A stretch of DNA of 64,000 nt from Candidatus Rifleibacteriota bacterium (GTDB lineage: Bacteria > Muiribacteriota > Ozemobacteria > Ozemobacterales > Ozemobacteraceae): positions 1 to 64,000 of the forward strand of contig JADFXM010000013.1 of the NCBI GenBank assembly GCA_015233565.1, read 5' to 3'. Position numbers and translations under genes: made by a program. Numbering within the stretch: position 1 is the first letter of the stretch; each line of letters opens with the position of its first letter. The notes below the pieces were generated by a model, which was given only the letters and a program-made list of their open reading frames with translations, was not told where the DNA came from and did no database searches. Shown one piece after another: positions 1 through 64,000 of the stretch.

Positions 1-1
1 T

Positions 2-109
2 GAACCAACCTTATTCGAAAAAATTGAATATTTAGAAAAACGTCCAACGCTTTCCGATGATTTTATGGAAAATCTTTTTTTGGAGGATTTAAGCATACCT
101 ACGGATTAA
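2..109 (+). CDS. C-terminal end of a possible VapB-like antitoxin (5' truncated by window)
   Basis: An open frame enters from the left edge and stops at TAA 107-109, giving the tail EPTLFEKIEYLEK followed by RPTLSDDFMENLFLEDLS. A Ser/Asp-Asp-Phe-Met (DFM) element close to the C-terminus is common in VapB-type antitoxins of type II toxin-antitoxin pairs, where this tail contacts the PIN toxin. Only 35 residues are visible, so the family is a guess. No PIN toxin follows within the window; the next genes are on the other strand. If it is an antitoxin, its partner would have to lie upstream or be absent. Confidence 0.35.
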   Translation, partial: EPTLFEKIEYLEKRPTLSDDFMENLFLEDLSIPTD

Positions 110-122
110 TAATAATTGGTAT

Positions 123-238
123 AAGGGCTCCTGATTTTCATGAAAGTTCCGTGTTTTCTTGGAAAATATACCGATCCAACTTCATTTTGATCAGGTCGAT
201 GTTCTTGGGGTGATGCACATATTTTTTGGGATTGGTAT
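123..238. repeat. 116-bp direct repeat, copy 1
   Basis: This stretch matches 1043-1158 in the same orientation with about six mismatches counted by hand. The two copies bracket the CYTH gene and the 104-residue ORF. On the minus strand each copy encodes the same C-terminal peptide ending IFQENTELS and a stop. Confidence 0.85.
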
Positions 239-239
239 T
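138..239 (-). pseudogene. Duplicated 3' fragment of the small gene at 1058-1291
   Basis: Read on the minus strand, copy 1 of the repeat encodes about 33 codons nearly identical to the end of the ORF at 1058-1291 (peptide containing PKKYVHHPKNIDLIKMKLD). It has no start of its own and begins right at the stop codon of the CYTH gene. It is therefore best read as a leftover gene end created when the intervening cassette was inserted or duplicated. Confidence 0.55.
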
Positions 240-729
240 ACTTCGAATGTGGTGAACAGTCTTTTCCCCATAGGGAAAAAGGATGATTCAGAAGATTGGA
301 ATTGCGATATCGGAAATCCGTAGTGACTTCGCGTCCTATCCAGGCAGGTTTTTCAAATTGGCAATCCTCACTTGTAAGTTCGATTTCAGCGAGAATTAAA
401 CCGGAATTTGCTCCGTGAAATTCGTCAATTTCCCATATAAAGTTTCCCGCAGTAATTTTGTACCTGTGTTTTTCTATGTATCTGCCACCGCAAAAAAGCG
501 ACAGCATTTCACAAGCGTCTTTTAGAGGAATTTCATATTCGTATTCATCTCTGGTTAAGCCGACTGTCATACTTTTCAAAGTCAAAAATCCCTTTTCTCC
601 TGCGGTTCTTACTCTGACGGTGGTTCCTCCGATTGCAGGAATATACCCTTGCCTGTACAAAATTCCTTTGGCGAGATTTCTCCACGAATCGCCAATTATC
701 AGAAATTTTCGCTCGATTTCAAGCCCCAT
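238..729 (-). CDS. CYTH domain protein (tunnel-fold triphosphatase family)
   Basis: The 163-residue protein starts MGLEIERKFLI, which contains the ExExK signature (EIERK) that defines the CYTH superfamily. Members hydrolyse tripolyphosphate or thiamine triphosphate, or in some cases act as class IV adenylate cyclases, using metal bound by acidic residues inside an eight-stranded tunnel. Later acidic/basic strands are visible (TVRVRTAG, EYEYEIPL, WEIDEFHG, LAEIELTSEDC), consistent with a complete short bacterial CYTH protein. The start overlaps the end of the upstream minus-strand ORF by 11 bases, so the two are probably co-transcribed. The gene ends exactly at one of two direct repeats. Exact substrate cannot be told; inorganic triphosphatase is the safest guess. 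Confidence 0.85.
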   Translation of the reverse strand: MGLEIERKFLIIGDSWRNLAKGILYRQGYIPAIGGTTVRVRTAGEKGFLTLKSMTVGLTRDEYEYEIPLKDACEMLSLFCGGRYIEKHRYKITAGNFIWEIDEFHGANSGLILAEIELTSEDCQFEKPAWIGREVTTDFRYRNSNLLNHPFSLWGKDCSPHSK

Positions 730-1033
730 ATAATGTGTTACCTCGATAATTTTTGAAGATCAGAATCTCAATGGCTAAAGAGTTGGCTTTTCGCACAAAG
801 ACATATGAGTCTGTCGAAAAATTCCCTAAAATTAACCTTTTTGTGTGCCCACCCAAATTTTTGCCCCGCTTTCTCGCGTCAGAAGCGAGCAATTTTGTAC
901 TGAATAAAATGTACCGAGATTTTCCGATAGTCTCATGTGTCATACCAATTTCGATTAGTTCGTTCATGCGACCTATTTCGTGCTTCAGGTCTGCGTAAAT
1001 TGGAGTTGGGTTTGACAGAAATGAATGCTTCAA
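719..1033 (-). CDS. Hypothetical protein, 104 aa, paired with CYTH gene
   Basis: I do not recognise this family. The protein has an N-terminal amphipathic helix-like part (DLKHEIGRMNELIEIG), then a basic central segment (ASDARKRGKNLGGHTKRLI) and a hydrophobic-basic end. The track's start is a TTG; the frame could not extend much further because a stop lies 20 codons upstream inside the repeat. It overlaps the CYTH start by 11 bases in the usual coupled arrangement, so its function may relate to that gene. It lies inside the segment bracketed by the 116-bp direct repeats, which hints at recent acquisition. It could also be a shortened remnant of a longer gene. Confidence 0.5.
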   Translation of the reverse strand: MKHSFLSNPTPIYADLKHEIGRMNELIEIGMTHETIGKSRYILFSTKLLASDARKRGKNLGGHTKRLILGNFSTDSYVFVRKANSLAIEILIFKNYRGNTLYGA

Positions 1034-1042
1034 CCATCCAGC

Positions 1043-1158
1043 AAGGGCTCCTTATTTTCATGAAAGTTCCGTGTTTTCTTGGAAAATATACCGATCCAAC
1101 TTCATTTTGATCAAATCAATGTTCTTGGGGTGATGCACATACTTTTTTGGATTGGTAT
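1043..1158. repeat. 116-bp direct repeat, copy 2
   Basis: Second copy of the repeat at 123-238, same orientation, about 95% identical by hand count. It forms the 3' end of the minus-strand ORF 1058-1291 and the spacer behind it. Confidence 0.85.
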
Positions 1159-1291
1159 CATATAAATTTTGGTACTCCAGCAATTTTAATTGGAAGAAAC
1201 CATCCGAGAAAACAATCCTGAAATGAAAAAAGCTGGTGAAAGGCTTGGCTATAACTGTAATGACTTTTCTCGAATTGGATATTTGGTTCAA
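1058..1291 (-). CDS. Hypothetical small protein, 77 aa
   Basis: An unrecognised ORF whose last 33 codons are duplicated at 138-239. It has a hydrophobic/aromatic first half (TSFFHFRIVFSDGFFQLKL) and a basic second half. The preservation of reading frame in both repeat copies suggests this is or was a real coding end. It may itself be a 5'-truncated remnant, because there is no clear ribosome binding site and no recognisable domain. Function unknown. Confidence 0.4.
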   Translation of the reverse strand: MNQISNSRKVITVIAKPFTSFFHFRIVFSDGFFQLKLLEYQNLYDTNPKKYVHHPKNIDLIKMKLDRYIFQENTELS

Positions 1292-1462
1292 GTATAAGGT
1301 TGGAATATCAGATTATTAAATTTGTAATATGATTTTTCTTGGGGATTTTCCAAGTAAAACGGGGCTTCTCATCAATAGAGATTTGAAATGTACCAACTCC
1401 AAGGTTCTGGTTCATGTGCAACGAGTCTATCGCTTGCACGAGAGCAATGGACTTACTATTTT

Positions 1463-1654
1463 TTACTTCTTTCCGCCCGAAGCTTCTTTCTTTCCGCTAA
1501 ATAGCATTTGTTCAAGAGGGTCTACATCAAAATTTGGCAATCGGGCGAAGATGCGTATCGCGCAATTGCTTTCTTTTTTTCCCCACCAGGCACATTTCTC
1601 GGAAATACAAGATTCCCGCAGAAGGGGACACATGAAATTTTTCTCAAATGACAT
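1463..1654 (-). CDS. Small Cys-rich protein, 63 aa
   Basis: The short protein has a regular set of cysteines: CPLLRESCISEKCAWW followed by NCAI. This C-x6-C-x4-C-WW-Cx-I pattern is seen in small bacterial and phage proteins that probably bind a metal ion or an iron-sulfur cluster, and it is unlikely by chance in a shadow frame. Residues 36-63 look less conserved and end in a lysine-rich tail. It stands alone in an otherwise empty region, between the accessory patch on the left and the diguanylate cyclase on the right. The competing + frame ORF 1329-1739 shows no such order. Function unknown. Confidence 0.45.
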   Translation of the reverse strand: MSFEKNFMCPLLRESCISEKCAWWGKKESNCAIRIFARLPNFDVDPLEQMLFSGKKEASGGKK

Positions 1655-1945
1655 ATTTCAACCTTTCAAAAATATTTTGACTCCGGAAATTGTGGCATTT
1701 GCAAACTCTTTGCCCTCCCTGGACTACGCTGAAGAGTAGCCATCCTAAGAACCGTAAATTTCGACACTGTAGCATTCAGCCGATAATTATTTTCCAGCCA
1801 TTTGCTACAATTGTGTTAATTCCTTCATTCATTATGATGGACTCATCTACACACAATTTATTTTATAACTTTGGTCGTTTCGACTCCGCTCAACGACCGC
1901 CTCGTCAAGTTTCTTTTTCGGTAAATTTGCTACACTGTCTAAATT
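1655..1945. other. Intergenic stretch with REP-like hairpin
   Basis: Together with 1292-1462 this makes about 460 bases without a convincing gene around the small Cys-rich ORF. The one clear element is the hairpin listed at 1873-1898. The two + frame ORFs here (136 and 90 residues) have no domain, no good ribosome binding site and an odd composition, and I do not accept them. Confidence 0.5.
1873..1898. repeat. REP-like palindromic element
   Basis: GGTCGTT and AACGACC form a 7-bp stem around a loop reading TCGACTCCGCTC. The string TTCGACTCCGCTCAACGACC recurs between genes in many unrelated bacterial genomes as a dispersed palindromic repeat; that statement is from memory. Only one copy occurs in this window. 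Confidence 0.4.
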
Positions 1946-3472
1946 TCAATCTTTTTCCTTGAATTCGACGATTTCAAAAAAACTATCATTCAAGTCTGCT
2001 TTTACAACACGATTCCTACCTTCGGTTTTGGCTTTGTACAAAGCTTTGTCGGCAGAGTTTATCAGCGAAATTGGTTTATCCATCTTGGCCGAATCAACCT
2101 CTGCCACTCCAAAACTCGCAGTGATCTGAAATTGTATTCCCGAATCGGGTTTGGAGTCGATAAAATTGTTTTCCTCTATAAGTTTTCTAAGTTTTTCCGC
2201 AACGACCAGTGCTCCATCAGCTTCTGTTTGAGGAAGAAGAATTGCGAACTCCTCGCCCCCATATCTGGCGGTCAAGTCGTGTATTCTAACTTGATCCCGG
2301 AGGATTTTTCCGATGGTGCGCAGGGTCATGTCGCCAGCCAGGTGGCCATATTTGTCATTGATATCCTTGAAATGATCTAAATCGATCATTATCAGGGCCA
2401 GCGAAAGTTTGTGCCGCTTGGCTCGGTGGAATTCTTCCAACAAACGTTGAAGAAAAAATTTGTGATTGCTCAAACCTGTCAGGCCATCTGTAGTTGCCAT
2501 TGTGAATAACCGGGCATTGTTAATTGCCACCGAAGCTTGTGCTGCAAAGACCTGAAGTATATCCTGCGTTTGCTCATTGAAGATATTTGCTGAGATTCTA
2601 CTGTCCAGATAGAGCATTCCAATTACTGTCCGATTTAGTTTGAGGGGGGCAATTGCAACACATTTGATCCTGTTCATTACAATGCTTTTATTGCCGGCAA
2701 GCGATGGATCTGCCTGAGTATCTTTAACTATGATATTTTTTCCAGACTGGAAACATCGTAGAATCAAGCTCTTGGATGTCTGCATTTCTTTCTTAACTTC
2801 ACCTGTTCCCATTCTTCGGATGGCCATCGTTTCAAACTTTTGATTGGCTTCATTGAATAGAATTATGCAACCTCTTTCTGCGCCGGTCACTTGTATTGCC
2901 ATATCAATTGTGTATTCCAGCAAGTGCTGATAATTCAAAATAGAATTCAGTGCATAGCTTACTTCCAGGATTCCCGAAAGTTCCCTGACTTTGCCTTTTA
3001 TCTTTTCCTCAGGTTCTTTTAAGATAGCCCGTTCGCTTTCTGCAAATCCCTGTTTCAATTCGGAAAAAATCTGGTCGACATATTTCTCATTTTTTGTCAA
3101 AAAATACGGAAAAATTGCCAGAGAGTTAGAGGCAGGATTTTCAGAATCTTCAGAATGTTCCATTCCTTCTTTTTCAAGGAACAAAAAAATATCTTTGGAA
3201 AGCTGAATCAGATATTCTCCCAGGACAGGGACTTTTACCCCGGGTTGAACTTTCTGTCCGTTTATCAAAGTTCCGAAGGTGCTGTTCAAATCGGTAATCC
3301 ATGCTCTGTCTTCTGATTCCACCATTAAACGCAGATGTTCCCGGGAGACAGAAAGGGAATCAATGCAAATTTCGCATGAAGGAGCCCTTCCTATTTTGAT
3401 TTCATCATCCCCAGGTTTTAATATTGCAACCCGTAGAATATTTCCGCTCTGGTCTTTAATGTGGATTTTCAT
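1946..3472 (-). CDS. FHA-GAF-GGDEF diguanylate cyclase
   Basis: A 508-residue soluble signalling protein with three domains. Residues about 1-100 form an FHA domain (IGRAPSCEICID then SVSREHLRL), which binds phosphothreonine. Residues about 170-325 are a GAF sensor domain. Residues about 335-500 are a GGDEF domain with the active-site variant GGEEF, which is catalytically competent in known cyclases, and a product-inhibition site RIHD five residues before it. It should make c-di-GMP from two GTP. It lies 50 bases downstream of a membrane-anchored Ser/Thr kinase on the same strand, so kinase output may be read by the FHA domain. The start is supported by the FHA fold beginning within the first residues. 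Confidence 0.93.
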   Translation of the reverse strand: MKIHIKDQSGNILRVAILKPGDDEIKIGRAPSCEICIDSLSVSREHLRLMVESEDRAWITDLNSTFGTLINGQKVQPGVKVPVLGEYLIQLSKDIFLFLEKEGMEHSEDSENPASNSLAIFPYFLTKNEKYVDQIFSELKQGFAESERAILKEPEEKIKGKVRELSGILEVSYALNSILNYQHLLEYTIDMAIQVTGAERGCIILFNEANQKFETMAIRRMGTGEVKKEMQTSKSLILRCFQSGKNIIVKDTQADPSLAGNKSIVMNRIKCVAIAPLKLNRTVIGMLYLDSRISANIFNEQTQDILQVFAAQASVAINNARLFTMATTDGLTGLSNHKFFLQRLLEEFHRAKRHKLSLALIMIDLDHFKDINDKYGHLAGDMTLRTIGKILRDQVRIHDLTARYGGEEFAILLPQTEADGALVVAEKLRKLIEENNFIDSKPDSGIQFQITASFGVAEVDSAKMDKPISLINSADKALYKAKTEGRNRVVKADLNDSFFEIVEFKEKD

Positions 3473-3522
3473 TATTTTCTATCCGCCGATCGGGGGGTTA
3501 AAATAGCAACAGTATTCTAACA

Positions 3523-5133
3523 CTAACGGATAAATTTTTCCAATTCCATTCCAATTTCCCGAAAGCTTCCGGGGCGATTTTTAGGATTTTTATTTAAACA
3601 ATCCATTACCAGAATCTCAAGGTCTTCAGGGCAATCGGGTCGAAATTTTCTGACTCGATCAGGTTCGGTGGATAAAATTATGGACAAATCAGAAGTTGAA
3701 AAAGGTCGTTTTCCCGTCAATATTTCAAAAAGGGTTACTCCGAAAGCATAAATTTCAGATTCAACTGAAGGTTTCTCGCCTTTCAATAGTTCGGGAGCCA
3801 TATACCATGGAGTTCCGCGAGGGCCTATTTCCGGGCTGTTAGTTATAAAATCCTCTCTAAAAGTCGTTGCTAATCCAAAATCAATTATCCTTACCCCTCC
3901 GGATTTTTCAATCAAAATATTTTCCGGTTTAATATCGCAGTGAAATACTCCCATTTCTATGGAATAGTTAAATCCTTCAGCTAATTCGCAACCAATCTGC
4001 AATGCTTTTTTGATATCAGAAAACCCGTTCCCTCCTTCGTTCTCAAGGACTTCGCGAAGATCGCTTCCGTCAATTAGTTCAAGAGCCATAAAGTATGGTG
4101 GGGAAAGTGAAAGATCAATGATTTTGGGAATAGTTCTGTGGTCCAATAGGTTCATTATTCTTGATTCATTAATAAATTTTTCAACGATGTCAGGTTCATT
4201 TTTTTCAAAGTCGGAATTCAAGACTTTAATGGCAATCCATTTTTTCAGGGCCCCATCAAAGACTTTATACAAAATTCCCATTCCACCTTTGGCGATTTTG
4301 GCAAACTCTGTATATCGATCCAGTAGCAAGGACATTCGTCCATCTGAAGAACTGTTCGGGTCAGAGCGGCGTCTTATTTCTTCAATCATTGCAATTGCCG
4401 GCAGATAGGCTGGTTCAAGATCCAGCACCTCCCGAAAAAGCTCCGCAGCTTCAGTGATTTTTTCTTTTTTATACAAGCACATAGCAACATTGAATTTCCA
4501 CTTAGGATCACTCAGGAATTCATTTCCCATTTTTTTATAGAAGTCAAGTGAGCTGTCATCGAATTTTTTATTTCTTGAATAATGTTCTGAAATAAATTTT
4601 AGGGAATCTTTGGAATCGGATACTTCGTGATATTTGAGAATTAATGGAAAACTTGGGATGACATCTATGTCTGACAATTGAATGGCCTGAAAATGCAGTT
4701 GTAATAAATCAGGATTATCGGGAAATCGTTTAAACCCATCCTGCAATTTCAACCAACTTGTACTTTTCGAAAAGTCCAGTTTAAATAAACTTTTAAATAA
4801 TATTTTTGAAAAAGAATTCGGGAACTTTTTTTCAAATTTGTACAAAAAAAGAGAAAACTGATCATTCACGCCTTTTTCAATTAAACATTCAGAAATTGTT
4901 TCAAAAAGTTGAGAGTCCTCTATCAAGACATCAGGATTCGAAAGGAAATAATCACAAAGACTTGTTTTTTCCTGTTCCGAAAGAAGCTTTAATTGGCAGA
5001 CCAGTCGATCCCTTTTTTGCTTTCTTTCAAGTAAATCCCGTGAGTTACGGGAAATTGTACCTTTCTTGGCAGTTCGGGTAATCCAAAAAACTGCCAAGAA
5101 AAAAATAAAAAGTAGTATTAAAAAGTATTCCAT
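3523..5133 (-). CDS. Membrane-anchored Ser/Thr protein kinase with TPR region
   Basis: A 536-residue protein with an N-terminal membrane helix (residues about 3-18), a helical TPR-like region (about 150-250) and a C-terminal Hanks-type kinase domain (about 275-536). Kinase landmarks are the glycine loop KGGMGILYKVFD, the ATP lysine in WIAIKVL, the catalytic loop HCDIKPENILI, the metal motif DFGLATTF and GTPWYMAPE. The catalytic loop reads HCD where most kinases have HRD, so it is a non-RD kinase that may not need activation-loop phosphorylation. Unusually, the kinase lies at the C-terminus with the anchor at the N-terminus, so both the TPR part and the kinase are on the same, probably cytoplasmic, side. 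It precedes the FHA diguanylate cyclase by 50 bases, suggesting an operon. Confidence 0.9.
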   Translation of the reverse strand: MEYFLILLFIFFLAVFWITRTAKKGTISRNSRDLLERKQKRDRLVCQLKLLSEQEKTSLCDYFLSNPDVLIEDSQLFETISECLIEKGVNDQFSLFLYKFEKKFPNSFSKILFKSLFKLDFSKSTSWLKLQDGFKRFPDNPDLLQLHFQAIQLSDIDVIPSFPLILKYHEVSDSKDSLKFISEHYSRNKKFDDSSLDFYKKMGNEFLSDPKWKFNVAMCLYKKEKITEAAELFREVLDLEPAYLPAIAMIEEIRRRSDPNSSSDGRMSLLLDRYTEFAKIAKGGMGILYKVFDGALKKWIAIKVLNSDFEKNEPDIVEKFINESRIMNLLDHRTIPKIIDLSLSPPYFMALELIDGSDLREVLENEGGNGFSDIKKALQIGCELAEGFNYSIEMGVFHCDIKPENILIEKSGGVRIIDFGLATTFREDFITNSPEIGPRGTPWYMAPELLKGEKPSVESEIYAFGVTLFEILTGKRPFSTSDLSIILSTEPDRVRKFRPDCPEDLEILVMDCLNKNPKNRPGSFREIGMELEKFIR

Positions 5134-5206
5134 TTTTTAAACGGGCTTTGTACTATCTAAAAAAATCCACATTTCCCGCAAAACCAGCAAAGAGCTACAC
5201 TGACGA

Positions 5207-5236
5207 AAAATACCCTTAGAGGCGCCAACTAGTCAA
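5207..5236 (-). promoter_or_regulatory. Possible sigma-70 promoter for the kinase-cyclase pair
   Basis: On the minus strand TTGACT and TATTTT are separated by 18 bases, about 75 bases upstream of the kinase start. The -35 match is good and the -10 match is moderate. Confidence 0.3.
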
Positions 5237-5297
5237 GCAGCTGTTAAATTACCTACATGGAGTCATCAAAAGAAAAACGCTATAGGTTTTGTCAGCT

Positions 5298-6620
5298 TTA
5301 AGGCTTCTCCAAAATTCCGGAAAGAGTCCACTGCCTCGCTTGGGTGATTTTCACTTTTACAAATTCTCCAATCAGGTCAGGAGTCCCCATGAAGTTTATG
5401 GAGCGACCACTTCTGTCTTTCCCGACATGTTGTCCTTTTAATTGTTTGGAGGTCCCCTCAACAAGAACTTCAAAAATTTGTCCGGGAAAAAGAGAACTTT
5501 TTTCAAGGGAAATTTTATGTTGAAGAGCAATAAGCCTTGCTAAACGCTCCTTTTTAACCTCTATGGGAAGATTTTCGGACATTTTTTCCGCGGGAGTCCC
5601 CTGGCGCGGAGAAAAATAATACATAAAGGCCGAGTCAAAACGAATTTCATCAACAAGATTCAATGTTTCCTCAAATTCTTCTTCAGTTTCGGAGGGAAAA
5701 CCACAAATGATATCTGTTGTAACAGTTGCATCAGGAAAAAACCTTCTAATGGTCTTTATCAAATCGATATACTGCTCTCGCTTATAACCACGATTCATCA
5801 ATTTCAAAATTCTGTTTGAACCTGCTTGGAGGGGAAGATGAAAAGTTTTGCATACTTTATCAAGCCTGGCAATTCTTTCCAATATTGAATTAGAAAAATC
5901 TCTTGGATGAGAAGTCAGAAATCTTATCCATTTCAGGTTGTCAATATTATTTAATTCTTCAAGAAGTAAGGCAAATGCGTTATCAATTCCAAAGTCACGG
6001 CCAAATGCAATTACATTTTGCCCAAGAAGTGTGATTTCCTTAACACCTGTTGGTACCAAACTTTTCACAAAATTCACGATTTCCGGGATTGGTCGCGAAA
6101 TTTCTGGACCTCTTACTTTGGGGACTATGCAATATGTACAAAAGTTGGTACAACCTCTGATAATATTCACAAACGCTGAAAAGGGACGTTCGAGAATAAT
6201 CCCGTCGGGTTGTTCCCCGGAAAAGTTCCCGATTTCTGCGAATTCTCCAATGGCTTTTTTTTGATTCTCTATCTGTTGCAATAAAATCGGGAGATTTTCA
6301 ATGTCATTAGGCCCAAACAGGAGATCAACAAAAGGGAATTTATTCAAAAGTTTTTTCTGGTGTTCTTGTACAAGACATCCGCAGAGTCCGATTATCAGAT
6401 GCTTCTTTTTTTCTTTCAAGTTTCTCAGGGAGGCAACTCTTCCAAAGAGTCTCTCTTCAGCATGATCCCTGACACAACAGGTATTAAAAAGTATCAGATC
6501 GGCTTCTTCCTGGTTGTTTGTCTGTGAATAACCAAGCGAACTCAAAATTCCTTTGATTCGCTGGCCATCAGCCAAATTCATTTGACAGCCAAATGTGATT
6601 AGAAGAAATTTTTGTAGCAT
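5298..6620 (-). CDS. miaB: tRNA-2-methylthio-N6-dimethylallyladenosine synthase MiaB
   Basis: The 440-residue protein has the three parts of MiaB: an N-terminal UPF0004 domain with cluster cysteines (TFGCQMN, NTCCVRDHAEE, GLCGCLVQE), a radical-SAM core with the CxxxCxxC motif in GCTNFCTYCIVP, and a C-terminal TRAM domain (GQIFEVLVEG through to the end) for tRNA binding. It methylthiolates i6A37 in tRNAs that read UNN codons. Length and order match bacterial MiaB and not the related MtaB or RimO, since the NIIRGCTNFCTYC and DLLFGPNDI signatures are MiaB-like. It follows the three pilin-like genes with a gap of only 23 bases and is probably the last gene of that operon. The start codon directly precedes the conserved first strand. 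Confidence 0.96.
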   Translation of the reverse strand: MLQKFLLITFGCQMNLADGQRIKGILSSLGYSQTNNQEEADLILFNTCCVRDHAEERLFGRVASLRNLKEKKKHLIIGLCGCLVQEHQKKLLNKFPFVDLLFGPNDIENLPILLQQIENQKKAIGEFAEIGNFSGEQPDGIILERPFSAFVNIIRGCTNFCTYCIVPKVRGPEISRPIPEIVNFVKSLVPTGVKEITLLGQNVIAFGRDFGIDNAFALLLEELNNIDNLKWIRFLTSHPRDFSNSILERIARLDKVCKTFHLPLQAGSNRILKLMNRGYKREQYIDLIKTIRRFFPDATVTTDIICGFPSETEEEFEETLNLVDEIRFDSAFMYYFSPRQGTPAEKMSENLPIEVKKERLARLIALQHKISLEKSSLFPGQIFEVLVEGTSKQLKGQHVGKDRSGRSINFMGTPDLIGEFVKVKITQARQWTLSGILEKP

Positions 6621-6643
6621 TTTAATGGGTGGGGGGGATTAAA

Positions 6644-7426
6644 TCAATCGCCCGGAAGTGCTTCAGCACCAAGGAGGCCCACTCCTACATTTGGAGAGAA
6701 ATTCATCGAATTTTCTTTCGCGACTTTGGTGTCTTTTGGCCATCGGCATTTAATAGAGACCTTGATTGGTTCAGGATCTTTAGCTGGAGGAAGATTGGTG
6801 ACAGTTATTCTAACTTCTTCGACGTCTTCACAGAGGGGGACTTCACGTTCTTTGGAAGCGTCTAAAGAAAGAGAAGAAAAATTTCCCGACTGTGCATATT
6901 TTTGTGTGGGATTTGTGGAAAAAGAAAATGTCTTTGATCTTAGTACTAGCTTGCCAACTTTTATGGGTTGGCTGGTTGTTGGAATAAACACAAGATATGA
7001 TCGTGTAAGTATTCCAAATTTGTTTTGGCCTATCTTAACTGATTCTGCTTCACACATTACCCAGGTCATCAGTTTTTTCTGACTGGTCAAACTGCTGGCT
7101 TGTATTCCGTAGTCCCCGCCGGTGATTTGGTCTGGTAAAATTTTTACAAAGAATTTTTCATACGGCTTGGAAGGGTCGGAAGACCCTATCGGGTCATAAA
7201 TTGCATCGTCAAGAAGAGTTGTGGGATAAGATGTACTTTTCAGTTGATTGTTGACAAGATTAATTGTATTCCTGAGTTGCGTGGTAATTCCGTTTATCCA
7301 TTGGGCTTTGTTGGCTGTTTTCGACCCTCCAATGAAGAGCTCGTAAGCGTAATAAACGAATATTGCAAGTACCAGGCAGGCCATCATTAATTCGATTAAT
7401 GTAAACGCACCCTTTTTTGGCTTCAC
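6644..7426 (-). CDS. Type IV prepilin-like protein (pseudopilin)
   Basis: A 260-residue protein starting with a short basic leader and the prepilin signature KKGAFTLIELMMACLVLA. The glutamate at +5 of the cleavable hydrophobic helix and the GxFTLIE core are the class III signal recognised by prepilin peptidase PilD. The rest is a globular domain without repeats that I cannot place; it is larger than major pilins and fits a minor pilin or GspJ-like pseudopilin. Its start overlaps the stop of the upstream PilX/GspK-like gene by 4 bases, which implies translational coupling. Assembly ATPase, platform protein and secretin genes are not in this window. Confidence 0.85.
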   Translation of the reverse strand: MKPKKGAFTLIELMMACLVLAIFVYYAYELFIGGSKTANKAQWINGITTQLRNTINLVNNQLKSTSYPTTLLDDAIYDPIGSSDPSKPYEKFFVKILPDQITGGDYGIQASSLTSQKKLMTWVMCEAESVKIGQNKFGILTRSYLVFIPTTSQPIKVGKLVLRSKTFSFSTNPTQKYAQSGNFSSLSLDASKEREVPLCEDVEEVRITVTNLPPAKDPEPIKVSIKCRWPKDTKVAKENSMNFSPNVGVGLLGAEALPGD

Positions 7427-8322
7427 AGAGCTCCCCTTCGTGTGATCTTTTGAGTTCTGGTCATGACTTCAGTGTATTTTTTTCCTTGAAAATCAGTTAT
7501 TGTCCCGACTACTTTGATCTCTATGGCTTCTTCGTTATACCTTCTAAGGTCTTTCAAAGAGCCGACCTTAATTTCTTCAACTGAGTATGTCATCGTGTAA
7601 GGATAACTTCTAAGTTGGTTGTTTGCAGTAATATCATAGTCTTTAATGCTCTGCAGGTTAAGGTCTTTGTCCATGACCAACCCACTTTGTACGATTGGGC
7701 CGTCAAAATTACCGGTACTTATGCTACGGGCTTTGGTGTTTGTACAATCGCGAATGAAATATTTCAAAAATTTATCAGGTTTGATGGTGGAATAACCAGG
7801 CAGTTTTTTGATGTCGGGCAAAGTATATTTTTGCGAAGTAGGCGAATTTACAACGATGCCGGAATCAAGAAATCTGAATTCAGGGGTGAAGTAATTTCCA
7901 ATTCGTACAAAAACATCAGGACGGTCATCAAATTGGATGTAAAAAAACTTGGGTTGAAGCTTGAGATCTAGTTCCGGAGCAGGTTTAATTCTTACAAATA
8001 AATTAGGAACCTGCGCATCAGCTTTAAAAGCAACTTCGTTGTTGACCTGGGATGGATATTCAGTAAAATCAAAAAGTGGATTTTTTCCTTGTGAAAACTC
8101 TACAGCATCATACAGTTCTGTTGGGAAGAGTTTTGCTTTCAACAAAAGATGCTGAAGAGCCGCCCTGGCTGCAAAAACAGCCTGTTGGTGTTGCAAGCTG
8201 ACTCTATTCTGCTGGGCAACATTTTTATGAGTTGCCATCATGGAAAAAATCATTAACATGAGTACCAAAGTAAAAAATAACGCAACAACTATTGCGATTC
8301 CGGTCCTCTTTTTTATATTCAT
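7423..8322 (-). CDS. PilX/GspK-like membrane protein of the pilin cluster
   Basis: The 299-residue protein has a basic N-terminus followed by one long hydrophobic helix (GIAIVVALFFTLVLMLMIF, residues about 8-28) and then a helical stretch rich in Gln/Ala (QHQQAVFAARAALQHLL). This is the layout of PilX and GspK family proteins, which begin RGxALVVAL and join the tip of a type IV pilus or type II secretion pseudopilus. It lacks the usual glutamate at +5, as GspK also does. Gene order (pilin, PilX/GspK-like, pilin) matches minor-pilin operons. The assignment to a subfamily is inference; a BLAST-level comparison was not possible. Confidence 0.62.
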   Translation of the reverse strand: MNIKKRTGIAIVVALFFTLVLMLMIFSMMATHKNVAQQNRVSLQHQQAVFAARAALQHLLLKAKLFPTELYDAVEFSQGKNPLFDFTEYPSQVNNEVAFKADAQVPNLFVRIKPAPELDLKLQPKFFYIQFDDRPDVFVRIGNYFTPEFRFLDSGIVVNSPTSQKYTLPDIKKLPGYSTIKPDKFLKYFIRDCTNTKARSISTGNFDGPIVQSGLVMDKDLNLQSIKDYDITANNQLRSYPYTMTYSVEEIKVGSLKDLRRYNEEAIEIKVVGTITDFQGKKYTEVMTRTQKITRRGAL

Positions 8323-8351
8323 AATTTTCTCCCCGGTATCCAGTTAAATCT

Positions 8352-9239
8352 TTATCTCGATAGATCGGCTTTTAGTGTCTGGAGGTGGATCCGCTGGATG
8401 TTCCCCTTATTGGTTCTTGGCTGGTTGTAGTATCCCACTTCCAGGTTCCATTGTACTTGAATAACGAGGCGTTTCATTGTACAAAATGCGACTTTTGGAT
8501 CATTTGAGTAATTAACTTTTTCGGTGGCCATTTTTTGAACATATCTGACAGTTTTTGGAGTGACAAAATCAGATTCACTATAAATGGTGTTTGCTGGAAG
8601 GGCCAAACCTGAAGGGAGATCTACTTCTGTTTTTAGCGAAGGGTTTGCTCCAATCTCGGGCGCGTACTTTTGTGCCCAGGAAGGGTTTTGTAGTTTATTT
8701 GGGTTAACGCAAAACGAGAACGATAAATCATCTGGCAAGGATGGAAATTCTGTGTTGATATCCCGCTTTTCCGCAGCATTTAAAGCCGTTTTGTCGTAGA
8801 CATCTTCAATTCGAAGTGATACTAGATAGCTTATACCACGAGGGTCGGCAATGATTCCTTCGCAAGGGAAGCCATAGGGAGTGGAAGCAGTGCCATCGAG
8901 GTTAAACAGCATTTTTGCCATTCTCCCAGCCCAATTGGTGTCAATACCCTGTTTTTGATAAATGGGTAAACGGCCGATATCGTCAGTGCGAAGAAATCCA
9001 ACGGGACTTCCCTCGCGCAAAGCTTCAAAAGGAACAGTGTCCAAAACTATTCCAAGGATTTCAGCTGCTTTGGTAATTGCAAATGATTGGGAGGCTGTGG
9101 AATCTGTATCTTGAGTTCCTTTATGGATAAAAGTAAACAAAGGAATCATTGCCACCGCCATAATTACAAGGGCGATAACAATTTCCAGAAGTCCTAGTCC
9201 GCGTTTTATTATCTGTTTTTGCAGAAACGTTTTATTCAT
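8352..9239 (-). CDS. Type IV prepilin-like protein, first gene of the pilin cluster
   Basis: The N-terminus holds the prepilin motif KRGLGLLEIVIALVIMAVAM: cleavage after RG would leave a mature protein with glutamate at +5 and a long hydrophobic helix. I start it at ATG 9239 (MNKTFLQKQ), because GGGGAA lies about 7 bases upstream; the longer ORF-track start at 9266 adds nine residues of no clear role. The remaining 250 residues form an unrecognised globular domain. It leads a four-gene transcription unit with the PilX/GspK-like gene, a second pilin-like gene and miaB. A GspI/PilV-type role is plausible. Confidence 0.8.
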   Translation of the reverse strand: MNKTFLQKQIIKRGLGLLEIVIALVIMAVAMIPLFTFIHKGTQDTDSTASQSFAITKAAEILGIVLDTVPFEALREGSPVGFLRTDDIGRLPIYQKQGIDTNWAGRMAKMLFNLDGTASTPYGFPCEGIIADPRGISYLVSLRIEDVYDKTALNAAEKRDINTEFPSLPDDLSFSFCVNPNKLQNPSWAQKYAPEIGANPSLKTEVDLPSGLALPANTIYSESDFVTPKTVRYVQKMATEKVNYSNDPKVAFCTMKRLVIQVQWNLEVGYYNQPRTNKGNIQRIHLQTLKADLSR

Positions 9240-9346
9240 CCACGGTTCCCCAATTACATTGTTCAAACCCCAATTGAAAAGTATTGTTCAAAGAGTTTAA
9301 AATTCAGGCATAAGAAAACAAACTTTTCAGAAGACTCTCTATTTAA

Positions 9347-9355
9347 AGTATAGCA
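9347..9355 (-). promoter_or_regulatory. Possible extended -10 promoter for the pilin-miaB operon
   Basis: On the minus strand the sequence TGCTATACT fits an extended -10 element (TGn-TATAAT with one mismatch). There is no good -35 at the usual distance. It lies about 108 bases upstream of the first pilin gene. Confidence 0.3.
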
Positions 9356-9383
9356 GAAATCCAATCAAAGGTGTCGGCTCAAT

Positions 9384-9410
9384 AAAAAGCTTCTCATATG
9401 CATGAGAAAG
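9384..9410 (-). terminator. Intrinsic terminator of the PIN-PhoH gene
   Basis: Read on the minus strand, TTCTCAT and ATGAGAA form a 7-bp stem with a 4-base loop, followed by GCTTTTTATT. It begins about ten bases after the stop codon of the PhoH-like gene. Confidence 0.65.
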
Positions 9411-9419
9411 GGCATAAAC

Positions 9420-10724
9420 TTACAACAAGACTGAAGCAAGAGCTGACAAATCTGATCTTTCGGATTTGTTAAGAATGATATGCCCGAAAATTTCATTGTC
9501 CTTAAACTTTTCAATAACGAAATTCAATCCGTTAGAGGAACTATCAAGGTAAGGATTGTCAATTTGATAAGGATCGCCGGTTAATACTACCTTTGTTCCT
9601 TCCCCTGCGCGGCTGATAATTGTCTTTACCTCATGTGGAGTAAGGTTTTGCGCTTCGTCAACTATCAAGTATTGTTTTGGGATCGATCTTCCGCGGATAT
9701 ATGTAATTGCTTCAATTTGTACTTTCTGTGATTCAAGCAGGAATTTCATTTTTTTATCGACGTCTTCTGAGTTGTTGTAAATTTTATCCATTACAAATTC
9801 AAGATTGTCAAAGATGGGTTGCATCCAATGACTCAATTTTTCATCTTTTGAGCCTGGAAGGTAGCCGATGTCCTTTCCAAGGGGCATGATTGGGCGACTG
9901 ACAAGAAGTTTTCGATAGACATGCTCATCAATAGTTTTTTGAAGACCACATGCAAGCGCAAGAAGAGTTTTACCGGTTCCGGCTCTTCCGACTAAAGTCA
10001 CCAGTTGAATTTCATTGCAACAAAGCAGTTCAGTTGCAAACTTTTGTTGCAAATTGGCTGGTTCAACGCCCCATGGCCTCATTTGTTGGTGATACAAGGG
10101 GAGCAGTTTCTTCGTTTTTCCACAAAATTTTGCGAGCGCTGTTTTGTTTTCATTTTCTTCAGCTTTCAACAGCGCAAATTCATTTTTTAACAAATCCCCT
10201 TTGGTCCATTCAAGACCCTTTTCATTTATGAAAATATCGATCTGCCGAGCTGGCAAAACTATCTCCCGCCAACCGGAATAAAGTTCATCAATGTCAACTT
10301 TGTTGGTCATGAAATCCTGGGTGGGAACACCCAAAGCATCAGCTTTGATGCGGGTGTTTATGTCTTTACTAATGTAGAAAACGTTTTTCCCTTGTTTTTT
10401 AAGGTATAAAGCGCAGGCAATAATGCGATTGTCGACTTTGTCCTTGTCAAAACCATATGGAATTTCCATTTCGACGTCAATAAGAACCCGAAGAAGACCA
10501 CCGTTGGAAAGCGGAACACCATCATTCAAACGTCCTTTTTCCCTGAGGGCATCCAGTTCCCGGGATACGGAGCGGGCTTCCCGGCCTCTTTCATCGTTGA
10601 AACCTTTGAAACGATCAAGCTCTTCAATTACTCCCAAAGGGATTACAACCTCGTTATCCTGAAATGAAAATAACGATTGGTGGCTATGCAGCAGAACATT
10701 TGTATCAAGAACGAACGTTTTCAT
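9420..10724 (-). CDS. PIN domain - PhoH ATPase fusion protein
   Basis: The 434-residue protein joins a PIN ribonuclease domain (residues about 1-140, opening KTFVLDTNVLLH with the first catalytic aspartate, later DNRIIACALYL and SKDINTRIKAD) to a PhoH-type P-loop NTPase (about 200-434, Walker A VGRAGTGKTLLAL, Walker B YLIVDEAQNLTPHE). Proteins of this form, related to YlaK and PhoH2, unwind and cleave RNA in an ATP-dependent way. It is single-copy here, with its own promoter and terminator. The sequence appears complete and the start coincides with the first strand of the PIN fold. The exact RNA target is not known. Confidence 0.93.
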   Translation of the reverse strand: MKTFVLDTNVLLHSHQSLFSFQDNEVVIPLGVIEELDRFKGFNDERGREARSVSRELDALREKGRLNDGVPLSNGGLLRVLIDVEMEIPYGFDKDKVDNRIIACALYLKKQGKNVFYISKDINTRIKADALGVPTQDFMTNKVDIDELYSGWREIVLPARQIDIFINEKGLEWTKGDLLKNEFALLKAEENENKTALAKFCGKTKKLLPLYHQQMRPWGVEPANLQQKFATELLCCNEIQLVTLVGRAGTGKTLLALACGLQKTIDEHVYRKLLVSRPIMPLGKDIGYLPGSKDEKLSHWMQPIFDNLEFVMDKIYNNSEDVDKKMKFLLESQKVQIEAITYIRGRSIPKQYLIVDEAQNLTPHEVKTIISRAGEGTKVVLTGDPYQIDNPYLDSSSNGLNFVIEKFKDNEIFGHIILNKSERSDLSALASVLL

Positions 10725-10769
10725 TATTATCTATCCTCGTTAGGCAGTTAATCATTTTTCCACTGAACC

Positions 10770-10798
10770 CGTATATCATAAGAAAACTTAAGTGTCAA
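10770..10798 (-). promoter_or_regulatory. Sigma-70-type promoter of the PIN-PhoH gene
   Basis: On the minus strand a perfect TTGACA is followed after 17 bases by TATACG, about 45 bases upstream of the start codon. Confidence 0.55.
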
Positions 10799-10863
10799 AC
10801 CGCTTTTCCGGTAAACATGGCAAAAGCATTTTAAATTAAGATTCTATCATGACAAAACACTTT

Positions 10864-10885
10864 TGACCAAAGAAATCTTTGGTCA
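10864..10885. terminator. Hairpin downstream of the BtaA-like gene (first of two)
   Basis: TGACCAAAG and CTTTGGTCA form a perfect 9-bp stem with an AAAT loop. On the minus strand it is followed by AAAAGTGTTTT. It lies downstream of the BtaA-like gene and upstream of the PhoH promoter. Confidence 0.4.
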
Positions 10886-10897
10886 TCAGACAATCAT

Positions 10898-10932
10898 GCC
10901 GACGCAATCGTGTAGAATGCGTCGGCTTTTTT
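10898..10932 (+). terminator. Hairpin with T6 tract (second of two)
   Basis: GCCGACGCA and TGCGTCGGC form a 9-bp GC-rich stem, followed by TTTTTT on the plus strand. As an intrinsic terminator it points to the right, although both flanking genes are read to the left, so either it blocks antisense transcription into the BtaA-like gene, ends a small plus-strand RNA, or serves as an RNA 3' end for the left-going operon. Confidence 0.5.
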
Positions 10933-10957
10933 AAGAGTTGCAGACTATCACGAAATT

Positions 10958-12061
10958 TTATTTTTTCAATTGGAACACATGGAAACTTTCATAAATGAAA
11001 GCTCGGTCCTGGTCAAAAAGACGTTGAGCCAATTCCGGTTCGGATTGCATTATTTCCAAGTTTGCCGCATCAAGCTGTCTTGGACGAGCGAGAGTGTAAC
11101 GGTAAGCAAATCTAGCCTTAGGTTTGGAAATGGCAATTGCTTCACGAATTACATTGTTGAAAGTTTCGTTATCCATCCATTCAAAGATATTAGACAAATT
11201 CAGTTTGTCAAATGAAGCCTTTCCATATCTTTCAACGACATGTGTAAGAATTCCATAAATACTTTCAAGTCTATCGATATTCTTTTTCAAAAGCGGATAA
11301 TTTTTTTCCAGCAGATAAGGAGACATGCTCTCAGGTTTATAATGCACACCAAGGAGCATCAGCGACATGAAGAAGTTGTCGGGATTGTACAAGTTTTTCA
11401 TTGCTTTATCCAGTTTTCTGTTCAGGTTTTCTGAAAGATCAGGGTCTTCAACTTGAGCAAAGGAATGCGCTCCTTTGACCAGGCTTAAAACGAAGCGGTT
11501 CAGAAGAACACGGTTCAGAAATCTCCAGCGTTTTTTGTTTAAATCGCTGTAAGCTCGCCATTGAGACTTAATATCAGGTTGATGGAAAAGGTTTTCAATT
11601 TTGGAAGGATCATACATTTTTTGCAATATCCATCGATAGAAGGCGAAAAACTTCTCCACCTTCCCGCTCATGAAAACACCTTTTCCAATTATTTCTTCGT
11701 TTTCATCCCAAAAAGCACGCGCGTCAGAGGGTAGTTTGTCCCGGAATTTGTGAAAAAGGCTGATCCGTTTTTCGGGTGAATATTTTGATGGCTTTCCTAA
11801 AAATTCGACTCCCAGAACGCCCAAAAAATCATCATAATCGAAAGTGGAAATAGCAGCTTTTTTGAATTCAAGTAAAGCACACTGTGCCGGGTTAAAATCC
11901 ATGGAAACAACTCTTCCTGGATTTTCCAATAATAGGCATAGAGAATTACACCCTCCGGAGGTAACCGAAAGAACAGATTCTCCTGGTTTAACCTGGAGTG
12001 AGAGGCGGTTTAGTTCAGGATCTTCCCAAACATTACTGTAAACAATTGCTGGTTTTTTCAT
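10958..12061 (-). CDS. BtaA-like (DUF3419) 3-amino-3-carboxypropyl transferase
   Basis: The 367-residue protein fits the DUF3419/BtaA family. It opens with YSNVWEDPELNRLSL, then has a Rossmann SAM-binding part: VLSVTSGGCNSLCLL (glycine loop) and VVSMDFNPAQCALLEFK (acidic residue after strand 2). Known BtaA moves the 3-amino-3-carboxypropyl group of SAM to diacylglycerol, making diacylglyceryl-homoserine; a separate methyltransferase, BtaB, then makes the betaine lipid. No BtaB is seen here. The gene is the last of a tight operon (15-base gap) with a dikinase and a UbiA prenyltransferase, so the acceptor may be a different lipid. The annotation by fold is firm; the substrate is inference. Confidence 0.85.
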   Translation of the reverse strand: MKKPAIVYSNVWEDPELNRLSLQVKPGESVLSVTSGGCNSLCLLLENPGRVVSMDFNPAQCALLEFKKAAISTFDYDDFLGVLGVEFLGKPSKYSPEKRISLFHKFRDKLPSDARAFWDENEEIIGKGVFMSGKVEKFFAFYRWILQKMYDPSKIENLFHQPDIKSQWRAYSDLNKKRWRFLNRVLLNRFVLSLVKGAHSFAQVEDPDLSENLNRKLDKAMKNLYNPDNFFMSLMLLGVHYKPESMSPYLLEKNYPLLKKNIDRLESIYGILTHVVERYGKASFDKLNLSNIFEWMDNETFNNVIREAIAISKPKARFAYRYTLARPRQLDAANLEIMQSEPELAQRLFDQDRAFIYESFHVFQLKK

Positions 12062-12076
12062 TCGCTTCCTCCATCA

Positions 12077-14848
12077 CTATTTAGAAATCTCATCGTTTCC
12101 AAGAATTCGTACGACTCCGGTGGTTCCATCCATTTCAACCCAATCGCCGGTTTTGAGTCTTTTTGTGACATCCGGGATGCCGACGATCGCAGGTAAACCA
12201 AGTTCGCGTGCTACTATTACTGAATGTGAAAGCATGCTTCCGCGTTCGATCAGTAATCCCTTCGCAGACGGGAATAAAGGGACCCAGCCTGGATCGGTAC
12301 GAGCTGCAACTAAGATTTCACCATTCAGAGTCATGTCATCGCCGGGTTTCAAAATTACTTTCACCTGGCCTTTTATTTTTCCTGAGCATCCGCCTGTTCC
12401 CTTGAGGATTTTTGGATCATCGCTGGCAACTGCAGCAATTGCGCTTTTGGAAAGGTCATTCAGATAAGTGATTCCACGAGCTTCAATTCTGTCGGGAAGT
12501 TCATCGGAAGCTCGGTATTGGTCAAATTCAGCACTTCGAATTGCGGCCATCTCTTTTAATTTCTGACTGGGAGCACATCCAACGACGTAAGAAATTATTT
12601 CTTCCTGAGTAAGATAGAAAACATCATCAACTTTGTTCAAGACTCCTCGTTCAACAAACCTGCGACCGATTCCCATGAACATTCGTCTCGCCAGACCGTA
12701 CATTTTTGTTCGGGCAAAGCGCTGGAATTCCCGGAATGCCATAGCTTTTTTGGTATAGTCCGCAACCAGTTGGAGGATGAAATTCTTTGGAATGCACCAT
12801 AAGATTTTTTGCCCTTCCAACATGGCAGAAACTTTTCGTTCAGCCGCTTCCCTGATTTGCCTTTCGCGAGTTCCCGTATTTTCGGTAGGAGGAATTGGAG
12901 CGGAAAGGTAATTTTTCAAAATTTGGAAAATGTATTCAGGTTTTTCGTTGAGAGAAGGTTCTTCCAGCTTCAATTCATTCATTGTACGATAGCCGAACTT
13001 GGTAAGATAATCGCGAATTCTTTCAACAAGTTCTTTTTCGTGCTGATCGGTGCTCGTCGGTTTTCTGATGAAGCGTTCAACCAAAGCTGGACAATCATTC
13101 TTCTTCACTGTTTCCAATAGTCCGGGTTTGGAAACAATAAAGCGCCCGATCTCCTGAAGAGTTCTAAGCGGCAAAGTGCTTTCAACATTCCCTTGTCCTG
13201 CAACCAGATCGTTCTGAAGAGAGCCGTCGGTATCAAGTTGCCAGTTCTTCATAAGTTCTCTGAGCATTCCATAAAAAATCATGGCCATGAAATCATTGAC
13301 GATTGGGGCTTTCCATTCTCGTAATACTGTGTTGATCAATTCAATGTAAACTTCGACAATTTTGTGAGCGGGAGCGCTATCAAAGTCAAAATCTTTGTAT
13401 TTATCATACATTCTTTGGTATTTTCCCATGAAGTCCTTGACTTTGGACTCAATGGTGAAAAAATTCCAGGCCAAGCTGGCACCTGCAATTGCAAGTCGAG
13501 GGAGCTCCCAGAAGTATTTTTCGAAGAATCCCAACTCTTTTTTGCGGCCACCTTCGAAATCAAATTTTACTTTTACGCCCATCATTCCTTCCATGAATCT
13601 GGAATTATATTTATATCCCGGAAGGACGGAAACGAGTTTGTACCAATTCTTTAAATTGTAATATACTCGGCCATTTAAAAGTCCAAGCATATTTGCAAAT
13701 GCGAAATCGTTTTCCTGAATAATATGTTCAGGAACTCTCAATACCTGGCAGAATTGTACATACACCATGTGGTAGGCATTGAGGGCAAATGAAAATGTAA
13801 GAGGAGTTGTAACTCCTGAATAGCTTTCGACGATGTTGGAGTTGTCCCAGATTGTTACGTAGTCACGCTCAGGAGGGGTTGGGGATTCAATCGTTGTAAT
13901 GGGACGTGCCTGGAGGATGTAGAGAATATTGTTTGAGTCAATTGTCCATTCAATATCAAGCGGAGCCCCGCCGTATCCATTTTCAATTTTGTGACATCGT
14001 TCGGCAATTTGTCCAACTTGTTGATCAGATAAACAGGCATGTTTTTTTGCTTCATCCGGAATCGGTTCAATCGTGGTTCCTCGGCCATTAACTCGGTCAA
14101 AAACCATTTTTTCCTGTTTTTCGACTATTAATCTTGAATCAATCGGATATCCTTCACGCTTGATGCAGACATAACCGTCGGCATCGACTCCGCCTGAAAC
14201 CAAGCCTTCTCCAAGACCTGGTACAGCGTTGATGGATATTTCGTCATTGTATCTGGTAATCGGGTTTACCGTAAAAGTAACGCCAGAAGCTGTTCCATCA
14301 ATCATTTTCTGAATGACTACGGCCATTGAAATCCCAGCCTGGGGAAGTTTTCTCATGTGCCTATAGGACACTGCGCGGTCAGAGTAAATTGAAGACCAGC
14401 ATTTTTTAATTGCGGACATGATTTCTTCTCTTCCGCGTTGGAAAAGATGGGAGTCGAGCATTCCAGCATATGAAAACTCTTTGGAATCCTCGCCAAGAGC
14501 ACTTGATCTAACAGCTACAAAAGAGTTTTCAGGAAAGATGCTGAGTTTTTGACCGATCTCTTCGGATAAAATTGAAGGAAATTGTTTGGTACAAATGAAA
14601 TCCCGGAATTTTGCGCTGGAATCAACTATTGCAGCGGGAGAGGAAAAATCCAGTTTGTTTAATTCCGATTTGAATTCCTCAGAAAATGGATAAATAAAGT
14701 CATCAAATATTTTTGAGGTTAAAACGATAAAAGGCGGTACTGTTGCACCCAAAGAACACAATTTCAGCAGATTTCCACCCTTTCCTCCTGCGAAGGAGAT
14801 GGATTCTGCATCGGGATTATCTGTATGTGCAATGATTCTTAAAGTCAT
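12077..14848 (-). CDS. PEP-synthase/rifampin-phosphotransferase-like dikinase
   Basis: A 923-residue protein with an N-terminal PPDK-type ATP-grasp domain (residues about 15-330; FAGGKGGNLLKLCSLGA, AVRSSALGEDS, IEWTIDSNNILYILQARP), a long middle region (about 340-790) and a C-terminal swivelling phosphohistidine domain (about 820-915; GSMLSHSVIVARELGLPAIVG, with the His in LSHS). The TIM-barrel PEP/pyruvate domain that ends true PEP synthase and PPDK is missing. The order ATP-grasp - acceptor region - His domain is the one of rifampin phosphotransferase, in which ATP phosphorylates the His and then a bound acceptor, releasing AMP and phosphate. The middle part presumably binds the unknown acceptor. 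It lies between UbiA and BtaA-like genes with gaps of 32 and 15 bases. Confidence 0.85.
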   Translation of the reverse strand: MTLRIIAHTDNPDAESISFAGGKGGNLLKLCSLGATVPPFIVLTSKIFDDFIYPFSEEFKSELNKLDFSSPAAIVDSSAKFRDFICTKQFPSILSEEIGQKLSIFPENSFVAVRSSALGEDSKEFSYAGMLDSHLFQRGREEIMSAIKKCWSSIYSDRAVSYRHMRKLPQAGISMAVVIQKMIDGTASGVTFTVNPITRYNDEISINAVPGLGEGLVSGGVDADGYVCIKREGYPIDSRLIVEKQEKMVFDRVNGRGTTIEPIPDEAKKHACLSDQQVGQIAERCHKIENGYGGAPLDIEWTIDSNNILYILQARPITTIESPTPPERDYVTIWDNSNIVESYSGVTTPLTFSFALNAYHMVYVQFCQVLRVPEHIIQENDFAFANMLGLLNGRVYYNLKNWYKLVSVLPGYKYNSRFMEGMMGVKVKFDFEGGRKKELGFFEKYFWELPRLAIAGASLAWNFFTIESKVKDFMGKYQRMYDKYKDFDFDSAPAHKIVEVYIELINTVLREWKAPIVNDFMAMIFYGMLRELMKNWQLDTDGSLQNDLVAGQGNVESTLPLRTLQEIGRFIVSKPGLLETVKKNDCPALVERFIRKPTSTDQHEKELVERIRDYLTKFGYRTMNELKLEEPSLNEKPEYIFQILKNYLSAPIPPTENTGTRERQIREAAERKVSAMLEGQKILWCIPKNFILQLVADYTKKAMAFREFQRFARTKMYGLARRMFMGIGRRFVERGVLNKVDDVFYLTQEEIISYVVGCAPSQKLKEMAAIRSAEFDQYRASDELPDRIEARGITYLNDLSKSAIAAVASDDPKILKGTGGCSGKIKGQVKVILKPGDDMTLNGEILVAARTDPGWVPLFPSAKGLLIERGSMLSHSVIVARELGLPAIVGIPDVTKRLKTGDWVEMDGTTGVVRILGNDEISK

Positions 14849-14880
14849 TCTTAATTCCCCTTTTTATGGTTATTTAACAA

Positions 14881-15789
14881 TTATTTCCAAAAACCGGCCA
14901 ACACCGCAATGTGGTATGCCAGGAGAAAAAACGTTACTGTCCCTCTGTAAATTTTTGCTTGGCTTGTTTTGGGGTGGGCAGAATACCAAATCCCTGTTCC
15001 CACTACGAGCAAAGCAAGAATTGAAACTGAGAGCGATAGTTGTTTGGGAAGTTCCCCAAACTTTAAAGAGGCGGAGTAAAAACAAAGTGCAATACCTATG
15101 GCCAAATTTACGAAAAGAAGAAGAAATGCCCCGATTGGGTAAAGTCGAATCGAGTAAGAATCCACTCCATCTCGTTCCTCTTCTGACCCAAAGGTTTTTC
15201 TTCCAAATTCAAAGACGTTAAAAATAAACCAATTGCTTAACGCAAAAAAATAAAAGAACTTGTTCAAATCAAAGGGATAGACTCCACAAACTGCAACCCC
15301 GGTTGTCAAACCTAAAAGAGAAGCCGAAAAAGTGTGGCTGATCGCGTAGGATTCAAGTTTGGGGCGAAGCCAATCGCCGATAAAAAATTCCATTCTCATA
15401 AGAAGGGTGAAGGCCAGCAACATTGCATAAACGGTGAAAGTAGCTCGCCCCAGCAGGGCAGCAATTGTAATTTCGCTCAAAATAACCATGAAAGTCATAA
15501 AGCCGAATTCATCAAGAGAAATCAATCCGCGGGCAAGTGGGCGGTGTGGGTTATGCTGAGTGTCAAACGCATAATCCTTAACTTCGTCGAAAAGGCGCAT
15601 GTGCAGGAAAACCAGCCAGACAAGGGCAAAGCTTCCCAAGAGCCGCAATGGCCCACTTGCCAGGAGAAAAGATTTCTCTGAGGCGGCAAAAGCATTAGCG
15701 CCAAAAAACGCGGCAATTGTCAGTGTTGTACCGACTGGTTCAAACCGTTCCTTCAAAAACATAAACCATCTTGAAAAAAAGTTGCTCAT
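14881..15789 (-). CDS. UbiA-family prenyltransferase
   Basis: A 302-residue polytopic membrane protein, with roughly eight hydrophobic segments. The first Asp-rich motif reads LFDEVKDYAFDTQHNPHRPLA, the DxxxDxxxD plus R/H signature of UbiA enzymes that binds Mg-prenyl diphosphate. A second acidic site lies in SEEERDGVDSYS. I start it at ATG 15789 (MSNFFSRW) because GGTGA lies seven bases before it; the ORF-track start adds 16 residues. UbiA members attach isoprenoid chains to aromatic or glycerol-phosphate acceptors; here the aromatic partner is unknown. As first gene of the operon with the dikinase and BtaA-like genes it suggests a lipid or quinone-like product. Which acceptor it uses cannot be decided from sequence alone. 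Confidence 0.87.
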   Translation of the reverse strand: MSNFFSRWFMFLKERFEPVGTTLTIAAFFGANAFAASEKSFLLASGPLRLLGSFALVWLVFLHMRLFDEVKDYAFDTQHNPHRPLARGLISLDEFGFMTFMVILSEITIAALLGRATFTVYAMLLAFTLLMRMEFFIGDWLRPKLESYAISHTFSASLLGLTTGVAVCGVYPFDLNKFFYFFALSNWFIFNVFEFGRKTFGSEEERDGVDSYSIRLYPIGAFLLLFVNLAIGIALCFYSASLKFGELPKQLSLSVSILALLVVGTGIWYSAHPKTSQAKIYRGTVTFFLLAYHIAVLAGFWK

Positions 15790-15820
15790 AGTGTCACCAT
15801 TAATAATCCTCTGTATTGTC

Positions 15821-15857
15821 AAAAGCCCCCCCTTCAATATTCAAAAAGAAAGGGGGG
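15821..15857 (-). terminator. GC-rich hairpin before the UbiA operon
   Basis: CCCCCCTT and AAGGGGGG form an 8-bp stem with a 15-base loop; on the minus strand it is followed by CTTTTGAC. It could end transcription from the right or act as an attenuator for the UbiA operon. Confidence 0.4.
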
Positions 15858-15872
15858 AAATATTTTAATACT

Positions 15873-15929
15873 TCACTTCCCCTCTTTTTTCAAGAGAGTA
15901 TTGCGAAGCTTACTTAGTTCCTTTTCCAT
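15873..15929 (-). CDS. Possible 18-residue leader peptide
   Basis: A very good ribosome binding site (GGGAGGAG, about five bases before ATG) precedes the short frame MEKELSKLRNTLLKKEGK and a TGA. It sits directly upstream of the GC-rich hairpin. It may be a leader ORF or a translated remnant. The longer ORF-track version (15873-16124, 83 residues) has no convincing start. No functional evidence is visible. Confidence 0.22.
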   Translation of the reverse strand: MEKELSKLRNTLLKKEGK

Positions 15930-16224
15930 TTTCTCCTCCCTGAGGGTTCGGAAAAATACTACCATATGAAAAAACAAAACTAAAGAAAAATAGTATTTTT
16001 CAATTACCACAGCAATGATCCTTTTAGCGACTTGCCCTTTGCTTGCGCCAAATCTTTTCCATTTCCGATCCTTCGCCGAAATGTGGAATGAAGTGAAAAT
16101 CGAGATTGATGTATTCACTTTCAAACAATTGTAGTCGCTCGATTTCTTTCGTGGGGATTCCTGGCAGGTAGAAACCTCCTAAAAAGTTGTCAATTGAAAA
16201 AAAATACAGTATGACTGACTATTT

Positions 16225-16246
16225 TATATCAGTTAAACATGATATA
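16225..16246. promoter_or_regulatory. Inverted repeat, possible operator
   Basis: TATATCA and TGATATA form a perfect 7-bp inverted repeat with an 8-base spacer, about 50 bases upstream of the frameshifted XRE regulator. Self-regulating XRE proteins often bind such sites. Confidence 0.35.
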
Positions 16247-16294
16247 TGTCGAGTGCCAAATTTATTAATGGATTAGAATTGGAGAAAATAAGAA

Positions 16295-16725
16295 ATGGTA
16301 CGGTTAATTAGCACAACCATGAAAGATGATCAATTAAGAAAAGAATTTGGAGCTCGTCTTAGTCAGCTAAGAAGGCAGCACAAATGTAGCCAAAAGGAAT
16401 TGGCGCAAAAATTAGGTGTGAGCTTTCAATATTAACCAAGTATGAATATGGGATTCATTTACCCACACCAGAAAAGCTCATAGAATTATCTGAGCTTTTT
16501 CACACAACTGTTGATTTTGTCTTTAACAATACCAGATATGATTTTCATTACTGGCTGCCATTACAACGTTATTTAGGAAACGTTATACTGGGATTATTCC
16601 GCAGTAAAATAACAGTTCGAGATTGTCACCAAAGAGTTTTTTTCAGCGGAGAAAAAATAATCCGATTGTCGCGCGGTAATACAAAAAATAATTTTTCCGA
16701 CAGCATAATTTCCACTGTAGATTGA
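16295..16725 (+). pseudogene. XRE-family HTH regulator broken by a -1 frameshift
   Basis: The frame from ATG 16295 (or 16319) reads FGARLSQLRRQHKCSQKELAQKLGVSFQ, the first four helices of an XRE/Cro-type HTH, and stops at TAA 16433. The continuation lies in the -1 frame from about 16429: LTKYEYGIHLPTPEKLIELS, the usual rest of the fold (compare SKWERG...P). One base is missing between the two parts, near 16427-16430. The second frame runs on to TGA at 16725 and so overlaps the 3' end of the convergent beta-helix gene; the original gene may have ended earlier. I see no slippery heptamer to suggest programmed shifting. A sequencing error is an alternative. Confidence 0.75.
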
Positions 16726-18591
16726 GGCTCCATCAGTTTGTGCTGTGCATTTGGAAAAAATGCATCGTTCAATAGTGATTCCGGAAGGGGCGGTTAGATT
16801 CTTGGAAGATTTCTTTGAACTCGAAGCTGAACTCTCATTGATCAGAACTGGAACTTTACCAGGGCTTGATTCAAAGGCGATCCCTCCTCCTCGGATTCCG
16901 GAACAACCTTCAAAAAGGCAGCATTTAATAAGGGTAGTGAAATCGTTTATCAGAATCCCGCCGCCTATAGCATTAGGATCGCCACAGTTTTTCAATTTTG
17001 AATTTGAAATCAGTACCTCAGAGATTTGACTGTTCGAATATATTCCTCTCGGAGAGCAATTTTCAAAAATACAGTCTTCTATGCATCCGGCGCCTTGTTC
17101 TAAGATTCTTACTATTCCGCCTTCAGAATAGTTCTTTTGTTCTAATCTGGGAATGACTTTTCCACAGGTTGGACAAAGAGAGGAGCTCTCATTTAGATTC
17201 TTTTCAGAAAGCTTTGCGTTACATGAGGGGCAGGCGGGTTGTACTCGATCGGTCATTCTTTCTACGAGTGAGTTCCTGGCGCTCTTTCTCCCTCTGATAA
17301 AATTTATTCTTTCGCTGGCTTTTCTTGCCATTTTAGACTCTGGGTTGAGTCTGACTACTTCGCTCCATTCTGAAATTGCATCTTGATAATTTCCTTTTTT
17401 GAAATAGGTGTTAGCTAGATAAAAGTGGAAATTTGAAGCCAGGGGTTTGATCTTCAAGGCCTTATTATAAGCTTGGATAGCCTTATCCAATTCATTCTTG
17501 CTGTAGTACATGAATGCGAGCCAATCAAGAAGATCTACATCCTCAGGATTAGAAAGCAACAGTTTTTCTACTTCATCGATTCCCTCATCTTTGGAAGCGG
17601 AATACTTGGTAATGAGCTCCTCTTCCTCCTGATTCATTTCACTCTGCAAATTTTTTTCGACAACGTCTCTGAGATTTTTTGTTCGCACGGTGCAGCCAAA
17701 GAATTTAGTGTGCTCAATTTTGGAATTCTTTGAATCAATGCTGATTAAAAATTCATTACTGGAACAATTTTTTTCAAAAACGCAATTTTCCAATAAAAGA
17801 GAGCTTTTTTCGCCTCTCGATTGAATTCCTTGCCACGTTCCAAAAAAATGAGAATTTCTTATTTCTAGGATTCCTTCAGATTGGATGAAACCATCTTCAG
17901 TAGCATTAACCTGGGCTTCGTTTATTTTTACTGATCCACCCTCACGAATTACCAAAAGCTGTTTCAAATCCAGCCTTCCAGTGAAAACAACTATTTCCCC
18001 TGAATTAACCACATATGCCTGGTCTATTACTTCATTCGTTTTTCCGAATCTGGGTAAAGTAGTCGCTGCTGTTTTGATTCTGAGAGAATAGTTTTCCTGA
18101 AACTCAAGATCTTTCTCTAAAGAATTTAACCCCAATAAGTTCAGATCGACTGAGGAATCATATTTAATGTTGGAATAGACAAAGAGCTCCAGTTTAACCA
18201 TATTTTGATAGGTCAACTCTAAAGTCTTGCCCAGTGAAATTATTCTTTCACGTTCTTCCTCGTCGATGAGCCAGCCTGGGTAAGCCATGCAGTAGACATC
18301 AAGAAGAAATGCTGCAGCTATTTTTTGATCTTTTAGCCAGTCAAGAAAGCTGGTTAGGTTTTTTCCGTCACCTTTTCCCGCAAACTCAAGAGCGGAATCA
18401 ATGGCTTCTTTCTTCTGACCAAGTTGCTCCCCGGTAATTTGGAAAAAAAGTCGGGAATATTTTGGAATTCTTTTTTCCTGACATCCAAAAAATGCCAAAG
18501 CTTTCAAATAAGTTTCACGTTCTTCGAAAGCTACTTTTGACAAAGGATGTTCGGAAATCACTGATTTTGCTATTTCATTTTTTTTCATCAT
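16594..18591 (-). CDS. Beta-helix / TPR / zinc-ribbon protein
   Basis: A 665-residue protein with no signal peptide. The N-terminal 180 residues are helical. A first right-handed beta-helix segment follows at about 200-320 (repeated short strands such as ILEIRNSHFFGTWQGIQS and SLLLENCVFEKNCS). TPR repeats lie at about 350-435 (DWLAFMYYSKNELDKAIQAY, YLANTYFKKGNYQDAISEW). A four-Cys zinc ribbon is at about 452-477 (CPSCNAKL ... CPTCGK). A second beta-helix segment closes the protein (about 490-665; DCIFENCSPRGIYSN, ECIFSKCTAQTDGASIY). This order, with a beta-helix split by TPR and a zinc ribbon and lacking an export signal, is unusual. Convergent with a broken XRE gene. Function unknown; protein-protein scaffold is a guess. 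Confidence 0.82.
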   Translation of the reverse strand: MMKKNEIAKSVISEHPLSKVAFEERETYLKALAFFGCQEKRIPKYSRLFFQITGEQLGQKKEAIDSALEFAGKGDGKNLTSFLDWLKDQKIAAAFLLDVYCMAYPGWLIDEEERERIISLGKTLELTYQNMVKLELFVYSNIKYDSSVDLNLLGLNSLEKDLEFQENYSLRIKTAATTLPRFGKTNEVIDQAYVVNSGEIVVFTGRLDLKQLLVIREGGSVKINEAQVNATEDGFIQSEGILEIRNSHFFGTWQGIQSRGEKSSLLLENCVFEKNCSSNEFLISIDSKNSKIEHTKFFGCTVRTKNLRDVVEKNLQSEMNQEEEELITKYSASKDEGIDEVEKLLLSNPEDVDLLDWLAFMYYSKNELDKAIQAYNKALKIKPLASNFHFYLANTYFKKGNYQDAISEWSEVVRLNPESKMARKASERINFIRGRKSARNSLVERMTDRVQPACPSCNAKLSEKNLNESSSLCPTCGKVIPRLEQKNYSEGGIVRILEQGAGCIEDCIFENCSPRGIYSNSQISEVLISNSKLKNCGDPNAIGGGILINDFTTLIKCCLFEGCSGIRGGGIAFESSPGKVPVLINESSASSSKKSSKNLTAPSGITIERCIFSKCTAQTDGASIYSGNYAVGKIIFCITARQSDYFFSAEKNSLVTISNCYFTAE

Positions 18592-18637
18592 TTTGCTAAT
18601 CGATATTAAACCAAATAAACATACCGGGCAATAGAGA

Positions 18638-18680
18638 TTTTCTATTTTTTTTAATTTTTTTTCTATTTTTTCTATTTTTT
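18638..18680. repeat. Pyrimidine-rich low-complexity tract
   Basis: Repeats of TCTATTTTTT and runs of up to eight T on the plus strand, immediately upstream of the beta-helix gene (A-rich on its coding strand). It may act as an UP-like or leader element, or may be neutral. Confidence 0.6.
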
Positions 18681-18850
18681 AGAATAACTTTACAGTCCCA
18701 CTTAACCTTTTTAAAAGTCCACATGATGCTAATTACAACACGATTCCAAGAAAATCACTTTGAGAGGAAACAAATCACTATTAAATCAACTTTGAGCGAC
18801 TTCAGAGAAATTTAAATGGAACAGTAGAGATAATATTTTTGGGGAAAATA

Positions 18851-20179
18851 TTATCGTGCCAGAATCAATCCATGCAATGCACGCACGGCTTTAGGAATAT
18901 CTTCATTCTTAATTAATACTCCGATGTTGATCTCCGAAGCTCCTTTCGTGATCGCTTTCGCATTGATTCCTACTTCTCCCAAACTTGTGAAAATCTTTCC
19001 AATTGCATCTGCCCTTCCCTTAAGTTCATCTCCAACTATGCAAACTATTGCCATCGCTGGATAACTGGATACTGGGGCAATTCTTTTAAGTGCTTCGGTT
19101 GCTTCCATTTTTTGTTCATCAGAAAGGTCAGACTGGGTTATAAGGGAAATTCCCGCCTCACTTGTTGTGACCATGTGCGCTACTATCCCAAGCTTCTTTA
19201 AAGCTGCAAGCGCAGAATTAAGAACATCAGGAACTGAATGGAGTCGTTGAGATGAAAGATGAAACAGTGTCACATCTTCTTTATATGCCACCGATTTGGC
19301 AATGGACTTTGTGATTACCGGTTCTGCGAAAATCGAGGTGCCAAGGTCGTTCTCTTTAAATGCATTTACAACGCGAACTGGAATTCCTTTTTTAATTGCA
19401 GGAATTAGCGTCGAAGGGTGGAGCACTTCAGCGCCGAAATAAGCAAGTTCGCTGGCTTCATCGAATGATAATTCAGGAATATTGCGTGCGCGTGGATCGA
19501 CGCTTGGATCAGCGGTCATCACGCCGTCAACATTCTTCCAAATCACGACTTCACTTGCTCCGATTCCTGCAGCAATAATGGTGGCGGAAAAATCACTCCC
19601 GCTACGGCCTAGGGTTGTAATTTCTCCGCGGCTATTCTTTCCCAAAAAACCGGTGACGACTGGAATTCCCTCAATTTTTGCGAAAGCTTCCCCCAGCCCC
19701 GTTTCAATTCCATGGAGGGGGGAGGCTGACCCGAAGTGGTCATCAGTGATCATTCCGACATCATATGAATTTATTGCAACTGAGTTTCGTCCTCTTGTAA
19801 CAAGTGCACCGGATATGATGCGTGAAGCAAGTCTTTCCCCAAAAGAGATAATGTGATCGAGAGTTCTTGGGGTGAGTTCTTTCAAGAGCCAAACACCGTG
19901 TAAGAGCGTTTCAAGCTTGACCAACAAAGGTTCGATCAAGCCCGAAGGAACAATCAAGGCATCAATCAGTTCCATGTGATATTTTCTGATATCGGAAATG
20001 TCTGTATTACCCTCCAACGCAGAGCGGGCGGCCCTTAGCAAACGGTCAGTGGTGTCTCCATGAGCGGAAACTACGACTACCACTCCCTTGTCTGCAGCAG
20101 CTTCGATTATGTCCAAACATCTTTGAATACGATCATAATTAGCGATGGATTGCCCACCGAATTTATAGACGCTTGCCAT
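18851..20179 (-). CDS. lysC: Aspartate kinase
   Basis: The 442-residue protein starts ASVYKFGGQSIANYDRI, with the KFGG-x-S ATP/aspartate motif. Other kinase landmarks are SFGERLASRIIS, TTLGRSGSDFSATIIAA and DPSVDPRARNIPELSFDEA; two ACT domains fill about 305-442. It makes aspartyl-4-phosphate, the first step to lysine, threonine and, here, homocysteine. It follows the DUF39 gene by five bases and closes a four-gene operon. Placing it with the sulfurtransferase genes ties supply of aspartate semialdehyde to homocysteine. The next enzyme, aspartate semialdehyde dehydrogenase, is not in the window. Feedback control through the ACT domains is likely. Confidence 0.95.
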   Translation of the reverse strand: MASVYKFGGQSIANYDRIQRCLDIIEAAADKGVVVVVSAHGDTTDRLLRAARSALEGNTDISDIRKYHMELIDALIVPSGLIEPLLVKLETLLHGVWLLKELTPRTLDHIISFGERLASRIISGALVTRGRNSVAINSYDVGMITDDHFGSASPLHGIETGLGEAFAKIEGIPVVTGFLGKNSRGEITTLGRSGSDFSATIIAAGIGASEVVIWKNVDGVMTADPSVDPRARNIPELSFDEASELAYFGAEVLHPSTLIPAIKKGIPVRVVNAFKENDLGTSIFAEPVITKSIAKSVAYKEDVTLFHLSSQRLHSVPDVLNSALAALKKLGIVAHMVTTSEAGISLITQSDLSDEQKMEATEALKRIAPVSSYPAMAIVCIVGDELKGRADAIGKIFTSLGEVGINAKAITKGASEINIGVLIKNEDIPKAVRALHGLILAR

Positions 20180-20184
20180 ATTTT

Positions 20185-21411
20185 TTACCTCACCGGTCGT
20201 TTTTTGTGATCGTCTACTGTACGTTCCACAAGCGGATGGAAGCCAAGTCCAGAATCGACGCCCGGCAATTTTTCGACAGGGGCCGACAATAACATTTTTC
20301 CTTCTGTAATCCAGATTTTCAGCGAATCTGCGATTTCACGGGCCATGGCGATACTTGATAATGCTGAAGTTTCGATAATCTTTCCGAGTATTTGAACTTT
20401 TCCACTTCGCAGTTCAGCATAACTTACATATGCGATAGGTTCTCCCTTTAACTCTGGGTAGTCATCACTGTAGTCCCAGACTGGAGCCATTATGTCGGCA
20501 TCAGAAATGGCGCAGAACTGTGCCATTTCTTCATCCAGAATCGGAATTGGAATGCCGATTCCAACGGCAAGTGAAGGGCCGTAACCGGTCATTGAGACTC
20601 CACGAACATATTTGGGATTCATTCCTTTCATGTCTCCCATAACAGCGAGAGTTCCTGATCCACCTTTTGGAATTCCTTTGTCAGTACGAGGACCGAGTGG
20701 GGAGTGCTGAGTTCCCTGAAAGATTACATAGCCAACCCCGCCTCCCAGAAAAATTCGAGTTCCAATTCCTATTGTACGATAATAAGGATCGTTCATAAGT
20801 GGAGAAAGTTGCCCGGCGGAACAAAAATTTGCGTTTCCCATATTGGGACGCAATATTCCCATATATGTATAAATTGGTTTTTTGGAATGAAGATTCACTG
20901 CAACATTATAGTTTTGATAGGCATTACGCGGATTTAATAACGTTGCCGAATTTAAATCCTTAATATTGATTTTTGTCTTCAATTCTTTTCGAGGATAACA
21001 GTGAGTTCCGTATGAAGTTGCGGAAAAAACTACATCTTTTCCGGCTATCAAATCTTCTATTACGTGCCCACCGCCGTATGAAAATTTGCCGGGGAATACT
21101 TTATTTGCAGGGTCATCTTCCGGTATTTCAGTTGCCCCAATATAAAGATCGACTGCAGCTATTCCGCAGTATGCCGGGACATCGTTTAACTTTGCGTGTT
21201 TATAGTTCATTCGGGGTTTTGTGTGACCTGTGTTGAGAAGGGCTCCGGATGAGCACATTGGGCCAAACGTTGCAGTGGTAACAACATCAACGGCTTCGGC
21301 AGCTTTTTTTGCTCCCTTTTCCTTTACGATGTGGATAATTTCTTCAGCAGTAACTACGACAGCTTTTCCAGTGCGAATTTTCTCGTTTATCTCTTCATAA
21401 GTTTTTGCCAT
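20185..21411 (-). CDS. L-aspartate semialdehyde sulfurtransferase (DUF39, HcyBio family)
   Basis: A 408-residue protein matching the DUF39/COG1900 family (MA1821 in Methanosarcina acetivorans), which inserts sulfide into aspartate semialdehyde to give homocysteine. Diagnostic stretches are TYEEINEKIRTGKAVVVTAEE, TTATFGPMCSSGALLN and SYGTHCYPRKE, with conserved cysteines. I take ATG 21411 (MAKTYEEI) as start, because AGAGG lies seven bases upstream and the longer ORF-track start would overlap the previous gene. The usual C-terminal CBS pair of some family members is missing; this is the short form that works with a separate NIL-ferredoxin, which is the next gene upstream. Context: UPF0280 and NIL-ferredoxin before it, aspartate kinase after it. 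Confidence 0.93.
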   Translation of the reverse strand: MAKTYEEINEKIRTGKAVVVTAEEIIHIVKEKGAKKAAEAVDVVTTATFGPMCSSGALLNTGHTKPRMNYKHAKLNDVPAYCGIAAVDLYIGATEIPEDDPANKVFPGKFSYGGGHVIEDLIAGKDVVFSATSYGTHCYPRKELKTKINIKDLNSATLLNPRNAYQNYNVAVNLHSKKPIYTYMGILRPNMGNANFCSAGQLSPLMNDPYYRTIGIGTRIFLGGGVGYVIFQGTQHSPLGPRTDKGIPKGGSGTLAVMGDMKGMNPKYVRGVSMTGYGPSLAVGIGIPIPILDEEMAQFCAISDADIMAPVWDYSDDYPELKGEPIAYVSYAELRSGKVQILGKIIETSALSSIAMAREIADSLKIWITEGKMLLSAPVEKLPGVDSGLGFHPLVERTVDDHKKRPVR

Positions 21412-21433
21412 TTTTTTCCTCTTTCGATTTTCT

Positions 21434-21850
21434 CTAGGCCAGATGATCAGTAATGGATTCCAGTGCACCAAAAGGGCAAGCGGGAATGCATAATTCGCAT
21501 GCTATGCATTTTTCATGTGCAAATACAACTTTACCAATATTCTTATCAACTGATAAGGCCTTGGGAAAGCAATGTGCAACACAGGCACTGCAATGAGTAC
21601 ATTTGTCTTCGTCCCAGATTAAATTCTTTGCAGGCATAATAAGCTTGACGCCAATTTCTTCAAGATATTTGAAGGAATTTTTTACATTTTCCGGTTCTCC
21701 ATCAATTTGGATGAACATTGTACCATCTGCTTCCTGCCGAATACTGGCCTGCAGAATATTTACTTCCACGTCAAAATTCCTGATGACCCCTGACAAAATT
21801 GGTGTGCTTACCAAATCTGCCTTAAAGTGAAGGATTACATTTTTCTTCAT
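21434..21850 (-). CDS. NIL domain - 4Fe-4S ferredoxin, partner of DUF39
   Basis: The 138-residue protein has an N-terminal NIL domain (residues about 1-75) and two 4Fe-4S cluster motifs, CTHCSACVAHCFP and CIACELCIPACPF. It corresponds to MA1822 of M. acetivorans, which supplies electrons or sulfur to the DUF39 sulfurtransferase in homocysteine synthesis. ATG 21850 (MKKNVILHF) is chosen because AGGGAG lies nine bases before it and the NIL domain starts there. The gap to the DUF39 start is 22 bases. A role in oxygen-sensitive metabolism fits an anaerobe. Confidence 0.93.
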   Translation of the reverse strand: MKKNVILHFKADLVSTPILSGVIRNFDVEVNILQASIRQEADGTMFIQIDGEPENVKNSFKYLEEIGVKLIMPAKNLIWDEDKCTHCSACVAHCFPKALSVDKNIGKVVFAHEKCIACELCIPACPFGALESITDHLA

Positions 21851-21901
21851 TATTATTTCTCCCTGCTTGATTCCATCAAAACATTCTTCCACCAGGTTGT
21901 T

Positions 21902-22624
21902 TCAAACAACCTCTAAATCGCCCCATATGCCAATCTTATCACCAATAGTAACAATAATTCCTTTAACCCCACCATGTTCTTTTGCATTTTGGATGACGGT
22001 TTCAACGTCTTCCTTACATTGAACCTGGTTGCCAAAGCAGGTGGCTGCCGCATCTGCATCAATGGCGTTATCGGCAATAATACAGACGGCATCTGCTTTT
22101 CCGAAAGAAAGCGAATGTCCGACTGTTCCAGCCGAGGTGCAGATTCCAAAAGATTCGCCTGGTTTTCCGGTACGAAAATTTATTTTTCCGGAAAATGGAG
22201 ATTCCTCGCCTGCATAAAGCGTAAAAACCACCGGTCTTCCCATTCTGACAAAAATGTCACCGCCGTTTTCGATGATTAAATCGCCAAATCGCTCAACAAG
22301 TTTTTTGCCTGTGAGTTCCGCAACAGCACCTGCTACAGCCGCCATGGGGCCAACGTTAAATTTTCTTGCAGCAATGCACATTTTAGCAACTATTTCTGAG
22401 GCATCGGTCTTCGGAACATGTGGAACAAGAGTTGTTTTAAACTCAGGATCCATTTTAATATATGACTCAATATCATTTCTCAATCCGGTTAGAATCTCTT
22501 GCGTTTCATGGGTAATATCTTTTCGTGCCAGAAGAAACAAATCGCTTTCCCCTATCACGACTCGTTGGGCAAGAAAACCCTCCGCTTTCATCCACTCTCT
22601 GTAGGTACGTTCCTGATAACTCAT
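21902..22624 (-). CDS. UPF0280 family protein (COG2122, ApbE-like)
   Basis: The 240-residue protein fits UPF0280 (COG2122; MA1715 in M. acetivorans), a family distantly related to the FAD:protein FMN transferase ApbE. Visible parts are YQERTYREWM at the start, the Gly/Ala-rich MAAVAGAVAEL, and FGICTSAGTVGHSLSFGKADAV, typical of ApbE-like proteins. In archaea this gene joins DUF39 and NIL-ferredoxin in the homocysteine route and improves it, by an unproven mechanism. It is the first gene of the operon; the leader and a sigma-70 promoter lie upstream. Confidence 0.92.
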   Translation of the reverse strand: MSYQERTYREWMKAEGFLAQRVVIGESDLFLLARKDITHETQEILTGLRNDIESYIKMDPEFKTTLVPHVPKTDASEIVAKMCIAARKFNVGPMAAVAGAVAELTGKKLVERFGDLIIENGGDIFVRMGRPVVFTLYAGEESPFSGKINFRTGKPGESFGICTSAGTVGHSLSFGKADAVCIIADNAIDADAAATCFGNQVQCKEDVETVIQNAKEHGGVKGIIVTIGDKIGIWGDLEVV

Positions 22625-22672
22625 TTTCGGTGCTTCATGTAAAATTTATTAAGTTTCCCTAGTCCAAGGTAT

Positions 22673-22746
22673 GAGAAGTCGCATTACCAGATTGAGCAAT
22701 TTTTCACACAAAATAATCAGCTAATTTTTCAAAACCTGCGCCTCTC
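22673..22746 (-). promoter_or_regulatory. Structured 5' leader of the homocysteine operon
   Basis: On the minus strand GAGAGGCGCA near the predicted transcript start can pair with UGCG(A)CUUCUC 60 bases downstream: ten pairs with one G-U and one bulged A. This would close a compact domain of about 74 nt before the UPF0280 start. I could not match it to SAM-I, SAM-II, lysine, or other riboswitch consensus sequences. A regulatory RNA is an inference. Confidence 0.4.
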
Positions 22747-22747
22747 C

Positions 22748-22776
22748 TTTATATAATTATTTTGTTTTTCTTTCAA
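22748..22776 (-). promoter_or_regulatory. Sigma-70-type promoter of the homocysteine operon
   Basis: On the minus strand TTGAAA and TATAAA are 17 bases apart; transcription would start near 22741, giving a leader of about 115 bases. Confidence 0.6.
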
Positions 22777-23332
22777 CCTAGGTGCAATTGATTTTTTATA
22801 TCTCGCAGCATTGAGGATGCCAAAACGGTTGCAAGCAGAATCTTCACGATTTGAAGGCTTACTTCGCATGCAATATAAGACAGATTCCTGCTCAACGGCT
22901 CAATTTGAAACTATCGAAAAATATTAAATCGCAATGTCAGATTTCCCAACCTCGGGGATTTAAATTTGATACTATTTTTTCGATTAATGAACCACTAACT
23001 TGCTTTGGAAGGCATCTTCTGATTTATTTTTGTGAATGTTGGTCTCAAAAAAAATCCAGTCGAAAAGTATTCCAAAATCAGGTAAATACCTTTTGAAGCT
23101 ATTTTCCAAGAAAATGCAAACTATCGATAGCAGGAATTCTGAATGTAGACCGGAAAAGCAGTATGGTGGAACAAGCATGAGCTGCAGACCACGAGTTTTA
23201 AGTGATACAAAAAAAACATGTTTCGGATATTTTCCGACTGACTCATTAGGCTTAACGAAAGCGGAAGCTGACTGGACCGGGGGCCCCGGCTTTCTGCTCA
23301 TGACCGCGTTAAGCTGGTTGCTTGCGGCCCGC
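22777..23332. other. Non-coding stretch with GC-rich inverted repeats
   Basis: There is no convincing gene in these 556 bases. Near its right end are a perfect 13-base palindrome CCGGGGGCCCCGG (about 23278-23291) and an inverted repeat GTTAAGC/GCTTAAC (23308-23314 and 23331-23337) that includes the stop codon of the neighbouring phosphatase gene. The segment 23250-23335 is much richer in G+C than its surroundings. It may be a terminator region or a dispersed element; the minus ORF 22984-23379 is not accepted as a gene. Confidence 0.45.
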
Positions 23333-26300
23333 TTAACTTTCCTTTCTGCACACAACCAGTAAAGTGGTGTCGTCATCATGTTTTATTCCATCAAGCTTTG
23401 ATTCTTGCCAGGAAAACAGTTTTTCCAACGTTTCTTTAGCATCTTGACCTTTCAAATTGGGTAGGGCGGCTGCAACTGTTTCATAACCAATCATTTCTCC
23501 AAAATTATTCCGGGCTTCGATGAAACCATCCGAATAAGTTAATAACCAGTCGGTGTGGGTTAAAACTGTTGTAATAGAGGTATAGTCACTCCGCAATTTG
23601 GCGCCCAATGGTAGACTGGGAATTTTAATTTCCTGGGCATTCTTTTCCCCAACAAGGAATGGGGAGCATTGTCCTGCGTTAGCCAAGGTCAAAGTTCCAA
23701 GGGAAGTATCGAAAACGCCAATCAAGCACGTCATCAGCAGTTTTCTTTTTAACACTCGAGAAATAATTGTCCCCAGATTATTCAGGATTGTTTCAGGCTT
23801 AAATGAGTTGCCAGGATGAAAGATCGCTGCCTTGGCCATTCCAACGACCAATGCAGCAGGGATACCATGTCCCGTAACATCTCCGAGAACAAATAACACT
23901 CTAGTGGAATCAATTTCAAGATAATCGAAATAATCTCCCCCAACTTCGGCCGTAGGCCGGCATTTTCCGTAAATGACCCAACCATTTTTCTCTAATTGCT
24001 CTTCCGGGAAAATATTTTCCTGGAGGGTTTTTGCCACCTCCAGATCCTGGATACTTTCAAGCATTCTGTTAAAAGCAAAAGCAAGTTCGCCGAACTCATC
24101 TTTTCCCAAATCTGGAACACGGTGTGAAAAGTCTCTTTTTTGTAATGCTGTAACTCCATATTTTAAATCGTCAAAGGGTTGGAGAAATGTTTTTCTGATG
24201 ATGATCCAAACTAACAACAAGGCAGCCAATATCCCTGAAATTAAATAAAGGAAACTGGTTCTCATCTCGGCCAATTCCTGTTTAATTTCATGGTCTGAAA
24301 CAAAAAGCCCCATTGTTGTAAACCTCATTTTGTCAGCAGGGATTCGAGCAACAAAATACCTTGCATATGGGAAACCGATAACAGTACTTATCGGAATCTC
24401 TATAGCCCTTTTCCGAAAAAACTCAAAAAACTTTGGGTCTTTTGTTATCCAGGGAATAGTTGTAAAAACTTTGGAAGCGACTTTTGTTCGGGCGTAAAAA
24501 CCGAATCTGTTTCCTTTCATCCTGAATTTTTCCAAAACCCGGGAAAGGTAATTTTCTTCAAGGACTTCAGGAACCCATGCGCAAAATGCCAAGTATTTTA
24601 CTCGGTCAACATTGTTTTTTATTTGAGTAAGAACTATAGCAATTTCGGTACTGAAAAGATCAAGAATTCTTAGCTTGTCGAGATTCTGAGTAAAAAGGGA
24701 GAAAACATAGTCCGCATTAAATCCAAAAGTTGCAGCAGCCATGTTTACCATTTGCCCTTTTAAATCACTTCTTTCGTGTATACTTTCCCTGTTTAATTCT
24801 TTTATTAACCTTTCCATTCCTGTCTCAATGAGTTTGAAGGTCCTTTCGAGCAATGCCTGTTCACCCTTTCCAATGCAAAAAACGCTTTTTCCGTTTGCCC
24901 CAATCAGTGAAACGAAAATTGGCGTGTATTTTTCAAAGATTCTTTGAAGATTTTCTTTTTCTGATTTTTCGAGTTCTATGTCGGGCCTGTTTGCCACCGA
25001 TAACTCTTGCTTTATTTGAGATTCAAAATTCTGCATTTCTTCCAAATACATTCTGTCTATTTCTTCAAGCTTATGTTGTTGATCCTTAATAATTTGGGTT
25101 TCCAGAAATTTTTGCCGTTCTTCAAGCCTGTCACGAAAGTTGAGTGACATGAAAAGCAGGAGAAAAAGAGTAGTGAAGCATAGAAGATAAAATAATTGTT
25201 CCCCTAGATTTGTCGGGTTTTGCCATTGTTTGGTTATTGCGAGAAAACGACAAGATAAAAGAAAAATTAATATTAAGATCAAATCAAACATTTCCAAAAG
25301 CTTTTTTAAGAATGGGAGGTTTTTCGATTCTGCTGCGGTGATAATGTAGAAATTGCCCGGAAAAAGTTTTTTCGTACAAAACCAATTTCCGATGAATGTT
25401 TTATTTTCATTCTTGTTTTGTAGAAAGGAGAAATAGTCCTTTTTTTCTTCTTTTCCGGATAAAAACTCCGGAAAAGCCAGGTGGTCCATTTTTTGCAAAT
25501 CAACGGAGGCACAAAACCGATCGGGATAATATTTTCGCAAATGCAAATCGATTTGGCTTGGAAGAGTATGTTCCCAATTGGGACTCATTTTGCACTGCAA
25601 AATCAGAAGCCCACGTTGGTGGAGAGGAGAGATGAAAAGTATCTCAGAATCAGGAGTTTTCTGGCTTCGATAAAGGACTTGGATGGTTCCAATATCCCGA
25701 TCTTTGGGAGACTTGAAGGTGATAAGATAATCTCTCATTGTTTCCAAAGGATAAAAATCATTATCATCGAGGCCCGAAAATTCTTTGTTCTTAACTTTTT
25801 TTATGGCAAGTAAGAACTTTGCAGCTTTTTGCTGATCCAATTTCAGGTCTGAAGCTTCCTCAACATAGTTTTCGTTGGGATCAAAAATTGCAGCCTGAAA
25901 TGTTACGGAATATAGGCGAGAGGCTTCGACAAGAATTTTGCGAAGCGCCAGAGGTTGATTTTCCGCAAATAAGCATTTCTCAGCCAAAATTTCAAGAGTA
26001 TTTCGAAAAATATCATCTGGGTCGTCAAGGAATTCCAAAGATTGGTAGATGTAGAAGTTACCTTTTTCAGTTTCAATTTGTGCGGAGTTTAATTCATCTT
26101 TCATTGATTCCTGGAAATAGATTCGAAGAATTAAAAATGGAATTCCCAAAAGGAAAAAGGGAATCAAAAGTCTTATTCCATAAGAAAAAAGCTTCTTTTC
26201 AGCATATTCGGTTTTTTCTCCAGCTTTAATGCGATATGTGGTAAAAAAAAGAACGGCCAGAAAAAAGAAGATTATAAAAGACTTTTGTCTCAAATGTTTT

Positions 26301-27211
26301 TTTGTCAAAACTTCAAGCTCACTGTTTCTTAAGCCAGCCAAAATCCGCTTTTTCTCCAGCCCTATTACTCCTAAAATGAAATCCTCCGAAGATTTGACAA
26401 TTGGAGATTCGTCTTCAGCTCTTGAAGAAAGCAATTGAGCCAATTCATTATCAAACGGGAAGGGAAGTTGTTCTCGAGGAATGGGAGAATTCGGATCAAT
26501 AGTTTCCAAATAAACATTGCTGTTGATCCTTTTCCAACAGCTTTTTATTGCAGTTTGTACAAAATCATTCAAATTCTGATTTTTCTTAAAAAATCCAATC
26601 ATGAAGCCATTTCGGAAAAAACGGGAAATGAAAATATAATCGAAGCGTCCTGCAGGTTTCAAGGGAATGATATCCCCGCTCTTGCCATAATAATCGCCCA
26701 GGAAAATTCGTTTTTGAGGAAAGGAGCCCTTAAAAATGTAATCATAACGAGAAACATTTTTTTGGAGAACATCCGGAAAGCCTTTTTCCAAACAGGCAAA
26801 ATCATAAAAAAGATTTTTGGAATCTTGATATTTAATTTCAAAAGAGATGTTTGAAGCGATGATGTTTGCTTTTTCATCAAACATTATGAACTCTGCTTTT
26901 CCAGGGAGGGTCTGATTAAACGCTTCAAGCTGGGATTGAAAATTGGAGGTTGGTTGTTCAGAAGAATATATGTCTTCTGAGAAAAAAGCAAATTGATACC
27001 TTAAAAGCTTTTCCCAATCGCGATAAGATGAAATATCTCTAAGGAGTTTCAGAATGGCAGGTTTCTCTTTTTTTAGAATTTCCTGAATGGGAATTTGATA
27101 ATCAATGTTCAGAATTTGCAGTGAAAGCAATGTTAAAACTAGCCAAAAAAATAGGTTAATGCAAAGAATTCCAACTTTGCTGGAAGTTTGAGGAATTTCA
27201 GTGAGAGCCAT
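23333..27211 (-). CDS. Large membrane sensor with HAMP and SpoIIE-type PP2C phosphatase
   Basis: A 1292-residue protein. The N-terminus is a membrane helix (about 12-34). Two further helices lie at about 310-370, and two more near 655-715. Extracytoplasmic sensor regions lie between them, one with coiled-coil character (DRLEERQKFLETQIIKDQQHKLEEIDR). A last helix at about 985-1008 leads into a HAMP domain (DFSHRVPDLGKDEFGELAFAFN), and a SpoIIE domain fills about 1080-1290. Metal-binding aspartates are seen in VGGDYFDYLEID, LGDVTGHGIPAAL, LTYSDGFIEA and KHDDDTTLL. Such phosphatases usually act on anti-anti-sigma factors in partner-switching systems; no STAS partner is in this window. The gene before it encodes a similar protein, so the pair probably arose by duplication. 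Confidence 0.92.
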   Translation of the reverse strand: MALTEIPQTSSKVGILCINLFFWLVLTLLSLQILNIDYQIPIQEILKKEKPAILKLLRDISSYRDWEKLLRYQFAFFSEDIYSSEQPTSNFQSQLEAFNQTLPGKAEFIMFDEKANIIASNISFEIKYQDSKNLFYDFACLEKGFPDVLQKNVSRYDYIFKGSFPQKRIFLGDYYGKSGDIIPLKPAGRFDYIFISRFFRNGFMIGFFKKNQNLNDFVQTAIKSCWKRINSNVYLETIDPNSPIPREQLPFPFDNELAQLLSSRAEDESPIVKSSEDFILGVIGLEKKRILAGLRNSELEVLTKKHLRQKSFIIFFFLAVLFFTTYRIKAGEKTEYAEKKLFSYGIRLLIPFFLLGIPFLILRIYFQESMKDELNSAQIETEKGNFYIYQSLEFLDDPDDIFRNTLEILAEKCLFAENQPLALRKILVEASRLYSVTFQAAIFDPNENYVEEASDLKLDQQKAAKFLLAIKKVKNKEFSGLDDNDFYPLETMRDYLITFKSPKDRDIGTIQVLYRSQKTPDSEILFISPLHQRGLLILQCKMSPNWEHTLPSQIDLHLRKYYPDRFCASVDLQKMDHLAFPEFLSGKEEKKDYFSFLQNKNENKTFIGNWFCTKKLFPGNFYIITAAESKNLPFLKKLLEMFDLILILIFLLSCRFLAITKQWQNPTNLGEQLFYLLCFTTLFLLLFMSLNFRDRLEERQKFLETQIIKDQQHKLEEIDRMYLEEMQNFESQIKQELSVANRPDIELEKSEKENLQRIFEKYTPIFVSLIGANGKSVFCIGKGEQALLERTFKLIETGMERLIKELNRESIHERSDLKGQMVNMAAATFGFNADYVFSLFTQNLDKLRILDLFSTEIAIVLTQIKNNVDRVKYLAFCAWVPEVLEENYLSRVLEKFRMKGNRFGFYARTKVASKVFTTIPWITKDPKFFEFFRKRAIEIPISTVIGFPYARYFVARIPADKMRFTTMGLFVSDHEIKQELAEMRTSFLYLISGILAALLLVWIIIRKTFLQPFDDLKYGVTALQKRDFSHRVPDLGKDEFGELAFAFNRMLESIQDLEVAKTLQENIFPEEQLEKNGWVIYGKCRPTAEVGGDYFDYLEIDSTRVLFVLGDVTGHGIPAALVVGMAKAAIFHPGNSFKPETILNNLGTIISRVLKRKLLMTCLIGVFDTSLGTLTLANAGQCSPFLVGEKNAQEIKIPSLPLGAKLRSDYTSITTVLTHTDWLLTYSDGFIEARNNFGEMIGYETVAAALPNLKGQDAKETLEKLFSWQESKLDGIKHDDDTTLLVVCRKES

Positions 27212-27251
27212 TTTCAGAAATTTTCCTGATATTTTTTGTTAAATTCAAACA

Positions 27252-30089
27252 CTATAACTTTTGACATACCACTAACGTGATATCATCGCGTTGAGGAGAA
27301 TTTTTTACGATAGATTCCAACCAAACCATAGTGTTTTTTACAGTTTCAAGAGGGGTTTTCCCGACCCTTTTCGAAATATCTGAGAAAAATCTTTCGTAAC
27401 CGATCATTTTCCCTTCTTGATCAGGGTATTCCACGATTCCATCAGTGTAAAATATTAATATGTCATCTGGTTGCAAAACAAATTCCGCAATCTCCAATTT
27501 TGTCGTTTTTTTGACTCCGAGGGGGAAGCTGGGAAGTTCAACTTCAATAACTTTGTCATTTCGGATTATCAGAGGAAATGACTGACCGGCATTTGAAACT
27601 GTTATTGTCCCAGCTGTGGCATCAAGCAAGCAAGCCACGCACGTCATATTCTTTTTCCGCCGAAGTGTTTTAAAGAAAAGATAGTTTAAAATTTCCAGTG
27701 TTTCCTTGGGATTTAGAGGGGTAAGTGGGTGCGAAAGAATAGCTTTTGCCATGGCCACAACCAATGCCGCTGATACGCCATGTCCAGAGACATCTCCTAC
27801 AAGGATCAATGCTTTGTTATCTTTAACCGGTACATAATCAAAGTAATCACCACCTACTTGCATCGTTGGAATGCAAACTCCATGGATCCTCCAGTTTGTT
27901 AAATCGAGAGAAGAGGACGGAAAGAACCCATCCTGCAAGACCTTGGCAACTTCCAGTTCTTTCATTCCCTCCATGATTTGATTGAAAGTGGTGAGCAATT
28001 CCTTCCATTCTCCTGAACCGACCACTTCTGAGCGAAAATTGAAATTCCGACTTCTAAGCATTTCAATTCCAACTTTAAGACGTGAAGCGGGATTAAGGAA
28101 CCGCTGTGCCAGGAAAATCGCAGATGAGATCGAAAAAAAGGCAATAAAGAAAATTATTCCAAGGATCTGGTATTTTATTACGCCCAACTCGCGGCGAATC
28201 ATAGAATCAGAGGTACGAGCGATCAAAAAACGATCTTCAAGTGCTTTACATCGAAAACCAGTCAGAAGAACTTCTCCTTTTGGCTCTTTTTGAATTTGAG
28301 TTCTTACAGAACCTCCGACTCCAAGACTGTTTACAAATTGAATCATTGTTTTCGGCCATTTTTTTGCGGGAGGGAGTTTATTTTCCAGTTCGTTCCCCCA
28401 GACCGCCCAAACACGGGTTTGAGGGATATCCCGCCAGAGCTTTAAAAGATGCTTCTTCAAATACAAGTTTTCAATTTGCTTTTTTTCCCAAAATATAAAC
28501 ACGAAATGGCTGGGTTGCCCAGCTTGGTCACGAAGAAGGTAGGTGAAAGTAACAATTTTTAAATTTTCCATTTCCATAAGCGAGGCGCTTCCAATATTGG
28601 AAGTGATCATCGACAAGAGAAGATTCCCTTCATCAATTTGTCCCTTTTTTCTTTTTGCGGTTTCCAATGAAACCCTTTTGCCTACTATTGCCTCGCCGGA
28701 GTCAATCTGTTTAAACATTTTAACTACAGATGGGCCAAAATCTAAAAACAGAGATTCAAAAGCGGATACTCCCATATTTCCTTCTTTTCGAAACACCAGC
28801 TTGCCTTTTCTATCAAAAAGCCGAATATAGCTGATTTCATTGCGACTGACTAATTTTTCAAGATCTTCTTTTATTGAGTCTTGTCTGGTGGATTTTTGAA
28901 GGCTTTCCAGCTCTGAAGACAATTCTTTCCCTATGTCTTTTATAAAGGCTTGAAGACCACCGTCGAATTTGTTTAGTCCGACAGCCACTTGCGAAAAGAC
29001 TTCACTTTCAATAATCTGTCTCTTATCCATTAAGAAAGAAAATGCATTAAAAACTACAATCAAAAGCGGGATTCCTGCGGAGGCCGCAAAAATAATCATT
29101 AACTTATTTCTTATAGTGAGCATCTTTAGAAAATACTCTCGATAATGGTACAAACTTGCAAAAATAACTAATAATATTGCTAGCACACAAATTGCGGTGA
29201 TATGTAAAAGTCTTTTTTTCTCAAAGTATGAATCAGGAACAGCTTTTCCAGCAACCAGGCAAATTCGGGGTGAAATCAATTTTGCGGAGTAAACATAACG
29301 CCCCCGTACAATTGCTTTTCCCTTTTCATCAGACATTTCAGTTAACAAGTTCTTGACTTCTTTATTAACGCAGTAAACTCCAAGAGGAGGGAAAAATGTC
29401 TTGGAATCATTATCAAAGAAACCTAATTTAAAAGAAGTCCTCTTCTTTTGGAATTGTTTTATAATGTCGCGAAGGGTAAGGAGATTCCAGTCATCGACCT
29501 GGTTCAGATGAACAATAAAACAGCCTTTTGAGGAAGGACGTGAAATGAAGACATAACGCTTCCGAAATCCTTCTGTGGCAAAAAGCACTCTGTTGTGGAT
29601 TTGTTGATTAAAGGGAACAAACTTTCCTAAGAATCCTTGTATAAAAGTTTTTTGCCGCTCTGGTAAAGCGGATTTTCCTGATAAAAAGCTTCGGTAATCA
29701 AGAAAGAACTTTTTTATCATCACTTTGGGAGGAGGGAAATCACAAAGTTCTGGTATTACGTTGCCATCCCTATTAACAAAGGAAAATTCAAAAACACCTG
29801 GAAAGCGCTTTTTTAGCCTTGTAACAGCTCTTTTTATGAGGGCATTCCCATTGGTGTCAGACAGCCAGGCATTTTTCAACTTGAAAAGAATTTTTTCGAA
29901 AAACCTGCAAGGATCAGAATTCCCTTCAATATTTAAAAATAAGGAATCAAATGTGTTCTCTACATTTTCGAGATATCCAGAATCGCTTTTACTAAAGTTT
30001 TTTTCTTCTTCAGAAAAGAAAATACCTTGAAAAGTGATTAGGAAAGCAACTACAACAACCAGCCAAAATTTGTCCTTAAAGACTTCCAA
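27252..30089 (-). CDS. Membrane sensor with HAMP and SpoIIE-type PP2C phosphatase
   Basis: A 945-residue relative of the next gene. It begins with an N-terminal signal-anchor (about 8-26), then an outer sensor region, two helices at about 295-352, a second sensor segment (about 353-630) and a helix at about 635-655. A HAMP-like linker follows (NFNFRSEVVGSGEWKELL), and a SpoIIE phosphatase domain from about 730 (VGGDYFDYVPVK, VGDVSGHGVSAALV, LIFYTDGIVEYPD, SPQRDDITLVV). All metal-binding acidic positions are present, so it should be active. It starts two bases after the stop of the coiled-coil gene and is read in one unit with it. Both phosphatases share the two-sensor layout, which suggests they answer different signals and act on the same pool of targets. 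Confidence 0.92.
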   Translation of the reverse strand: MEVFKDKFWLVVVVAFLITFQGIFFSEEEKNFSKSDSGYLENVENTFDSLFLNIEGNSDPCRFFEKILFKLKNAWLSDTNGNALIKRAVTRLKKRFPGVFEFSFVNRDGNVIPELCDFPPPKVMIKKFFLDYRSFLSGKSALPERQKTFIQGFLGKFVPFNQQIHNRVLFATEGFRKRYVFISRPSSKGCFIVHLNQVDDWNLLTLRDIIKQFQKKRTSFKLGFFDNDSKTFFPPLGVYCVNKEVKNLLTEMSDEKGKAIVRGRYVYSAKLISPRICLVAGKAVPDSYFEKKRLLHITAICVLAILLVIFASLYHYREYFLKMLTIRNKLMIIFAASAGIPLLIVVFNAFSFLMDKRQIIESEVFSQVAVGLNKFDGGLQAFIKDIGKELSSELESLQKSTRQDSIKEDLEKLVSRNEISYIRLFDRKGKLVFRKEGNMGVSAFESLFLDFGPSVVKMFKQIDSGEAIVGKRVSLETAKRKKGQIDEGNLLLSMITSNIGSASLMEMENLKIVTFTYLLRDQAGQPSHFVFIFWEKKQIENLYLKKHLLKLWRDIPQTRVWAVWGNELENKLPPAKKWPKTMIQFVNSLGVGGSVRTQIQKEPKGEVLLTGFRCKALEDRFLIARTSDSMIRRELGVIKYQILGIIFFIAFFSISSAIFLAQRFLNPASRLKVGIEMLRSRNFNFRSEVVGSGEWKELLTTFNQIMEGMKELEVAKVLQDGFFPSSSLDLTNWRIHGVCIPTMQVGGDYFDYVPVKDNKALILVGDVSGHGVSAALVVAMAKAILSHPLTPLNPKETLEILNYLFFKTLRRKKNMTCVACLLDATAGTITVSNAGQSFPLIIRNDKVIEVELPSFPLGVKKTTKLEIAEFVLQPDDILIFYTDGIVEYPDQEGKMIGYERFFSDISKRVGKTPLETVKNTMVWLESIVKNSPQRDDITLVVCQKL

Positions 30090-30091
30090 TT

Positions 30092-30667
30092 TTATTTCAA
30101 GCTTGTCATAACTGTCTGGTAAGTTGAATCCAGCTTTTTGGTGGTATCTTCAAGTAGTTTTTGAATTTCAGTCTGGACTTCTTTCTTTTTTTCTTCAATT
30201 GCGGTTTTAATCTTTGCCTGCTCTTCAGACGAAAATTTAATCAACCTTCCTTCCAACTTATTGTCCAACAAGCTACCTTTGTCTTCAAGTTTCTTTTTTC
30301 GCTCTGCAATGATATTTTTGAACTTTTCATATCTTTCGGTTGCCTTTTTCTTCAATTCCTCAATTCTACTTAGAGCTGCTGAGCCGGATGCGTTTTTATT
30401 GTCTCTTTTCCTGATTTTTTCTGCCTTTTTTTCAAGGTTCTGAAGCCTTTCAGGAAATTTTTCAAATCGCTGTTTGATTTTTTGAAGGCGTTGATCCATA
30501 CGTTCTTTAATTTTCGCGGTAACTTCTTCTGTGCTTCTTTTTGGTTTATTTTTTTCCTTTTCGCTTATTTTTGTTGTTAATGAAGCAGTGCTTTCCTGCG
30601 CAAATGCAATAGGAAGAAAAACAAATCCAAATGCTAAAATCATTAAACCTGTAAAAATTTTTCTCAT
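30092..30667 (-). CDS. Exported coiled-coil protein
   Basis: A 191-residue protein with a Sec signal peptide (MRKIFTGLMILAFGFVFLPIAFA, cut before QES) and an almost wholly helical, charged mature part made of Lys/Glu-rich heptads (IKERMDQRLQKIKQRFEKF, LKKKATERYEKFKN). No known domain. It should be periplasmic. The good ribosome site GGAGGAAATAG precedes the start. It lies between an L,D-transpeptidase and a sensor phosphatase and so may be part of an envelope-linked signalling unit, for example a spacer or ligand between wall and sensor; that is inference. Confidence 0.82.
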   Translation of the reverse strand: MRKIFTGLMILAFGFVFLPIAFAQESTASLTTKISEKEKNKPKRSTEEVTAKIKERMDQRLQKIKQRFEKFPERLQNLEKKAEKIRKRDNKNASGSAALSRIEELKKKATERYEKFKNIIAERKKKLEDKGSLLDNKLEGRLIKFSSEEQAKIKTAIEEKKKEVQTEIQKLLEDTTKKLDSTYQTVMTSLK

Positions 30668-30700
30668 CTATTTCCTCCAAAAATGGGTAAAAAAATCAAT

Positions 30701-31642
30701 CTATTTCACTGGCATAATTATTACTGGATCAGACATTTTTACTAAAGGATAGAGTTCTTCCGCGTCTTTTGTATACATCCGGATGCAGCCGTGTGATGCT
30801 CTTGTTCCGATTGAAGACGGATTATTTGTACCGTGCATTGCAATGCTGCCACCCCAAGTATTCAGTCCCATCCAACGTGTTCCAACGGGGTTATTTGGAG
30901 CACCTCCGGGAATCCCTTTATATGATGGATTCACCGCTTTAGAAGCGATTCTAAAGGTTCCCTCAGGAGTTCTTGCATCGCCTTGGGCTTTCTTGTTACC
31001 TCCATCGGGATTTGCTCCGTAAGCACAAGGAAAAACTCTGATCAATTGGTTATCGCAATACACAGAAATGGTGAAATCAGCTTTGCTGATAATGACTTTT
31101 TGGACTTTTGCCCGTCCGTTTTTAATTTCATCAAATATGGGCATTTTGACTACTTCGACCTTGTAATCTGAATAGGCTTTCTGAAAATCTTTATATGCTG
31201 CCTTGGATTCAGTACTTCCTTTGCCAGATTTCAAAACTGATTGTGCGTATTTTTTATAAAATTGCAGGAAAGTATTCTGGAGAGCTTTCACTTCATCAGT
31301 TTGATAAGATGTTGAGAAAGAACTTCCAAGTTCGGGAGCTTGGGCTCCGCCAGTGTTAGGCTGGGGGGAAGGTTTAGTTGGGTCGGCAGTGAAAATATTT
31401 TCAAGTGGAATGAGAACAAGAGAAGTTTCGGAATCAGGTAAAACGTCAGTATCATCAATATGTTTTGGGGAAGTGGCGGGAATTGAAGAGATTCCATCAA
31501 GGGTAGAAATTTGGGAGTTTGAATTGGGGAGAACTTCCACTCCCTCAGAAAAAGGAGTAGGGAGTTGCCCAAATGTAGGGTTACAAAAGCCAAATAGAAT
31601 TAAGAAAGGCAACATAAGTGAATTGCTAAATTTTCCGCTCAT
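30701..31642 (-). CDS. L,D-transpeptidase (YkuD family)
   Basis: A 313-residue exported enzyme. The signal peptide is SLMLPFLILFGFCNPTFG; a Pro/Ser-rich linker fills about 25-115, a helical segment about 115-165, and the YkuD catalytic domain about 185-313 with the motif HGTN then SHGCIRMYTKDAEEL, which contains the His and Cys nucleophile. It cross-links peptidoglycan (3-3 links) or attaches proteins to it. I choose ATG 31642 because GGGGGA lies seven bases before it; the track's TTG start falls inside the predicted promoter. First gene of the unit with the coiled-coil protein and two phosphatases. Confidence 0.9.
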   Translation of the reverse strand: MSGKFSNSLMLPFLILFGFCNPTFGQLPTPFSEGVEVLPNSNSQISTLDGISSIPATSPKHIDDTDVLPDSETSLVLIPLENIFTADPTKPSPQPNTGGAQAPELGSSFSTSYQTDEVKALQNTFLQFYKKYAQSVLKSGKGSTESKAAYKDFQKAYSDYKVEVVKMPIFDEIKNGRAKVQKVIISKADFTISVYCDNQLIRVFPCAYGANPDGGNKKAQGDARTPEGTFRIASKAVNPSYKGIPGGAPNNPVGTRWMGLNTWGGSIAMHGTNNPSSIGTRASHGCIRMYTKDAEELYPLVKMSDPVIIMPVK

Positions 31643-31675
31643 TTTTTCCCCCTTGATTTGAAAGTTTATTTTTTT

Positions 31676-31704
31676 ATTATGAGATAATTTGAACAAATTG
31701 TCCA
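31676..31704 (-). promoter_or_regulatory. Sigma-70-type promoter of the L,D-transpeptidase operon
   Basis: On the minus strand TGGACA and CATAAT are 17 bases apart, each with one mismatch to consensus, about 35 bases before the start codon. Confidence 0.5.
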
Positions 31705-32006
31705 GATTTTCAAACCAAAAATTTAGGAAAAAGTGAATAAATGTTGAGGGGTGGACTTTGTACTATTCGAAAAAAATAAAGGTGTTGGCTGTTTTGAGAT
31801 CATCGAACTTAATTTTCAAAAGTGTGCTAAATTCAACTTTCCTAAATTTGATGTTGATAAAGAGTTAGGAATAAGTTGTCAGTTAAATTGCTATAGCGTC
31901 TTAAAGATTGCAATTATGCATGTTTATGAAGTATTCAAAAAAAAGTTGTTAAAATCTTCTTTTGGAATTAGAATTGTTCCCTATTGCAAAGCGTTGGAGG
32001 CTGAAA
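31705..32006. other. Divergent intergenic region
   Basis: Contains the upstream side of the L,D-transpeptidase promoter and no gene that I can support. The 89-residue plus ORF 31751-32020 lacks a recognisable domain and overlaps the next start. Confidence 0.4.
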
Positions 32007-32729
32007 ATGTCACTGGATGAAATTCACGTTCAAGGCTCTTCTATCTCTTTTAATTGTTTTTCTTCTAAGGCTCCTTCAATTAAGTCCCTTTTTGAAGCGA
32101 TGGTTGCTGAAGACCAAACATTTTCGATCGACCCGGAAAGAGCGGGATTTCATGATTGCGAAGCGGATGATGAAATAATCCGTGGCTTCTTTTCAGTTGT
32201 GGTTACATTTGAGGTTGAACACCTGATAGATGGAATAATGACGAAATCATTGCTTAAACGAATTGAGACTTGCGAATTTATCGCTTTAAAAGAAAATACT
32301 TTCATGACCGGCAAATCATCAGCCCAGAAAAACCTTGCACTCGTTTTAACAGGCCTCACGAATTATGGAGTGACACCAATCGAATATGAATTTCACCAGA
32401 TGAGCCTGTTTCAGGATCGACTTTCAATGGTTAAATGCATCGTCCTGTCTAATCCCAAGACCAAAGAAATTCGGCGTGCCAGACTTGCAGGACGAATTGA
32501 AAGTTATATCGAGTACAATATTGTTGAGCCGAAAAATCACGAGATTGACAGCGTTGCAGGATTGGTTGATTCCCCACTTGGACCCATCAATGTAAATCTG
32601 ACCCGGAAGGGTGGGATAAGACTAAATGTTAAAAAAGGGTTCATTTTAACAGTAGAATGCGTCCAATGGATATTGTCTCTTGCCAGAGACGAAAAGCCCT
32701 CTTCCATCATCAATAAGGGCGATATCTAA
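32007..32729 (+). CDS. Hypothetical protein, 240 aa
   Basis: I do not recognise this protein. It has no signal peptide or membrane helix. The composition is that of a soluble alpha/beta protein. Noticeable parts are the acidic HDCEADDEIIRGFFSVVVTFE and the C-terminal SPLGPINVNLTRKGGIRLNVKKG. The start at ATG 32007 is preferred because GGAGG lies about seven bases before it; the ORF-track start adds 15 residues. It stands alone, with a long spacer before the next gene, whose own promoter is clear, so it is probably transcribed independently. Confidence 0.75.
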   Translation: MSLDEIHVQGSSISFNCFSSKAPSIKSLFEAMVAEDQTFSIDPERAGFHDCEADDEIIRGFFSVVVTFEVEHLIDGIMTKSLLKRIETCEFIALKENTFMTGKSSAQKNLALVLTGLTNYGVTPIEYEFHQMSLFQDRLSMVKCIVLSNPKTKEIRRARLAGRIESYIEYNIVEPKNHEIDSVAGLVDSPLGPINVNLTRKGGIRLNVKKGFILTVECVQWILSLARDEKPSSIINKGDI

Positions 32730-32852
32730 TTTTTAACTTGCAAGAGAACTTCCTTAGCCGTTATTGAAAAAAAATGCTCAGCTCAACTTGAAAAACTTTT
32801 TATTAACGCGCGAGTTGTTCAAAATCAAAAAGTACTTTATTTCTTGATTTCA

Positions 32853-32881
32853 TTGACACTTTTTGAGATGCTCCATATAAT
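32853..32881 (+). promoter_or_regulatory. Perfect sigma-70 promoter
   Basis: TTGACA and TATAAT, both exact consensus, are separated by 17 bases and lie about 30 bases before the start of the exported phospholipase/nuclease-like gene. Confidence 0.78.
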
Positions 32882-32912
32882 TGTATAAAGACATTTTTAT
32901 CGAGGGAAAAAA

Positions 32913-33707
32913 ATGAACCGAATTTTTTCGTTTGTTTTAATATTTCTCGTTATCGTTTCGTGCTTTTGTCCCATGAATGCAAATGCATGGGGTCCCGAAA
33001 CTCATAAAAAAATGACTTCCGATGCTTTTTTTATTATGCCTCTTGAATTCAGAAAATTCTTATGCCAGGCTTATGGTGATCAAGCTTCAAAAGCTTATGA
33101 ACTTCTTATTGAATCCTGTAATGAACCAGACAGAATTCTGAAAGATTTTCGAAACCATATTTTCCACATCCATGGGAGTTCAATGGGAAATGGCCCGGTT
33201 CACGTCGAAGAGCTCGCCAAAGAAATTGTTGATGACATTAAAGCTAAAAAACCGATTAACCAAATCATTCAAAAGCTAGGATGGGTGGCTCACTATATTG
33301 AAGACCTTGCAAACCCTCTCCACACTGGAATTTCAACCGAGGAAGGAATCGAAGAAAAAAGCTATCACTCTACATTCGAAAAAGATGTCGACCAACAGGT
33401 TCTTACCTTGGGTGTCAACTTTGATGGTGCCAATCCAGTTCAGCGCATCAGTGCAAGAATGGTCTATGAGGCTCTTTGGGCCAACCAATATTATGACAAA
33501 ATTCAAGAAGCTTTCTCCGGAGGAAAACGCTACGAAGATACCAAACAAGTTGTTGCACTGTGCTATTCCAGAGGAGTTAACAACTTGGTCGATATTTGGT
33601 ATACAATATGGGTCGATGCTGGTGGGAAAATAGACCCGAAGAGGGATACAAAACCCAGGTTTTATCCCCCGCTCAAAAAATTAATGAAAGATATTCTCAC
33701 GGAATAA
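32913..33707 (+). CDS. Exported zinc-dependent phospholipase C / P1-nuclease-like protein
   Basis: A 264-residue protein with a Sec signal ending in NANA; cleavage there leaves a mature N-terminus WGPETHKKMTSDA. A mature N-terminal Trp whose amino group and carbonyl bind zinc is the mark of bacterial phospholipase C and of S1/P1 nucleases. Other expected zinc ligands are HIFHIHG, the signature HYIEDLANPLHTG and YHSTFEKDV. The enzyme would cleave phosphodiester bonds in lipids or nucleic acids outside the cytoplasm. Length favours the phospholipase C branch. It has a perfect promoter and probably drives the M16 peptidase gene as well. Confidence 0.86.
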   Translation: MNRIFSFVLIFLVIVSCFCPMNANAWGPETHKKMTSDAFFIMPLEFRKFLCQAYGDQASKAYELLIESCNEPDRILKDFRNHIFHIHGSSMGNGPVHVEELAKEIVDDIKAKKPINQIIQKLGWVAHYIEDLANPLHTGISTEEGIEEKSYHSTFEKDVDQQVLTLGVNFDGANPVQRISARMVYEALWANQYYDKIQEAFSGGKRYEDTKQVVALCYSRGVNNLVDIWYTIWVDAGGKIDPKRDTKPRFYPPLKKLMKDILTE

Positions 33708-33733
33708 CACTGAATACAACTTCAATTTCCGGA

Positions 33734-35023
33734 TTGTTTTCGAACATCCATTCCACTTTTTTAGAAAATGGTTTGGGAGTTGTTGTTCATTCTCTTGAAT
33801 CCCCTGCAATTGGGCTCTCTCTCTCCGTTCTCTGCGGTCCTATCTGGGAAACCGCACATTCGAGCGGAGTTTCGCATTTTCTGGAACATATGGTTTTTAG
33901 AGGTATTCCAGAATATCCTTCCGCGAAAGAACTTGCTCTTGCTCTTGATTCCGTTGGGTCCGAATCGAATGCTGCCACTTTTTGTGACCTTACCACGTAT
34001 TCCCAGAAAATTCTTCCCGAACATATAGATAAGGCGATAAAACTTCTGAAATCAATGGTTACAGAACCAGTTTTTGAAGGAATTGAGACTGAGAGAAAAA
34101 TTATTCTTGAAGAGTGCATGGAAGACATTGACGAAAAGGGGCAGATCATCGCACTTGATCAACTTTCTTCCCAGTTAATTTACGAGGAGCATCCTTATTC
34201 AAATCCAATACTTGGTACCCCGGAAACCGTAAAAAAAATTAGCAGATCACTATTAAAGAGACATCTGAAAACTTTTTATAGACCTGAACGAATGATAATT
34301 ACAATTTCCGGGGCAATAGAGAAAAACAAGGGATTTGAGGTCATTCAGAAAACGTTTGGGGATTGGCCAACTGAACAGAATTACCCACTTCCTGATTTTA
34401 TAACACCAAATAGCCCCGAATTCATGGGGCCTCAGTTAAAATCCGTAAAATCGGCAAGAAGTCAGGTTTCCGTTCGATTTTCGTACAAGGCATTGTCTCT
34501 TTCTGACAAGGATTTCTTTATTCAAAAGGCCATCGTAAGTATAATCGATTCAAGTTCAGGTTCTCCTTTGAGAAGCGCTCTCCAAGAAAAAAACGGGCTT
34601 TGCTATTCCCTTTTTTCGGGTGTTGATGCCTACCAAAAAGACGGGGCTATTCATGTTGATCTTAGTGTACAGCCTTTAAGGGTGGTTGAAGCGGTTGAAA
34701 AAACTCTTAAGGTTTTCCGGAGAATAGCTAAAAAGGGGTTTTCCCAAGAGGAAATTCAGCGAATGAAGGATCAATATATCAAAGAAAGACGTTTCTCAGC
34801 AAATGATCTCTGGGAATTCAGTGCTCGTACAGCCATGGAAATCCTGTTCGGAATGCCGAATACACTTGCCTCAGAACTTGATCAGTTGACTCAACTGAAC
34901 GTATCAAGATTGAATGAAGTTTCTTCGGAAATCTTCAACTCAGAAAACCTTGGATTACTTCTTGTTGGGCCGATTTCCGCAGCTCACATTCGTGAGATAA
35001 AAAAACTGCTGAAGGTGGAATGA
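33734..35023 (+). CDS. M16-family zinc peptidase
   Basis: A 429-residue protein (using TTG 33734). The inverted zinc motif HFLEHMVFRG is seen near residue 60, with the downstream glutamate in ERKIILEECMEDID. The second half-domain (LSDKDFFIQKA, ALQEKNGLCYSLFSG) is the usual inactive partner, giving the clam-shell of a single-chain or dimeric M16B peptidase similar to PqqL/YmxG. No signal peptide. The ORF track starts at ATG 33596, which would overlap the preceding gene by 112 bases; no ATG or GTG exists between that gene's stop and the conserved LENGLGVVV strand, so a TTG start shortly behind the stop is the likeliest. It is probably coupled to the upstream gene. Confidence 0.88.
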   Translation: MFSNIHSTFLENGLGVVVHSLESPAIGLSLSVLCGPIWETAHSSGVSHFLEHMVFRGIPEYPSAKELALALDSVGSESNAATFCDLTTYSQKILPEHIDKAIKLLKSMVTEPVFEGIETERKIILEECMEDIDEKGQIIALDQLSSQLIYEEHPYSNPILGTPETVKKISRSLLKRHLKTFYRPERMIITISGAIEKNKGFEVIQKTFGDWPTEQNYPLPDFITPNSPEFMGPQLKSVKSARSQVSVRFSYKALSLSDKDFFIQKAIVSIIDSSSGSPLRSALQEKNGLCYSLFSGVDAYQKDGAIHVDLSVQPLRVVEAVEKTLKVFRRIAKKGFSQEEIQRMKDQYIKERRFSANDLWEFSARTAMEILFGMPNTLASELDQLTQLNVSRLNEVSSEIFNSENLGLLLVGPISAAHIREIKKLLKVE

Positions 35024-35092
35024 TTAATCTTTTTCCCTCAGGTAAGGGCTCGTAGAGATAATTCAAAAAAGGTTTTAGAGCGATTGGTAAAA

Positions 35093-35761
35093 CTATTTGC
35101 ATGCCGGCTGAATGACGATTTTATGCGATTTTATAGCTAAAACCGTTGAATCTACTACAGCGGGGTCAAATTGGGTTCCTTTCTTGTCTATCAGCTCCAA
35201 TATTGCTTCTTCGTTACTTTTCGGTTTTCCATATGGGCGTTTACTGGTCATAACATCAAAAGCGTCAGCCACGGCAATTATACGGCCCTCAATTGAAATT
35301 TGATTCCCGGAAATACCGCGTGGGTAGCCTTTTCCATCCCATCTTTCATGATGCTCCTTGGCGGCTTTAATTAAATTTTTGAGGAAGGGATATTTGCTCA
35401 ATATTTTTTCACTTATAATTGGATGAGTCTTGATTTTTCCGAACTCTTCGGGAGTTAGTTTTCCGGGTTTATTTAGGATTGAAGTTGGAATATCCAGCTT
35501 GCCAATATCGTGAACCATTCCCTCAAGGTAGATTTCTTGTACATCCTCGGGTTTAAGCCCCATATTATTAGCGATGATTTCAGCATAACTGGCGACATGG
35601 CAACAATGTTCGAAGCTGGAAAAGTCGTGAGCTTTCAATTCATTCAGGGCTTTCCAGATCTGGTCAATTTCCCCGGTTCTGGCTTTTGTAGGTTCAAGGG
35701 CACTCAGAAATGATGAAAGCAGTAAAAAAACAACAATGGAAATTTTTCGTGGAGTATTCAT
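35093..35761 (-). CDS. HD-GYP domain protein with export signal
   Basis: The 222-residue protein contains a complete HD-GYP domain: EHCCHVASYAE, the HD pair at residues 84-85 (VHDIGKLDIP), HPIISEKI and HHERWDGKGYPRGIS (137-150). These enzymes hydrolyse c-di-GMP to GMP. Residues 1-22 (RKISIVVFLLLSSFLSA) look like a signal peptide or anchor. An exported HD-GYP would be far from its normal cytoplasmic substrate. It may instead be an N-terminal anchor with a cytoplasmic domain, or it may act on a different nucleotide. It is convergent with the M16 gene and not in an obvious operon. Confidence 0.88.
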   Translation of the reverse strand: MNTPRKISIVVFLLLSSFLSALEPTKARTGEIDQIWKALNELKAHDFSSFEHCCHVASYAEIIANNMGLKPEDVQEIYLEGMVHDIGKLDIPTSILNKPGKLTPEEFGKIKTHPIISEKILSKYPFLKNLIKAAKEHHERWDGKGYPRGISGNQISIEGRIIAVADAFDVMTSKRPYGKPKSNEEAILELIDKKGTQFDPAVVDSTVLAIKSHKIVIQPACK

Positions 35762-35859
35762 TGAAGCTATCCTTTTTTAAATCAAATTAAGTTTTTTTTC
35801 ATTTAAACTGGCAAAAAACAGTTGAAATCAGGTTTTGATCTGGAAAGCATTAAAAATTT

Positions 35860-38800
35860 CTATACTATCGAAATATTTTCTCTATCTTTCTTGCATAATT
35901 TTTTTTGTATCAAAAAGTCTGTCGCTTGCAGGAAATAGTCACGTATCTTAGGGGATAATCGTTTGAAACCCATTATTGAAGCACTTTCGCGGGCCAAAAT
36001 TTCGCTTGGTAGGCCAATAGCGGATTTAAGTACTGTCAGTACCGCAGAAGCTCTCTCTTCAAGAGAAACGTGTTCCAGATCGCGTGTTTCGCCATTTTCG
36101 GTTAGGCCTCGGGCCGACGGGAGCTGGGAAAAATCCCATCCCCATGGCCAAATAAATGGAGGAAGATAAATCCATTTTTCGGAATTGTACGAATCAACTA
36201 GAATTGATCTGGTTATCTCCAAAATGCGCGAAGAAATTTTAAGTATTTCAAAAGCCTCCATTAAACGACGTGCAAGGATTTCTTCGTGAATCGGTCCTTC
36301 AGTTTTAATGATTTGCTGAATCATGGCAATGGTTTTTTCACGGTATCTAGCTTGCCCAAATGATTCTGTTCTTCCAATTCTTGAAACTGGAAATGCCCGG
36401 TAAGAAACAAGCTTGATCCGATCGGCATTTTCTGTTGAAGCCACTTCATTTTTCTTCTCATTTGCAGCTTGCATAGCATTATTGTCAATTGTTTTCTCTT
36501 CAAGAAGGCTTTGGCCGTTTAGACACTTTTTATCTGAATTTTCCATCGAAGAAATCGCATCATTAAACTTGATTCCCGACAAATCAAAGTTTTCATTTCC
36601 ACCAACCCAGAAAATTTTTTCGCAGTTTTTTGAGTTTCTGCACTTTTCGAGGTAGTCTAGGAGCCTACGCATTTCCGCATTCGAATCAATTAACCATTCT
36701 GGAGTCCAAACTCTAAGCAGGTTCCAGCCTAAGCTTTTGAGCATTTCAGATCTCAAGCGTTCCCTATCACGAGCTGTAAGAGCCGAGGCATAATTGGTTC
36801 CGTCAAGTTCGATCCCGAGGATATACTTTTTTTCAGTACTCTTAGGGATTTGTTTGCCTGAATTTGAATCGGTGGCAGTGTTAGTGGCAGTGTCAAATTG
36901 GGGCAGGTTCTTGGAGACAGTTTTCAATTTGACACCAATATCGATTTTGTAATCCGAAAATCCTATCCCTAAATCGCATTCCCAACCGTTTTGATTTAAT
37001 CTTTTGGCAATCTCTGAAATAATTGCATCTTTGTCCCTTTTTCCATCGCCAACTCTGTACTCATTTCGCGTTGACGAGCCTGAAGCAGCGTATTTCAAAA
37101 ATGCTTTGAAGTGTGCGACTCCCCTTGATCTGGTTCGACCAAGATCTATTAAATCAGCCTTCATGGATGAAAAGACCTCAAGCTTGAAGCGGGCACGTGT
37201 TATGGCGACATTAAGCCTTCTTTCGCCACCTTCGCGATTCATTGGACCAAAATTCAGGCCTATCTTCCCTTCTTTGTCAGGGCCGTAGGTTGTGGAAAAA
37301 ATCATTACATCGCGTTCGTCACCCTGGACATTTTCAAGGTTTTTTACAAAAACAGGTTCGGAAACTTTTTCTGAAAAAAAGATATTTATCTCAGGATATT
37401 CATTTCTAGCGTCTTCAAGCAGGTCTTCTATCAAATTTTGCTGCGGTTGATTAAATGTTACGACTCCAATTGAAAATCGTCTGGTGGAAGGGTTTTGTAA
37501 ATGCTTAATAATATAGGAAGTAATTTTTTCAGCTTCCAAACGATTTACCCTGGTTTTGCCACGATCGAATATCCCTCCGACGAAATTATAGAAAACTCCG
37601 GTTTCACTGTCTTCCTGAGCGCTGGGAAAAGTGATCAGCGAGCCATCGTAATAGTTTTTATTACTGAAGGAAATCAAACGTTCGTCACGACTGCGATAAT
37701 GCCATTTGAGCATTAAATTGGGAACTCCAGATGCCAGTGTTTCTTCGAGAATGCTTTCCAAATCACGGGTCAGTAACTCTTCTGCGAGTACTAGTTTGCT
37801 GCTTTCCTCATTATTCATTACTTCGAAAAAAGAGGTAGGAGGCAGCTGTTTGGTATCTCCGACAATTATTGTCTGGCGGGCTCGGGAAATAGCTCCGATT
37901 GCGTCATGTGCAGTTATTTGCGAGGCTTCGTCAAAAATGACTAAATCGAAAATATCGAGTGAAGGTGGAAGAAACTGTGCAACAGACAATGGAGACATCA
38001 TCAGGCATGGTTTTGCTCTTCCCAAAAGATTTGGAATTTTTTCAAACAGTCTTCGAATCGGAAGATTGTTTCTCTTCTTTCGAGCTTCCTTCATCAGAAT
38101 TCCGACTTCTGAAGTATCATGTGCGCTTCCGATTTGTCCTGGTTTTCGTGAAAGAGAATTGGCAAGGGCTTTTTGCCCTCCAAGTGATATCAACGATTGA
38201 TCCTGTTCGATAAATTCCGAGATAAGCAAATCGTGATGCTTTCCATGGAAATCCTTTAAAGAATTTTTTTCCTCGTGGAAACTTTCAAATCGTGCATTGA
38301 AAATACTTTTTTCATAGGTCAAAAGCAGGTCAGAAGATTTAACTTGCCCGGTTTGGAGAGCTTCAAGCATGAATCGAAGACCCTTTTCATTTGCTTCGTT
38401 TGCATGGTTTATGAATCTTGTCCACGAGCGGAGTGCTCCTTGATTTTCAATCCACCCGGAGAGTTTTCCCCACAGGAAATCCGGATTTGGAAGTTCATTG
38501 TCAGAATTGAAAGCCTTTAAACGTTCTATTTTCAGTTCGAAGGATAGTTTTTCAAAACTTAATTGAAAATCGGTTAACACCTCTCGGAAAGTTTTAGCAT
38601 ATTCCGAAAATGATGATTGGAGTTCAATTGGGGGTGAATCCAACTTTTCAATGCCTAACTCATCGGATTCCGATTTCCATGCTCTGACAAAGCCCGTCAG
38701 TTTAGTAATCAGTTCTGATTCAGTTTTCTCATCTCTGGCTTCTGGCCCCAAAAATCTGTTGAGAAAATCCTGTTCTTTTTTCAAATAACTATTCAACTCT

Positions 38801-41800
38801 CTGATTCTAAGGGCATTTTTAAGATCGCAGATCAACTCGGGTATTGATGGAAGAGGAACAATGGAAACGTTAGAAATAGCTAAATTGGCTTTTCTTAAAT
38901 TCCACCATTTTACTAGAAAAAAAGAGTCGGAATTATTAATGTACAAATTCAAAAGACTTTCCAACTTTAATTCGAGCAATGCGTCGTAATATTTCGGTCT
39001 TAGTTTTTCAAGTCTGTCGACTCTTTCAGTAGCCCACATACCAATTTTGTCGAGCTTCTTAAGGGTTTCTCGTCGATCATTTTGCCGGCAAAGTTCAATT
39101 GCGCCATCAGGGACTCCAGCTTCGAGTAGGTCAAGTAGGCGTGAAATTTTTTGAATTCCTGAAAATGGAAGAACTTTTTTTAGCTCGATCAATTGGCCGA
39201 GTTCGTGAAAAGTGGAAATCAGTTTTTCAAGAGAGTTCTTCGTTTCGATAAGCCGTTCTTCAATGCTGCGTCCAATGGTGGGGCTCCATGAATCGATTCC
39301 GATGCCCCATAATGGATGTTCGGGAATTAACCCATCACTCCATTCCAACTCTTCGATAGCATTTGCAATCTTTCCCAGACATTCGAGATTTCTGTCTAAT
39401 ATTTCCCGAGAAACTTCAAGTGGATTGCATCCTTTGAATCGGATTTGGGGAAATTCGCTTAATCTTTGGATTTTTTCAAACGAAGCATAGTTACTCAATC
39501 CCAGGATGGTAGGTTCATGCATGAAATTGACATATCGGTTCAACATTTTTTTGTTTGTGTCAACTTTTCGAACAACTTTTTCCAAATCTGCAGGAAATTG
39601 TACTTGTGGGCTTTCCAAAACCCTTGCAATTTCTATTGCCACTTCTCTTTTTCCAGCTTTAGAACCGTGTATCTCAAGAAAAAGATCCTTCAATCCAACT
39701 TTCCTAAGCCGGTCAGCGACAACTTCAAGAGCTGCTTTTTTTTCAGAAACAAAGAGAACTTTTTTTCCGGTCCCAATAAATTCAGCGATAATATTTGCGA
39801 TAGTTTGAGATTTTCCGGTACCTGGGGGCCCTTGGAGGATGAAACTTTTCCCTATTGTGGCCGCTTCGATTGCGGTGATTTGACTTGCGTCGGCTGGAAG
39901 TATCAGATTTGAAGAACTTGAAGGCTTTTCGGAATCAATCTTTCTGGGATCAGGAAAATCATTTTCAGCAAATATTTCAGAAGTCCCCCCCCCGAGCAAG
40001 TGCTGCAGAATCGGGCTTTTTAACAGATGTTCATAATTTGCGTCCAAATCTCGCCACATAAGGAATTTACTAAAGGAAAAAAAAGTAATTACAGCAATTT
40101 TTTGGATTGAAAAGCCTTCCATTTTGAGTATAATTTGCTGGAAGATTGAAAAAATGCTTTCGAGGTCGATGCCGCTGGCGTCTTCAGGCAGTATTGCCAG
40201 TTCACCGAAATCCAGTCCATACAGCACTTTAAGTTTTTCACAAAGAGTTTCGTTTAGTTTGGCTTCTTCATCGCGAAGTCGCAGAGTAAATCGTCCTTTT
40301 AGGTCTTTTCGAATGATTTCAACCGGATAGAGGACAATTGGAGCCAATCGATCGATAGTGGAATCGGGTTCCTGCCATTTGAGAAATCCAAGCGCGAGAA
40401 AAAGAGTACTTGCTCCGGTTTCTTCTAGTTCAGTGTGGTAGAATCGATATATTTCGCGAAATCTTTTTAAAAACTCGTCGGAAGTTAATCCGGTTGAAAT
40501 TTTTCCGCCTGCCAACAAGTTGTTTTTTTGGGTAGCCTTGAATTCATTGATACCTCGCTCTGCCATTAATTCGGTAATTCTTGGGTCATCATGATCAAAA
40601 CTGACTTCTGCTTCCAGAAGCAATTCTTCATCTCTGGCGAGAGCGTTTTCAAGCTTACCTAAATCCAAGTCCTCGATTACCACACACCGATTCTTGGTCT
40701 CTTTGAAATTCAATAATCGATTTCTCAACGATAAATCTAATAATTTTTCTTTCCATTGCTCGATTCGCAGAATTTTTTCTATGCCATCTTTCCCATTCCT
40801 GCTTGGGTTGTCAAAACCGTTTGTTCTTGTACTTTTGTTTTCCGTATTTGGGGAATTTGCATTTGAACCAGAAATCTTCGAGTTGTCGGATCGTTCAGTA
40901 TACTTAAAAATTCCTGCCGGTGTACCATTTGGATGGTTTATTCGGGCCGGAGAATTTCCATTGGAGAGAGGAACTGGGGTATCTTTTTTATTTGGCGTCG
41001 TTCCGTCTTCATTTGAGGAAGTTTGATTGACCGTGAGCATTTTTCCAACTTCAATTTTGGGTTGGGTAACATTTCGAATTGGAATGGGCAATATTCCAGC
41101 TAGTCTGGCCGCTCTGATATCCAATACCCATAGAAGTTCTGACGAATCTATCAACTTTTTGACAGCATTTTGTGCTTCTTCAAAAGATGGCAGAGGATCG
41201 GTAACGGAGGTTGATGAGTCAAAAGAGATTATTTCTCCTGCCTCTATTAATTTCTTTATGGTTTCGATTTCATCTGTTACGGTAACTGGCAAATGATCGT
41301 TAACTGTCCAAACAGCAGGGGAAGCATGATTCCGAAAAAGTAAAATTAAAGGATTAAGCCCCATTTGTTCAAAAGTTGATGCAAAAAACATTGAAATATC
41401 AAGACAGGTTCCCATTCGATTGTTTACAATCTGCTCGGGAAATCTGATCTTTTGCCCGCCTTTCTCAAAAGATGCTGGTGGAGGGGCATATGAAATATTG
41501 ATCATTCTGGGTACCAGATATGTTGCTTTGACCAGATCACGAATTCGCTCTTTTGAAGTCCTGTTATACCCTGCAAAAGCAGATCCTTTTTTCTCTTTCT
41601 CCAGAATATGTCGAACTTTAACAAGTGTGTCTGAAATTACAGGTTCGTTGGGGAAAACAAATGCAGCACCAATTTCCTGGAATTTCGTACGGTCCCACTC
41701 GTTGAAAGCAAGTATCACTAAAGGGAATTCACGTGAGAAAAGAGCAGTTGAATTTTTGATCAATTCAATTTGGATCAGGACTTTTTCTTTCTCATTGATT

Positions 41801-42651
41801 GATTTCAAAACGTCAGGATTGAATTTGATATCAGGGTGTGCGAATTCCAGAAGCTGGCTTGGGTAAAAATCTTCAATTTTTTTCTCCCAAATGGATGAAA
41901 TGCTTCCGGTAATTTGTAATCTTACTAAAATTTCGTTAAGGATTGTGCTGGAATTATTCTTGATCCGAAGATTTTGTATAATCGGAATGCCATTGGCTTC
42001 CATTGCCCAGGAAATCGATTTTGTGTAATCCATTTCGAGCAGAAAGTCTGTAGGAAGATCTTCATCAACCATTCTTTCGTCAGTCAAATACTTATCCCCG
42101 GCAAAATCCCCCCAGATTTTCATTATATCTTCGTCATCACGATCGAAAGTTTGCCCAAGAGTATAAAAAAAGTCGCCTTCGCTTAAATCCATCAGTTCTT
42201 CACTGATTTTGGCTGCTTCATTTACTATTTCTGAAAGAGTTCTCCTTTCGGGGAAATCTCGTATAAATTGCATTACAAGCTTGTCACGAAGTTTTAGACC
42301 AGTGAATCCTGAGAAATTTGAAAGGTAAACTTCCAGTTTGTCTCCCAGGAGTTGATGCGGTCCAGAGAGGACTTCAGGTAATCTTTCCCCGGAAATTTGG
42401 AAAGAATCAACGTTTGCTTTTAGTAATTCAGTTTCACGGTTCACTTTTTCCTGTGCGCTTAATTCTAAAAATTCAAGTGAATGTTGTGCTCGAATTTTTA
42501 ACAGAGCCTGATCTGTCAAAATTTCGAACCTTCTTGCGAGGATTACTCTCCAGAGGAAAGCCAGGGAGATCAGGAAATTTCCATTTTTTGTGGTTTTTTG
42601 TACTAGCAGTTTGAATTTGGTAAGAAAACTATTAACTATTTCCCGTGCCAT
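35860..42651 (-). CDS. Giant DUF4011-helicase-nuclease protein, Hhe-like
   Basis: A 2263-residue protein. Residues 1-340 are unrecognised. A transglutaminase-like segment lies at about 360-500 (GTCLDISMFFASTFEQMGLNP with a Cys, NHASPAVW with a His, FDSSTSV with an Asp). A low-complexity linker precedes a DUF4011 domain starting near 634 (KEKLLDLSLRNRLLNF). A superfamily 1 helicase follows, with Walker A QGPPGTGKSQTIANII near 939, DEAD-type FDEASQITAHDAIG near 1572 and RRLNVAITRARFKLE near 1820. A Vsr/MTES_1575-like nuclease sits near 1950 (LGIELDGTNYASA), and a DUF3320-like end near 2120-2190. This matches the DUF4011-helicase-Vsr protein known as Hhe, a single-gene anti-phage defence. The gene overlaps the exported TPR gene by 16 bases. 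Confidence 0.9.
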   Translation of the reverse strand: MAREIVNSFLTKFKLLVQKTTKNGNFLISLAFLWRVILARRFEILTDQALLKIRAQHSLEFLELSAQEKVNRETELLKANVDSFQISGERLPEVLSGPHQLLGDKLEVYLSNFSGFTGLKLRDKLVMQFIRDFPERRTLSEIVNEAAKISEELMDLSEGDFFYTLGQTFDRDDEDIMKIWGDFAGDKYLTDERMVDEDLPTDFLLEMDYTKSISWAMEANGIPIIQNLRIKNNSSTILNEILVRLQITGSISSIWEKKIEDFYPSQLLEFAHPDIKFNPDVLKSINEKEKVLIQIELIKNSTALFSREFPLVILAFNEWDRTKFQEIGAAFVFPNEPVISDTLVKVRHILEKEKKGSAFAGYNRTSKERIRDLVKATYLVPRMINISYAPPPASFEKGGQKIRFPEQIVNNRMGTCLDISMFFASTFEQMGLNPLILLFRNHASPAVWTVNDHLPVTVTDEIETIKKLIEAGEIISFDSSTSVTDPLPSFEEAQNAVKKLIDSSELLWVLDIRAARLAGILPIPIRNVTQPKIEVGKMLTVNQTSSNEDGTTPNKKDTPVPLSNGNSPARINHPNGTPAGIFKYTERSDNSKISGSNANSPNTENKSTRTNGFDNPSRNGKDGIEKILRIEQWKEKLLDLSLRNRLLNFKETKNRCVVIEDLDLGKLENALARDEELLLEAEVSFDHDDPRITELMAERGINEFKATQKNNLLAGGKISTGLTSDEFLKRFREIYRFYHTELEETGASTLFLALGFLKWQEPDSTIDRLAPIVLYPVEIIRKDLKGRFTLRLRDEEAKLNETLCEKLKVLYGLDFGELAILPEDASGIDLESIFSIFQQIILKMEGFSIQKIAVITFFSFSKFLMWRDLDANYEHLLKSPILQHLLGGGTSEIFAENDFPDPRKIDSEKPSSSSNLILPADASQITAIEAATIGKSFILQGPPGTGKSQTIANIIAEFIGTGKKVLFVSEKKAALEVVADRLRKVGLKDLFLEIHGSKAGKREVAIEIARVLESPQVQFPADLEKVVRKVDTNKKMLNRYVNFMHEPTILGLSNYASFEKIQRLSEFPQIRFKGCNPLEVSREILDRNLECLGKIANAIEELEWSDGLIPEHPLWGIGIDSWSPTIGRSIEERLIETKNSLEKLISTFHELGQLIELKKVLPFSGIQKISRLLDLLEAGVPDGAIELCRQNDRRETLKKLDKIGMWATERVDRLEKLRPKYYDALLELKLESLLNLYINNSDSFFLVKWWNLRKANLAISNVSIVPLPSIPELICDLKNALRIRELNSYLKKEQDFLNRFLGPEARDEKTESELITKLTGFVRAWKSESDELGIEKLDSPPIELQSSFSEYAKTFREVLTDFQLSFEKLSFELKIERLKAFNSDNELPNPDFLWGKLSGWIENQGALRSWTRFINHANEANEKGLRFMLEALQTGQVKSSDLLLTYEKSIFNARFESFHEEKNSLKDFHGKHHDLLISEFIEQDQSLISLGGQKALANSLSRKPGQIGSAHDTSEVGILMKEARKKRNNLPIRRLFEKIPNLLGRAKPCLMMSPLSVAQFLPPSLDIFDLVIFDEASQITAHDAIGAISRARQTIIVGDTKQLPPTSFFEVMNNEESSKLVLAEELLTRDLESILEETLASGVPNLMLKWHYRSRDERLISFSNKNYYDGSLITFPSAQEDSETGVFYNFVGGIFDRGKTRVNRLEAEKITSYIIKHLQNPSTRRFSIGVVTFNQPQQNLIEDLLEDARNEYPEINIFFSEKVSEPVFVKNLENVQGDERDVMIFSTTYGPDKEGKIGLNFGPMNREGGERRLNVAITRARFKLEVFSSMKADLIDLGRTRSRGVAHFKAFLKYAASGSSTRNEYRVGDGKRDKDAIISEIAKRLNQNGWECDLGIGFSDYKIDIGVKLKTVSKNLPQFDTATNTATDSNSGKQIPKSTEKKYILGIELDGTNYASALTARDRERLRSEMLKSLGWNLLRVWTPEWLIDSNAEMRRLLDYLEKCRNSKNCEKIFWVGGNENFDLSGIKFNDAISSMENSDKKCLNGQSLLEEKTIDNNAMQAANEKKNEVASTENADRIKLVSYRAFPVSRIGRTESFGQARYREKTIAMIQQIIKTEGPIHEEILARRLMEAFEILKISSRILEITRSILVDSYNSEKWIYLPPFIWPWGWDFSQLPSARGLTENGETRDLEHVSLEERASAVLTVLKSAIGLPSEILARESASIMGFKRLSPKIRDYFLQATDFLIQKKLCKKDRENISIV

Positions 42652-44294
42652 TTCTTCGCTTCCCGGATTTGCTTGCCGCGTGCTGTAAGTTCCTTTATTT
42701 TTTCCTTGTAAAAATTGGTCATCTTTTTTTTGTATTCACGTTCTTCGGGAGATTTTGTTGAAAAATGTTTCCAGTATTCGTAAGTTGATTCTGTTCTGGC
42801 TTTAATTTTGCCTAACTCAAGTAGCGCTTTATCATATTCGCCGTGATTTTGAAAATCATCCAACCGGCTTTCAAATTTTGCGATATCCTCACCCTGTTCT
42901 TGCTTGGACATCAGGTCGTTTGTTTGGGAATCTGCTTCCCACTCAGTTAGATGGCCCGCTTTTTTCAGTTCCTTTATATACCAGATCGCTGCTCCCAAAT
43001 CGCCTTTTTCAATTGCCAATTCCTTTAAACCGAGTAATGCTTCCTTGTCAGTTTTGTCTTTCATGAGAAGGGCTTTAAGTGCTCTCTCTTTCGTGTCATC
43101 AGGGCCATTTACAGCAGCTTCCATCAGTTTATCATGCCGGCTCTGATCGTTCTCCTGTTTTATTTCGGTTATTTCTTTTCTCGCTTTTTCACCCCACTCG
43201 TCTCGGCGGGTCGAAATTTTTCCCAGCCATTCAAGGGCATTTGCATTATCACGATCATTTCGGTAAATTTCAGCTGTATGAAAGGCTGCTTCGGGGAGTT
43301 TCAATTTTTCGAAAGCTTTTTGATATATGTCCAGGGCTTTTTCGGATTTGCCAATTCCTTCAAATAATGCTCCCAATTCCAGATAGCCGGTTTTTGGATC
43401 GGTCGATGTTCTTATCATTTTCCGATATTCCTTGATTGCTTCATCGTTCCTGCCGGCTTGAGACAAACTCCTTGCCAAGTCATATCCGACGAGCCCTTCC
43501 ACGTGCAAATCGTTTCGGCCTAATTTTTTTGCTTTCGCAAATTCATCTGCCGACTCTGAAACTTTTCCAAGTATTTCAAGGGCTTTTCCAGCTAACCAGT
43601 GGCTTTCCGGGTCGGAATCATCAAGCAAAATAGCTTTTCGAAGGTTGTCATAAGCGTCTTTCGGGTTCCCCATGTCAATAAGAAGTCGACCTAATTCACG
43701 CAATGTATTCGGATTTTCCGGGTCTTGTTCTACAGCTTTGTTTAAAAAGTCAAAAGCCGCTTTTTTATTCCCAGTGGCTAAAGCTCGCATTCCTGACATA
43801 GACAATGCTGCTGGATTGTTGGGCTGGATGGAGAGGGCTTTATCCAACAAACCGGCCAATTCTTCCTCGCCTTCCCCTTCCGAAATTAAAACCTCCGCCA
43901 ATTTAAGCATTACATCGGGAGAGTTGGGAAAATAACTTAACGCCGTATGCAAATTCTGAATTGCCTCACTGGATGGACCTGTTTCAGCAAGCATTATTCC
44001 AAGATAGTAATACCCACCCCCATCGTCTGGATGAGCTCTAATCCAGGATTTCACTTTCTTTATCGTTTCCTTTTTTTCTGATGGAGTTCCGGTTTCGAAT
44101 GCGCTCCAACTGGATTCAAGGAATTTTTCAGAATTTTCTGAAGGTTTTCGAATTTCGCGCTTTTTCTTTTTCTCGGTGCTTGTGGAAGAATTGTCTGAAG
44201 ATTTGGACGAAGAACGGGATTTGGCGCTTAACGACTCAGTCAAAGCAAAGATTTGAAAAAACACAATAAAGCCAATCAGAAATATTCTTGGCAT
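42636..44294 (-). CDS. Exported TPR protein
   Basis: The 552-residue protein has a Sec signal (RIFLIGFIVFFQIFALTESLSA), a Ser/Lys-rich linker and at least eight tetratricopeptide repeats (for example YYYLGIMLAETGPSSEAIQ, PDVMLKLAEVLISEGEGEE, NTLRELGRLLIDMGNPKDAYDN). The last 150 residues are a charged helical part. It should act in the periplasm or at the outer membrane. Its stop overlaps the start of the giant helicase by 16 bases, a layout that implies translational coupling though the two proteins belong to different compartments. A role in the helicase's job is not obvious. Confidence 0.86.
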   Translation of the reverse strand: MPRIFLIGFIVFFQIFALTESLSAKSRSSSKSSDNSSTSTEKKKKREIRKPSENSEKFLESSWSAFETGTPSEKKETIKKVKSWIRAHPDDGGGYYYLGIMLAETGPSSEAIQNLHTALSYFPNSPDVMLKLAEVLISEGEGEEELAGLLDKALSIQPNNPAALSMSGMRALATGNKKAAFDFLNKAVEQDPENPNTLRELGRLLIDMGNPKDAYDNLRKAILLDDSDPESHWLAGKALEILGKVSESADEFAKAKKLGRNDLHVEGLVGYDLARSLSQAGRNDEAIKEYRKMIRTSTDPKTGYLELGALFEGIGKSEKALDIYQKAFEKLKLPEAAFHTAEIYRNDRDNANALEWLGKISTRRDEWGEKARKEITEIKQENDQSRHDKLMEAAVNGPDDTKERALKALLMKDKTDKEALLGLKELAIEKGDLGAAIWYIKELKKAGHLTEWEADSQTNDLMSKQEQGEDIAKFESRLDDFQNHGEYDKALLELGKIKARTESTYEYWKHFSTKSPEEREYKKKMTNFYKEKIKELTARGKQIREAKKWHGK

Positions 44295-44341
44295 GTTTTT
44301 GCATCCTTTTGTTGAATATTTGCTTTTAAATTCCGATAATT

Positions 44342-44369
44342 ATTCTAACATAATATAGGGATGAGTGAA
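44342..44369 (-). promoter_or_regulatory. Possible promoter of the TPR-helicase operon
   Basis: On the minus strand TTCACT and TAGAAT are 16 bases apart; the -10 has one mismatch and the -35 two. It lies in the divergent spacer shared with the membrane-protein pair. Confidence 0.35.
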
Positions 44370-44388
44370 AAATGAAAGGAGAGTTTAA

Positions 44389-45264
44389 ATGGACCAACAG
44401 GAGCTCCCTGGTTCGCCATTAGAGGGAAATGAAATTCTTAAGGAAAAGCTTCAAAAAATTGGAAAAAAGTTAGATGAGCTGGAAAGAACGCAAAAATGGG
44501 CAAATAATTCCACTCTTCTAGGTGTTTTTATAATAGTCGCAACGATGTTAACTTTTATCTTTCAGCTCTTAATGCCAATTTATGAGCTGAAAGATAAAAC
44601 ACAACCTTTGTTACGTGAAATGGAAAAAAATGCTTCGGGCCGCTTTTTTCCCATTTTGAGAGCTCAGTTATTAAAATTACTTTCCATGACTATTCCAGCT
44701 TATCGGGATGCCTTTGTTGGAGAATTAAAAGTAAGGCTTCCCGAAATTGAAAAATCTGTTTCCAATGAACTTGAAAATCTTGTAAAAGGAACGGAAAGCG
44801 AGATATCAGATTTAGTGGAAAGCAGATTAAATCAGATAATTAAAAAACACGAATCACTTTTGAGGACGGAATTTCCGGAAATAGAAAATGATCCAAAGAT
44901 TTCTGGAGCGGTTGATCAAGTCTTGGCATCAGCAATTCACAGAGTCTTGGGGGAATACTTACTGGAGAATACCGAAAAGTTTGGTGAACTATTAAAAACC
45001 ATTGATGAAATCAGAGTTCCCCAAAAGATTAAGAGTATGAAAGATGATACTCTTCAAGAATATTTGATCAACAATTTGACAGCTTATTTCAACGAAAAAA
45101 CTGGTTCCAAAGTTAATAACTTTAACAACCTTTTTGAACAATTTCAAAATTTCCTTTCCACCACAATGGATATCCTGGAAAAAGAGTCTATTCATATTGG
45201 TCACTTTGAAGAGAAAAAACAACAACCTGTGAAAGTGAATCAATTCGAGGGGGGAAAAAAATGA
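44389..45264 (+). CDS. Single-pass membrane protein, unknown family (first of pair)
   Basis: A 291-residue protein with a short cytoplasmic helix (LKEKLQKIGKKLDELERTQ), one membrane segment at residues about 44-64 (LLGVFIIVATMLTFIFQLLM) and a long helical C-terminal part (residues 65-291) rich in Glu and Lys. I do not recognise a domain. It is followed by a second membrane protein of the same general form with 4-base ATGA overlap, so the two must be co-translated and may form a complex. Ribosome site GGAGAG precedes the start. It is divergent from the TPR-helicase operon; any link with defence is speculative. Confidence 0.72.
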   Translation: MDQQELPGSPLEGNEILKEKLQKIGKKLDELERTQKWANNSTLLGVFIIVATMLTFIFQLLMPIYELKDKTQPLLREMEKNASGRFFPILRAQLLKLLSMTIPAYRDAFVGELKVRLPEIEKSVSNELENLVKGTESEISDLVESRLNQIIKKHESLLRTEFPEIENDPKISGAVDQVLASAIHRVLGEYLLENTEKFGELLKTIDEIRVPQKIKSMKDDTLQEYLINNLTAYFNEKTGSKVNNFNNLFEQFQNFLSTTMDILEKESIHIGHFEEKKQQPVKVNQFEGGKK

Positions 45265-45947
45265 GCGAAAATAATAACAAAAATGTTTCCATCGATTTAG
45301 AAGCTCGGATTGATGAAAAGATAAAAAGAATTCGCAGAAATCGTAACATTACAATCTTACTGGCAATTCTTTTTTTGGTGACTTTTTGCGGGTATTTTTC
45401 ACTCTTGACAGCCGAAATGACAACCCTTGCAGAACCTGAAGATGTTGCAAATATTATATCGGTACAAGTTTTCGACTTCCTTCTGAGTGTTGTCGAAACC
45501 TACGGAAAACAGGCAATTTCCATTGCTCCTGATTTTGCAAACGGTACAGTTAAGGATTTGGTTTCCAGAATCCCATCGTTTCGTAACGAAGTACAAATAC
45601 ACATTATTTCCTGGGCGGAAGAGATTCTTGACAGCATGGAAGAAGTTTTGGATCGATTTGTTAACCTTGTGTACCATCATCATAAGAGTGATATTTCCAT
45701 TTTCCTGAAAACCATTCAAACCAGGGAAGGAAAAAAAGGATTTGAGGACTTTTTAGTTAATATGATCGCCACTCCTCTTGCGACTGATCAGGCAAAGTTG
45801 GAGCTGAACAACATCTCAGAATTCATTTCTATTATGGACAAGAAAATAAAAAGAATTGCAAACGACCACGACCTTTCAGAGGAAGAAAAAGTGGAAAGGG
45901 AAATATTGTTTTCCAGCAAGGAGCTTTTTGAAAGAAAGAAACAATAA
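45261..45947 (+). CDS. Single-pass membrane protein, unknown family (second of pair)
   Basis: A 228-residue protein with a basic N-terminal segment (RIDEKIKRIRRNRN), one membrane helix at about 29-49 (ITILLAILFLVTFCGYFSLL) and a helical outer or inner part ending in a basic tail. It shares layout with the upstream protein, and a common feature is a helical stretch with regularly placed Ile/Leu. A 4-base overlap with the upstream gene and the strong terminator right after it define a two-gene operon. No recognisable domain. Confidence 0.72.
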   Translation: MSENNNKNVSIDLEARIDEKIKRIRRNRNITILLAILFLVTFCGYFSLLTAEMTTLAEPEDVANIISVQVFDFLLSVVETYGKQAISIAPDFANGTVKDLVSRIPSFRNEVQIHIISWAEEILDSMEEVLDRFVNLVYHHHKSDISIFLKTIQTREGKKGFEDFLVNMIATPLATDQAKLELNNISEFISIMDKKIKRIANDHDLSEEEKVEREILFSSKELFERKKQ

Positions 45948-45963
45948 TTTCTTTGGCTTAATA

Positions 45964-46004
45964 TAGGGACTTAATCCGGTTTTCTGGATTAAGTCCCTAA
46001 TTTT
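45964..46004. terminator. Strong bidirectional terminator
   Basis: TAGGGACTTAATCC and GGATTAAGTCCCTA form a perfect 14-bp stem with an 8-base loop and are followed by ATTTTAT on the right and preceded by an A/T-rich stretch on the left. It lies between the convergent membrane-protein operon and HD-domain gene. Confidence 0.92.
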
Positions 46005-46007
46005 ATA

Positions 46008-46463
46008 TCAAACGTTGTCGTCGAAACTCTGAAATAACTTTAAGAAGGTGTCTTTTTTTGCGGGAATATGGTGTCGCGCGACTCTTTTCACCAGTTCAGG
46101 GGGAGCACCAAGTCTTTTCAGCAATCTTGCTCCCAAAATTGGATGTGATCTATTTGGAATAGGAAGTATTACTTTTATCACCCTTGAAAAAATGCCTGGA
46201 CGTGTGATCCCTTTCCCAAGGTCATGGGCAATTGACAAAATCAATAGTTTCTCTCTCTTTTTTTCGTCTATATTTTTTGCTGAAGAAATAGCTTTGTACA
46301 ATCTGAGAACGTGGGCTTTATCCGGTGACAATAGGTGATCGAAGTGTTTTAACCATTTTAGAGGGACTTTTTTCCGAACCAGTTCCAACATTTCCTGGTC
46401 AATTACAGGAAAAAGGGTCCGCTGAAACTTCCAGAGCCAATATTTTATTCGATCGATCAGCAT
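46008..46463 (-). CDS. HD-domain phosphohydrolase-like protein
   Basis: A 151-residue protein with an HD domain: HVLRLYKAI, the HD pair in SIAHDLGKGITRPG, HPILGARLLKRLGAPPE and RHHIPAKK. Metal-dependent phosphohydrolases of this fold act on nucleotides or nucleic acids. It lacks the GYP motif and is too short for a synthetase/hydrolase such as RelA/SpoT. It is convergent with the membrane-protein pair, and 74 bases downstream of the TPR/HEAT gene. Substrate unknown. Confidence 0.82.
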   Translation of the reverse strand: MLIDRIKYWLWKFQRTLFPVIDQEMLELVRKKVPLKWLKHFDHLLSPDKAHVLRLYKAISSAKNIDEKKREKLLILSIAHDLGKGITRPGIFSRVIKVILPIPNRSHPILGARLLKRLGAPPELVKRVARHHIPAKKDTFLKLFQSFDDNV

Positions 46464-46537
46464 TTTTTATCAGTGTCAATCAACCTAAATCAGCCAAATC
46501 CTGCAATTAGGCAAATTTTCACTGTCCCCTTCAGATT

Positions 46538-49500
46538 TCATTTCTTTTTTGTGAGAAAGTCGATAGCCTTCTCCAGCAATTCTTTTTCCTCAGTGCTATT
46601 TGTAACATGCAGATATTGTTTCAGAATTGGAATATTTCCCTGCAAACCCTGGTTGGCCATTGCTTTGATTGCATTTTTTCTGATGAAAGGATCAGAGTCG
46701 TAAAGTAGTTTTTCCAGCATCGAAGAGGACTCCTGAGTTTGGATATCTTTCAGAATGAAAATGGCTGAATCACGCATGTTCGGGCGGGAATCATTCACCA
46801 TTTTTTTAATTTCGTCTAAAATGGAATTAAATCCGAAACTTTTTAATGCTTTTATTGCATTGGCACGAATCCGATTGTCAGAATCGTTTAGAAAACCCGT
46901 TAAAACTGGAATTATTGATGGATCATGATTTTCCTCAAGTCCCTCAATCAAATTTGCTTTTACTCGTTGAACCGGATGAGAAACAAATTCGAGCAGATGC
47001 GGTGTTAGTTTCGGAGATTTAATCATTCCGATTTTTCTGATAAGATACTGGAGAGTCGTAAGGGAGATGGAAGAATTGAGATAGTTTACCCAAGCTGGAA
47101 TGTCTTCTCCAGTTGAGCGTGAAACAAGCTCATCTATCAGAGCGCAATTTGGAGAAGCACCCAAACTGGAGATTTCGGATTCCAGGGGAGCGTTAGTTGT
47201 ACTTAATTTTTCCCGGTGCGATTTTTTCTCGTTTGCGGCCTTTTCTAAAACATCAGGAAGAAGCCCCGAAATAGAGAAGGGGGCAACGATTGAATCTGTT
47301 GGTGTTGCGTTGGCTGGAGTTAATGCTGGAACAGAATCGTCTGGAGTAATATCCAAATCAATAGGTGTTTCTGTAAATTTGTCCGGCTCAACGGTAAGAT
47401 TATTTACTTCGTTTAAGGATTCCGTGTCATCTTTCATTTCTTTCAAGGAAATTTCTGCTAGTCTGGATTCAATTCGATTTCTTTCTTTAGCTTCCGCAGA
47501 GTTGGCGGGTGGTTGCGCTTCTGAAGGTTTTTTAGTGTTGATTTCCGGCAATGGAAGATAGTCAAGAATTGAAATGTTTTCGCCCTTTGGTTGATCTGAT
47601 ATTTTGGCTGACTCCTTCTTTGCTCCATTTTTCCCTTCATTGGATCCTGGAGTGATCTCACTTAGATCAATCAGCACTAATCCATCCTTATTCTCAATTG
47701 ATTTAAGCGGGGAGGCATTTTTCTCCTTGTCTAAATGGTCTATTTTCAAAGCAGTTTTTGCAAGTTCCTGAGTAAAATCAGAATTCATTTTTTGTTCCAT
47801 AACCTTTCCCATAGATTCTTTTTTGGTCTGAGAAGGTTGCGAAAGATCAGAAAAAATCGGACTTTCTTCCTTCATTTTTTCGTAATATTCAAACTTCCTT
47901 TCGATTGCGGGATCAATAACGGGCTGGTTTTCGAAGGAATCCAGATCGGAAAATAAGGTATTTTCGCTCTTCGGAGGAGTGGTGAAAAAGGGGAACGGGG
48001 GCAGGTCTTCCGGAAGCTCTTCAGAATCTGAGGAATTTTCTGAGAGAGTGGAAGCTGCTGGAATTGTTGAAACTACCTGAGTTGAGCGAGCCGGAGGAGT
48101 TGCTGAAATTGCTGGAGTCGCCGGAACTGCTGAAATTTCCGGAATTGCCTGGCTTTGGGAGAGAATCTCAGAAGGCGTTGAAGTTGCATTTTTATTGGAT
48201 TCGATAATTTCTTCTTGGGTAATAGCTGGGGATTCTTCCTGTTTCTGATAAGCGTCATTTGTAAAAACATTGGGAACCGGTTCCAGATCATATGAGGACT
48301 CCGATACTTCATCAGTAAAAATCATTCCCTGGGTACTTGGAGGTGGCCCCTCTTTTTCCAATGCGGTGCCGCTTTTCTTTACCGTAGAACTGTCGGCTGA
48401 ATCCTCTGAAACATTTTCTTTCGCTGACGGAGTTGAAACTGATTTTTCAGGGTTCCGGTTTTGATCGAGGGCTTGATGATGGGGTTGTTTTGTCAGTTCG
48501 ACTATCTTTTCTCTGAAACCATCACTTTTATTAATTACTTCTCGAATATGATCGCGAATTTTTTGGGCTTTATAACGGATTGTGGAATCGTCTTCGCGAA
48601 TTAGTGGTTCTATTGATTCCAAAAGATCGTTGAATTGTGTGCGGTTTAAATATCGAAAATCGGCAACATTGGAAAGGCTTTCCAATATTTTTGCGTGATC
48701 CATTTCTTCAAGGGAAATCTTGATTTGACTTACTTCTGAATCAATTTCCGATTCAAGTGTGTCAAGGAGTGGAATAGCCGGAAAAAGTTTTCCATCTTTG
48801 ATATTCTCTATTACAAAATCAGTTGCTCTGTCTATTAGCCCACAGCCAAGTTGTACGGAAAAAATAGCAGTTCCAAGGCTTTCGTCTTTGTTAATCCGGA
48901 AGGCCTTTTCCATTAGCTCAAGCCCTTCGCGTCCAACTTTGGCGGGATTGGTTGAGCGGTACATTTCCCCAAAATAAAGTAGACATTCTTTGTCTTCCGG
49001 AAAAGAAGCGATGTAAAGCTTCAGAAGCTTTAAAGCTTCCGGGGAAAAGAACTTGTTCTGAATTATAAGTTTTCCGATCTTTTCCAAGGCTTTTTTATTT
49101 GTGGGCTCAAGAAGTAAGAATTCAATTAATGCGGGGAGTTTACTTAAATCCGGATTGGGTGTTGAAAGTAGGTAATAACCATTTTCCTTTATTCCTATTG
49201 GATTTGCAGGAGATAATTCCTGTAACACTTCGGAATATCTTTGAGCCTTTACAGTTTGTCCCGATCTGAAAGCGGAAACTACTAAAAGCTCGAAAAGTTT
49301 GATCCGGTTTTCGCCTTCCTTAACGCTTCCAAATTTTTTTTCAAGTAATTGGAGAGAAACGCGTGGAAACCGTGGTGACATCCAAGCAAGAAGAGCCCAA
49401 ATTAAATTTTCATACCAATCGAATAAAAAGGGGATGTACTTTCCTAAGAGATAAAAAAACAAAAGCGCTAAGAAGGGAATAAATTTCCAGCCATTTTCCT

Positions 49501-51148
49501 GCAACCAAATTATCCGACGATAATTTACCAAAGCTGGATTTGACGAATCAATTTCCGCTGCCAATGGATAAAGCTTCGCAGCTTCTTTATAATCGCCTTT
49601 ATCCATCGCTATTTTTAGTCTCAAAAAATGTACCCAAAAACTTTTCGGACACAGTTCCTGCAATTTATTGGCAGACTCCAGAAGTTCTTGTTCCTCCTTT
49701 AAATGAAGAAAAGAATTGCACATCAATTTCATTTCCCACTGAATTGCAATCCGATCCGGAGATTCGCCAAATTGAGGATTATGATTCAAAATAGACAGAA
49801 GGGTTTTCCAATCATTCTCTTTAAATTCCTTTTGTGCTTCTGCCCATCGTTCCTCTGTTTTTATGCGTGATTTAAAGATTTCATTTTCCACTTCTTTTAG
49901 TTGTTGCTGTTGTTCAACAGTTGCAAGTCCTTCGGTTTCAAGTTCTTTCAGAATTTTGCGGATTTCTGAAAGATCCTCAGTTTTTTCAGCATGAAGCAAC
50001 TGTGTGTTTAACTCTCGTTTAAATTTTGTCAATTGATCCACTTCTGATTTTACAGCTCCAGAAGTCAGTCCCTTTTTTTCTTCAGCTCTTTTAATATATT
50101 CTTTTGCCGAAGAATTTTCCGGATCGATCTTTAAAACTTCACGGGAAATAGAAATTGACTGCTCAAAATTTCCGGAATTGAAGGAGTTGAAGGCATTAAA
50201 TAAAAGCTTTTGGATTTGCCTTGATTGCTTTAAGCGTTCTTCATATTTTTGAGTCGGAGCATTTGGATCCAGTTGCTTCAAACGAAGAAGCAGCTTTTCA
50301 GCTTCATCCAATTCTCCATGATCGATGCGGAATTTAATTTGATTGACATATTCCTGCTCTTTGGTCAGAAATTTTTGACGAAAGAGTTGGGCTTTGGATC
50401 GAATTAATTCGTTGGTAGATGAATAAGAAGCAAGAATTTCCAATATTTGCAGATCCTGAAGATCCATTTGATATTTTGAAGACAGGCTTTCTAATTTTTC
50501 AAAAATTCCTTTCCAATTTTCGGGAGGAGAATTTCGAAATTTTTCACCATTTTTCAAAAGAAAGTTGTCAGCTTCGGAAAGAATAGTTGATTCACTTGCC
50601 TGGGTTGATATTAATTGATCCAGAATATAACGCCAGCGATCAATGGACTCTGGGTCAATTTCCCGAGCTTGAAGAAACAATTTCATCACCTTTTGATTAA
50701 TTTCCGGTGATGATGAAACTGCGCCCTCTTCCTTCAATTTCAATGCTTGTGAAGTAAAGAGATCAGCCACAATTAATCTTGTTTGGAAGGAAGTATCCGA
50801 AGCAAGGAGTTGTTGGGTTTTGTTAAATGCTTCTGACTCGCTATTGGCCTCAAGTAATTTTTGAATTTCGGAAAAATCAACACCTGAAGTTGCGACCAGG
50901 CGTATTCCGGCGGAGTTTGAATTTTGATGTGAATCAACAACGGTTGCTTCACTGGCTAATACATTTTGTCCATTTTCTTGAACTTGCTCTTGTTTCGGGT
51001 ACTTCTTCTTGTTCTTTGCTCCTTCCACTGGGAAATCTGTGGAGGAAATCAATACCAGTAAAAAAGAAGCAAAAAAACAGAGAACAGACCTATGGCTCAA
51101 GGTCCATATCTTCCCATTTGGACTCCGCTTTCTCCGGCTTTTAAACAT
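46538..51148 (-). CDS. Large TPR / HEAT membrane protein
   Basis: A 1536-residue protein. An N-terminal hydrophobic segment (SVLCFFASFLLVLISSTDF, residues about 21-39) acts as signal or anchor. TPR-like repeats and coiled-coil stretches fill about 70-545, then a hydrophobic stretch with probably two short membrane segments (FIPFLALLFFYLLGKYIPFLF, around 560-590), more TPR-like repeats to about 880, a Pro/Ser/Glu-rich disordered linker (about 900-1380) and HEAT-like repeats at the end (VQRVKANLIEGLEENHDPSII, NAIKALKSFGFNSILDEI). The start overlaps the preceding lipoprotein gene by 52 bases; a TTG 16 codons later with GGAAG before it would lessen the overlap. It looks like an envelope scaffold. 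Exact role unknown. Confidence 0.85.
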   Translation of the reverse strand: MFKSRRKRSPNGKIWTLSHRSVLCFFASFLLVLISSTDFPVEGAKNKKKYPKQEQVQENGQNVLASEATVVDSHQNSNSAGIRLVATSGVDFSEIQKLLEANSESEAFNKTQQLLASDTSFQTRLIVADLFTSQALKLKEEGAVSSSPEINQKVMKLFLQAREIDPESIDRWRYILDQLISTQASESTILSEADNFLLKNGEKFRNSPPENWKGIFEKLESLSSKYQMDLQDLQILEILASYSSTNELIRSKAQLFRQKFLTKEQEYVNQIKFRIDHGELDEAEKLLLRLKQLDPNAPTQKYEERLKQSRQIQKLLFNAFNSFNSGNFEQSISISREVLKIDPENSSAKEYIKRAEEKKGLTSGAVKSEVDQLTKFKRELNTQLLHAEKTEDLSEIRKILKELETEGLATVEQQQQLKEVENEIFKSRIKTEERWAEAQKEFKENDWKTLLSILNHNPQFGESPDRIAIQWEMKLMCNSFLHLKEEQELLESANKLQELCPKSFWVHFLRLKIAMDKGDYKEAAKLYPLAAEIDSSNPALVNYRRIIWLQENGWKFIPFLALLFFYLLGKYIPFLFDWYENLIWALLAWMSPRFPRVSLQLLEKKFGSVKEGENRIKLFELLVVSAFRSGQTVKAQRYSEVLQELSPANPIGIKENGYYLLSTPNPDLSKLPALIEFLLLEPTNKKALEKIGKLIIQNKFFSPEALKLLKLYIASFPEDKECLLYFGEMYRSTNPAKVGREGLELMEKAFRINKDESLGTAIFSVQLGCGLIDRATDFVIENIKDGKLFPAIPLLDTLESEIDSEVSQIKISLEEMDHAKILESLSNVADFRYLNRTQFNDLLESIEPLIREDDSTIRYKAQKIRDHIREVINKSDGFREKIVELTKQPHHQALDQNRNPEKSVSTPSAKENVSEDSADSSTVKKSGTALEKEGPPPSTQGMIFTDEVSESSYDLEPVPNVFTNDAYQKQEESPAITQEEIIESNKNATSTPSEILSQSQAIPEISAVPATPAISATPPARSTQVVSTIPAASTLSENSSDSEELPEDLPPFPFFTTPPKSENTLFSDLDSFENQPVIDPAIERKFEYYEKMKEESPIFSDLSQPSQTKKESMGKVMEQKMNSDFTQELAKTALKIDHLDKEKNASPLKSIENKDGLVLIDLSEITPGSNEGKNGAKKESAKISDQPKGENISILDYLPLPEINTKKPSEAQPPANSAEAKERNRIESRLAEISLKEMKDDTESLNEVNNLTVEPDKFTETPIDLDITPDDSVPALTPANATPTDSIVAPFSISGLLPDVLEKAANEKKSHREKLSTTNAPLESEISSLGASPNCALIDELVSRSTGEDIPAWVNYLNSSISLTTLQYLIRKIGMIKSPKLTPHLLEFVSHPVQRVKANLIEGLEENHDPSIIPVLTGFLNDSDNRIRANAIKALKSFGFNSILDEIKKMVNDSRPNMRDSAIFILKDIQTQESSSMLEKLLYDSDPFIRKNAIKAMANQGLQGNIPILKQYLHVTNSTEEKELLEKAIDFLTKKK

Positions 51149-52941
51149 GGCGAATCTGACGCATAACCACCCGCCACGGTTTGAAGATGATAATCAAATG
51201 GCAACCCTCCAATGAACAATGGATCACTGGCAATATTACCTGTCCCCGAGGCAATCGTCAAGCCGTTTGTTGCGGAAGCGAAATTAAAAATATCATTATA
51301 GGAAACAGTGGGAGTTGCCGTGGTTTGTGTCTGATTTATTCCCACCAGTCCTTGCCCATTTCCAATGTAAGAGATAATGTTATTTTTTATGCTTGGATTT
51401 CCAAATGGAATATCGATTCCTTCCAAACCGTCAATTGTGTTTTGTTCGAAAGAATCTGCACCAAGTAGTGTGGCTCCGACTTGATTGTCGATAAAAAGAT
51501 TGTTTCTGATGTTTGAGTTCGCTGAAATCAACCCTATGGTGCAATCCCGAAAAGTGTTATATCTTGGATTCAATGCAGTAGACAATCCCAGATCGGCGCC
51601 AACGACACACAGGCCTACTTCTGTGTTCTCAATGGAAGGTGTCGATCCATCACTCTTTATTCCAATGTCAGCAAACAAGAGGGTCACGAATTTCAGCTGA
51701 TTTTCCGGTTCGGTTGTTGAGATGAATTTAATTCCTCCCCAGCATCCCTTTTTGGGGAAAGTTTCAGCAGAGGTAAACACAATGCGATTATCAGGAGTTC
51801 CAACTGCGTTCAAAGCACCCTGTACTATTAAATCGGTCATTGAAGCGCCATTGGAGTCCGGCAGAGAATCCTTTAGTGTGAAACGGACTTCCACTCCAGG
51901 CTCTAGTGTTAGAACCGCCCCTCCCTGAATTCTTAAATCGCCCAGTAGTATATATGGGCTTTCTACAAGGGTCCAGGTCCGATTTTCATTCAATCCACCA
52001 GGAGTGAGAATAGATAATGTCGGGGTGGGAGGACTTTCGTTGAAAGCGATGTCAACTGCTTTAAGATAGTAATAGTATTTCCAGCCAATCTTCAAACCGG
52101 TGTCAAGGTAAGTTGAGAAAGTGGAGATTGTGCCGGATGCGTCGGCTGCCGGGGGAATTGGATCTGCATTAACTTTTGCGAACGGCCCATTTTTTGAATC
52201 TGACCTGTAAAGGTTATAACCTTTCAAATCTGTGTCGGAACCGGTTCGCCAAGTAATGAGAGCTCTTTCCATCTCTACTGGCATTCCAATCGAAAAATCA
52301 AGCGGTGTTACCGGTGGAGCTCCTGCTGGAGTGCTGAACTGATACTCCGATGAAATTCCCTCATTGTTGGAATAATCATGAGACCTAACTCTGAAATGCC
52401 ATATTAAGTTGGGAAGCAGTTTTGTTAGAGTGGCAACATGACTAGCCACCAGCGCTGTATCCTTATATTGTAAAGTAAATGTTCCCAACCCGATTGGGCC
52501 GGTGGCGTAGTCTATTACCGAATCCGCAGCTTCATCTGTTTTCCAGACAATAACAGCAAGGTTTTCGCTGACTGTTGCAACATTAACATCTGTGATTACC
52601 GGTGGAAGTTGATCTACTTCGGTAAAAGTAATGATTACATTGTTCAAAGTGTCTCCGCGGGGAATTGTGACATTCACAACAACCGACTTAAGATTCCATG
52701 TGGCAACAAGACGATGTTCCCCTGGAGAAATACTTCCGATATAAAATCTCCCTAACTCGTCAGTTTGTACGATGTGATCATCGCCGTAAATTTCTACTTT
52801 AGCGCCGCGAAGAACATGCCCGTTTGAATCGAAAACTTTCCCATTGACAGCTCCAAGAACTGCGGGAGAAGATTTCAAACAACCAGTTAATATCGCCAGA
52901 GCGAAAATCATTAAAGTTAAAAGACGAGTTTTTGGTGCCAT
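51097..52941 (-). CDS. Lipoprotein with carboxypeptidase-like regulatory, FN3 and beta-helix domains
   Basis: The 614-residue protein begins with a lipobox LTGC (Cys 21). Next comes a carboxypeptidase-regulatory-like beta-sandwich (about 30-90; GKVFDSNGHVLRGAKVEIYG), then two fibronectin-III domains (about 110-205, 210-310) and a right-handed beta-helix (about 330-600; RNNLFIDNQVGATLLG, IKNNIISYIG, VSYNDIFNF), like the surface polysaccharide-binding or lyase-like folds. It is a surface-exposed or periplasmic lipoprotein. No catalytic residues are recognised. The start codon lies 3 bases beyond the previous gene, in the same unit as the Ig-like giant protein. Confidence 0.87.
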   Translation of the reverse strand: MAPKTRLLTLMIFALAILTGCLKSSPAVLGAVNGKVFDSNGHVLRGAKVEIYGDDHIVQTDELGRFYIGSISPGEHRLVATWNLKSVVVNVTIPRGDTLNNVIITFTEVDQLPPVITDVNVATVSENLAVIVWKTDEAADSVIDYATGPIGLGTFTLQYKDTALVASHVATLTKLLPNLIWHFRVRSHDYSNNEGISSEYQFSTPAGAPPVTPLDFSIGMPVEMERALITWRTGSDTDLKGYNLYRSDSKNGPFAKVNADPIPPAADASGTISTFSTYLDTGLKIGWKYYYYLKAVDIAFNESPPTPTLSILTPGGLNENRTWTLVESPYILLGDLRIQGGAVLTLEPGVEVRFTLKDSLPDSNGASMTDLIVQGALNAVGTPDNRIVFTSAETFPKKGCWGGIKFISTTEPENQLKFVTLLFADIGIKSDGSTPSIENTEVGLCVVGADLGLSTALNPRYNTFRDCTIGLISANSNIRNNLFIDNQVGATLLGADSFEQNTIDGLEGIDIPFGNPSIKNNIISYIGNGQGLVGINQTQTTATPTVSYNDIFNFASATNGLTIASGTGNIASDPLFIGGLPFDYHLQTVAGGYASDSPCLKAGESGVQMGRYGP

Positions 52942-52944
52942 AAG

Positions 52945-53583
52945 TTATTTATTTAGAAATTCAACAACTTTTCCAATCTGGTCAATGGTTGTATTTGCCC
53001 AGTTAGTGTCAAGTTCTTTAGCGTAATCAAGTTGAGTGGTTGCATCATCCTGGTGACCTGAACCTGCGAAAGCGTATGCCAAAAGAGCGTGACATTGGGC
53101 GTCGCTGACTCCGGTCGGTCTTCTTGGGACATAGTGAAAATGAGGATTTCCGCCTCCAAGTTTGTTGTAGAGTAGATCAACGGCAATATCCAAATCAGCT
53201 TTTGAACCCATTTGGATGTGGGCTGCAGCAAGCCCAACCTTGGCATCATTTGAAGTATCAATTGCTTTTTGGAAATATGTCCCGCCATCACTCAATGATC
53301 CAAGATGCGCTCGCGCCCATCCTAATCCATTGTTTGCTTCAGCGGCCTCATCAGAGGTAGGGTTATCTCCAAGGACTTTATTGAAAGTATTAATCGCACT
53401 GTCATATTGCCCTTTTGTAATTAAATCCCAGCCCTGATCATTATAAGAATTTGCTCTTACAATCGGAGTACCATTTGTTTGTGGATAGCTGTTGCTTCCT
53501 TCACCGGCAACTCCTCCGCTGCATCCTGTAAAGAACATGACCGTAGGAATCAATACAATCAAAATGATAAGCTTCTTTTCCAT
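52945..53583 (-). CDS. TPR lipoprotein
   Basis: A 212-residue protein with lipobox FTGC (Cys 21 of the MEKKLIILIVLIP start). I take ATG 53583, preceded by GGGAG, and not the track's start 24 bases earlier. Three tetratricopeptide units are visible (GWDLITKGQYDSAINTFNK, EANNGLGWARAHLGSLSDGG, KVGLAAAHIQMGSKADLDIA). The stop lies 3 bases before the start of the FN3 lipoprotein. It should be anchored in a membrane and may support assembly of the adjacent giant surface protein. Confidence 0.87.
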   Translation of the reverse strand: MEKKLIILIVLIPTVMFFTGCSGGVAGEGSNSYPQTNGTPIVRANSYNDQGWDLITKGQYDSAINTFNKVLGDNPTSDEAAEANNGLGWARAHLGSLSDGGTYFQKAIDTSNDAKVGLAAAHIQMGSKADLDIAVDLLYNKLGGGNPHFHYVPRRPTGVSDAQCHALLAYAFAGSGHQDDATTQLDYAKELDTNWANTTIDQIGKVVEFLNK

Positions 53584-53618
53584 TTTTTTTATACTCCCGT
53601 TCTTCACTTTTTTTTCAA

Positions 53619-56600
53619 TTATTTCAAAACAGCGATTTTCCCGCTTGATTTGATCTTTTGACCGTTTTTAATGGCTTCCAATTTGTACAAATAGATTCCG
53701 TTGGCGACTTTGCGGCCATTATCATTTCTCAGATCCCATCTTAGTCTTCCAGATGTCATGCTGTTAAAGTCAAAAGTGTCAAATGAGGTAACCACATGTC
53801 CTGAAACGTCATAGACCTTCAGTTTGATTTCCTCAGCTTTTTGCCCGAAGTTGTACGAGAACCAGACTGCTTCGCCTCGGGTGGGGTTGGGATAAGTTTT
53901 TAAATCTTCGATCTGGAAAGGACCTGGAGCGACAAAAGTGATCGACTTTTGAATTTGATTACCCATTCGGTCGGATGCACGTATTTCAAGAGCGTGATTT
54001 CCCTTGGGAAGAATTGTTTTGGGTGCATACTTGAAGGTGCCGTCTGCTTCAAAGGTAACGCCAGTCTGAACTTTTCCATCGATTAAAATCTGCAGGCTTT
54101 CAGTAGCTATTCCAGACCCCTTGTCGTTCAAATTCCCTTCAACGGTAAATAATGCGTCATCAAGATGAGTTCCGTCGGAAGGCCACAGAGATGACAGGCA
54201 TGGGGGTTTAAGGTCGGCCATAAGAGCAAGACTTCCCAGCCCATCCAATTCGCTGGTAATCCTGTTTCCCTTGACTGTTCCTCCGCAGTAAACCCAACCA
54301 TCTCCTGAGTTTCGATAAATTCCCATATATTTGGAAGAAATTGTGCAACCATAGGGCAATTGGAAATCAGTTGTGTATCTTAATTTGCGCGAAATCTTGG
54401 TTGTTGAAGGACCAATCTCCTCGAGACTTTTGATTTCGACAAGTTCCTGTTTAGAAAGATCGCTGACTCCGGATGCAACCGAAGCTAATTTGATAGAAGC
54501 TTTTCCCGTGCTGATTGGAGCTTCGAAATCATCAACTATTCTTGGGAGCATGAATAACGAAGCCGGTTTTTTTACAGTTCCTGTGCCGATCAAAACCTCA
54601 CTCAAGCCATCCGGAGACAGCCAGCGAATATTTGATGATGTGGTAACTCCCTGGACAACGAATTCAACTGAGCCTTGTCCTGTCATTCCATAAAGATCAG
54701 ACCCGCTGATATCAATATACGATTTTCCGGTCTGTGTTGAATCGATTCGATAACCTCCAGCATAGAACTGTTCTTTAAGGAAATTCATTACCACTGGGAC
54801 ATTTCCGCTCCCTTGAGAGACGGTACAAGTCGGAGGCGCTTGCAAGGCTTCGCTTGACCGAGTTACTATTGTAATTTCATATGGGTTCGCAGGATTTGAA
54901 AAGATTTTAATTTCAAAAGCCGGACCGGTTTTGATGACAACCTGATTTGTGGAATCACTCTCCATTTGGTTTCCCGCCAAATCTTTTGCATTAGTAACCT
55001 GAAGAATCGCGTTTCCGTCATAAAGTGCACTTGAATCTCTTGGAATAACTGTGGTTCCCATCCAGGTGTTGTCCTTGTAACTGGTCTGTACCAGTTGCAT
55101 GAGTTGCCCGCCTGCGGATGTTAAGTTAACAGTCGGTGGAATGGTTGTATCCATGGTTTCGCTGAACCTGACCGAGAAAGTTACCATCCCGGTGGTTATT
55201 TTGTTGCCACTGGAGGGTGAGGGCTGAACTTCAAGTATTTTAGGTTTGACTGTGTCAATTACAAAACGCATGGTGGTCGAGAAACTGCTTATGTTATACC
55301 CATCATTGCAGCTTTCGATTGAAGCTACACGCCAATAGAAAGTTCCATCTTTGGGAACGGAAAACGATGATTCAGGAAGATAGGTAATCTCGCCCAAAAG
55401 CCCGGTATAAGTTGCGTCGGTTGGTTGAATGAGGTTATTGAGGATATTGTTGAAGCTTGAATCATCAGCGATCTGAATCAGGTATTTGTCAGCACCTGTG
55501 ACTGCGTTCCATTTAAAACGCTCACCGCGATTGTTTTGTATTGAGTCATTTAATGGAATAATCGGTGTGGGAGGTGTTGGCGGAGTTCGGTCGATCGAGA
55601 AGGTCACATAAGAATCCAATCCTGTTGCAGCAAATGGATCATCGTTGGATTGGTTCCCGCCACGGTCAAAAGCACGCCCGTAAATTTTATTCGTGCCATT
55701 TGGAAGATCTGAAATATCCATTGTATAAGTCCAGGTTGCTTCTTTTCCCGTAGAGAAATTTACCGGATAATATGTTCCCTGATTCTTGGAAACTTCAATT
55801 CGGTTAACTTGAAGATTTGTTGCATCTTGACCCAGATCTGTGGCGTATCCCACGAGATTCAACGTATTCTTGCAATATTTTCCTGTGCCCAAAGGTTTCG
55901 AAAAACTCATTTTCGGTCTAAGGTAATCCATGAAAATAGTCCAGGTATAGGTGGCACTATTGGGAGCCAAACTGGTTACTTTATCTGCAATAAATAGTTG
56001 AGTGGTTATTGTTCCCCATCCTGGAGAATTCAGAGCGTCAGCTACAGTGATATTTGGAAGATTAATATTCCACGTGCTGGTACCAACTAAAGATCCGGAA
56101 ACGCTCTGATTCATGAAATCAAGTTTGGCACCGTAAGAGGCTGTAGTCAAGTTTAAGCCGCTTCCAAGACCATTCTGCCACGAAGCATCCTGGGCAATGG
56201 CAGCTTTCCCAAAGGTCACTTGATCTTTTGGAGCATCGGATGCCTGGGTTGGAATTGTTGTAGTTGAACGACCACACCAGGAGCCAGATGCAGGAGTAGT
56301 TTGAGTTATAACAGGCGCCTGACTGTCGTAATAGAAGAAGGAATTCTGTGCATTTCCACGATTTCCATAAATATCCCATGGAACTACAGTAATATTGTAT
56401 CTTCCATCATTACTTTGGTCTTTGGAATGAGAGGCTGTTGTTCCGTATAAATCCCAGATAAGAGCAGTAGTAGAAGCTCCCTTTAACTGAGTTCCGCACT
56501 CCATTCCATTATAAACTACACTCATTGTTGAACTTGAATAATCTGCCTGCGGGTCATCCATAAATGCCCAAACCTGATCGGTGGCAATTGCCGGGTTAGT

Positions 56601-59036
56601 ATCGTTTGCATATAATCCCGAAGCCGGTTCAAATTTGACTGAAGATGGTCCAACTGTTCGGATAATAAAACTTCTGGTTGCTGGGCTTGACATTGAATTT
56701 CCGGACTTGTCGAATGGATTGACTGAAACTGTATATGTTCCATTCAATGTTAGTTGCGGAAAAGTGAAGAACATTGTATCAGTTCCGTTATTTGTAAAAT
56801 TTCCGCTAATTTTTGTATTACTTTGATCGTGAGTTAAAGTAAATACTGTTTTGTTGAAATCAATTCCCCAGCCTGACAAATCGCTGAATGCCGAAGTCAA
56901 TTTGTTGACTGCGGATGCAACTGTTGGAATAGTGGAAGGCGGTTGCATATTGTTAATGTCGACTACCAGATCGTCCAGGCTGACTCGTTGAACAGTGGGT
57001 GCATCCCTATCTACCATTACTGTTCGGAATCCCGTTGGGTTGTAGGCTTCTCTATTGCCGTTGGGTTTGGCACGGTCGGCAGCGATTGCCCAAAGTTTGT
57101 AATAACCGGGAGCTAAACCTGAGACGTCCCAGTTAAGTGTCCAGGAGGCATTGTTTCCATCAAATATAGGAACTGACTGTGAGGAGATTGATCCTCCTCC
57201 ATATGATTGCCACGAAACCTCGGCATAACCAACTCCTGATCCGGAATCTCTTGAGGAACCTTTGATGTTAATGGAATTTACTCCGCTTGCAACATATATT
57301 GTGTCCATTGAATCCATTGTAGAGGTTGGTGGTGTGGTGTCGATCTGGAAGGAATTTGAAACGGTAAAAGCGCTCATGACATTTCCCGCAGTGTCTTTCG
57401 CGTTGGTAATCTTTAAATATTGTGCCATTCCATCCATAGTAGCGGATTGCCCGGATGGAATTGCTATTTGTGCAACAAATGTCCGTGAAGCAGTCCATGA
57501 ACCGGCATTACTGACTTGGTCGCCGCCATTAAGAGGTGCAAAAGAAACTGTAGGTTTTTGAGTGATATCCATATCTTTGGTAAAATCAACTTCTACGGAA
57601 TAATTTCCAGCGGTAATCCAGGTTGAAGCATTTAAAGGAAGTGGCTGCGAAGCGAGAGAGGAGCCTCCAATTAAAACTGCAGCAACATTCGAACTGGAAG
57701 TATCCTTGAATATTCTTATCGGGACTGACGGATTGGAGCGATTCCCTGGAGGACCATTTGCTGAATCTTCAGTAACCGCGTAGAGAACATTCTCTCCATC
57801 CGAAAGTGCGACAGAAGGGAAAGAAAATGAACCATCGCTGGCAGCACTGGTAGAAGCGATACTGGTGCCATCCATTCTGAAGAGCGTAACCATTACTGGC
57901 GGAGAATTTACTCCATTACTTACAGGGTCCTGAGCAGAAGTTCCTGCAATGGTTATGGTACTTGCAGACGTTGGAGTTTGAGGTTGAGTTAACGATGCTC
58001 TGCCTGGCGGGGTCACATCAACCTTTACGACAAATTCAGGGGACGCAGGAGATTCATTTCCGTGAGAATCTGTTCCTTTAACAGTGTAATGATGCTCACC
58101 TTCTGAAGCATTTGTTACTCCGGCCACCCAATCTGTTCCGGAAATGGTTCCATCGGTAATCTTGGTTCCGCCGTCATAGAGCGCTACAGCAACGATGTCG
58201 GAAGAATTAATTTTTCCCTTGATATTAAAGTTTTTTACCTGAACAGGAGACACTGGATCGGAAACTGATATGGTTGGCTGTTGAGGCCCTTGAGTTTGAA
58301 CCAGAAATCCAATTTGTCCAATACCCTGGTTTGCGGTATTTACTGGAAGAGTAGTGTCTTTACATACCGCTCTGATTGTGTATTGGCCTTGAGCCACATT
58401 GGTTGGCAAAGCCAAAGTATATCTGAATGTTGTCTCAGTTGGAGTGCCATCAGGAGCTGGAGCAGCGCCGGCAATAGCGGGGGAAACTGTTACATCAGGA
58501 ACTCCCTGAACATTCTTGCTCGATCTGACAGTAAATTTGACAACATTATAACTTGCTATTGGTGAAAAGATTGATCCGTTGTCAAGTGTCACATCGACAG
58601 TTGGCGGGGTAAGATCAATCTCAATGTTCTTGTCACAGACCGCTTCAGCCATTTTAGCGTTGGGGACAGCGGTTTCATAGACCTGGACCTTAAAACTCTT
58701 TATACCTGATCCAAGATTGGATCCCGTTGTAACAAGATCAGCAGTCAGTTGGTTGGTAATAGTTGTCCCAATTGGGGTAGCGGCTGCATCGGTTCCAGCT
58801 AAAAAAGTCGCCGAAAATGGTGGAGTGTCCCCTGCTGTCCAGGTGCCATTCAATTTCACACTGACACCGGCATTATATTTATTGCCTGTGGTCGCAGCGG
58901 GATCAGTGATTGTGCACTTCAATCCGGTAATATCCGCCATCAAATAGGTTGGAGCCGCAATCATCAAACAAAGAACGGCTATTAACCCACGAAGTGCGGA
59001 AATTACAAACCGGTACGTGTTTTTCTGTCTCCTCAT
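53619..59036 (-). CDS. Giant exported Ig-like protein with FlgD-like C-terminal domain
   Basis: A 1805-residue protein. I start at ATG 59036 (MRRQKNTYRF) because AGGAG lies eight bases upstream. A signal peptide (RGLIAVLCLMIAAPTYLMA) leads into about a dozen Ig-like domains that repeat a pattern of D-x-T-P-P linkers (IDTTPPTSTMDS, DVTPPGRASL, DRTPPTPPTPI). Some modules look like the SwmB/Big_5 kind (NVQGVPDVTVSP, VSFSKD). The last 85 residues (EDLKTYPNPTRGEAVWFSYNFG ... IYLYKLEAIKNGQ) form a FlgD-like or sorting-type beta-sandwich. It is expected on the cell surface or exported, with adhesive or structural function. No enzymatic motif is seen. It heads the surface-protein operon. Confidence 0.9.
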   Translation of the reverse strand: MRRQKNTYRFVISALRGLIAVLCLMIAAPTYLMADITGLKCTITDPAATTGNKYNAGVSVKLNGTWTAGDTPPFSATFLAGTDAAATPIGTTITNQLTADLVTTGSNLGSGIKSFKVQVYETAVPNAKMAEAVCDKNIEIDLTPPTVDVTLDNGSIFSPIASYNVVKFTVRSSKNVQGVPDVTVSPAIAGAAPAPDGTPTETTFRYTLALPTNVAQGQYTIRAVCKDTTLPVNTANQGIGQIGFLVQTQGPQQPTISVSDPVSPVQVKNFNIKGKINSSDIVAVALYDGGTKITDGTISGTDWVAGVTNASEGEHHYTVKGTDSHGNESPASPEFVVKVDVTPPGRASLTQPQTPTSASTITIAGTSAQDPVSNGVNSPPVMVTLFRMDGTSIASTSAASDGSFSFPSVALSDGENVLYAVTEDSANGPPGNRSNPSVPIRIFKDTSSSNVAAVLIGGSSLASQPLPLNASTWITAGNYSVEVDFTKDMDITQKPTVSFAPLNGGDQVSNAGSWTASRTFVAQIAIPSGQSATMDGMAQYLKITNAKDTAGNVMSAFTVSNSFQIDTTPPTSTMDSMDTIYVASGVNSINIKGSSRDSGSGVGYAEVSWQSYGGGSISSQSVPIFDGNNASWTLNWDVSGLAPGYYKLWAIAADRAKPNGNREAYNPTGFRTVMVDRDAPTVQRVSLDDLVVDINNMQPPSTIPTVASAVNKLTSAFSDLSGWGIDFNKTVFTLTHDQSNTKISGNFTNNGTDTMFFTFPQLTLNGTYTVSVNPFDKSGNSMSSPATRSFIIRTVGPSSVKFEPASGLYANDTNPAIATDQVWAFMDDPQADYSSSTMSVVYNGMECGTQLKGASTTALIWDLYGTTASHSKDQSNDGRYNITVVPWDIYGNRGNAQNSFFYYDSQAPVITQTTPASGSWCGRSTTTIPTQASDAPKDQVTFGKAAIAQDASWQNGLGSGLNLTTASYGAKLDFMNQSVSGSLVGTSTWNINLPNITVADALNSPGWGTITTQLFIADKVTSLAPNSATYTWTIFMDYLRPKMSFSKPLGTGKYCKNTLNLVGYATDLGQDATNLQVNRIEVSKNQGTYYPVNFSTGKEATWTYTMDISDLPNGTNKIYGRAFDRGGNQSNDDPFAATGLDSYVTFSIDRTPPTPPTPIIPLNDSIQNNRGERFKWNAVTGADKYLIQIADDSSFNNILNNLIQPTDATYTGLLGEITYLPESSFSVPKDGTFYWRVASIESCNDGYNISSFSTTMRFVIDTVKPKILEVQPSPSSGNKITTGMVTFSVRFSETMDTTIPPTVNLTSAGGQLMQLVQTSYKDNTWMGTTVIPRDSSALYDGNAILQVTNAKDLAGNQMESDSTNQVVIKTGPAFEIKIFSNPANPYEITIVTRSSEALQAPPTCTVSQGSGNVPVVMNFLKEQFYAGGYRIDSTQTGKSYIDISGSDLYGMTGQGSVEFVVQGVTTSSNIRWLSPDGLSEVLIGTGTVKKPASLFMLPRIVDDFEAPISTGKASIKLASVASGVSDLSKQELVEIKSLEEIGPSTTKISRKLRYTTDFQLPYGCTISSKYMGIYRNSGDGWVYCGGTVKGNRITSELDGLGSLALMADLKPPCLSSLWPSDGTHLDDALFTVEGNLNDKGSGIATESLQILIDGKVQTGVTFEADGTFKYAPKTILPKGNHALEIRASDRMGNQIQKSITFVAPGPFQIEDLKTYPNPTRGEAVWFSYNFGQKAEEIKLKVYDVSGHVVTSFDTFDFNSMTSGRLRWDLRNDNGRKVANGIYLYKLEAIKNGQKIKSSGKIAVLK

Positions 59037-59403
59037 GTTTTTACTCCTGACTTTTCTTGAAACCGGGCACAAAAAGATTCTTATTCAGGATCATCTTTCG
59101 ACATAATGGGAGAAAAGTTTTATCTAATTTTTTTTCTCGAACCCAATATCAAATAGAAAAGCGAGTATTCATCAAAATTATTTTGAGGAGAGAATTATTT
59201 GTCCAGGGTCTTTTCTTCATGAGTTAAAATATTCACTAAAATTTTACGATCAAGATCTTAACTTACTGTTGTTCCAGCAATGAATTGGGCGCAAGGGGAT
59301 CCCTTTTGAGTCTTTTTCCAGCTTTCAATAGGACTTAATGGCTGATTGGAAACTAGCGGTTGAAGGTCAACAACCTCATAAAATTGAACCGTTGAGGTGA
59401 AAA
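59037..59403. other. Divergent intergenic region
   Basis: Holds the promoters of the giant Ig-like gene (minus) and of the DUF2442 gene (plus), although I cannot pick convincing -35/-10 boxes for either. I see no gene in it. Confidence 0.4.
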
Positions 59404-59634
59404 ATGTTAAAGGTAATAAAAGTCAGTGCAAATAACGATTATACACTTTTTGTTGAATTGTCTGATGGACGATCGGGAATATTTGACGTTAAACCTTATC
59501 TTGAGAAAGGTGTGTTTAAGCACTTGAAAGATATAAATTATTTTAAAAAAGTAAAACCTTTTTTTTGTGGAATCGCATGGCCAAATGAACAAGACCTAAG
59601 TGCAGACACAATTGCTAATGAATTAAAAACCTGA
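59404..59634 (+). CDS. DUF2442 protein
   Basis: The 76-residue protein fits DUF2442: LKVIKVSANNDYTLFVELSDGRSGIFDVKPYLEKGVFKHLKD and WPNEQDLSADTI. Members often stand next to DUF4160 proteins and are suspected toxin-antitoxin partners. The ribosome binding site GAGGTGAAAA precedes the start. No DUF4160 gene is seen next to it; the 3' side carries only a decayed group II intron, so this may be an orphan half. Confidence 0.8.
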   Translation: MLKVIKVSANNDYTLFVELSDGRSGIFDVKPYLEKGVFKHLKDINYFKKVKPFFCGIAWPNEQDLSADTIANELKT

Positions 59635-59687
59635 AATCAAAGGAAAATGCTGCTATGGTTAAAAAGTTAGTGAAACGCTGATGCGTT

Positions 59688-59738
59688 AAAAAAATCAAAT
59701 CCCTCACGCAGGATAGACAGCTTGTCTTCAGCGTAAGG
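59688..59738 (-). terminator. Possible terminator hairpin
   Basis: On the minus strand CCTTACGC and GCGTGAGG form an outer stem (one G-U) with an inner AGACA/TGTCT stem, followed at a distance of 8 bases by T7. It lies 3' of the intron remnant. Confidence 0.3.
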
Positions 59739-59824
59739 TTGTTATACGAATTGATGGTGAAATTGAAATGAAAAACATAAAATGACCATTGAAGCTGGTC
59801 AAAGGGAGGTTTTCCCTCTCTCTT

Positions 59825-59863
59825 CCAGCACTACTGGACATATGGGTTCCCATCCGGTGGTTC
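59825..59863 (-). ncRNA. Group II intron domain V-like hairpin
   Basis: Compare with the common 3' end GAACCGCCGGATGCGGACCCGCATGTCCGGTGGTGTGGGAGG (from memory): this copy keeps the order but has several substitutions that weaken pairing, consistent with decay. Confidence 0.6.
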
Positions 59864-60170
59864 ATGAACATAACCGGGCCGTAGCTGGATAGTGAATCTT
59901 CGACCACAGATCCTTCGCAGAAATCAGTCCCTTTTCTTTAAGCCATTTGCTTGTCATCCCTGGTAAGTAGCTATGGTTTTCGAGAGATTCCAAGGGCCTT
60001 TTCGGCTGGAGCTGTGCATAATTGTCAGCCTTTTGGATACACCCATTTTAGAAGTTCACGAATATGCGTGCGAGACCTTTCCACTGTTTCCAGTAGCATG
60101 TTCATATTCTTCTTCGAAGCCATTTGTCTATCTCTGGAATCGGTCCTATAACAGCCTCAAAATAACATGC
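59862..60170 (-). pseudogene. Group II intron maturase, C-terminal fragment with stop and frameshifts
   Basis: Joining three frames by eye gives the maturase domain X and end: IDKWLRRRI, then an in-frame TGA where an Arg codon (CGA) would be expected, CYWKQWK, a frameshift to RSRTHIRELLK, another to MGVSKRLTIMHSSSRKGPWNLSKTIATY, and a further one to MTSKWLKEKGLISAKDLWSKIHYPATAR and a stop. The WxRRRIRxxxWKQWK and LISxxDLWxxIHYPATAR blocks are hallmark ends of group II intron maturases. The reverse transcriptase domain is missing. Confidence 0.85.
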
Positions 60171-60329
60171 TCGGTTTCGAGTGGCAAATGAGGATTTTTT
60201 ATGAAAATTGCAGAGTTTTAATTTTCGAAATTCACTTCAAGCTATTAATTTTTATGTTGCAAAAATAACAGTAGAATGTTATTATTACGACATAAATAAC
60301 AACAATATATTATTTGCGCCAGGAAAATA

Positions 60330-61481
60330 ATGAAAAGTTTTAAACGAGAGTTAGCGATTTTCAAGCATAAAAGCTCTGCATTTATTTTTGGTCCAAGAAT
60401 GACAGGGAAGACAACGCTTCTGCGAAAATTGTCTTTCGATGCTTTTTTTGACCTGCTTGATCCTCGGCTTGAGCTTTTATACCGAGCGAACCCTGAGCGT
60501 TTCTGGGAGCAAATTTCGGCACTTCCAAAGGGTTCTGTAATAATTGTTGACGAAATTCAGAGAATTCCTCAATTACTTAATTATGTTCAAATGGGAATAG
60601 ATCGATTTGAACAGGTATTTTTGCTTTCTGGCTCAAGCGCCAGAAAACTTCGCAGGGGTGGAGCTAATTTGTTGGGGGGACGAGCCTTGGATCTTAAGCT
60701 TCATCCGCTTACCAGCTCAGAGATTGGTAATGAATTCAACCTTTTATCCGCGTTAAAGTATGGAACTCTTCCCAAAATAACCACTCTCCTTATGGACGAT
60801 AAAGAGGAACTTGCACAAGCCATGCTTGCCAGTTATGTTACCACCTATATCAAGGAAGAAATCCAAGCAGAGGCGATTATAAGAAATATCGGGGCATTTC
60901 AACGTTTTCTTGCAGTAGCAGTTCAGAGTCATTCGCAGATTATTGAATTTTCGAATGTTTCTCGGGAGTGTGCAGTTCCAGCCAGCACGGTTAAAGAATA
61001 CTACCAGATCCTGGAAGACACTTTGATAGGCTTTTTGCTGTGGCCGTTCGACCATAATGAAAGAAAAAAAAGTCGGCCAAAATCTTATTTTTTTGATTGC
61101 GGAGTTGTTAGAGCACTTCAAAATAGGCTTTCTGTTACTCCCAACGCACAGGAAAAAGGTTTATTATTTGAAATGTGGTTTATTAATGAAATTATGCGAA
61201 TCAGGGATTATTCTCGAAAACCTCATGAATTTGCCTTTTGGCGTGAACGAGAGCATGAAATCGATTTGCTCGTTCTGGACAGTAAGGGAGTTGTTCTCGC
61301 TATTGAATGCAAGACCGGTTCAGCTACTATTAAACAATCAACTGCCAGTCGTTTTAAAGAGCGTTTTCCCGATGTTCCTCTTATAGTAGCTTCAATGGCA
61401 GAAGACCGTAAACGGATCTCTAAAAATGTGGAGATTTTCCCATGGCATGACGCTCTGGAAGTATATAAAGCCCTTAAATGA
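60330..61481 (+). CDS. AAA ATPase with DUF4143 domain
   Basis: The 383-residue protein has an AAA_14 P-loop domain at its start (GPRMTGKTTLLRKL Walker A, VIIVDEIQRIP Walker B, LSGSSARKLRRGGANLLGGR) and a DUF4143 C-terminal domain. Near the end FAFWREREHEIDLLVLDSKGVVLAIECKTGSA carries a D...ExK arrangement like PD-(D/E)xK nucleases. Such proteins are frequent in accessory genome parts and archaea, and their function is unclear; a role in DNA or defence has been suggested. It is preceded by the intron remnant and A+T-rich spacer. It is complete in the window. Confidence 0.92.
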   Translation: MKSFKRELAIFKHKSSAFIFGPRMTGKTTLLRKLSFDAFFDLLDPRLELLYRANPERFWEQISALPKGSVIIVDEIQRIPQLLNYVQMGIDRFEQVFLLSGSSARKLRRGGANLLGGRALDLKLHPLTSSEIGNEFNLLSALKYGTLPKITTLLMDDKEELAQAMLASYVTTYIKEEIQAEAIIRNIGAFQRFLAVAVQSHSQIIEFSNVSRECAVPASTVKEYYQILEDTLIGFLLWPFDHNERKKSRPKSYFFDCGVVRALQNRLSVTPNAQEKGLLFEMWFINEIMRIRDYSRKPHEFAFWREREHEIDLLVLDSKGVVLAIECKTGSATIKQSTASRFKERFPDVPLIVASMAEDRKRISKNVEIFPWHDALEVYKALK

Positions 61482-61588
61482 AACTTTTCATTAAAAGGTT
61501 TCCAAAAGGGGGGGGTGTTCTGCCTCTAGGAAATTACTTTCAAGTATTTAATTTGTTAATTTCACGAGAAAACAAGGGATTCTAATAT

Positions 61589-64000
61589 ATGAATTTACCT
61601 CAGCATTCCAATCGGGATCTTTTAATCAACGATCTGACACAAAATAAATTGGGAATCAGTTTCTGTATGCTGAAAAGCAGGACTGATATGTTTGAACCAT
61701 TTCTTTTGCGGATTTACCCATGGTTTACTGTTAGGAACCAACATTTCCTTGCTTTATGCATTTTGATGACTCTTTTTTTCCCAGCACAAAATGCTTTTTC
61801 TCAAGTACAACCATCGGAACAAAGCCAAAATTCCTCCAGTTCTGAAAGCGCGGCAAATGCTAAAGTCTCTCAGAATTCAAATTCAAAAAGCAAGACTGGT
61901 CCTAAAGGTGGTTTAAATTCAAGTTCCCAAATTGTTGACGTGAGAATTCTTTCGAACCAGATTATTTGCATAGTACTCGATTCAACAAAGGACGTTTTAA
62001 ATCGAAAAGAGAAGAAGTTTAATTTACCGGCGAGTCTGGAGAAGGTTGCAAAAGTTGTCCCTGATTGGTTAAAAGAAAAAAGAGCCTTCTATCAGGTTTT
62101 TTCAACGTGGATTGATTTTCGTCTCGAATTTGTAAAGAAACTTGAGGACAATGATTATTGGACAGTGAACGGTACTCATCCGGAACAGGCAGTCTACTGG
62201 CCGCAAAGCATTGATGCTTTTCCTGAAAATAGTTCTGACTTTCCGTGCCCACCCAAAACAATTGGACTTCCAAGAATTGCGGATTATGTGTTTTTACGAT
62301 TGAAAAAAGCCCTTATTCCAGGGAAACCATTGCATGTTCAGAATAGTGACGAGGAGTCGAAAAAGCTTTTCTTTGATGATTTGTCAACCATCTGCTGGTC
62401 AATAAAAGTCAATCAGGTGGGATATCTGGCAAGTGCTTCCAAAAAGATTGCATATCTTGGAATGTGGGCAGGCCCAATGGGTGCTGTTGATTTTTCATCT
62501 TTTGATGGGACTGCTTTTCAAGTCTACCGATGGGAATCAGGACAAAAATGGAATGAGGGAAATGCGACCGGTACTTCACTATTTTCAGGAAAAATTAAAC
62601 TTCGTGCGGCTGAGAAATCCCAAAGATTCAAGGAAATTCCCATTACCGGAGAGGATGTCTATGAAATGGATTTTTCCGATTTCAAGGAGAGTGGACGTTT
62701 TTGTATAGTTGTTCCCGGACTCGGAAGATCCTGGCCGTTCAAAGTTTCCGAAGATACATATGGGGAAGTTTTTTTTACGGTCATGAAGGGAATATTCGCC
62801 CAACGTTGCGGAATTGAACTCAAACCCCCATATTCAAACTGGACAAGGAATGCGTGCCATCTTAAGAGTTTCCGAGGAGGTTTTCCCCCTGAAATACCCA
62901 ATTCTATGAACAATTGGTACAATAGCGATAAATATGATAAAACAAGCTCTGGTCCAGTGGTTCAGTTTGGGTTCCGGGATTCATCGGGCAAACCCGAGAG
63001 GATTGGCACATTCGAAGTGATACAATGCACTAAGACTCAGGAAAAGCTTGAAAAAATAACCGGTGGATGGCATGATGCGGCTGATTTTGACCGAAGAACC
63101 GCACATTTTGAAGGAACCCTTGATCTATGCGCTGCATTCGAAATGTACCCTGAAAAATTTTGTGATGGCCAGCTCGAAATTCCCGAATCAGGGAATGGAA
63201 TTCCGGATATCCTGGATGAAGCCCTCATTCCTGTCGAATTCTTCAAAAAAACACAGACTCCTGAAGGCGGAATAAGTGGCTGGGTGGAACAAACTTCTCA
63301 TCCACGCCATGACCGCCTTCCAGACTTGGATGATTCACCGTTTTATGTGTCTCTTCCCGAGAGAAACGCATCTTTGGCTTATTCAAGCGTGGCTGCCTAC
63401 CTTGGACGACTTCTCGCGAAGTTTGATAAGACAAAATCAGCTGAATTGATCGAATCGGCTAAAAAAGCGTTTTCCTGGGGATTGAATCCGAACAATTCGA
63501 TTCGCGGGGTCAAGTTTGAAAAAACTTCTCGCCATGACAAGATCGAGGAAACGAAAACCATTTTATTTGATCAAATGGAACCGCTTCCCGGACTAAGGAA
63601 TGGAAAGGCCAACCCCTTCAAAGTTCTTGCTGCTATTCAACTTTTTTTGGCCACTGAAGACAACACTTACCGGGAAAGGGCGAAAGCTGATGATAGCCTC
63701 AAGGAATTTTACGCCCGGGGGCTTCCGGATGATGTATCGCCTTTTGCTTTTGTAACACCGCTTCTCAATCCCAAAGTTTTTGGAGAGGATGGAAACAGCT
63801 TCCTCTTGAGTCTGGCGCGAAAAGAGGCTGATCTTTTTATTCGCGGGCAGTCGAATCTTGCATACAGAACCCTTTGGCGCCCCCCTGATCACACGTTTTA
63901 TTCCAATTTATCCTGGGGCGGGATCCATGCCGGGCGTCGGGCTCAGTTTCCTTTGATTGTTTGGCGTGTAACAGGAGAACAGAAATATTTGGAGGCTGCT
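61589..64000 (+). CDS. Glycoside hydrolase family 9 (cellulase-like), 3' truncated by window
   Basis: Not in the ORF track because it runs to the last base: 804 codons from ATG 61589 without a stop. A signal peptide lies at about residues 50-72 (FLALCILMTLFFPAQNAFS; an internal ATG at 61688 may be the real start). After a Ser-rich linker there is an unrecognised domain (about 110-270), a CelD_N-type Ig domain (IKVNQVGYLASASKKIAYLG, about 275-370) and the catalytic (alpha/alpha)6 barrel starting with GGWHDAADFDRRT near 491 (GH9 DAGDF motif with Ala for Gly; the Asp base is kept). Later GIPDILDEA and ASLAYSSVAAYLGRL also fit GH9. The catalytic Glu lies beyond the window. It should hydrolyse beta-1,4-glucans outside the cell. 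Confidence 0.92.
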   Translation, partial: MNLPQHSNRDLLINDLTQNKLGISFCMLKSRTDMFEPFLLRIYPWFTVRNQHFLALCILMTLFFPAQNAFSQVQPSEQSQNSSSSESAANAKVSQNSNSKSKTGPKGGLNSSSQIVDVRILSNQIICIVLDSTKDVLNRKEKKFNLPASLEKVAKVVPDWLKEKRAFYQVFSTWIDFRLEFVKKLEDNDYWTVNGTHPEQAVYWPQSIDAFPENSSDFPCPPKTIGLPRIADYVFLRLKKALIPGKPLHVQNSDEESKKLFFDDLSTICWSIKVNQVGYLASASKKIAYLGMWAGPMGAVDFSSFDGTAFQVYRWESGQKWNEGNATGTSLFSGKIKLRAAEKSQRFKEIPITGEDVYEMDFSDFKESGRFCIVVPGLGRSWPFKVSEDTYGEVFFTVMKGIFAQRCGIELKPPYSNWTRNACHLKSFRGGFPPEIPNSMNNWYNSDKYDKTSSGPVVQFGFRDSSGKPERIGTFEVIQCTKTQEKLEKITGGWHDAADFDRRTAHFEGTLDLCAAFEMYPEKFCDGQLEIPESGNGIPDILDEALIPVEFFKKTQTPEGGISGWVEQTSHPRHDRLPDLDDSPFYVSLPERNASLAYSSVAAYLGRLLAKFDKTKSAELIESAKKAFSWGLNPNNSIRGVKFEKTSRHDKIEETKTILFDQMEPLPGLRNGKANPFKVLAAIQLFLATEDNTYRERAKADDSLKEFYARGLPDDVSPFAFVTPLLNPKVFGEDGNSFLLSLARKEADLFIRGQSNLAYRTLWRPPDHTFYSNLSWGGIHAGRRAQFPLIVWRVTGEQKYLEAA

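Follow-up and report, generated by a model that had tools for sequence, protein, structure and literature searches.

Three genes are packed together on the minus strand of the window, by which we mean the whole stretch of 64,000 nucleotides analysed here, and they are read in the order UbiA-like, dikinase and DUF3419. The UbiA-like gene occupies positions 15789-14881 (302 amino acids from an ATG at 15789; a TTG at 15837 is a possible alternative start), the dikinase gene 14848-12077 (923 amino acids) and the DUF3419 gene 12061-10958 (367 amino acids). The open reading frame calls leave intergenic gaps of 32 and 15 bases, in exact agreement with the original prediction. That prediction also placed hairpins on both flanks, and they are present. 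Upstream, RNA folding of the operon strand gives stems at 15826-15857 and 15882-15898; downstream, folding and a terminator scan give two possible terminators, at about 10898-10926 and at 10864-10885. The first of these is strong, with its T-run on the plus strand, so that it would serve the opposite strand better as a terminator, and the second is terminator-like on the operon strand. Terminator-like structures are no more numerous in the region than in shuffled sequence (7 versus 6.2), and we therefore give the hairpins little weight. The window belongs to contig C44 of an 8.3-Mb assembly, and among the collected genomes Candidatus Riflebacteria MAGs match it best. This source assembly carries 8.5% contamination; a genome of the same genus (G010) shares the dikinase/DUF3419 neighbourhood together with an RND gene.

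Of the 14 loci returned by a search with the dikinase, 12 have UbiA, dikinase and DUF3419 in this order; of the other two, one is without UbiA and one is truncated. Riflebacteria account for two of the 14 loci and Bacteroidota for most of the remainder. Across 40 Riflebacteria genomes, 24 have DUF3419, 23 have the dikinase (counted at an identity of at least 33%) and 25 have a member of the UbiA clade. DUF3419 and dikinase coincide in 22 of these genomes (Fisher P 5e-8) and dikinase and UbiA in 23/23 (Fisher P 3e-9), values which, like the other E-values and P values of this study, count related genomes as independent observations. In most genomes with such an overlap the genes share one contig, usually as neighbours; in three (G029, G031 and G039) dikinase and DUF3419 lie on separate contigs, and at least some of these genes are at the end of a contig. 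The UbiA clade is present in 9 of 297 Bacteroidota genomes, and these are exactly the ones with a dikinase-linked DUF3419 gene; leaving out the centre genome gives 8/8 (P=7.5e-16). A plasmid of the alphaproteobacterial Roseinatronobacter has the same gene order as the Bacteroidota operon. The same three genes are thus linked in other genomes, in Riflebacteria, in Bacteroidota and on this plasmid, and their linkage is far beyond chance; near-perfect co-occurrence in at least three phyla argues for a real pathway. Most of the loci compared come from MAGs, whose labels may be wrong (the record titles include Akkermansia for locus L012 and Chitinophaga pinensis for another locus), and for this reason we do not claim a member from the Verrucomicrobiota.

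The window carries a reduced copy of a larger gene set: the three-gene unit first described is conserved in other species, and it is only part of the system. The full Bacteroidota operon consists of HMGR, UbiA, dikinase, DUF3419, a CTP_transf_1-like membrane protein (21.5 bits, just under the cut-off of 24), a GNAT-like protein (a domain that Pfam sees in only some members) and an AMP-ligase, the last two sometimes lying upstream, and in one case (locus L013) DUF3419 and GNAT are fused. The Riflebacteria order is a composite, each genome carrying different, overlapping parts. It starts with an outer-membrane-barrel-like protein, an AMP-ligase-ACP-HMGR fusion, a formyltransferase-like protein, an AMP-ligase and UbiA, and continues with dikinase, RND/MMPL, DUF3419, a LolA-like protein and a second barrel-like protein, the barrels being assigned by eye, from a signal peptide and a terminal Phe, and not by a family match. 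In some Riflebacteria genomes UbiA and HMGR are split from dikinase, RND and DUF3419. No exporter gene adjoins the window's own three genes, and the source genome has its ligase-ACP-HMGR fusion, formyltransferase-like gene and one barrel on another contig (C133, locus L062). The wider set therefore includes ligase, kinase, N-acyl or N-formyl transferase, exporter and HMGR-like genes, of which the amine-modifying and kinase genes differ between Riflebacteria and Bacteroidota. The co-occurrence of HMGR is weaker (P 0.003 and 0.009), some genomes having HMGR without the triad and others the triad without HMGR.

In the Riflebacteria fusion an ACP domain lies between the AMP-ligase and HMGR domains (PF00550, 4e-6 in locus L069), and its LDSLG motif is found in 19/19 fusions, one of them reading FDSLG. 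The catalytic Glu, Lys, Asp and His of HMGR were located by alignment to the human enzyme, whose residue roles we assume to apply here: the equivalents of E559, D767 and H866 are kept in all 19 fusions and the DKK motif in 18, one being ambiguous, and the NADPH motif DAMGMNM reads DASGQNM. Carboxylic acid reductases (A-T-R) likewise combine an AMP-ligase, an ACP with an invariant Ser and a reductase in one chain, but the reductase of the 19 Riflebacteria sequences is of the HMG-CoA-reductase type and not an SDR domain. HMG-CoA synthase scores over its cut-off in none of the 40 Riflebacteria genomes, 37 of which have IspG, and this rules out a role in mevalonate supply. Four Bacteroidota hosts (G041, G042, G048 and G051) also have IspG and a single HMGR, of the operon type, which adds to the case that the operon HMGR does not serve isoprenoid precursors; Bacteroidota hosts without IspG mostly have at least two HMGRs, with the exception of G050, which has one, and G043 has none. 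A kinase is fused to HMGR, beside it or in one operon with it in three unrelated forms, among them a choline-kinase-like domain fused to it in locus L013 and a DAG-kinase-like gene beside it in locus L076. Taken together, the ligase-ACP-HMGR chain and the recurring kinases suggest a route from acid to alcohol to alcohol phosphate.

The dikinase gene encodes a PPDK_N domain (263 bits) and a PEP-utilizers mobile domain (85 bits), and across its 923 residues Pfam finds no PEP/pyruvate TIM barrel. Pfam and alignment place the ATP-grasp domain at residues 19-322 and the swivelling phospho-His domain at residues 842-911, with the central acceptor region between them. Residues K23, R114 and H875 (codon at 12224-12226, minus strand) correspond in the alignment to K22, R117 and H825 of the rifampin phosphotransferase of Listeria, whose structure is solved, and we read them by the catalytic roles that we take those residues to have. 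K23, R114, E300, Q313, R315 and H875 are invariant in 35/35 sequences. Judged by its domains, the protein is a PPDK-type dikinase that keeps the phospho-His residues and lacks the barrel, just as had been proposed. The best NCBIfam model, NF004881, gives 826 bits against a cut-off of 883. A tree of the dikinases fits co-inheritance, but its branches are long and little rests on it.

The UbiA-like protein scores 16.3 bits on PF01040, below the Pfam gathering cut-off of 34.2 (its relatives score 27-44 bits), and the assignment was therefore checked by structure. A PDB sequence search gave nothing useful, and the three best PDB fold matches of an AlphaFold2 model (pLDDT 88.9) are the UbiA prenyltransferases 6m31, 7bpu and 4od4 (TM 0.62-0.68). 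The first of these matches is an archaeal DGGGP synthase, so that the modelled fold is nearest to archaeal ether-lipid synthases. Alignment of 21 relatives shows 14 invariant columns. The first Asp motif, R65-xx-D68-E-x-K71-D72-xxx-D76 (15562-15597, minus strand), in which R65, D68, K71, D72 and D76 are invariant over 21 sequences from three phyla and E69 is kept in more than 90%, fits the Mg/diphosphate site of UbiA enzymes. The usual second motif, DxxxD, is absent, and the clade has in its place E194-x-G-R197-K198-x6-E205-xx-GV-x-x-Y212 (15154-15210, minus strand), with E194, R197, K198, E205 and Y212 invariant. The predicted protein thus shares with DGGGP synthase and other UbiA prenyltransferases the helical membrane fold and the first Asp motif, but it differs from them in its identity of about 15%, its ExGRKx6E second motif and its Pfam score. 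On the model, it is a member of the UbiA superfamily by fold, in a divergent clade with a variant motif; the original UbiA assignment stands at the level of fold and first motif, the second motif being non-canonical.

The DUF3419 protein matches PF11899 far above the cut-off (203 bits, 1e-59). Its AlphaFold2 model (pLDDT 88.0) retrieves weak matches of SAM-methyltransferase fold, none with E below 0.001, and a PDB sequence search returned nothing useful. The SAM-binding signature S32..S35-x-G37-x-N39 ... D55-x-N57-P (11891-11968, minus strand) is shared with DUF3419 proteins linked to the methyltransferase BtaB, and W12 E13 D14, S35 G37 N39 and D55 N57 are common to the BtaB-linked and dikinase-linked groups. 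We predict that the enzyme is a 3-amino-3-carboxypropyl transferase, which would move the same group as BtaA to another acceptor. The transfer stays a prediction because E136, S290 and E294, invariant in the operon type, are replaced in BtaA by G, L and D in every row compared.

The reading that we favour, and to which we give slightly less than an even chance, is that a dedicated biosynthetic operon, with these three genes at its core, makes a modified amphiphilic lipid, probably of isoprenoid type, whose destination is the outer membrane or the space beyond it. From sequence we infer the substrates, the order of the steps and the product. An AMP-ligase, fused in Riflebacteria to ACP and the HMGR-like reductase, would activate an acid, and the thioester would be reduced to a primary alcohol. 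This alcohol would be phosphorylated or activated by a kinase (CTP-dependent polyprenol-kinase-like, DAG-kinase-like or choline-kinase-like, depending on the lineage) and/or by the dikinase, in which phosphate would pass from ATP to the phospho-His and on to the acceptor with release of AMP and Pi. The UbiA-type enzyme would then link an acceptor in the membrane to a diphosphate-activated chain, prenyl or similar, and the DUF3419 enzyme would attach the 3-amino-3-carboxypropyl group of SAM. The new amine would be N-acylated in Bacteroidota (GNAT and AMP-ligase) or N-formylated in Riflebacteria (formyltransferase), instead of being trimethylated by BtaB, and the product would be exported by RND/MMPL, LolA-like and outer-membrane barrel proteins. 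A putative N-acyl or N-formyl transferase encoded in the operon would fit an amine produced by DUF3419, and the homoserine-bearing isoprenoid or glycerolipid first envisaged for this locus is a plausible product. The UbiA donor and the dikinase acceptor are the weakest points of the scheme. Its complete form is doubtful: an undescribed outer-membrane lipid whose prenyl or alkyl chain would be made by an HMGR-type reductase from an ACP-bound acid, activated by the dikinase, joined by the divergent UbiA enzyme and capped by N-acylated or N-formylated homoserine derived from SAM, the operon having been transferred among Riflebacteria, Bacteroidota and Alphaproteobacteria. Parts of this scheme have counterparts in known systems. 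Clusters for outer-membrane lipids of the aryl-polyene or dialkylresorcinol type presumably share with the wider gene set an AMP-ligase, an MMPL/RND exporter and a LolA-like protein, but the core operon has HMGR, UbiA, dikinase and DUF3419 in place of ketosynthase genes. The salvage of phytol to tocopherol in plants (VTE5, VTE6, VTE2) likewise uses a polyprenol-kinase-like CTP_transf_1 protein and a UbiA enzyme, whereas in the operon no VTE6-like gene stood out, and it carries in addition the dikinase and the DUF3419 protein.

The alternative that survives best, unlikely in our judgement and still of real weight, is that the product of the operon is a natural small molecule such as a signal, a pigment or a defensive compound, and not a structural membrane lipid: a dikinase of the PigC/RedH type would phosphorylate an oxygen, thereby activating it, and couple two building blocks, and UbiA would only prenylate one of them. 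PigC and RedH work as ligases, and the operon dikinase might therefore couple its substrates instead of simply phosphorylating one. It shares with these ligases and with rifampin phosphotransferase the ATP-grasp and swivelling His domains, the absence of the barrel and the catalytic residues, and it reaches 375 bits on the RedH model and 347 bits on the PigC model. However, both scores are far under the curated cut-offs (1350 and 1300), as is that on the rifampin phosphotransferase model (325 against 999), the central region is of low identity and the gene context contains neither rifamycin nor prodiginine genes. A natural product would also suit the patchy distribution of the genes, the distant relation of the AMP-ligases to olefin beta-lactone synthetases and the position of the triad beside OleA/OleC-like genes in one Riflebacteria genome (L045). 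A distant dikinase is likewise found in a Streptomyces clavuligerus cluster with an AfsA-like gene, where the partner genes differ. The RND and LolA-like genes and the polyprenol-kinase-like protein suit a lipid better.

A second alternative, which we regard as improbable, keeps a lipid product and changes the UbiA donor: the enzyme would transfer a phosphoribosyl unit or an alkyl unit (a reduced fatty acid), giving a ribosyl or alkyl-ether lipid. The replacement of the second Asp motif by the basic, non-canonical E-x-G-R-K-x6-E is one reason to consider a donor other than a prenyl diphosphate. The HMGR-like reductase and ligase would give an alcohol from an acid, with kinases recurring nearby, and a membrane PRTase (8j8j) is among the structural neighbours of the model, at rank 16. 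Against this speak the intact first Asp motif and the top structural matches, which are true prenyltransferases headed by DGGGP synthase.

The reading of the operon as the source of a modified isoprenoid-type lipid also has to be set against ordinary DGTS betaine lipid made by BtaA; on that view the methyltransferase would be encoded at another site in the genome, and the neighbouring genes would be there by coincidence. The BtaA family membership, the shared SAM-site residues and a BtaB-like protein of 36% identity elsewhere in the source genome speak for it, but the tree, the gene neighbours and a BtaB search contradict it, and we consider it highly improbable. In a tree of 61 rows, all 27 BtaB-linked BtaAs, from Alphaproteobacteria and Bacteroidota, form one clade (support 100/99), and every dikinase-linked DUF3419 protein falls outside it; a smaller tree with long branches gives the same separation. 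Of the 30 best DUF3419 loci in Bacteroidota, 23 encode a BtaB-like methyltransferase within the stretch but not this dikinase, and 4 encode the dikinase but not BtaB, longer stretches adding dikinase-linked cases; no Bacteroidota locus inspected has both beside DUF3419. No BtaB gene lies beside the window's three genes, and in the 40 Riflebacteria genomes the BtaB-like matches are weak (27-36% identity), lie on other contigs, occur in 10 genomes and are missing from most that have DUF3419. By these comparisons the dikinase-linked proteins are a subfamily clearly separate from BtaA. The original prediction, in which the missing BtaB argued against ordinary betaine lipid, is borne out on this point, while its BtaA-like label holds for the DUF3419 family and SAM signature and not for the subfamily. 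The operon protein thus has the family, the SAM signature and the predicted aminocarboxypropyl transfer in common with BtaA/BtaB DGTS synthesis, as in rhizobia, but it differs in subfamily, in other invariant residues, in the lack of BtaB and in gene context.

A housekeeping role, as a PEP synthase for gluconeogenesis beside mevalonate-pathway and quinone genes, is scarcely credible: NCBI-type annotation does name the dikinase phosphoenolpyruvate synthase, but the missing PEP/pyruvate barrel rules this out, and the patchy distribution, the lack of HMG-CoA synthase and the fixed co-occurrence with DUF3419 argue against it. Anti-phage defence was rejected, none of the three proteins having a PADLOC match.

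As far as sequence can tell, BtaA, PEP synthase, rifampin phosphotransferase, PigC/RedH and the mevalonate pathway each fail at least one defining feature. UbiA neighbourhoods of other kinds have been described (PMC12419801), and neither UbiA joined with DUF3419 nor BtaA with a prenyltransferase was found in the literature searched. This agrees with the earlier statement that no such pathway is described; preprints and most subscription journals lie outside that literature, and the novelty is therefore provisional. If our favoured reading is true, the DUF3419/BtaA fold would have a second use besides betaine lipids, and a barrel-less dikinase that is annotated only as PEP synthase would be assigned an acceptor. 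The operon would also show an HMG-CoA-reductase domain carrying out the reduction step in a ligase-ACP-reductase chain, and it would predict an outer-membrane lipid that can be searched for in cultured Bacteroidota and in Roseinatronobacter.

The AMP-ligase, acyl carrier protein (ACP) and HMG-CoA reductase (HMGR) domains are fused in single proteins in Riflebacteria, at L069:4059-7190, at L043:474-3503, at the source genome's own locus (L062:7834-10839) and in 16 further cases; we know of no such architecture among described systems. In genus g10 (genomes G018-G021), the fusion is present without the UbiA/dikinase/DUF3419 triad. A different HMGR fusion, to an APH/choline-kinase-like domain, is encoded on the minus strand at L013:3723-6029, divergently and upstream of the Bacteroidota operon.

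A second cluster, unlike the main one, occurs at locus L045 (G006:C27:67000-86482), where OleA-like and OleC-like genes, accompanied by an alpha/beta hydrolase and a 3beta-HSD (OleB/OleD-like), adjoin UbiA, phosphatidylserine decarboxylase, DUF3419, two dikinases and an aminotransferase fusion. On rhizobial plasmids (L057, L082 and L083), DUF3419 occurs in a third form, accompanied by neither BtaB nor dikinase; its neighbours in L057 are a CoF synthetase, an MBL-fold hydrolase and an NAD(P)-oxidoreductase. In the S. meliloti record CP090106 (L055), BtaB directly follows BtaA, yet the BtaA reading frame is broken. A distant dikinase on the Streptomyces clavuligerus megaplasmid (L061) clusters with an AfsA-like hotdog protein, an isoprenylcysteine carboxylmethyltransferase-like protein, a hypothetical protein and an oxidoreductase.

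Directly downstream of the window operon (6644-10724, minus strand) lie genes for a PIN-PhoH protein and pseudopilin-type proteins, one with an N-methylation motif; in a same-genus genome (L036), DUF3419 is likewise followed by homologues of the PIN-PhoH gene and two other downstream genes. Upstream, on the operon's strand (18851-22624, minus) and separated from it by a TPR/beta-helix gene, are genes for an aspartokinase (AA_kinase and ACT domains), the homocysteine-biosynthesis protein HcyBio (503 bits), a NIL-domain 4Fe-4S ferredoxin and a 240-aa protein that has no Pfam match and looks UPF0280-like. This is a methanogen-style homocysteine route, and it could provide methionine as well as SAM, which DUF3419 would use as its donor.
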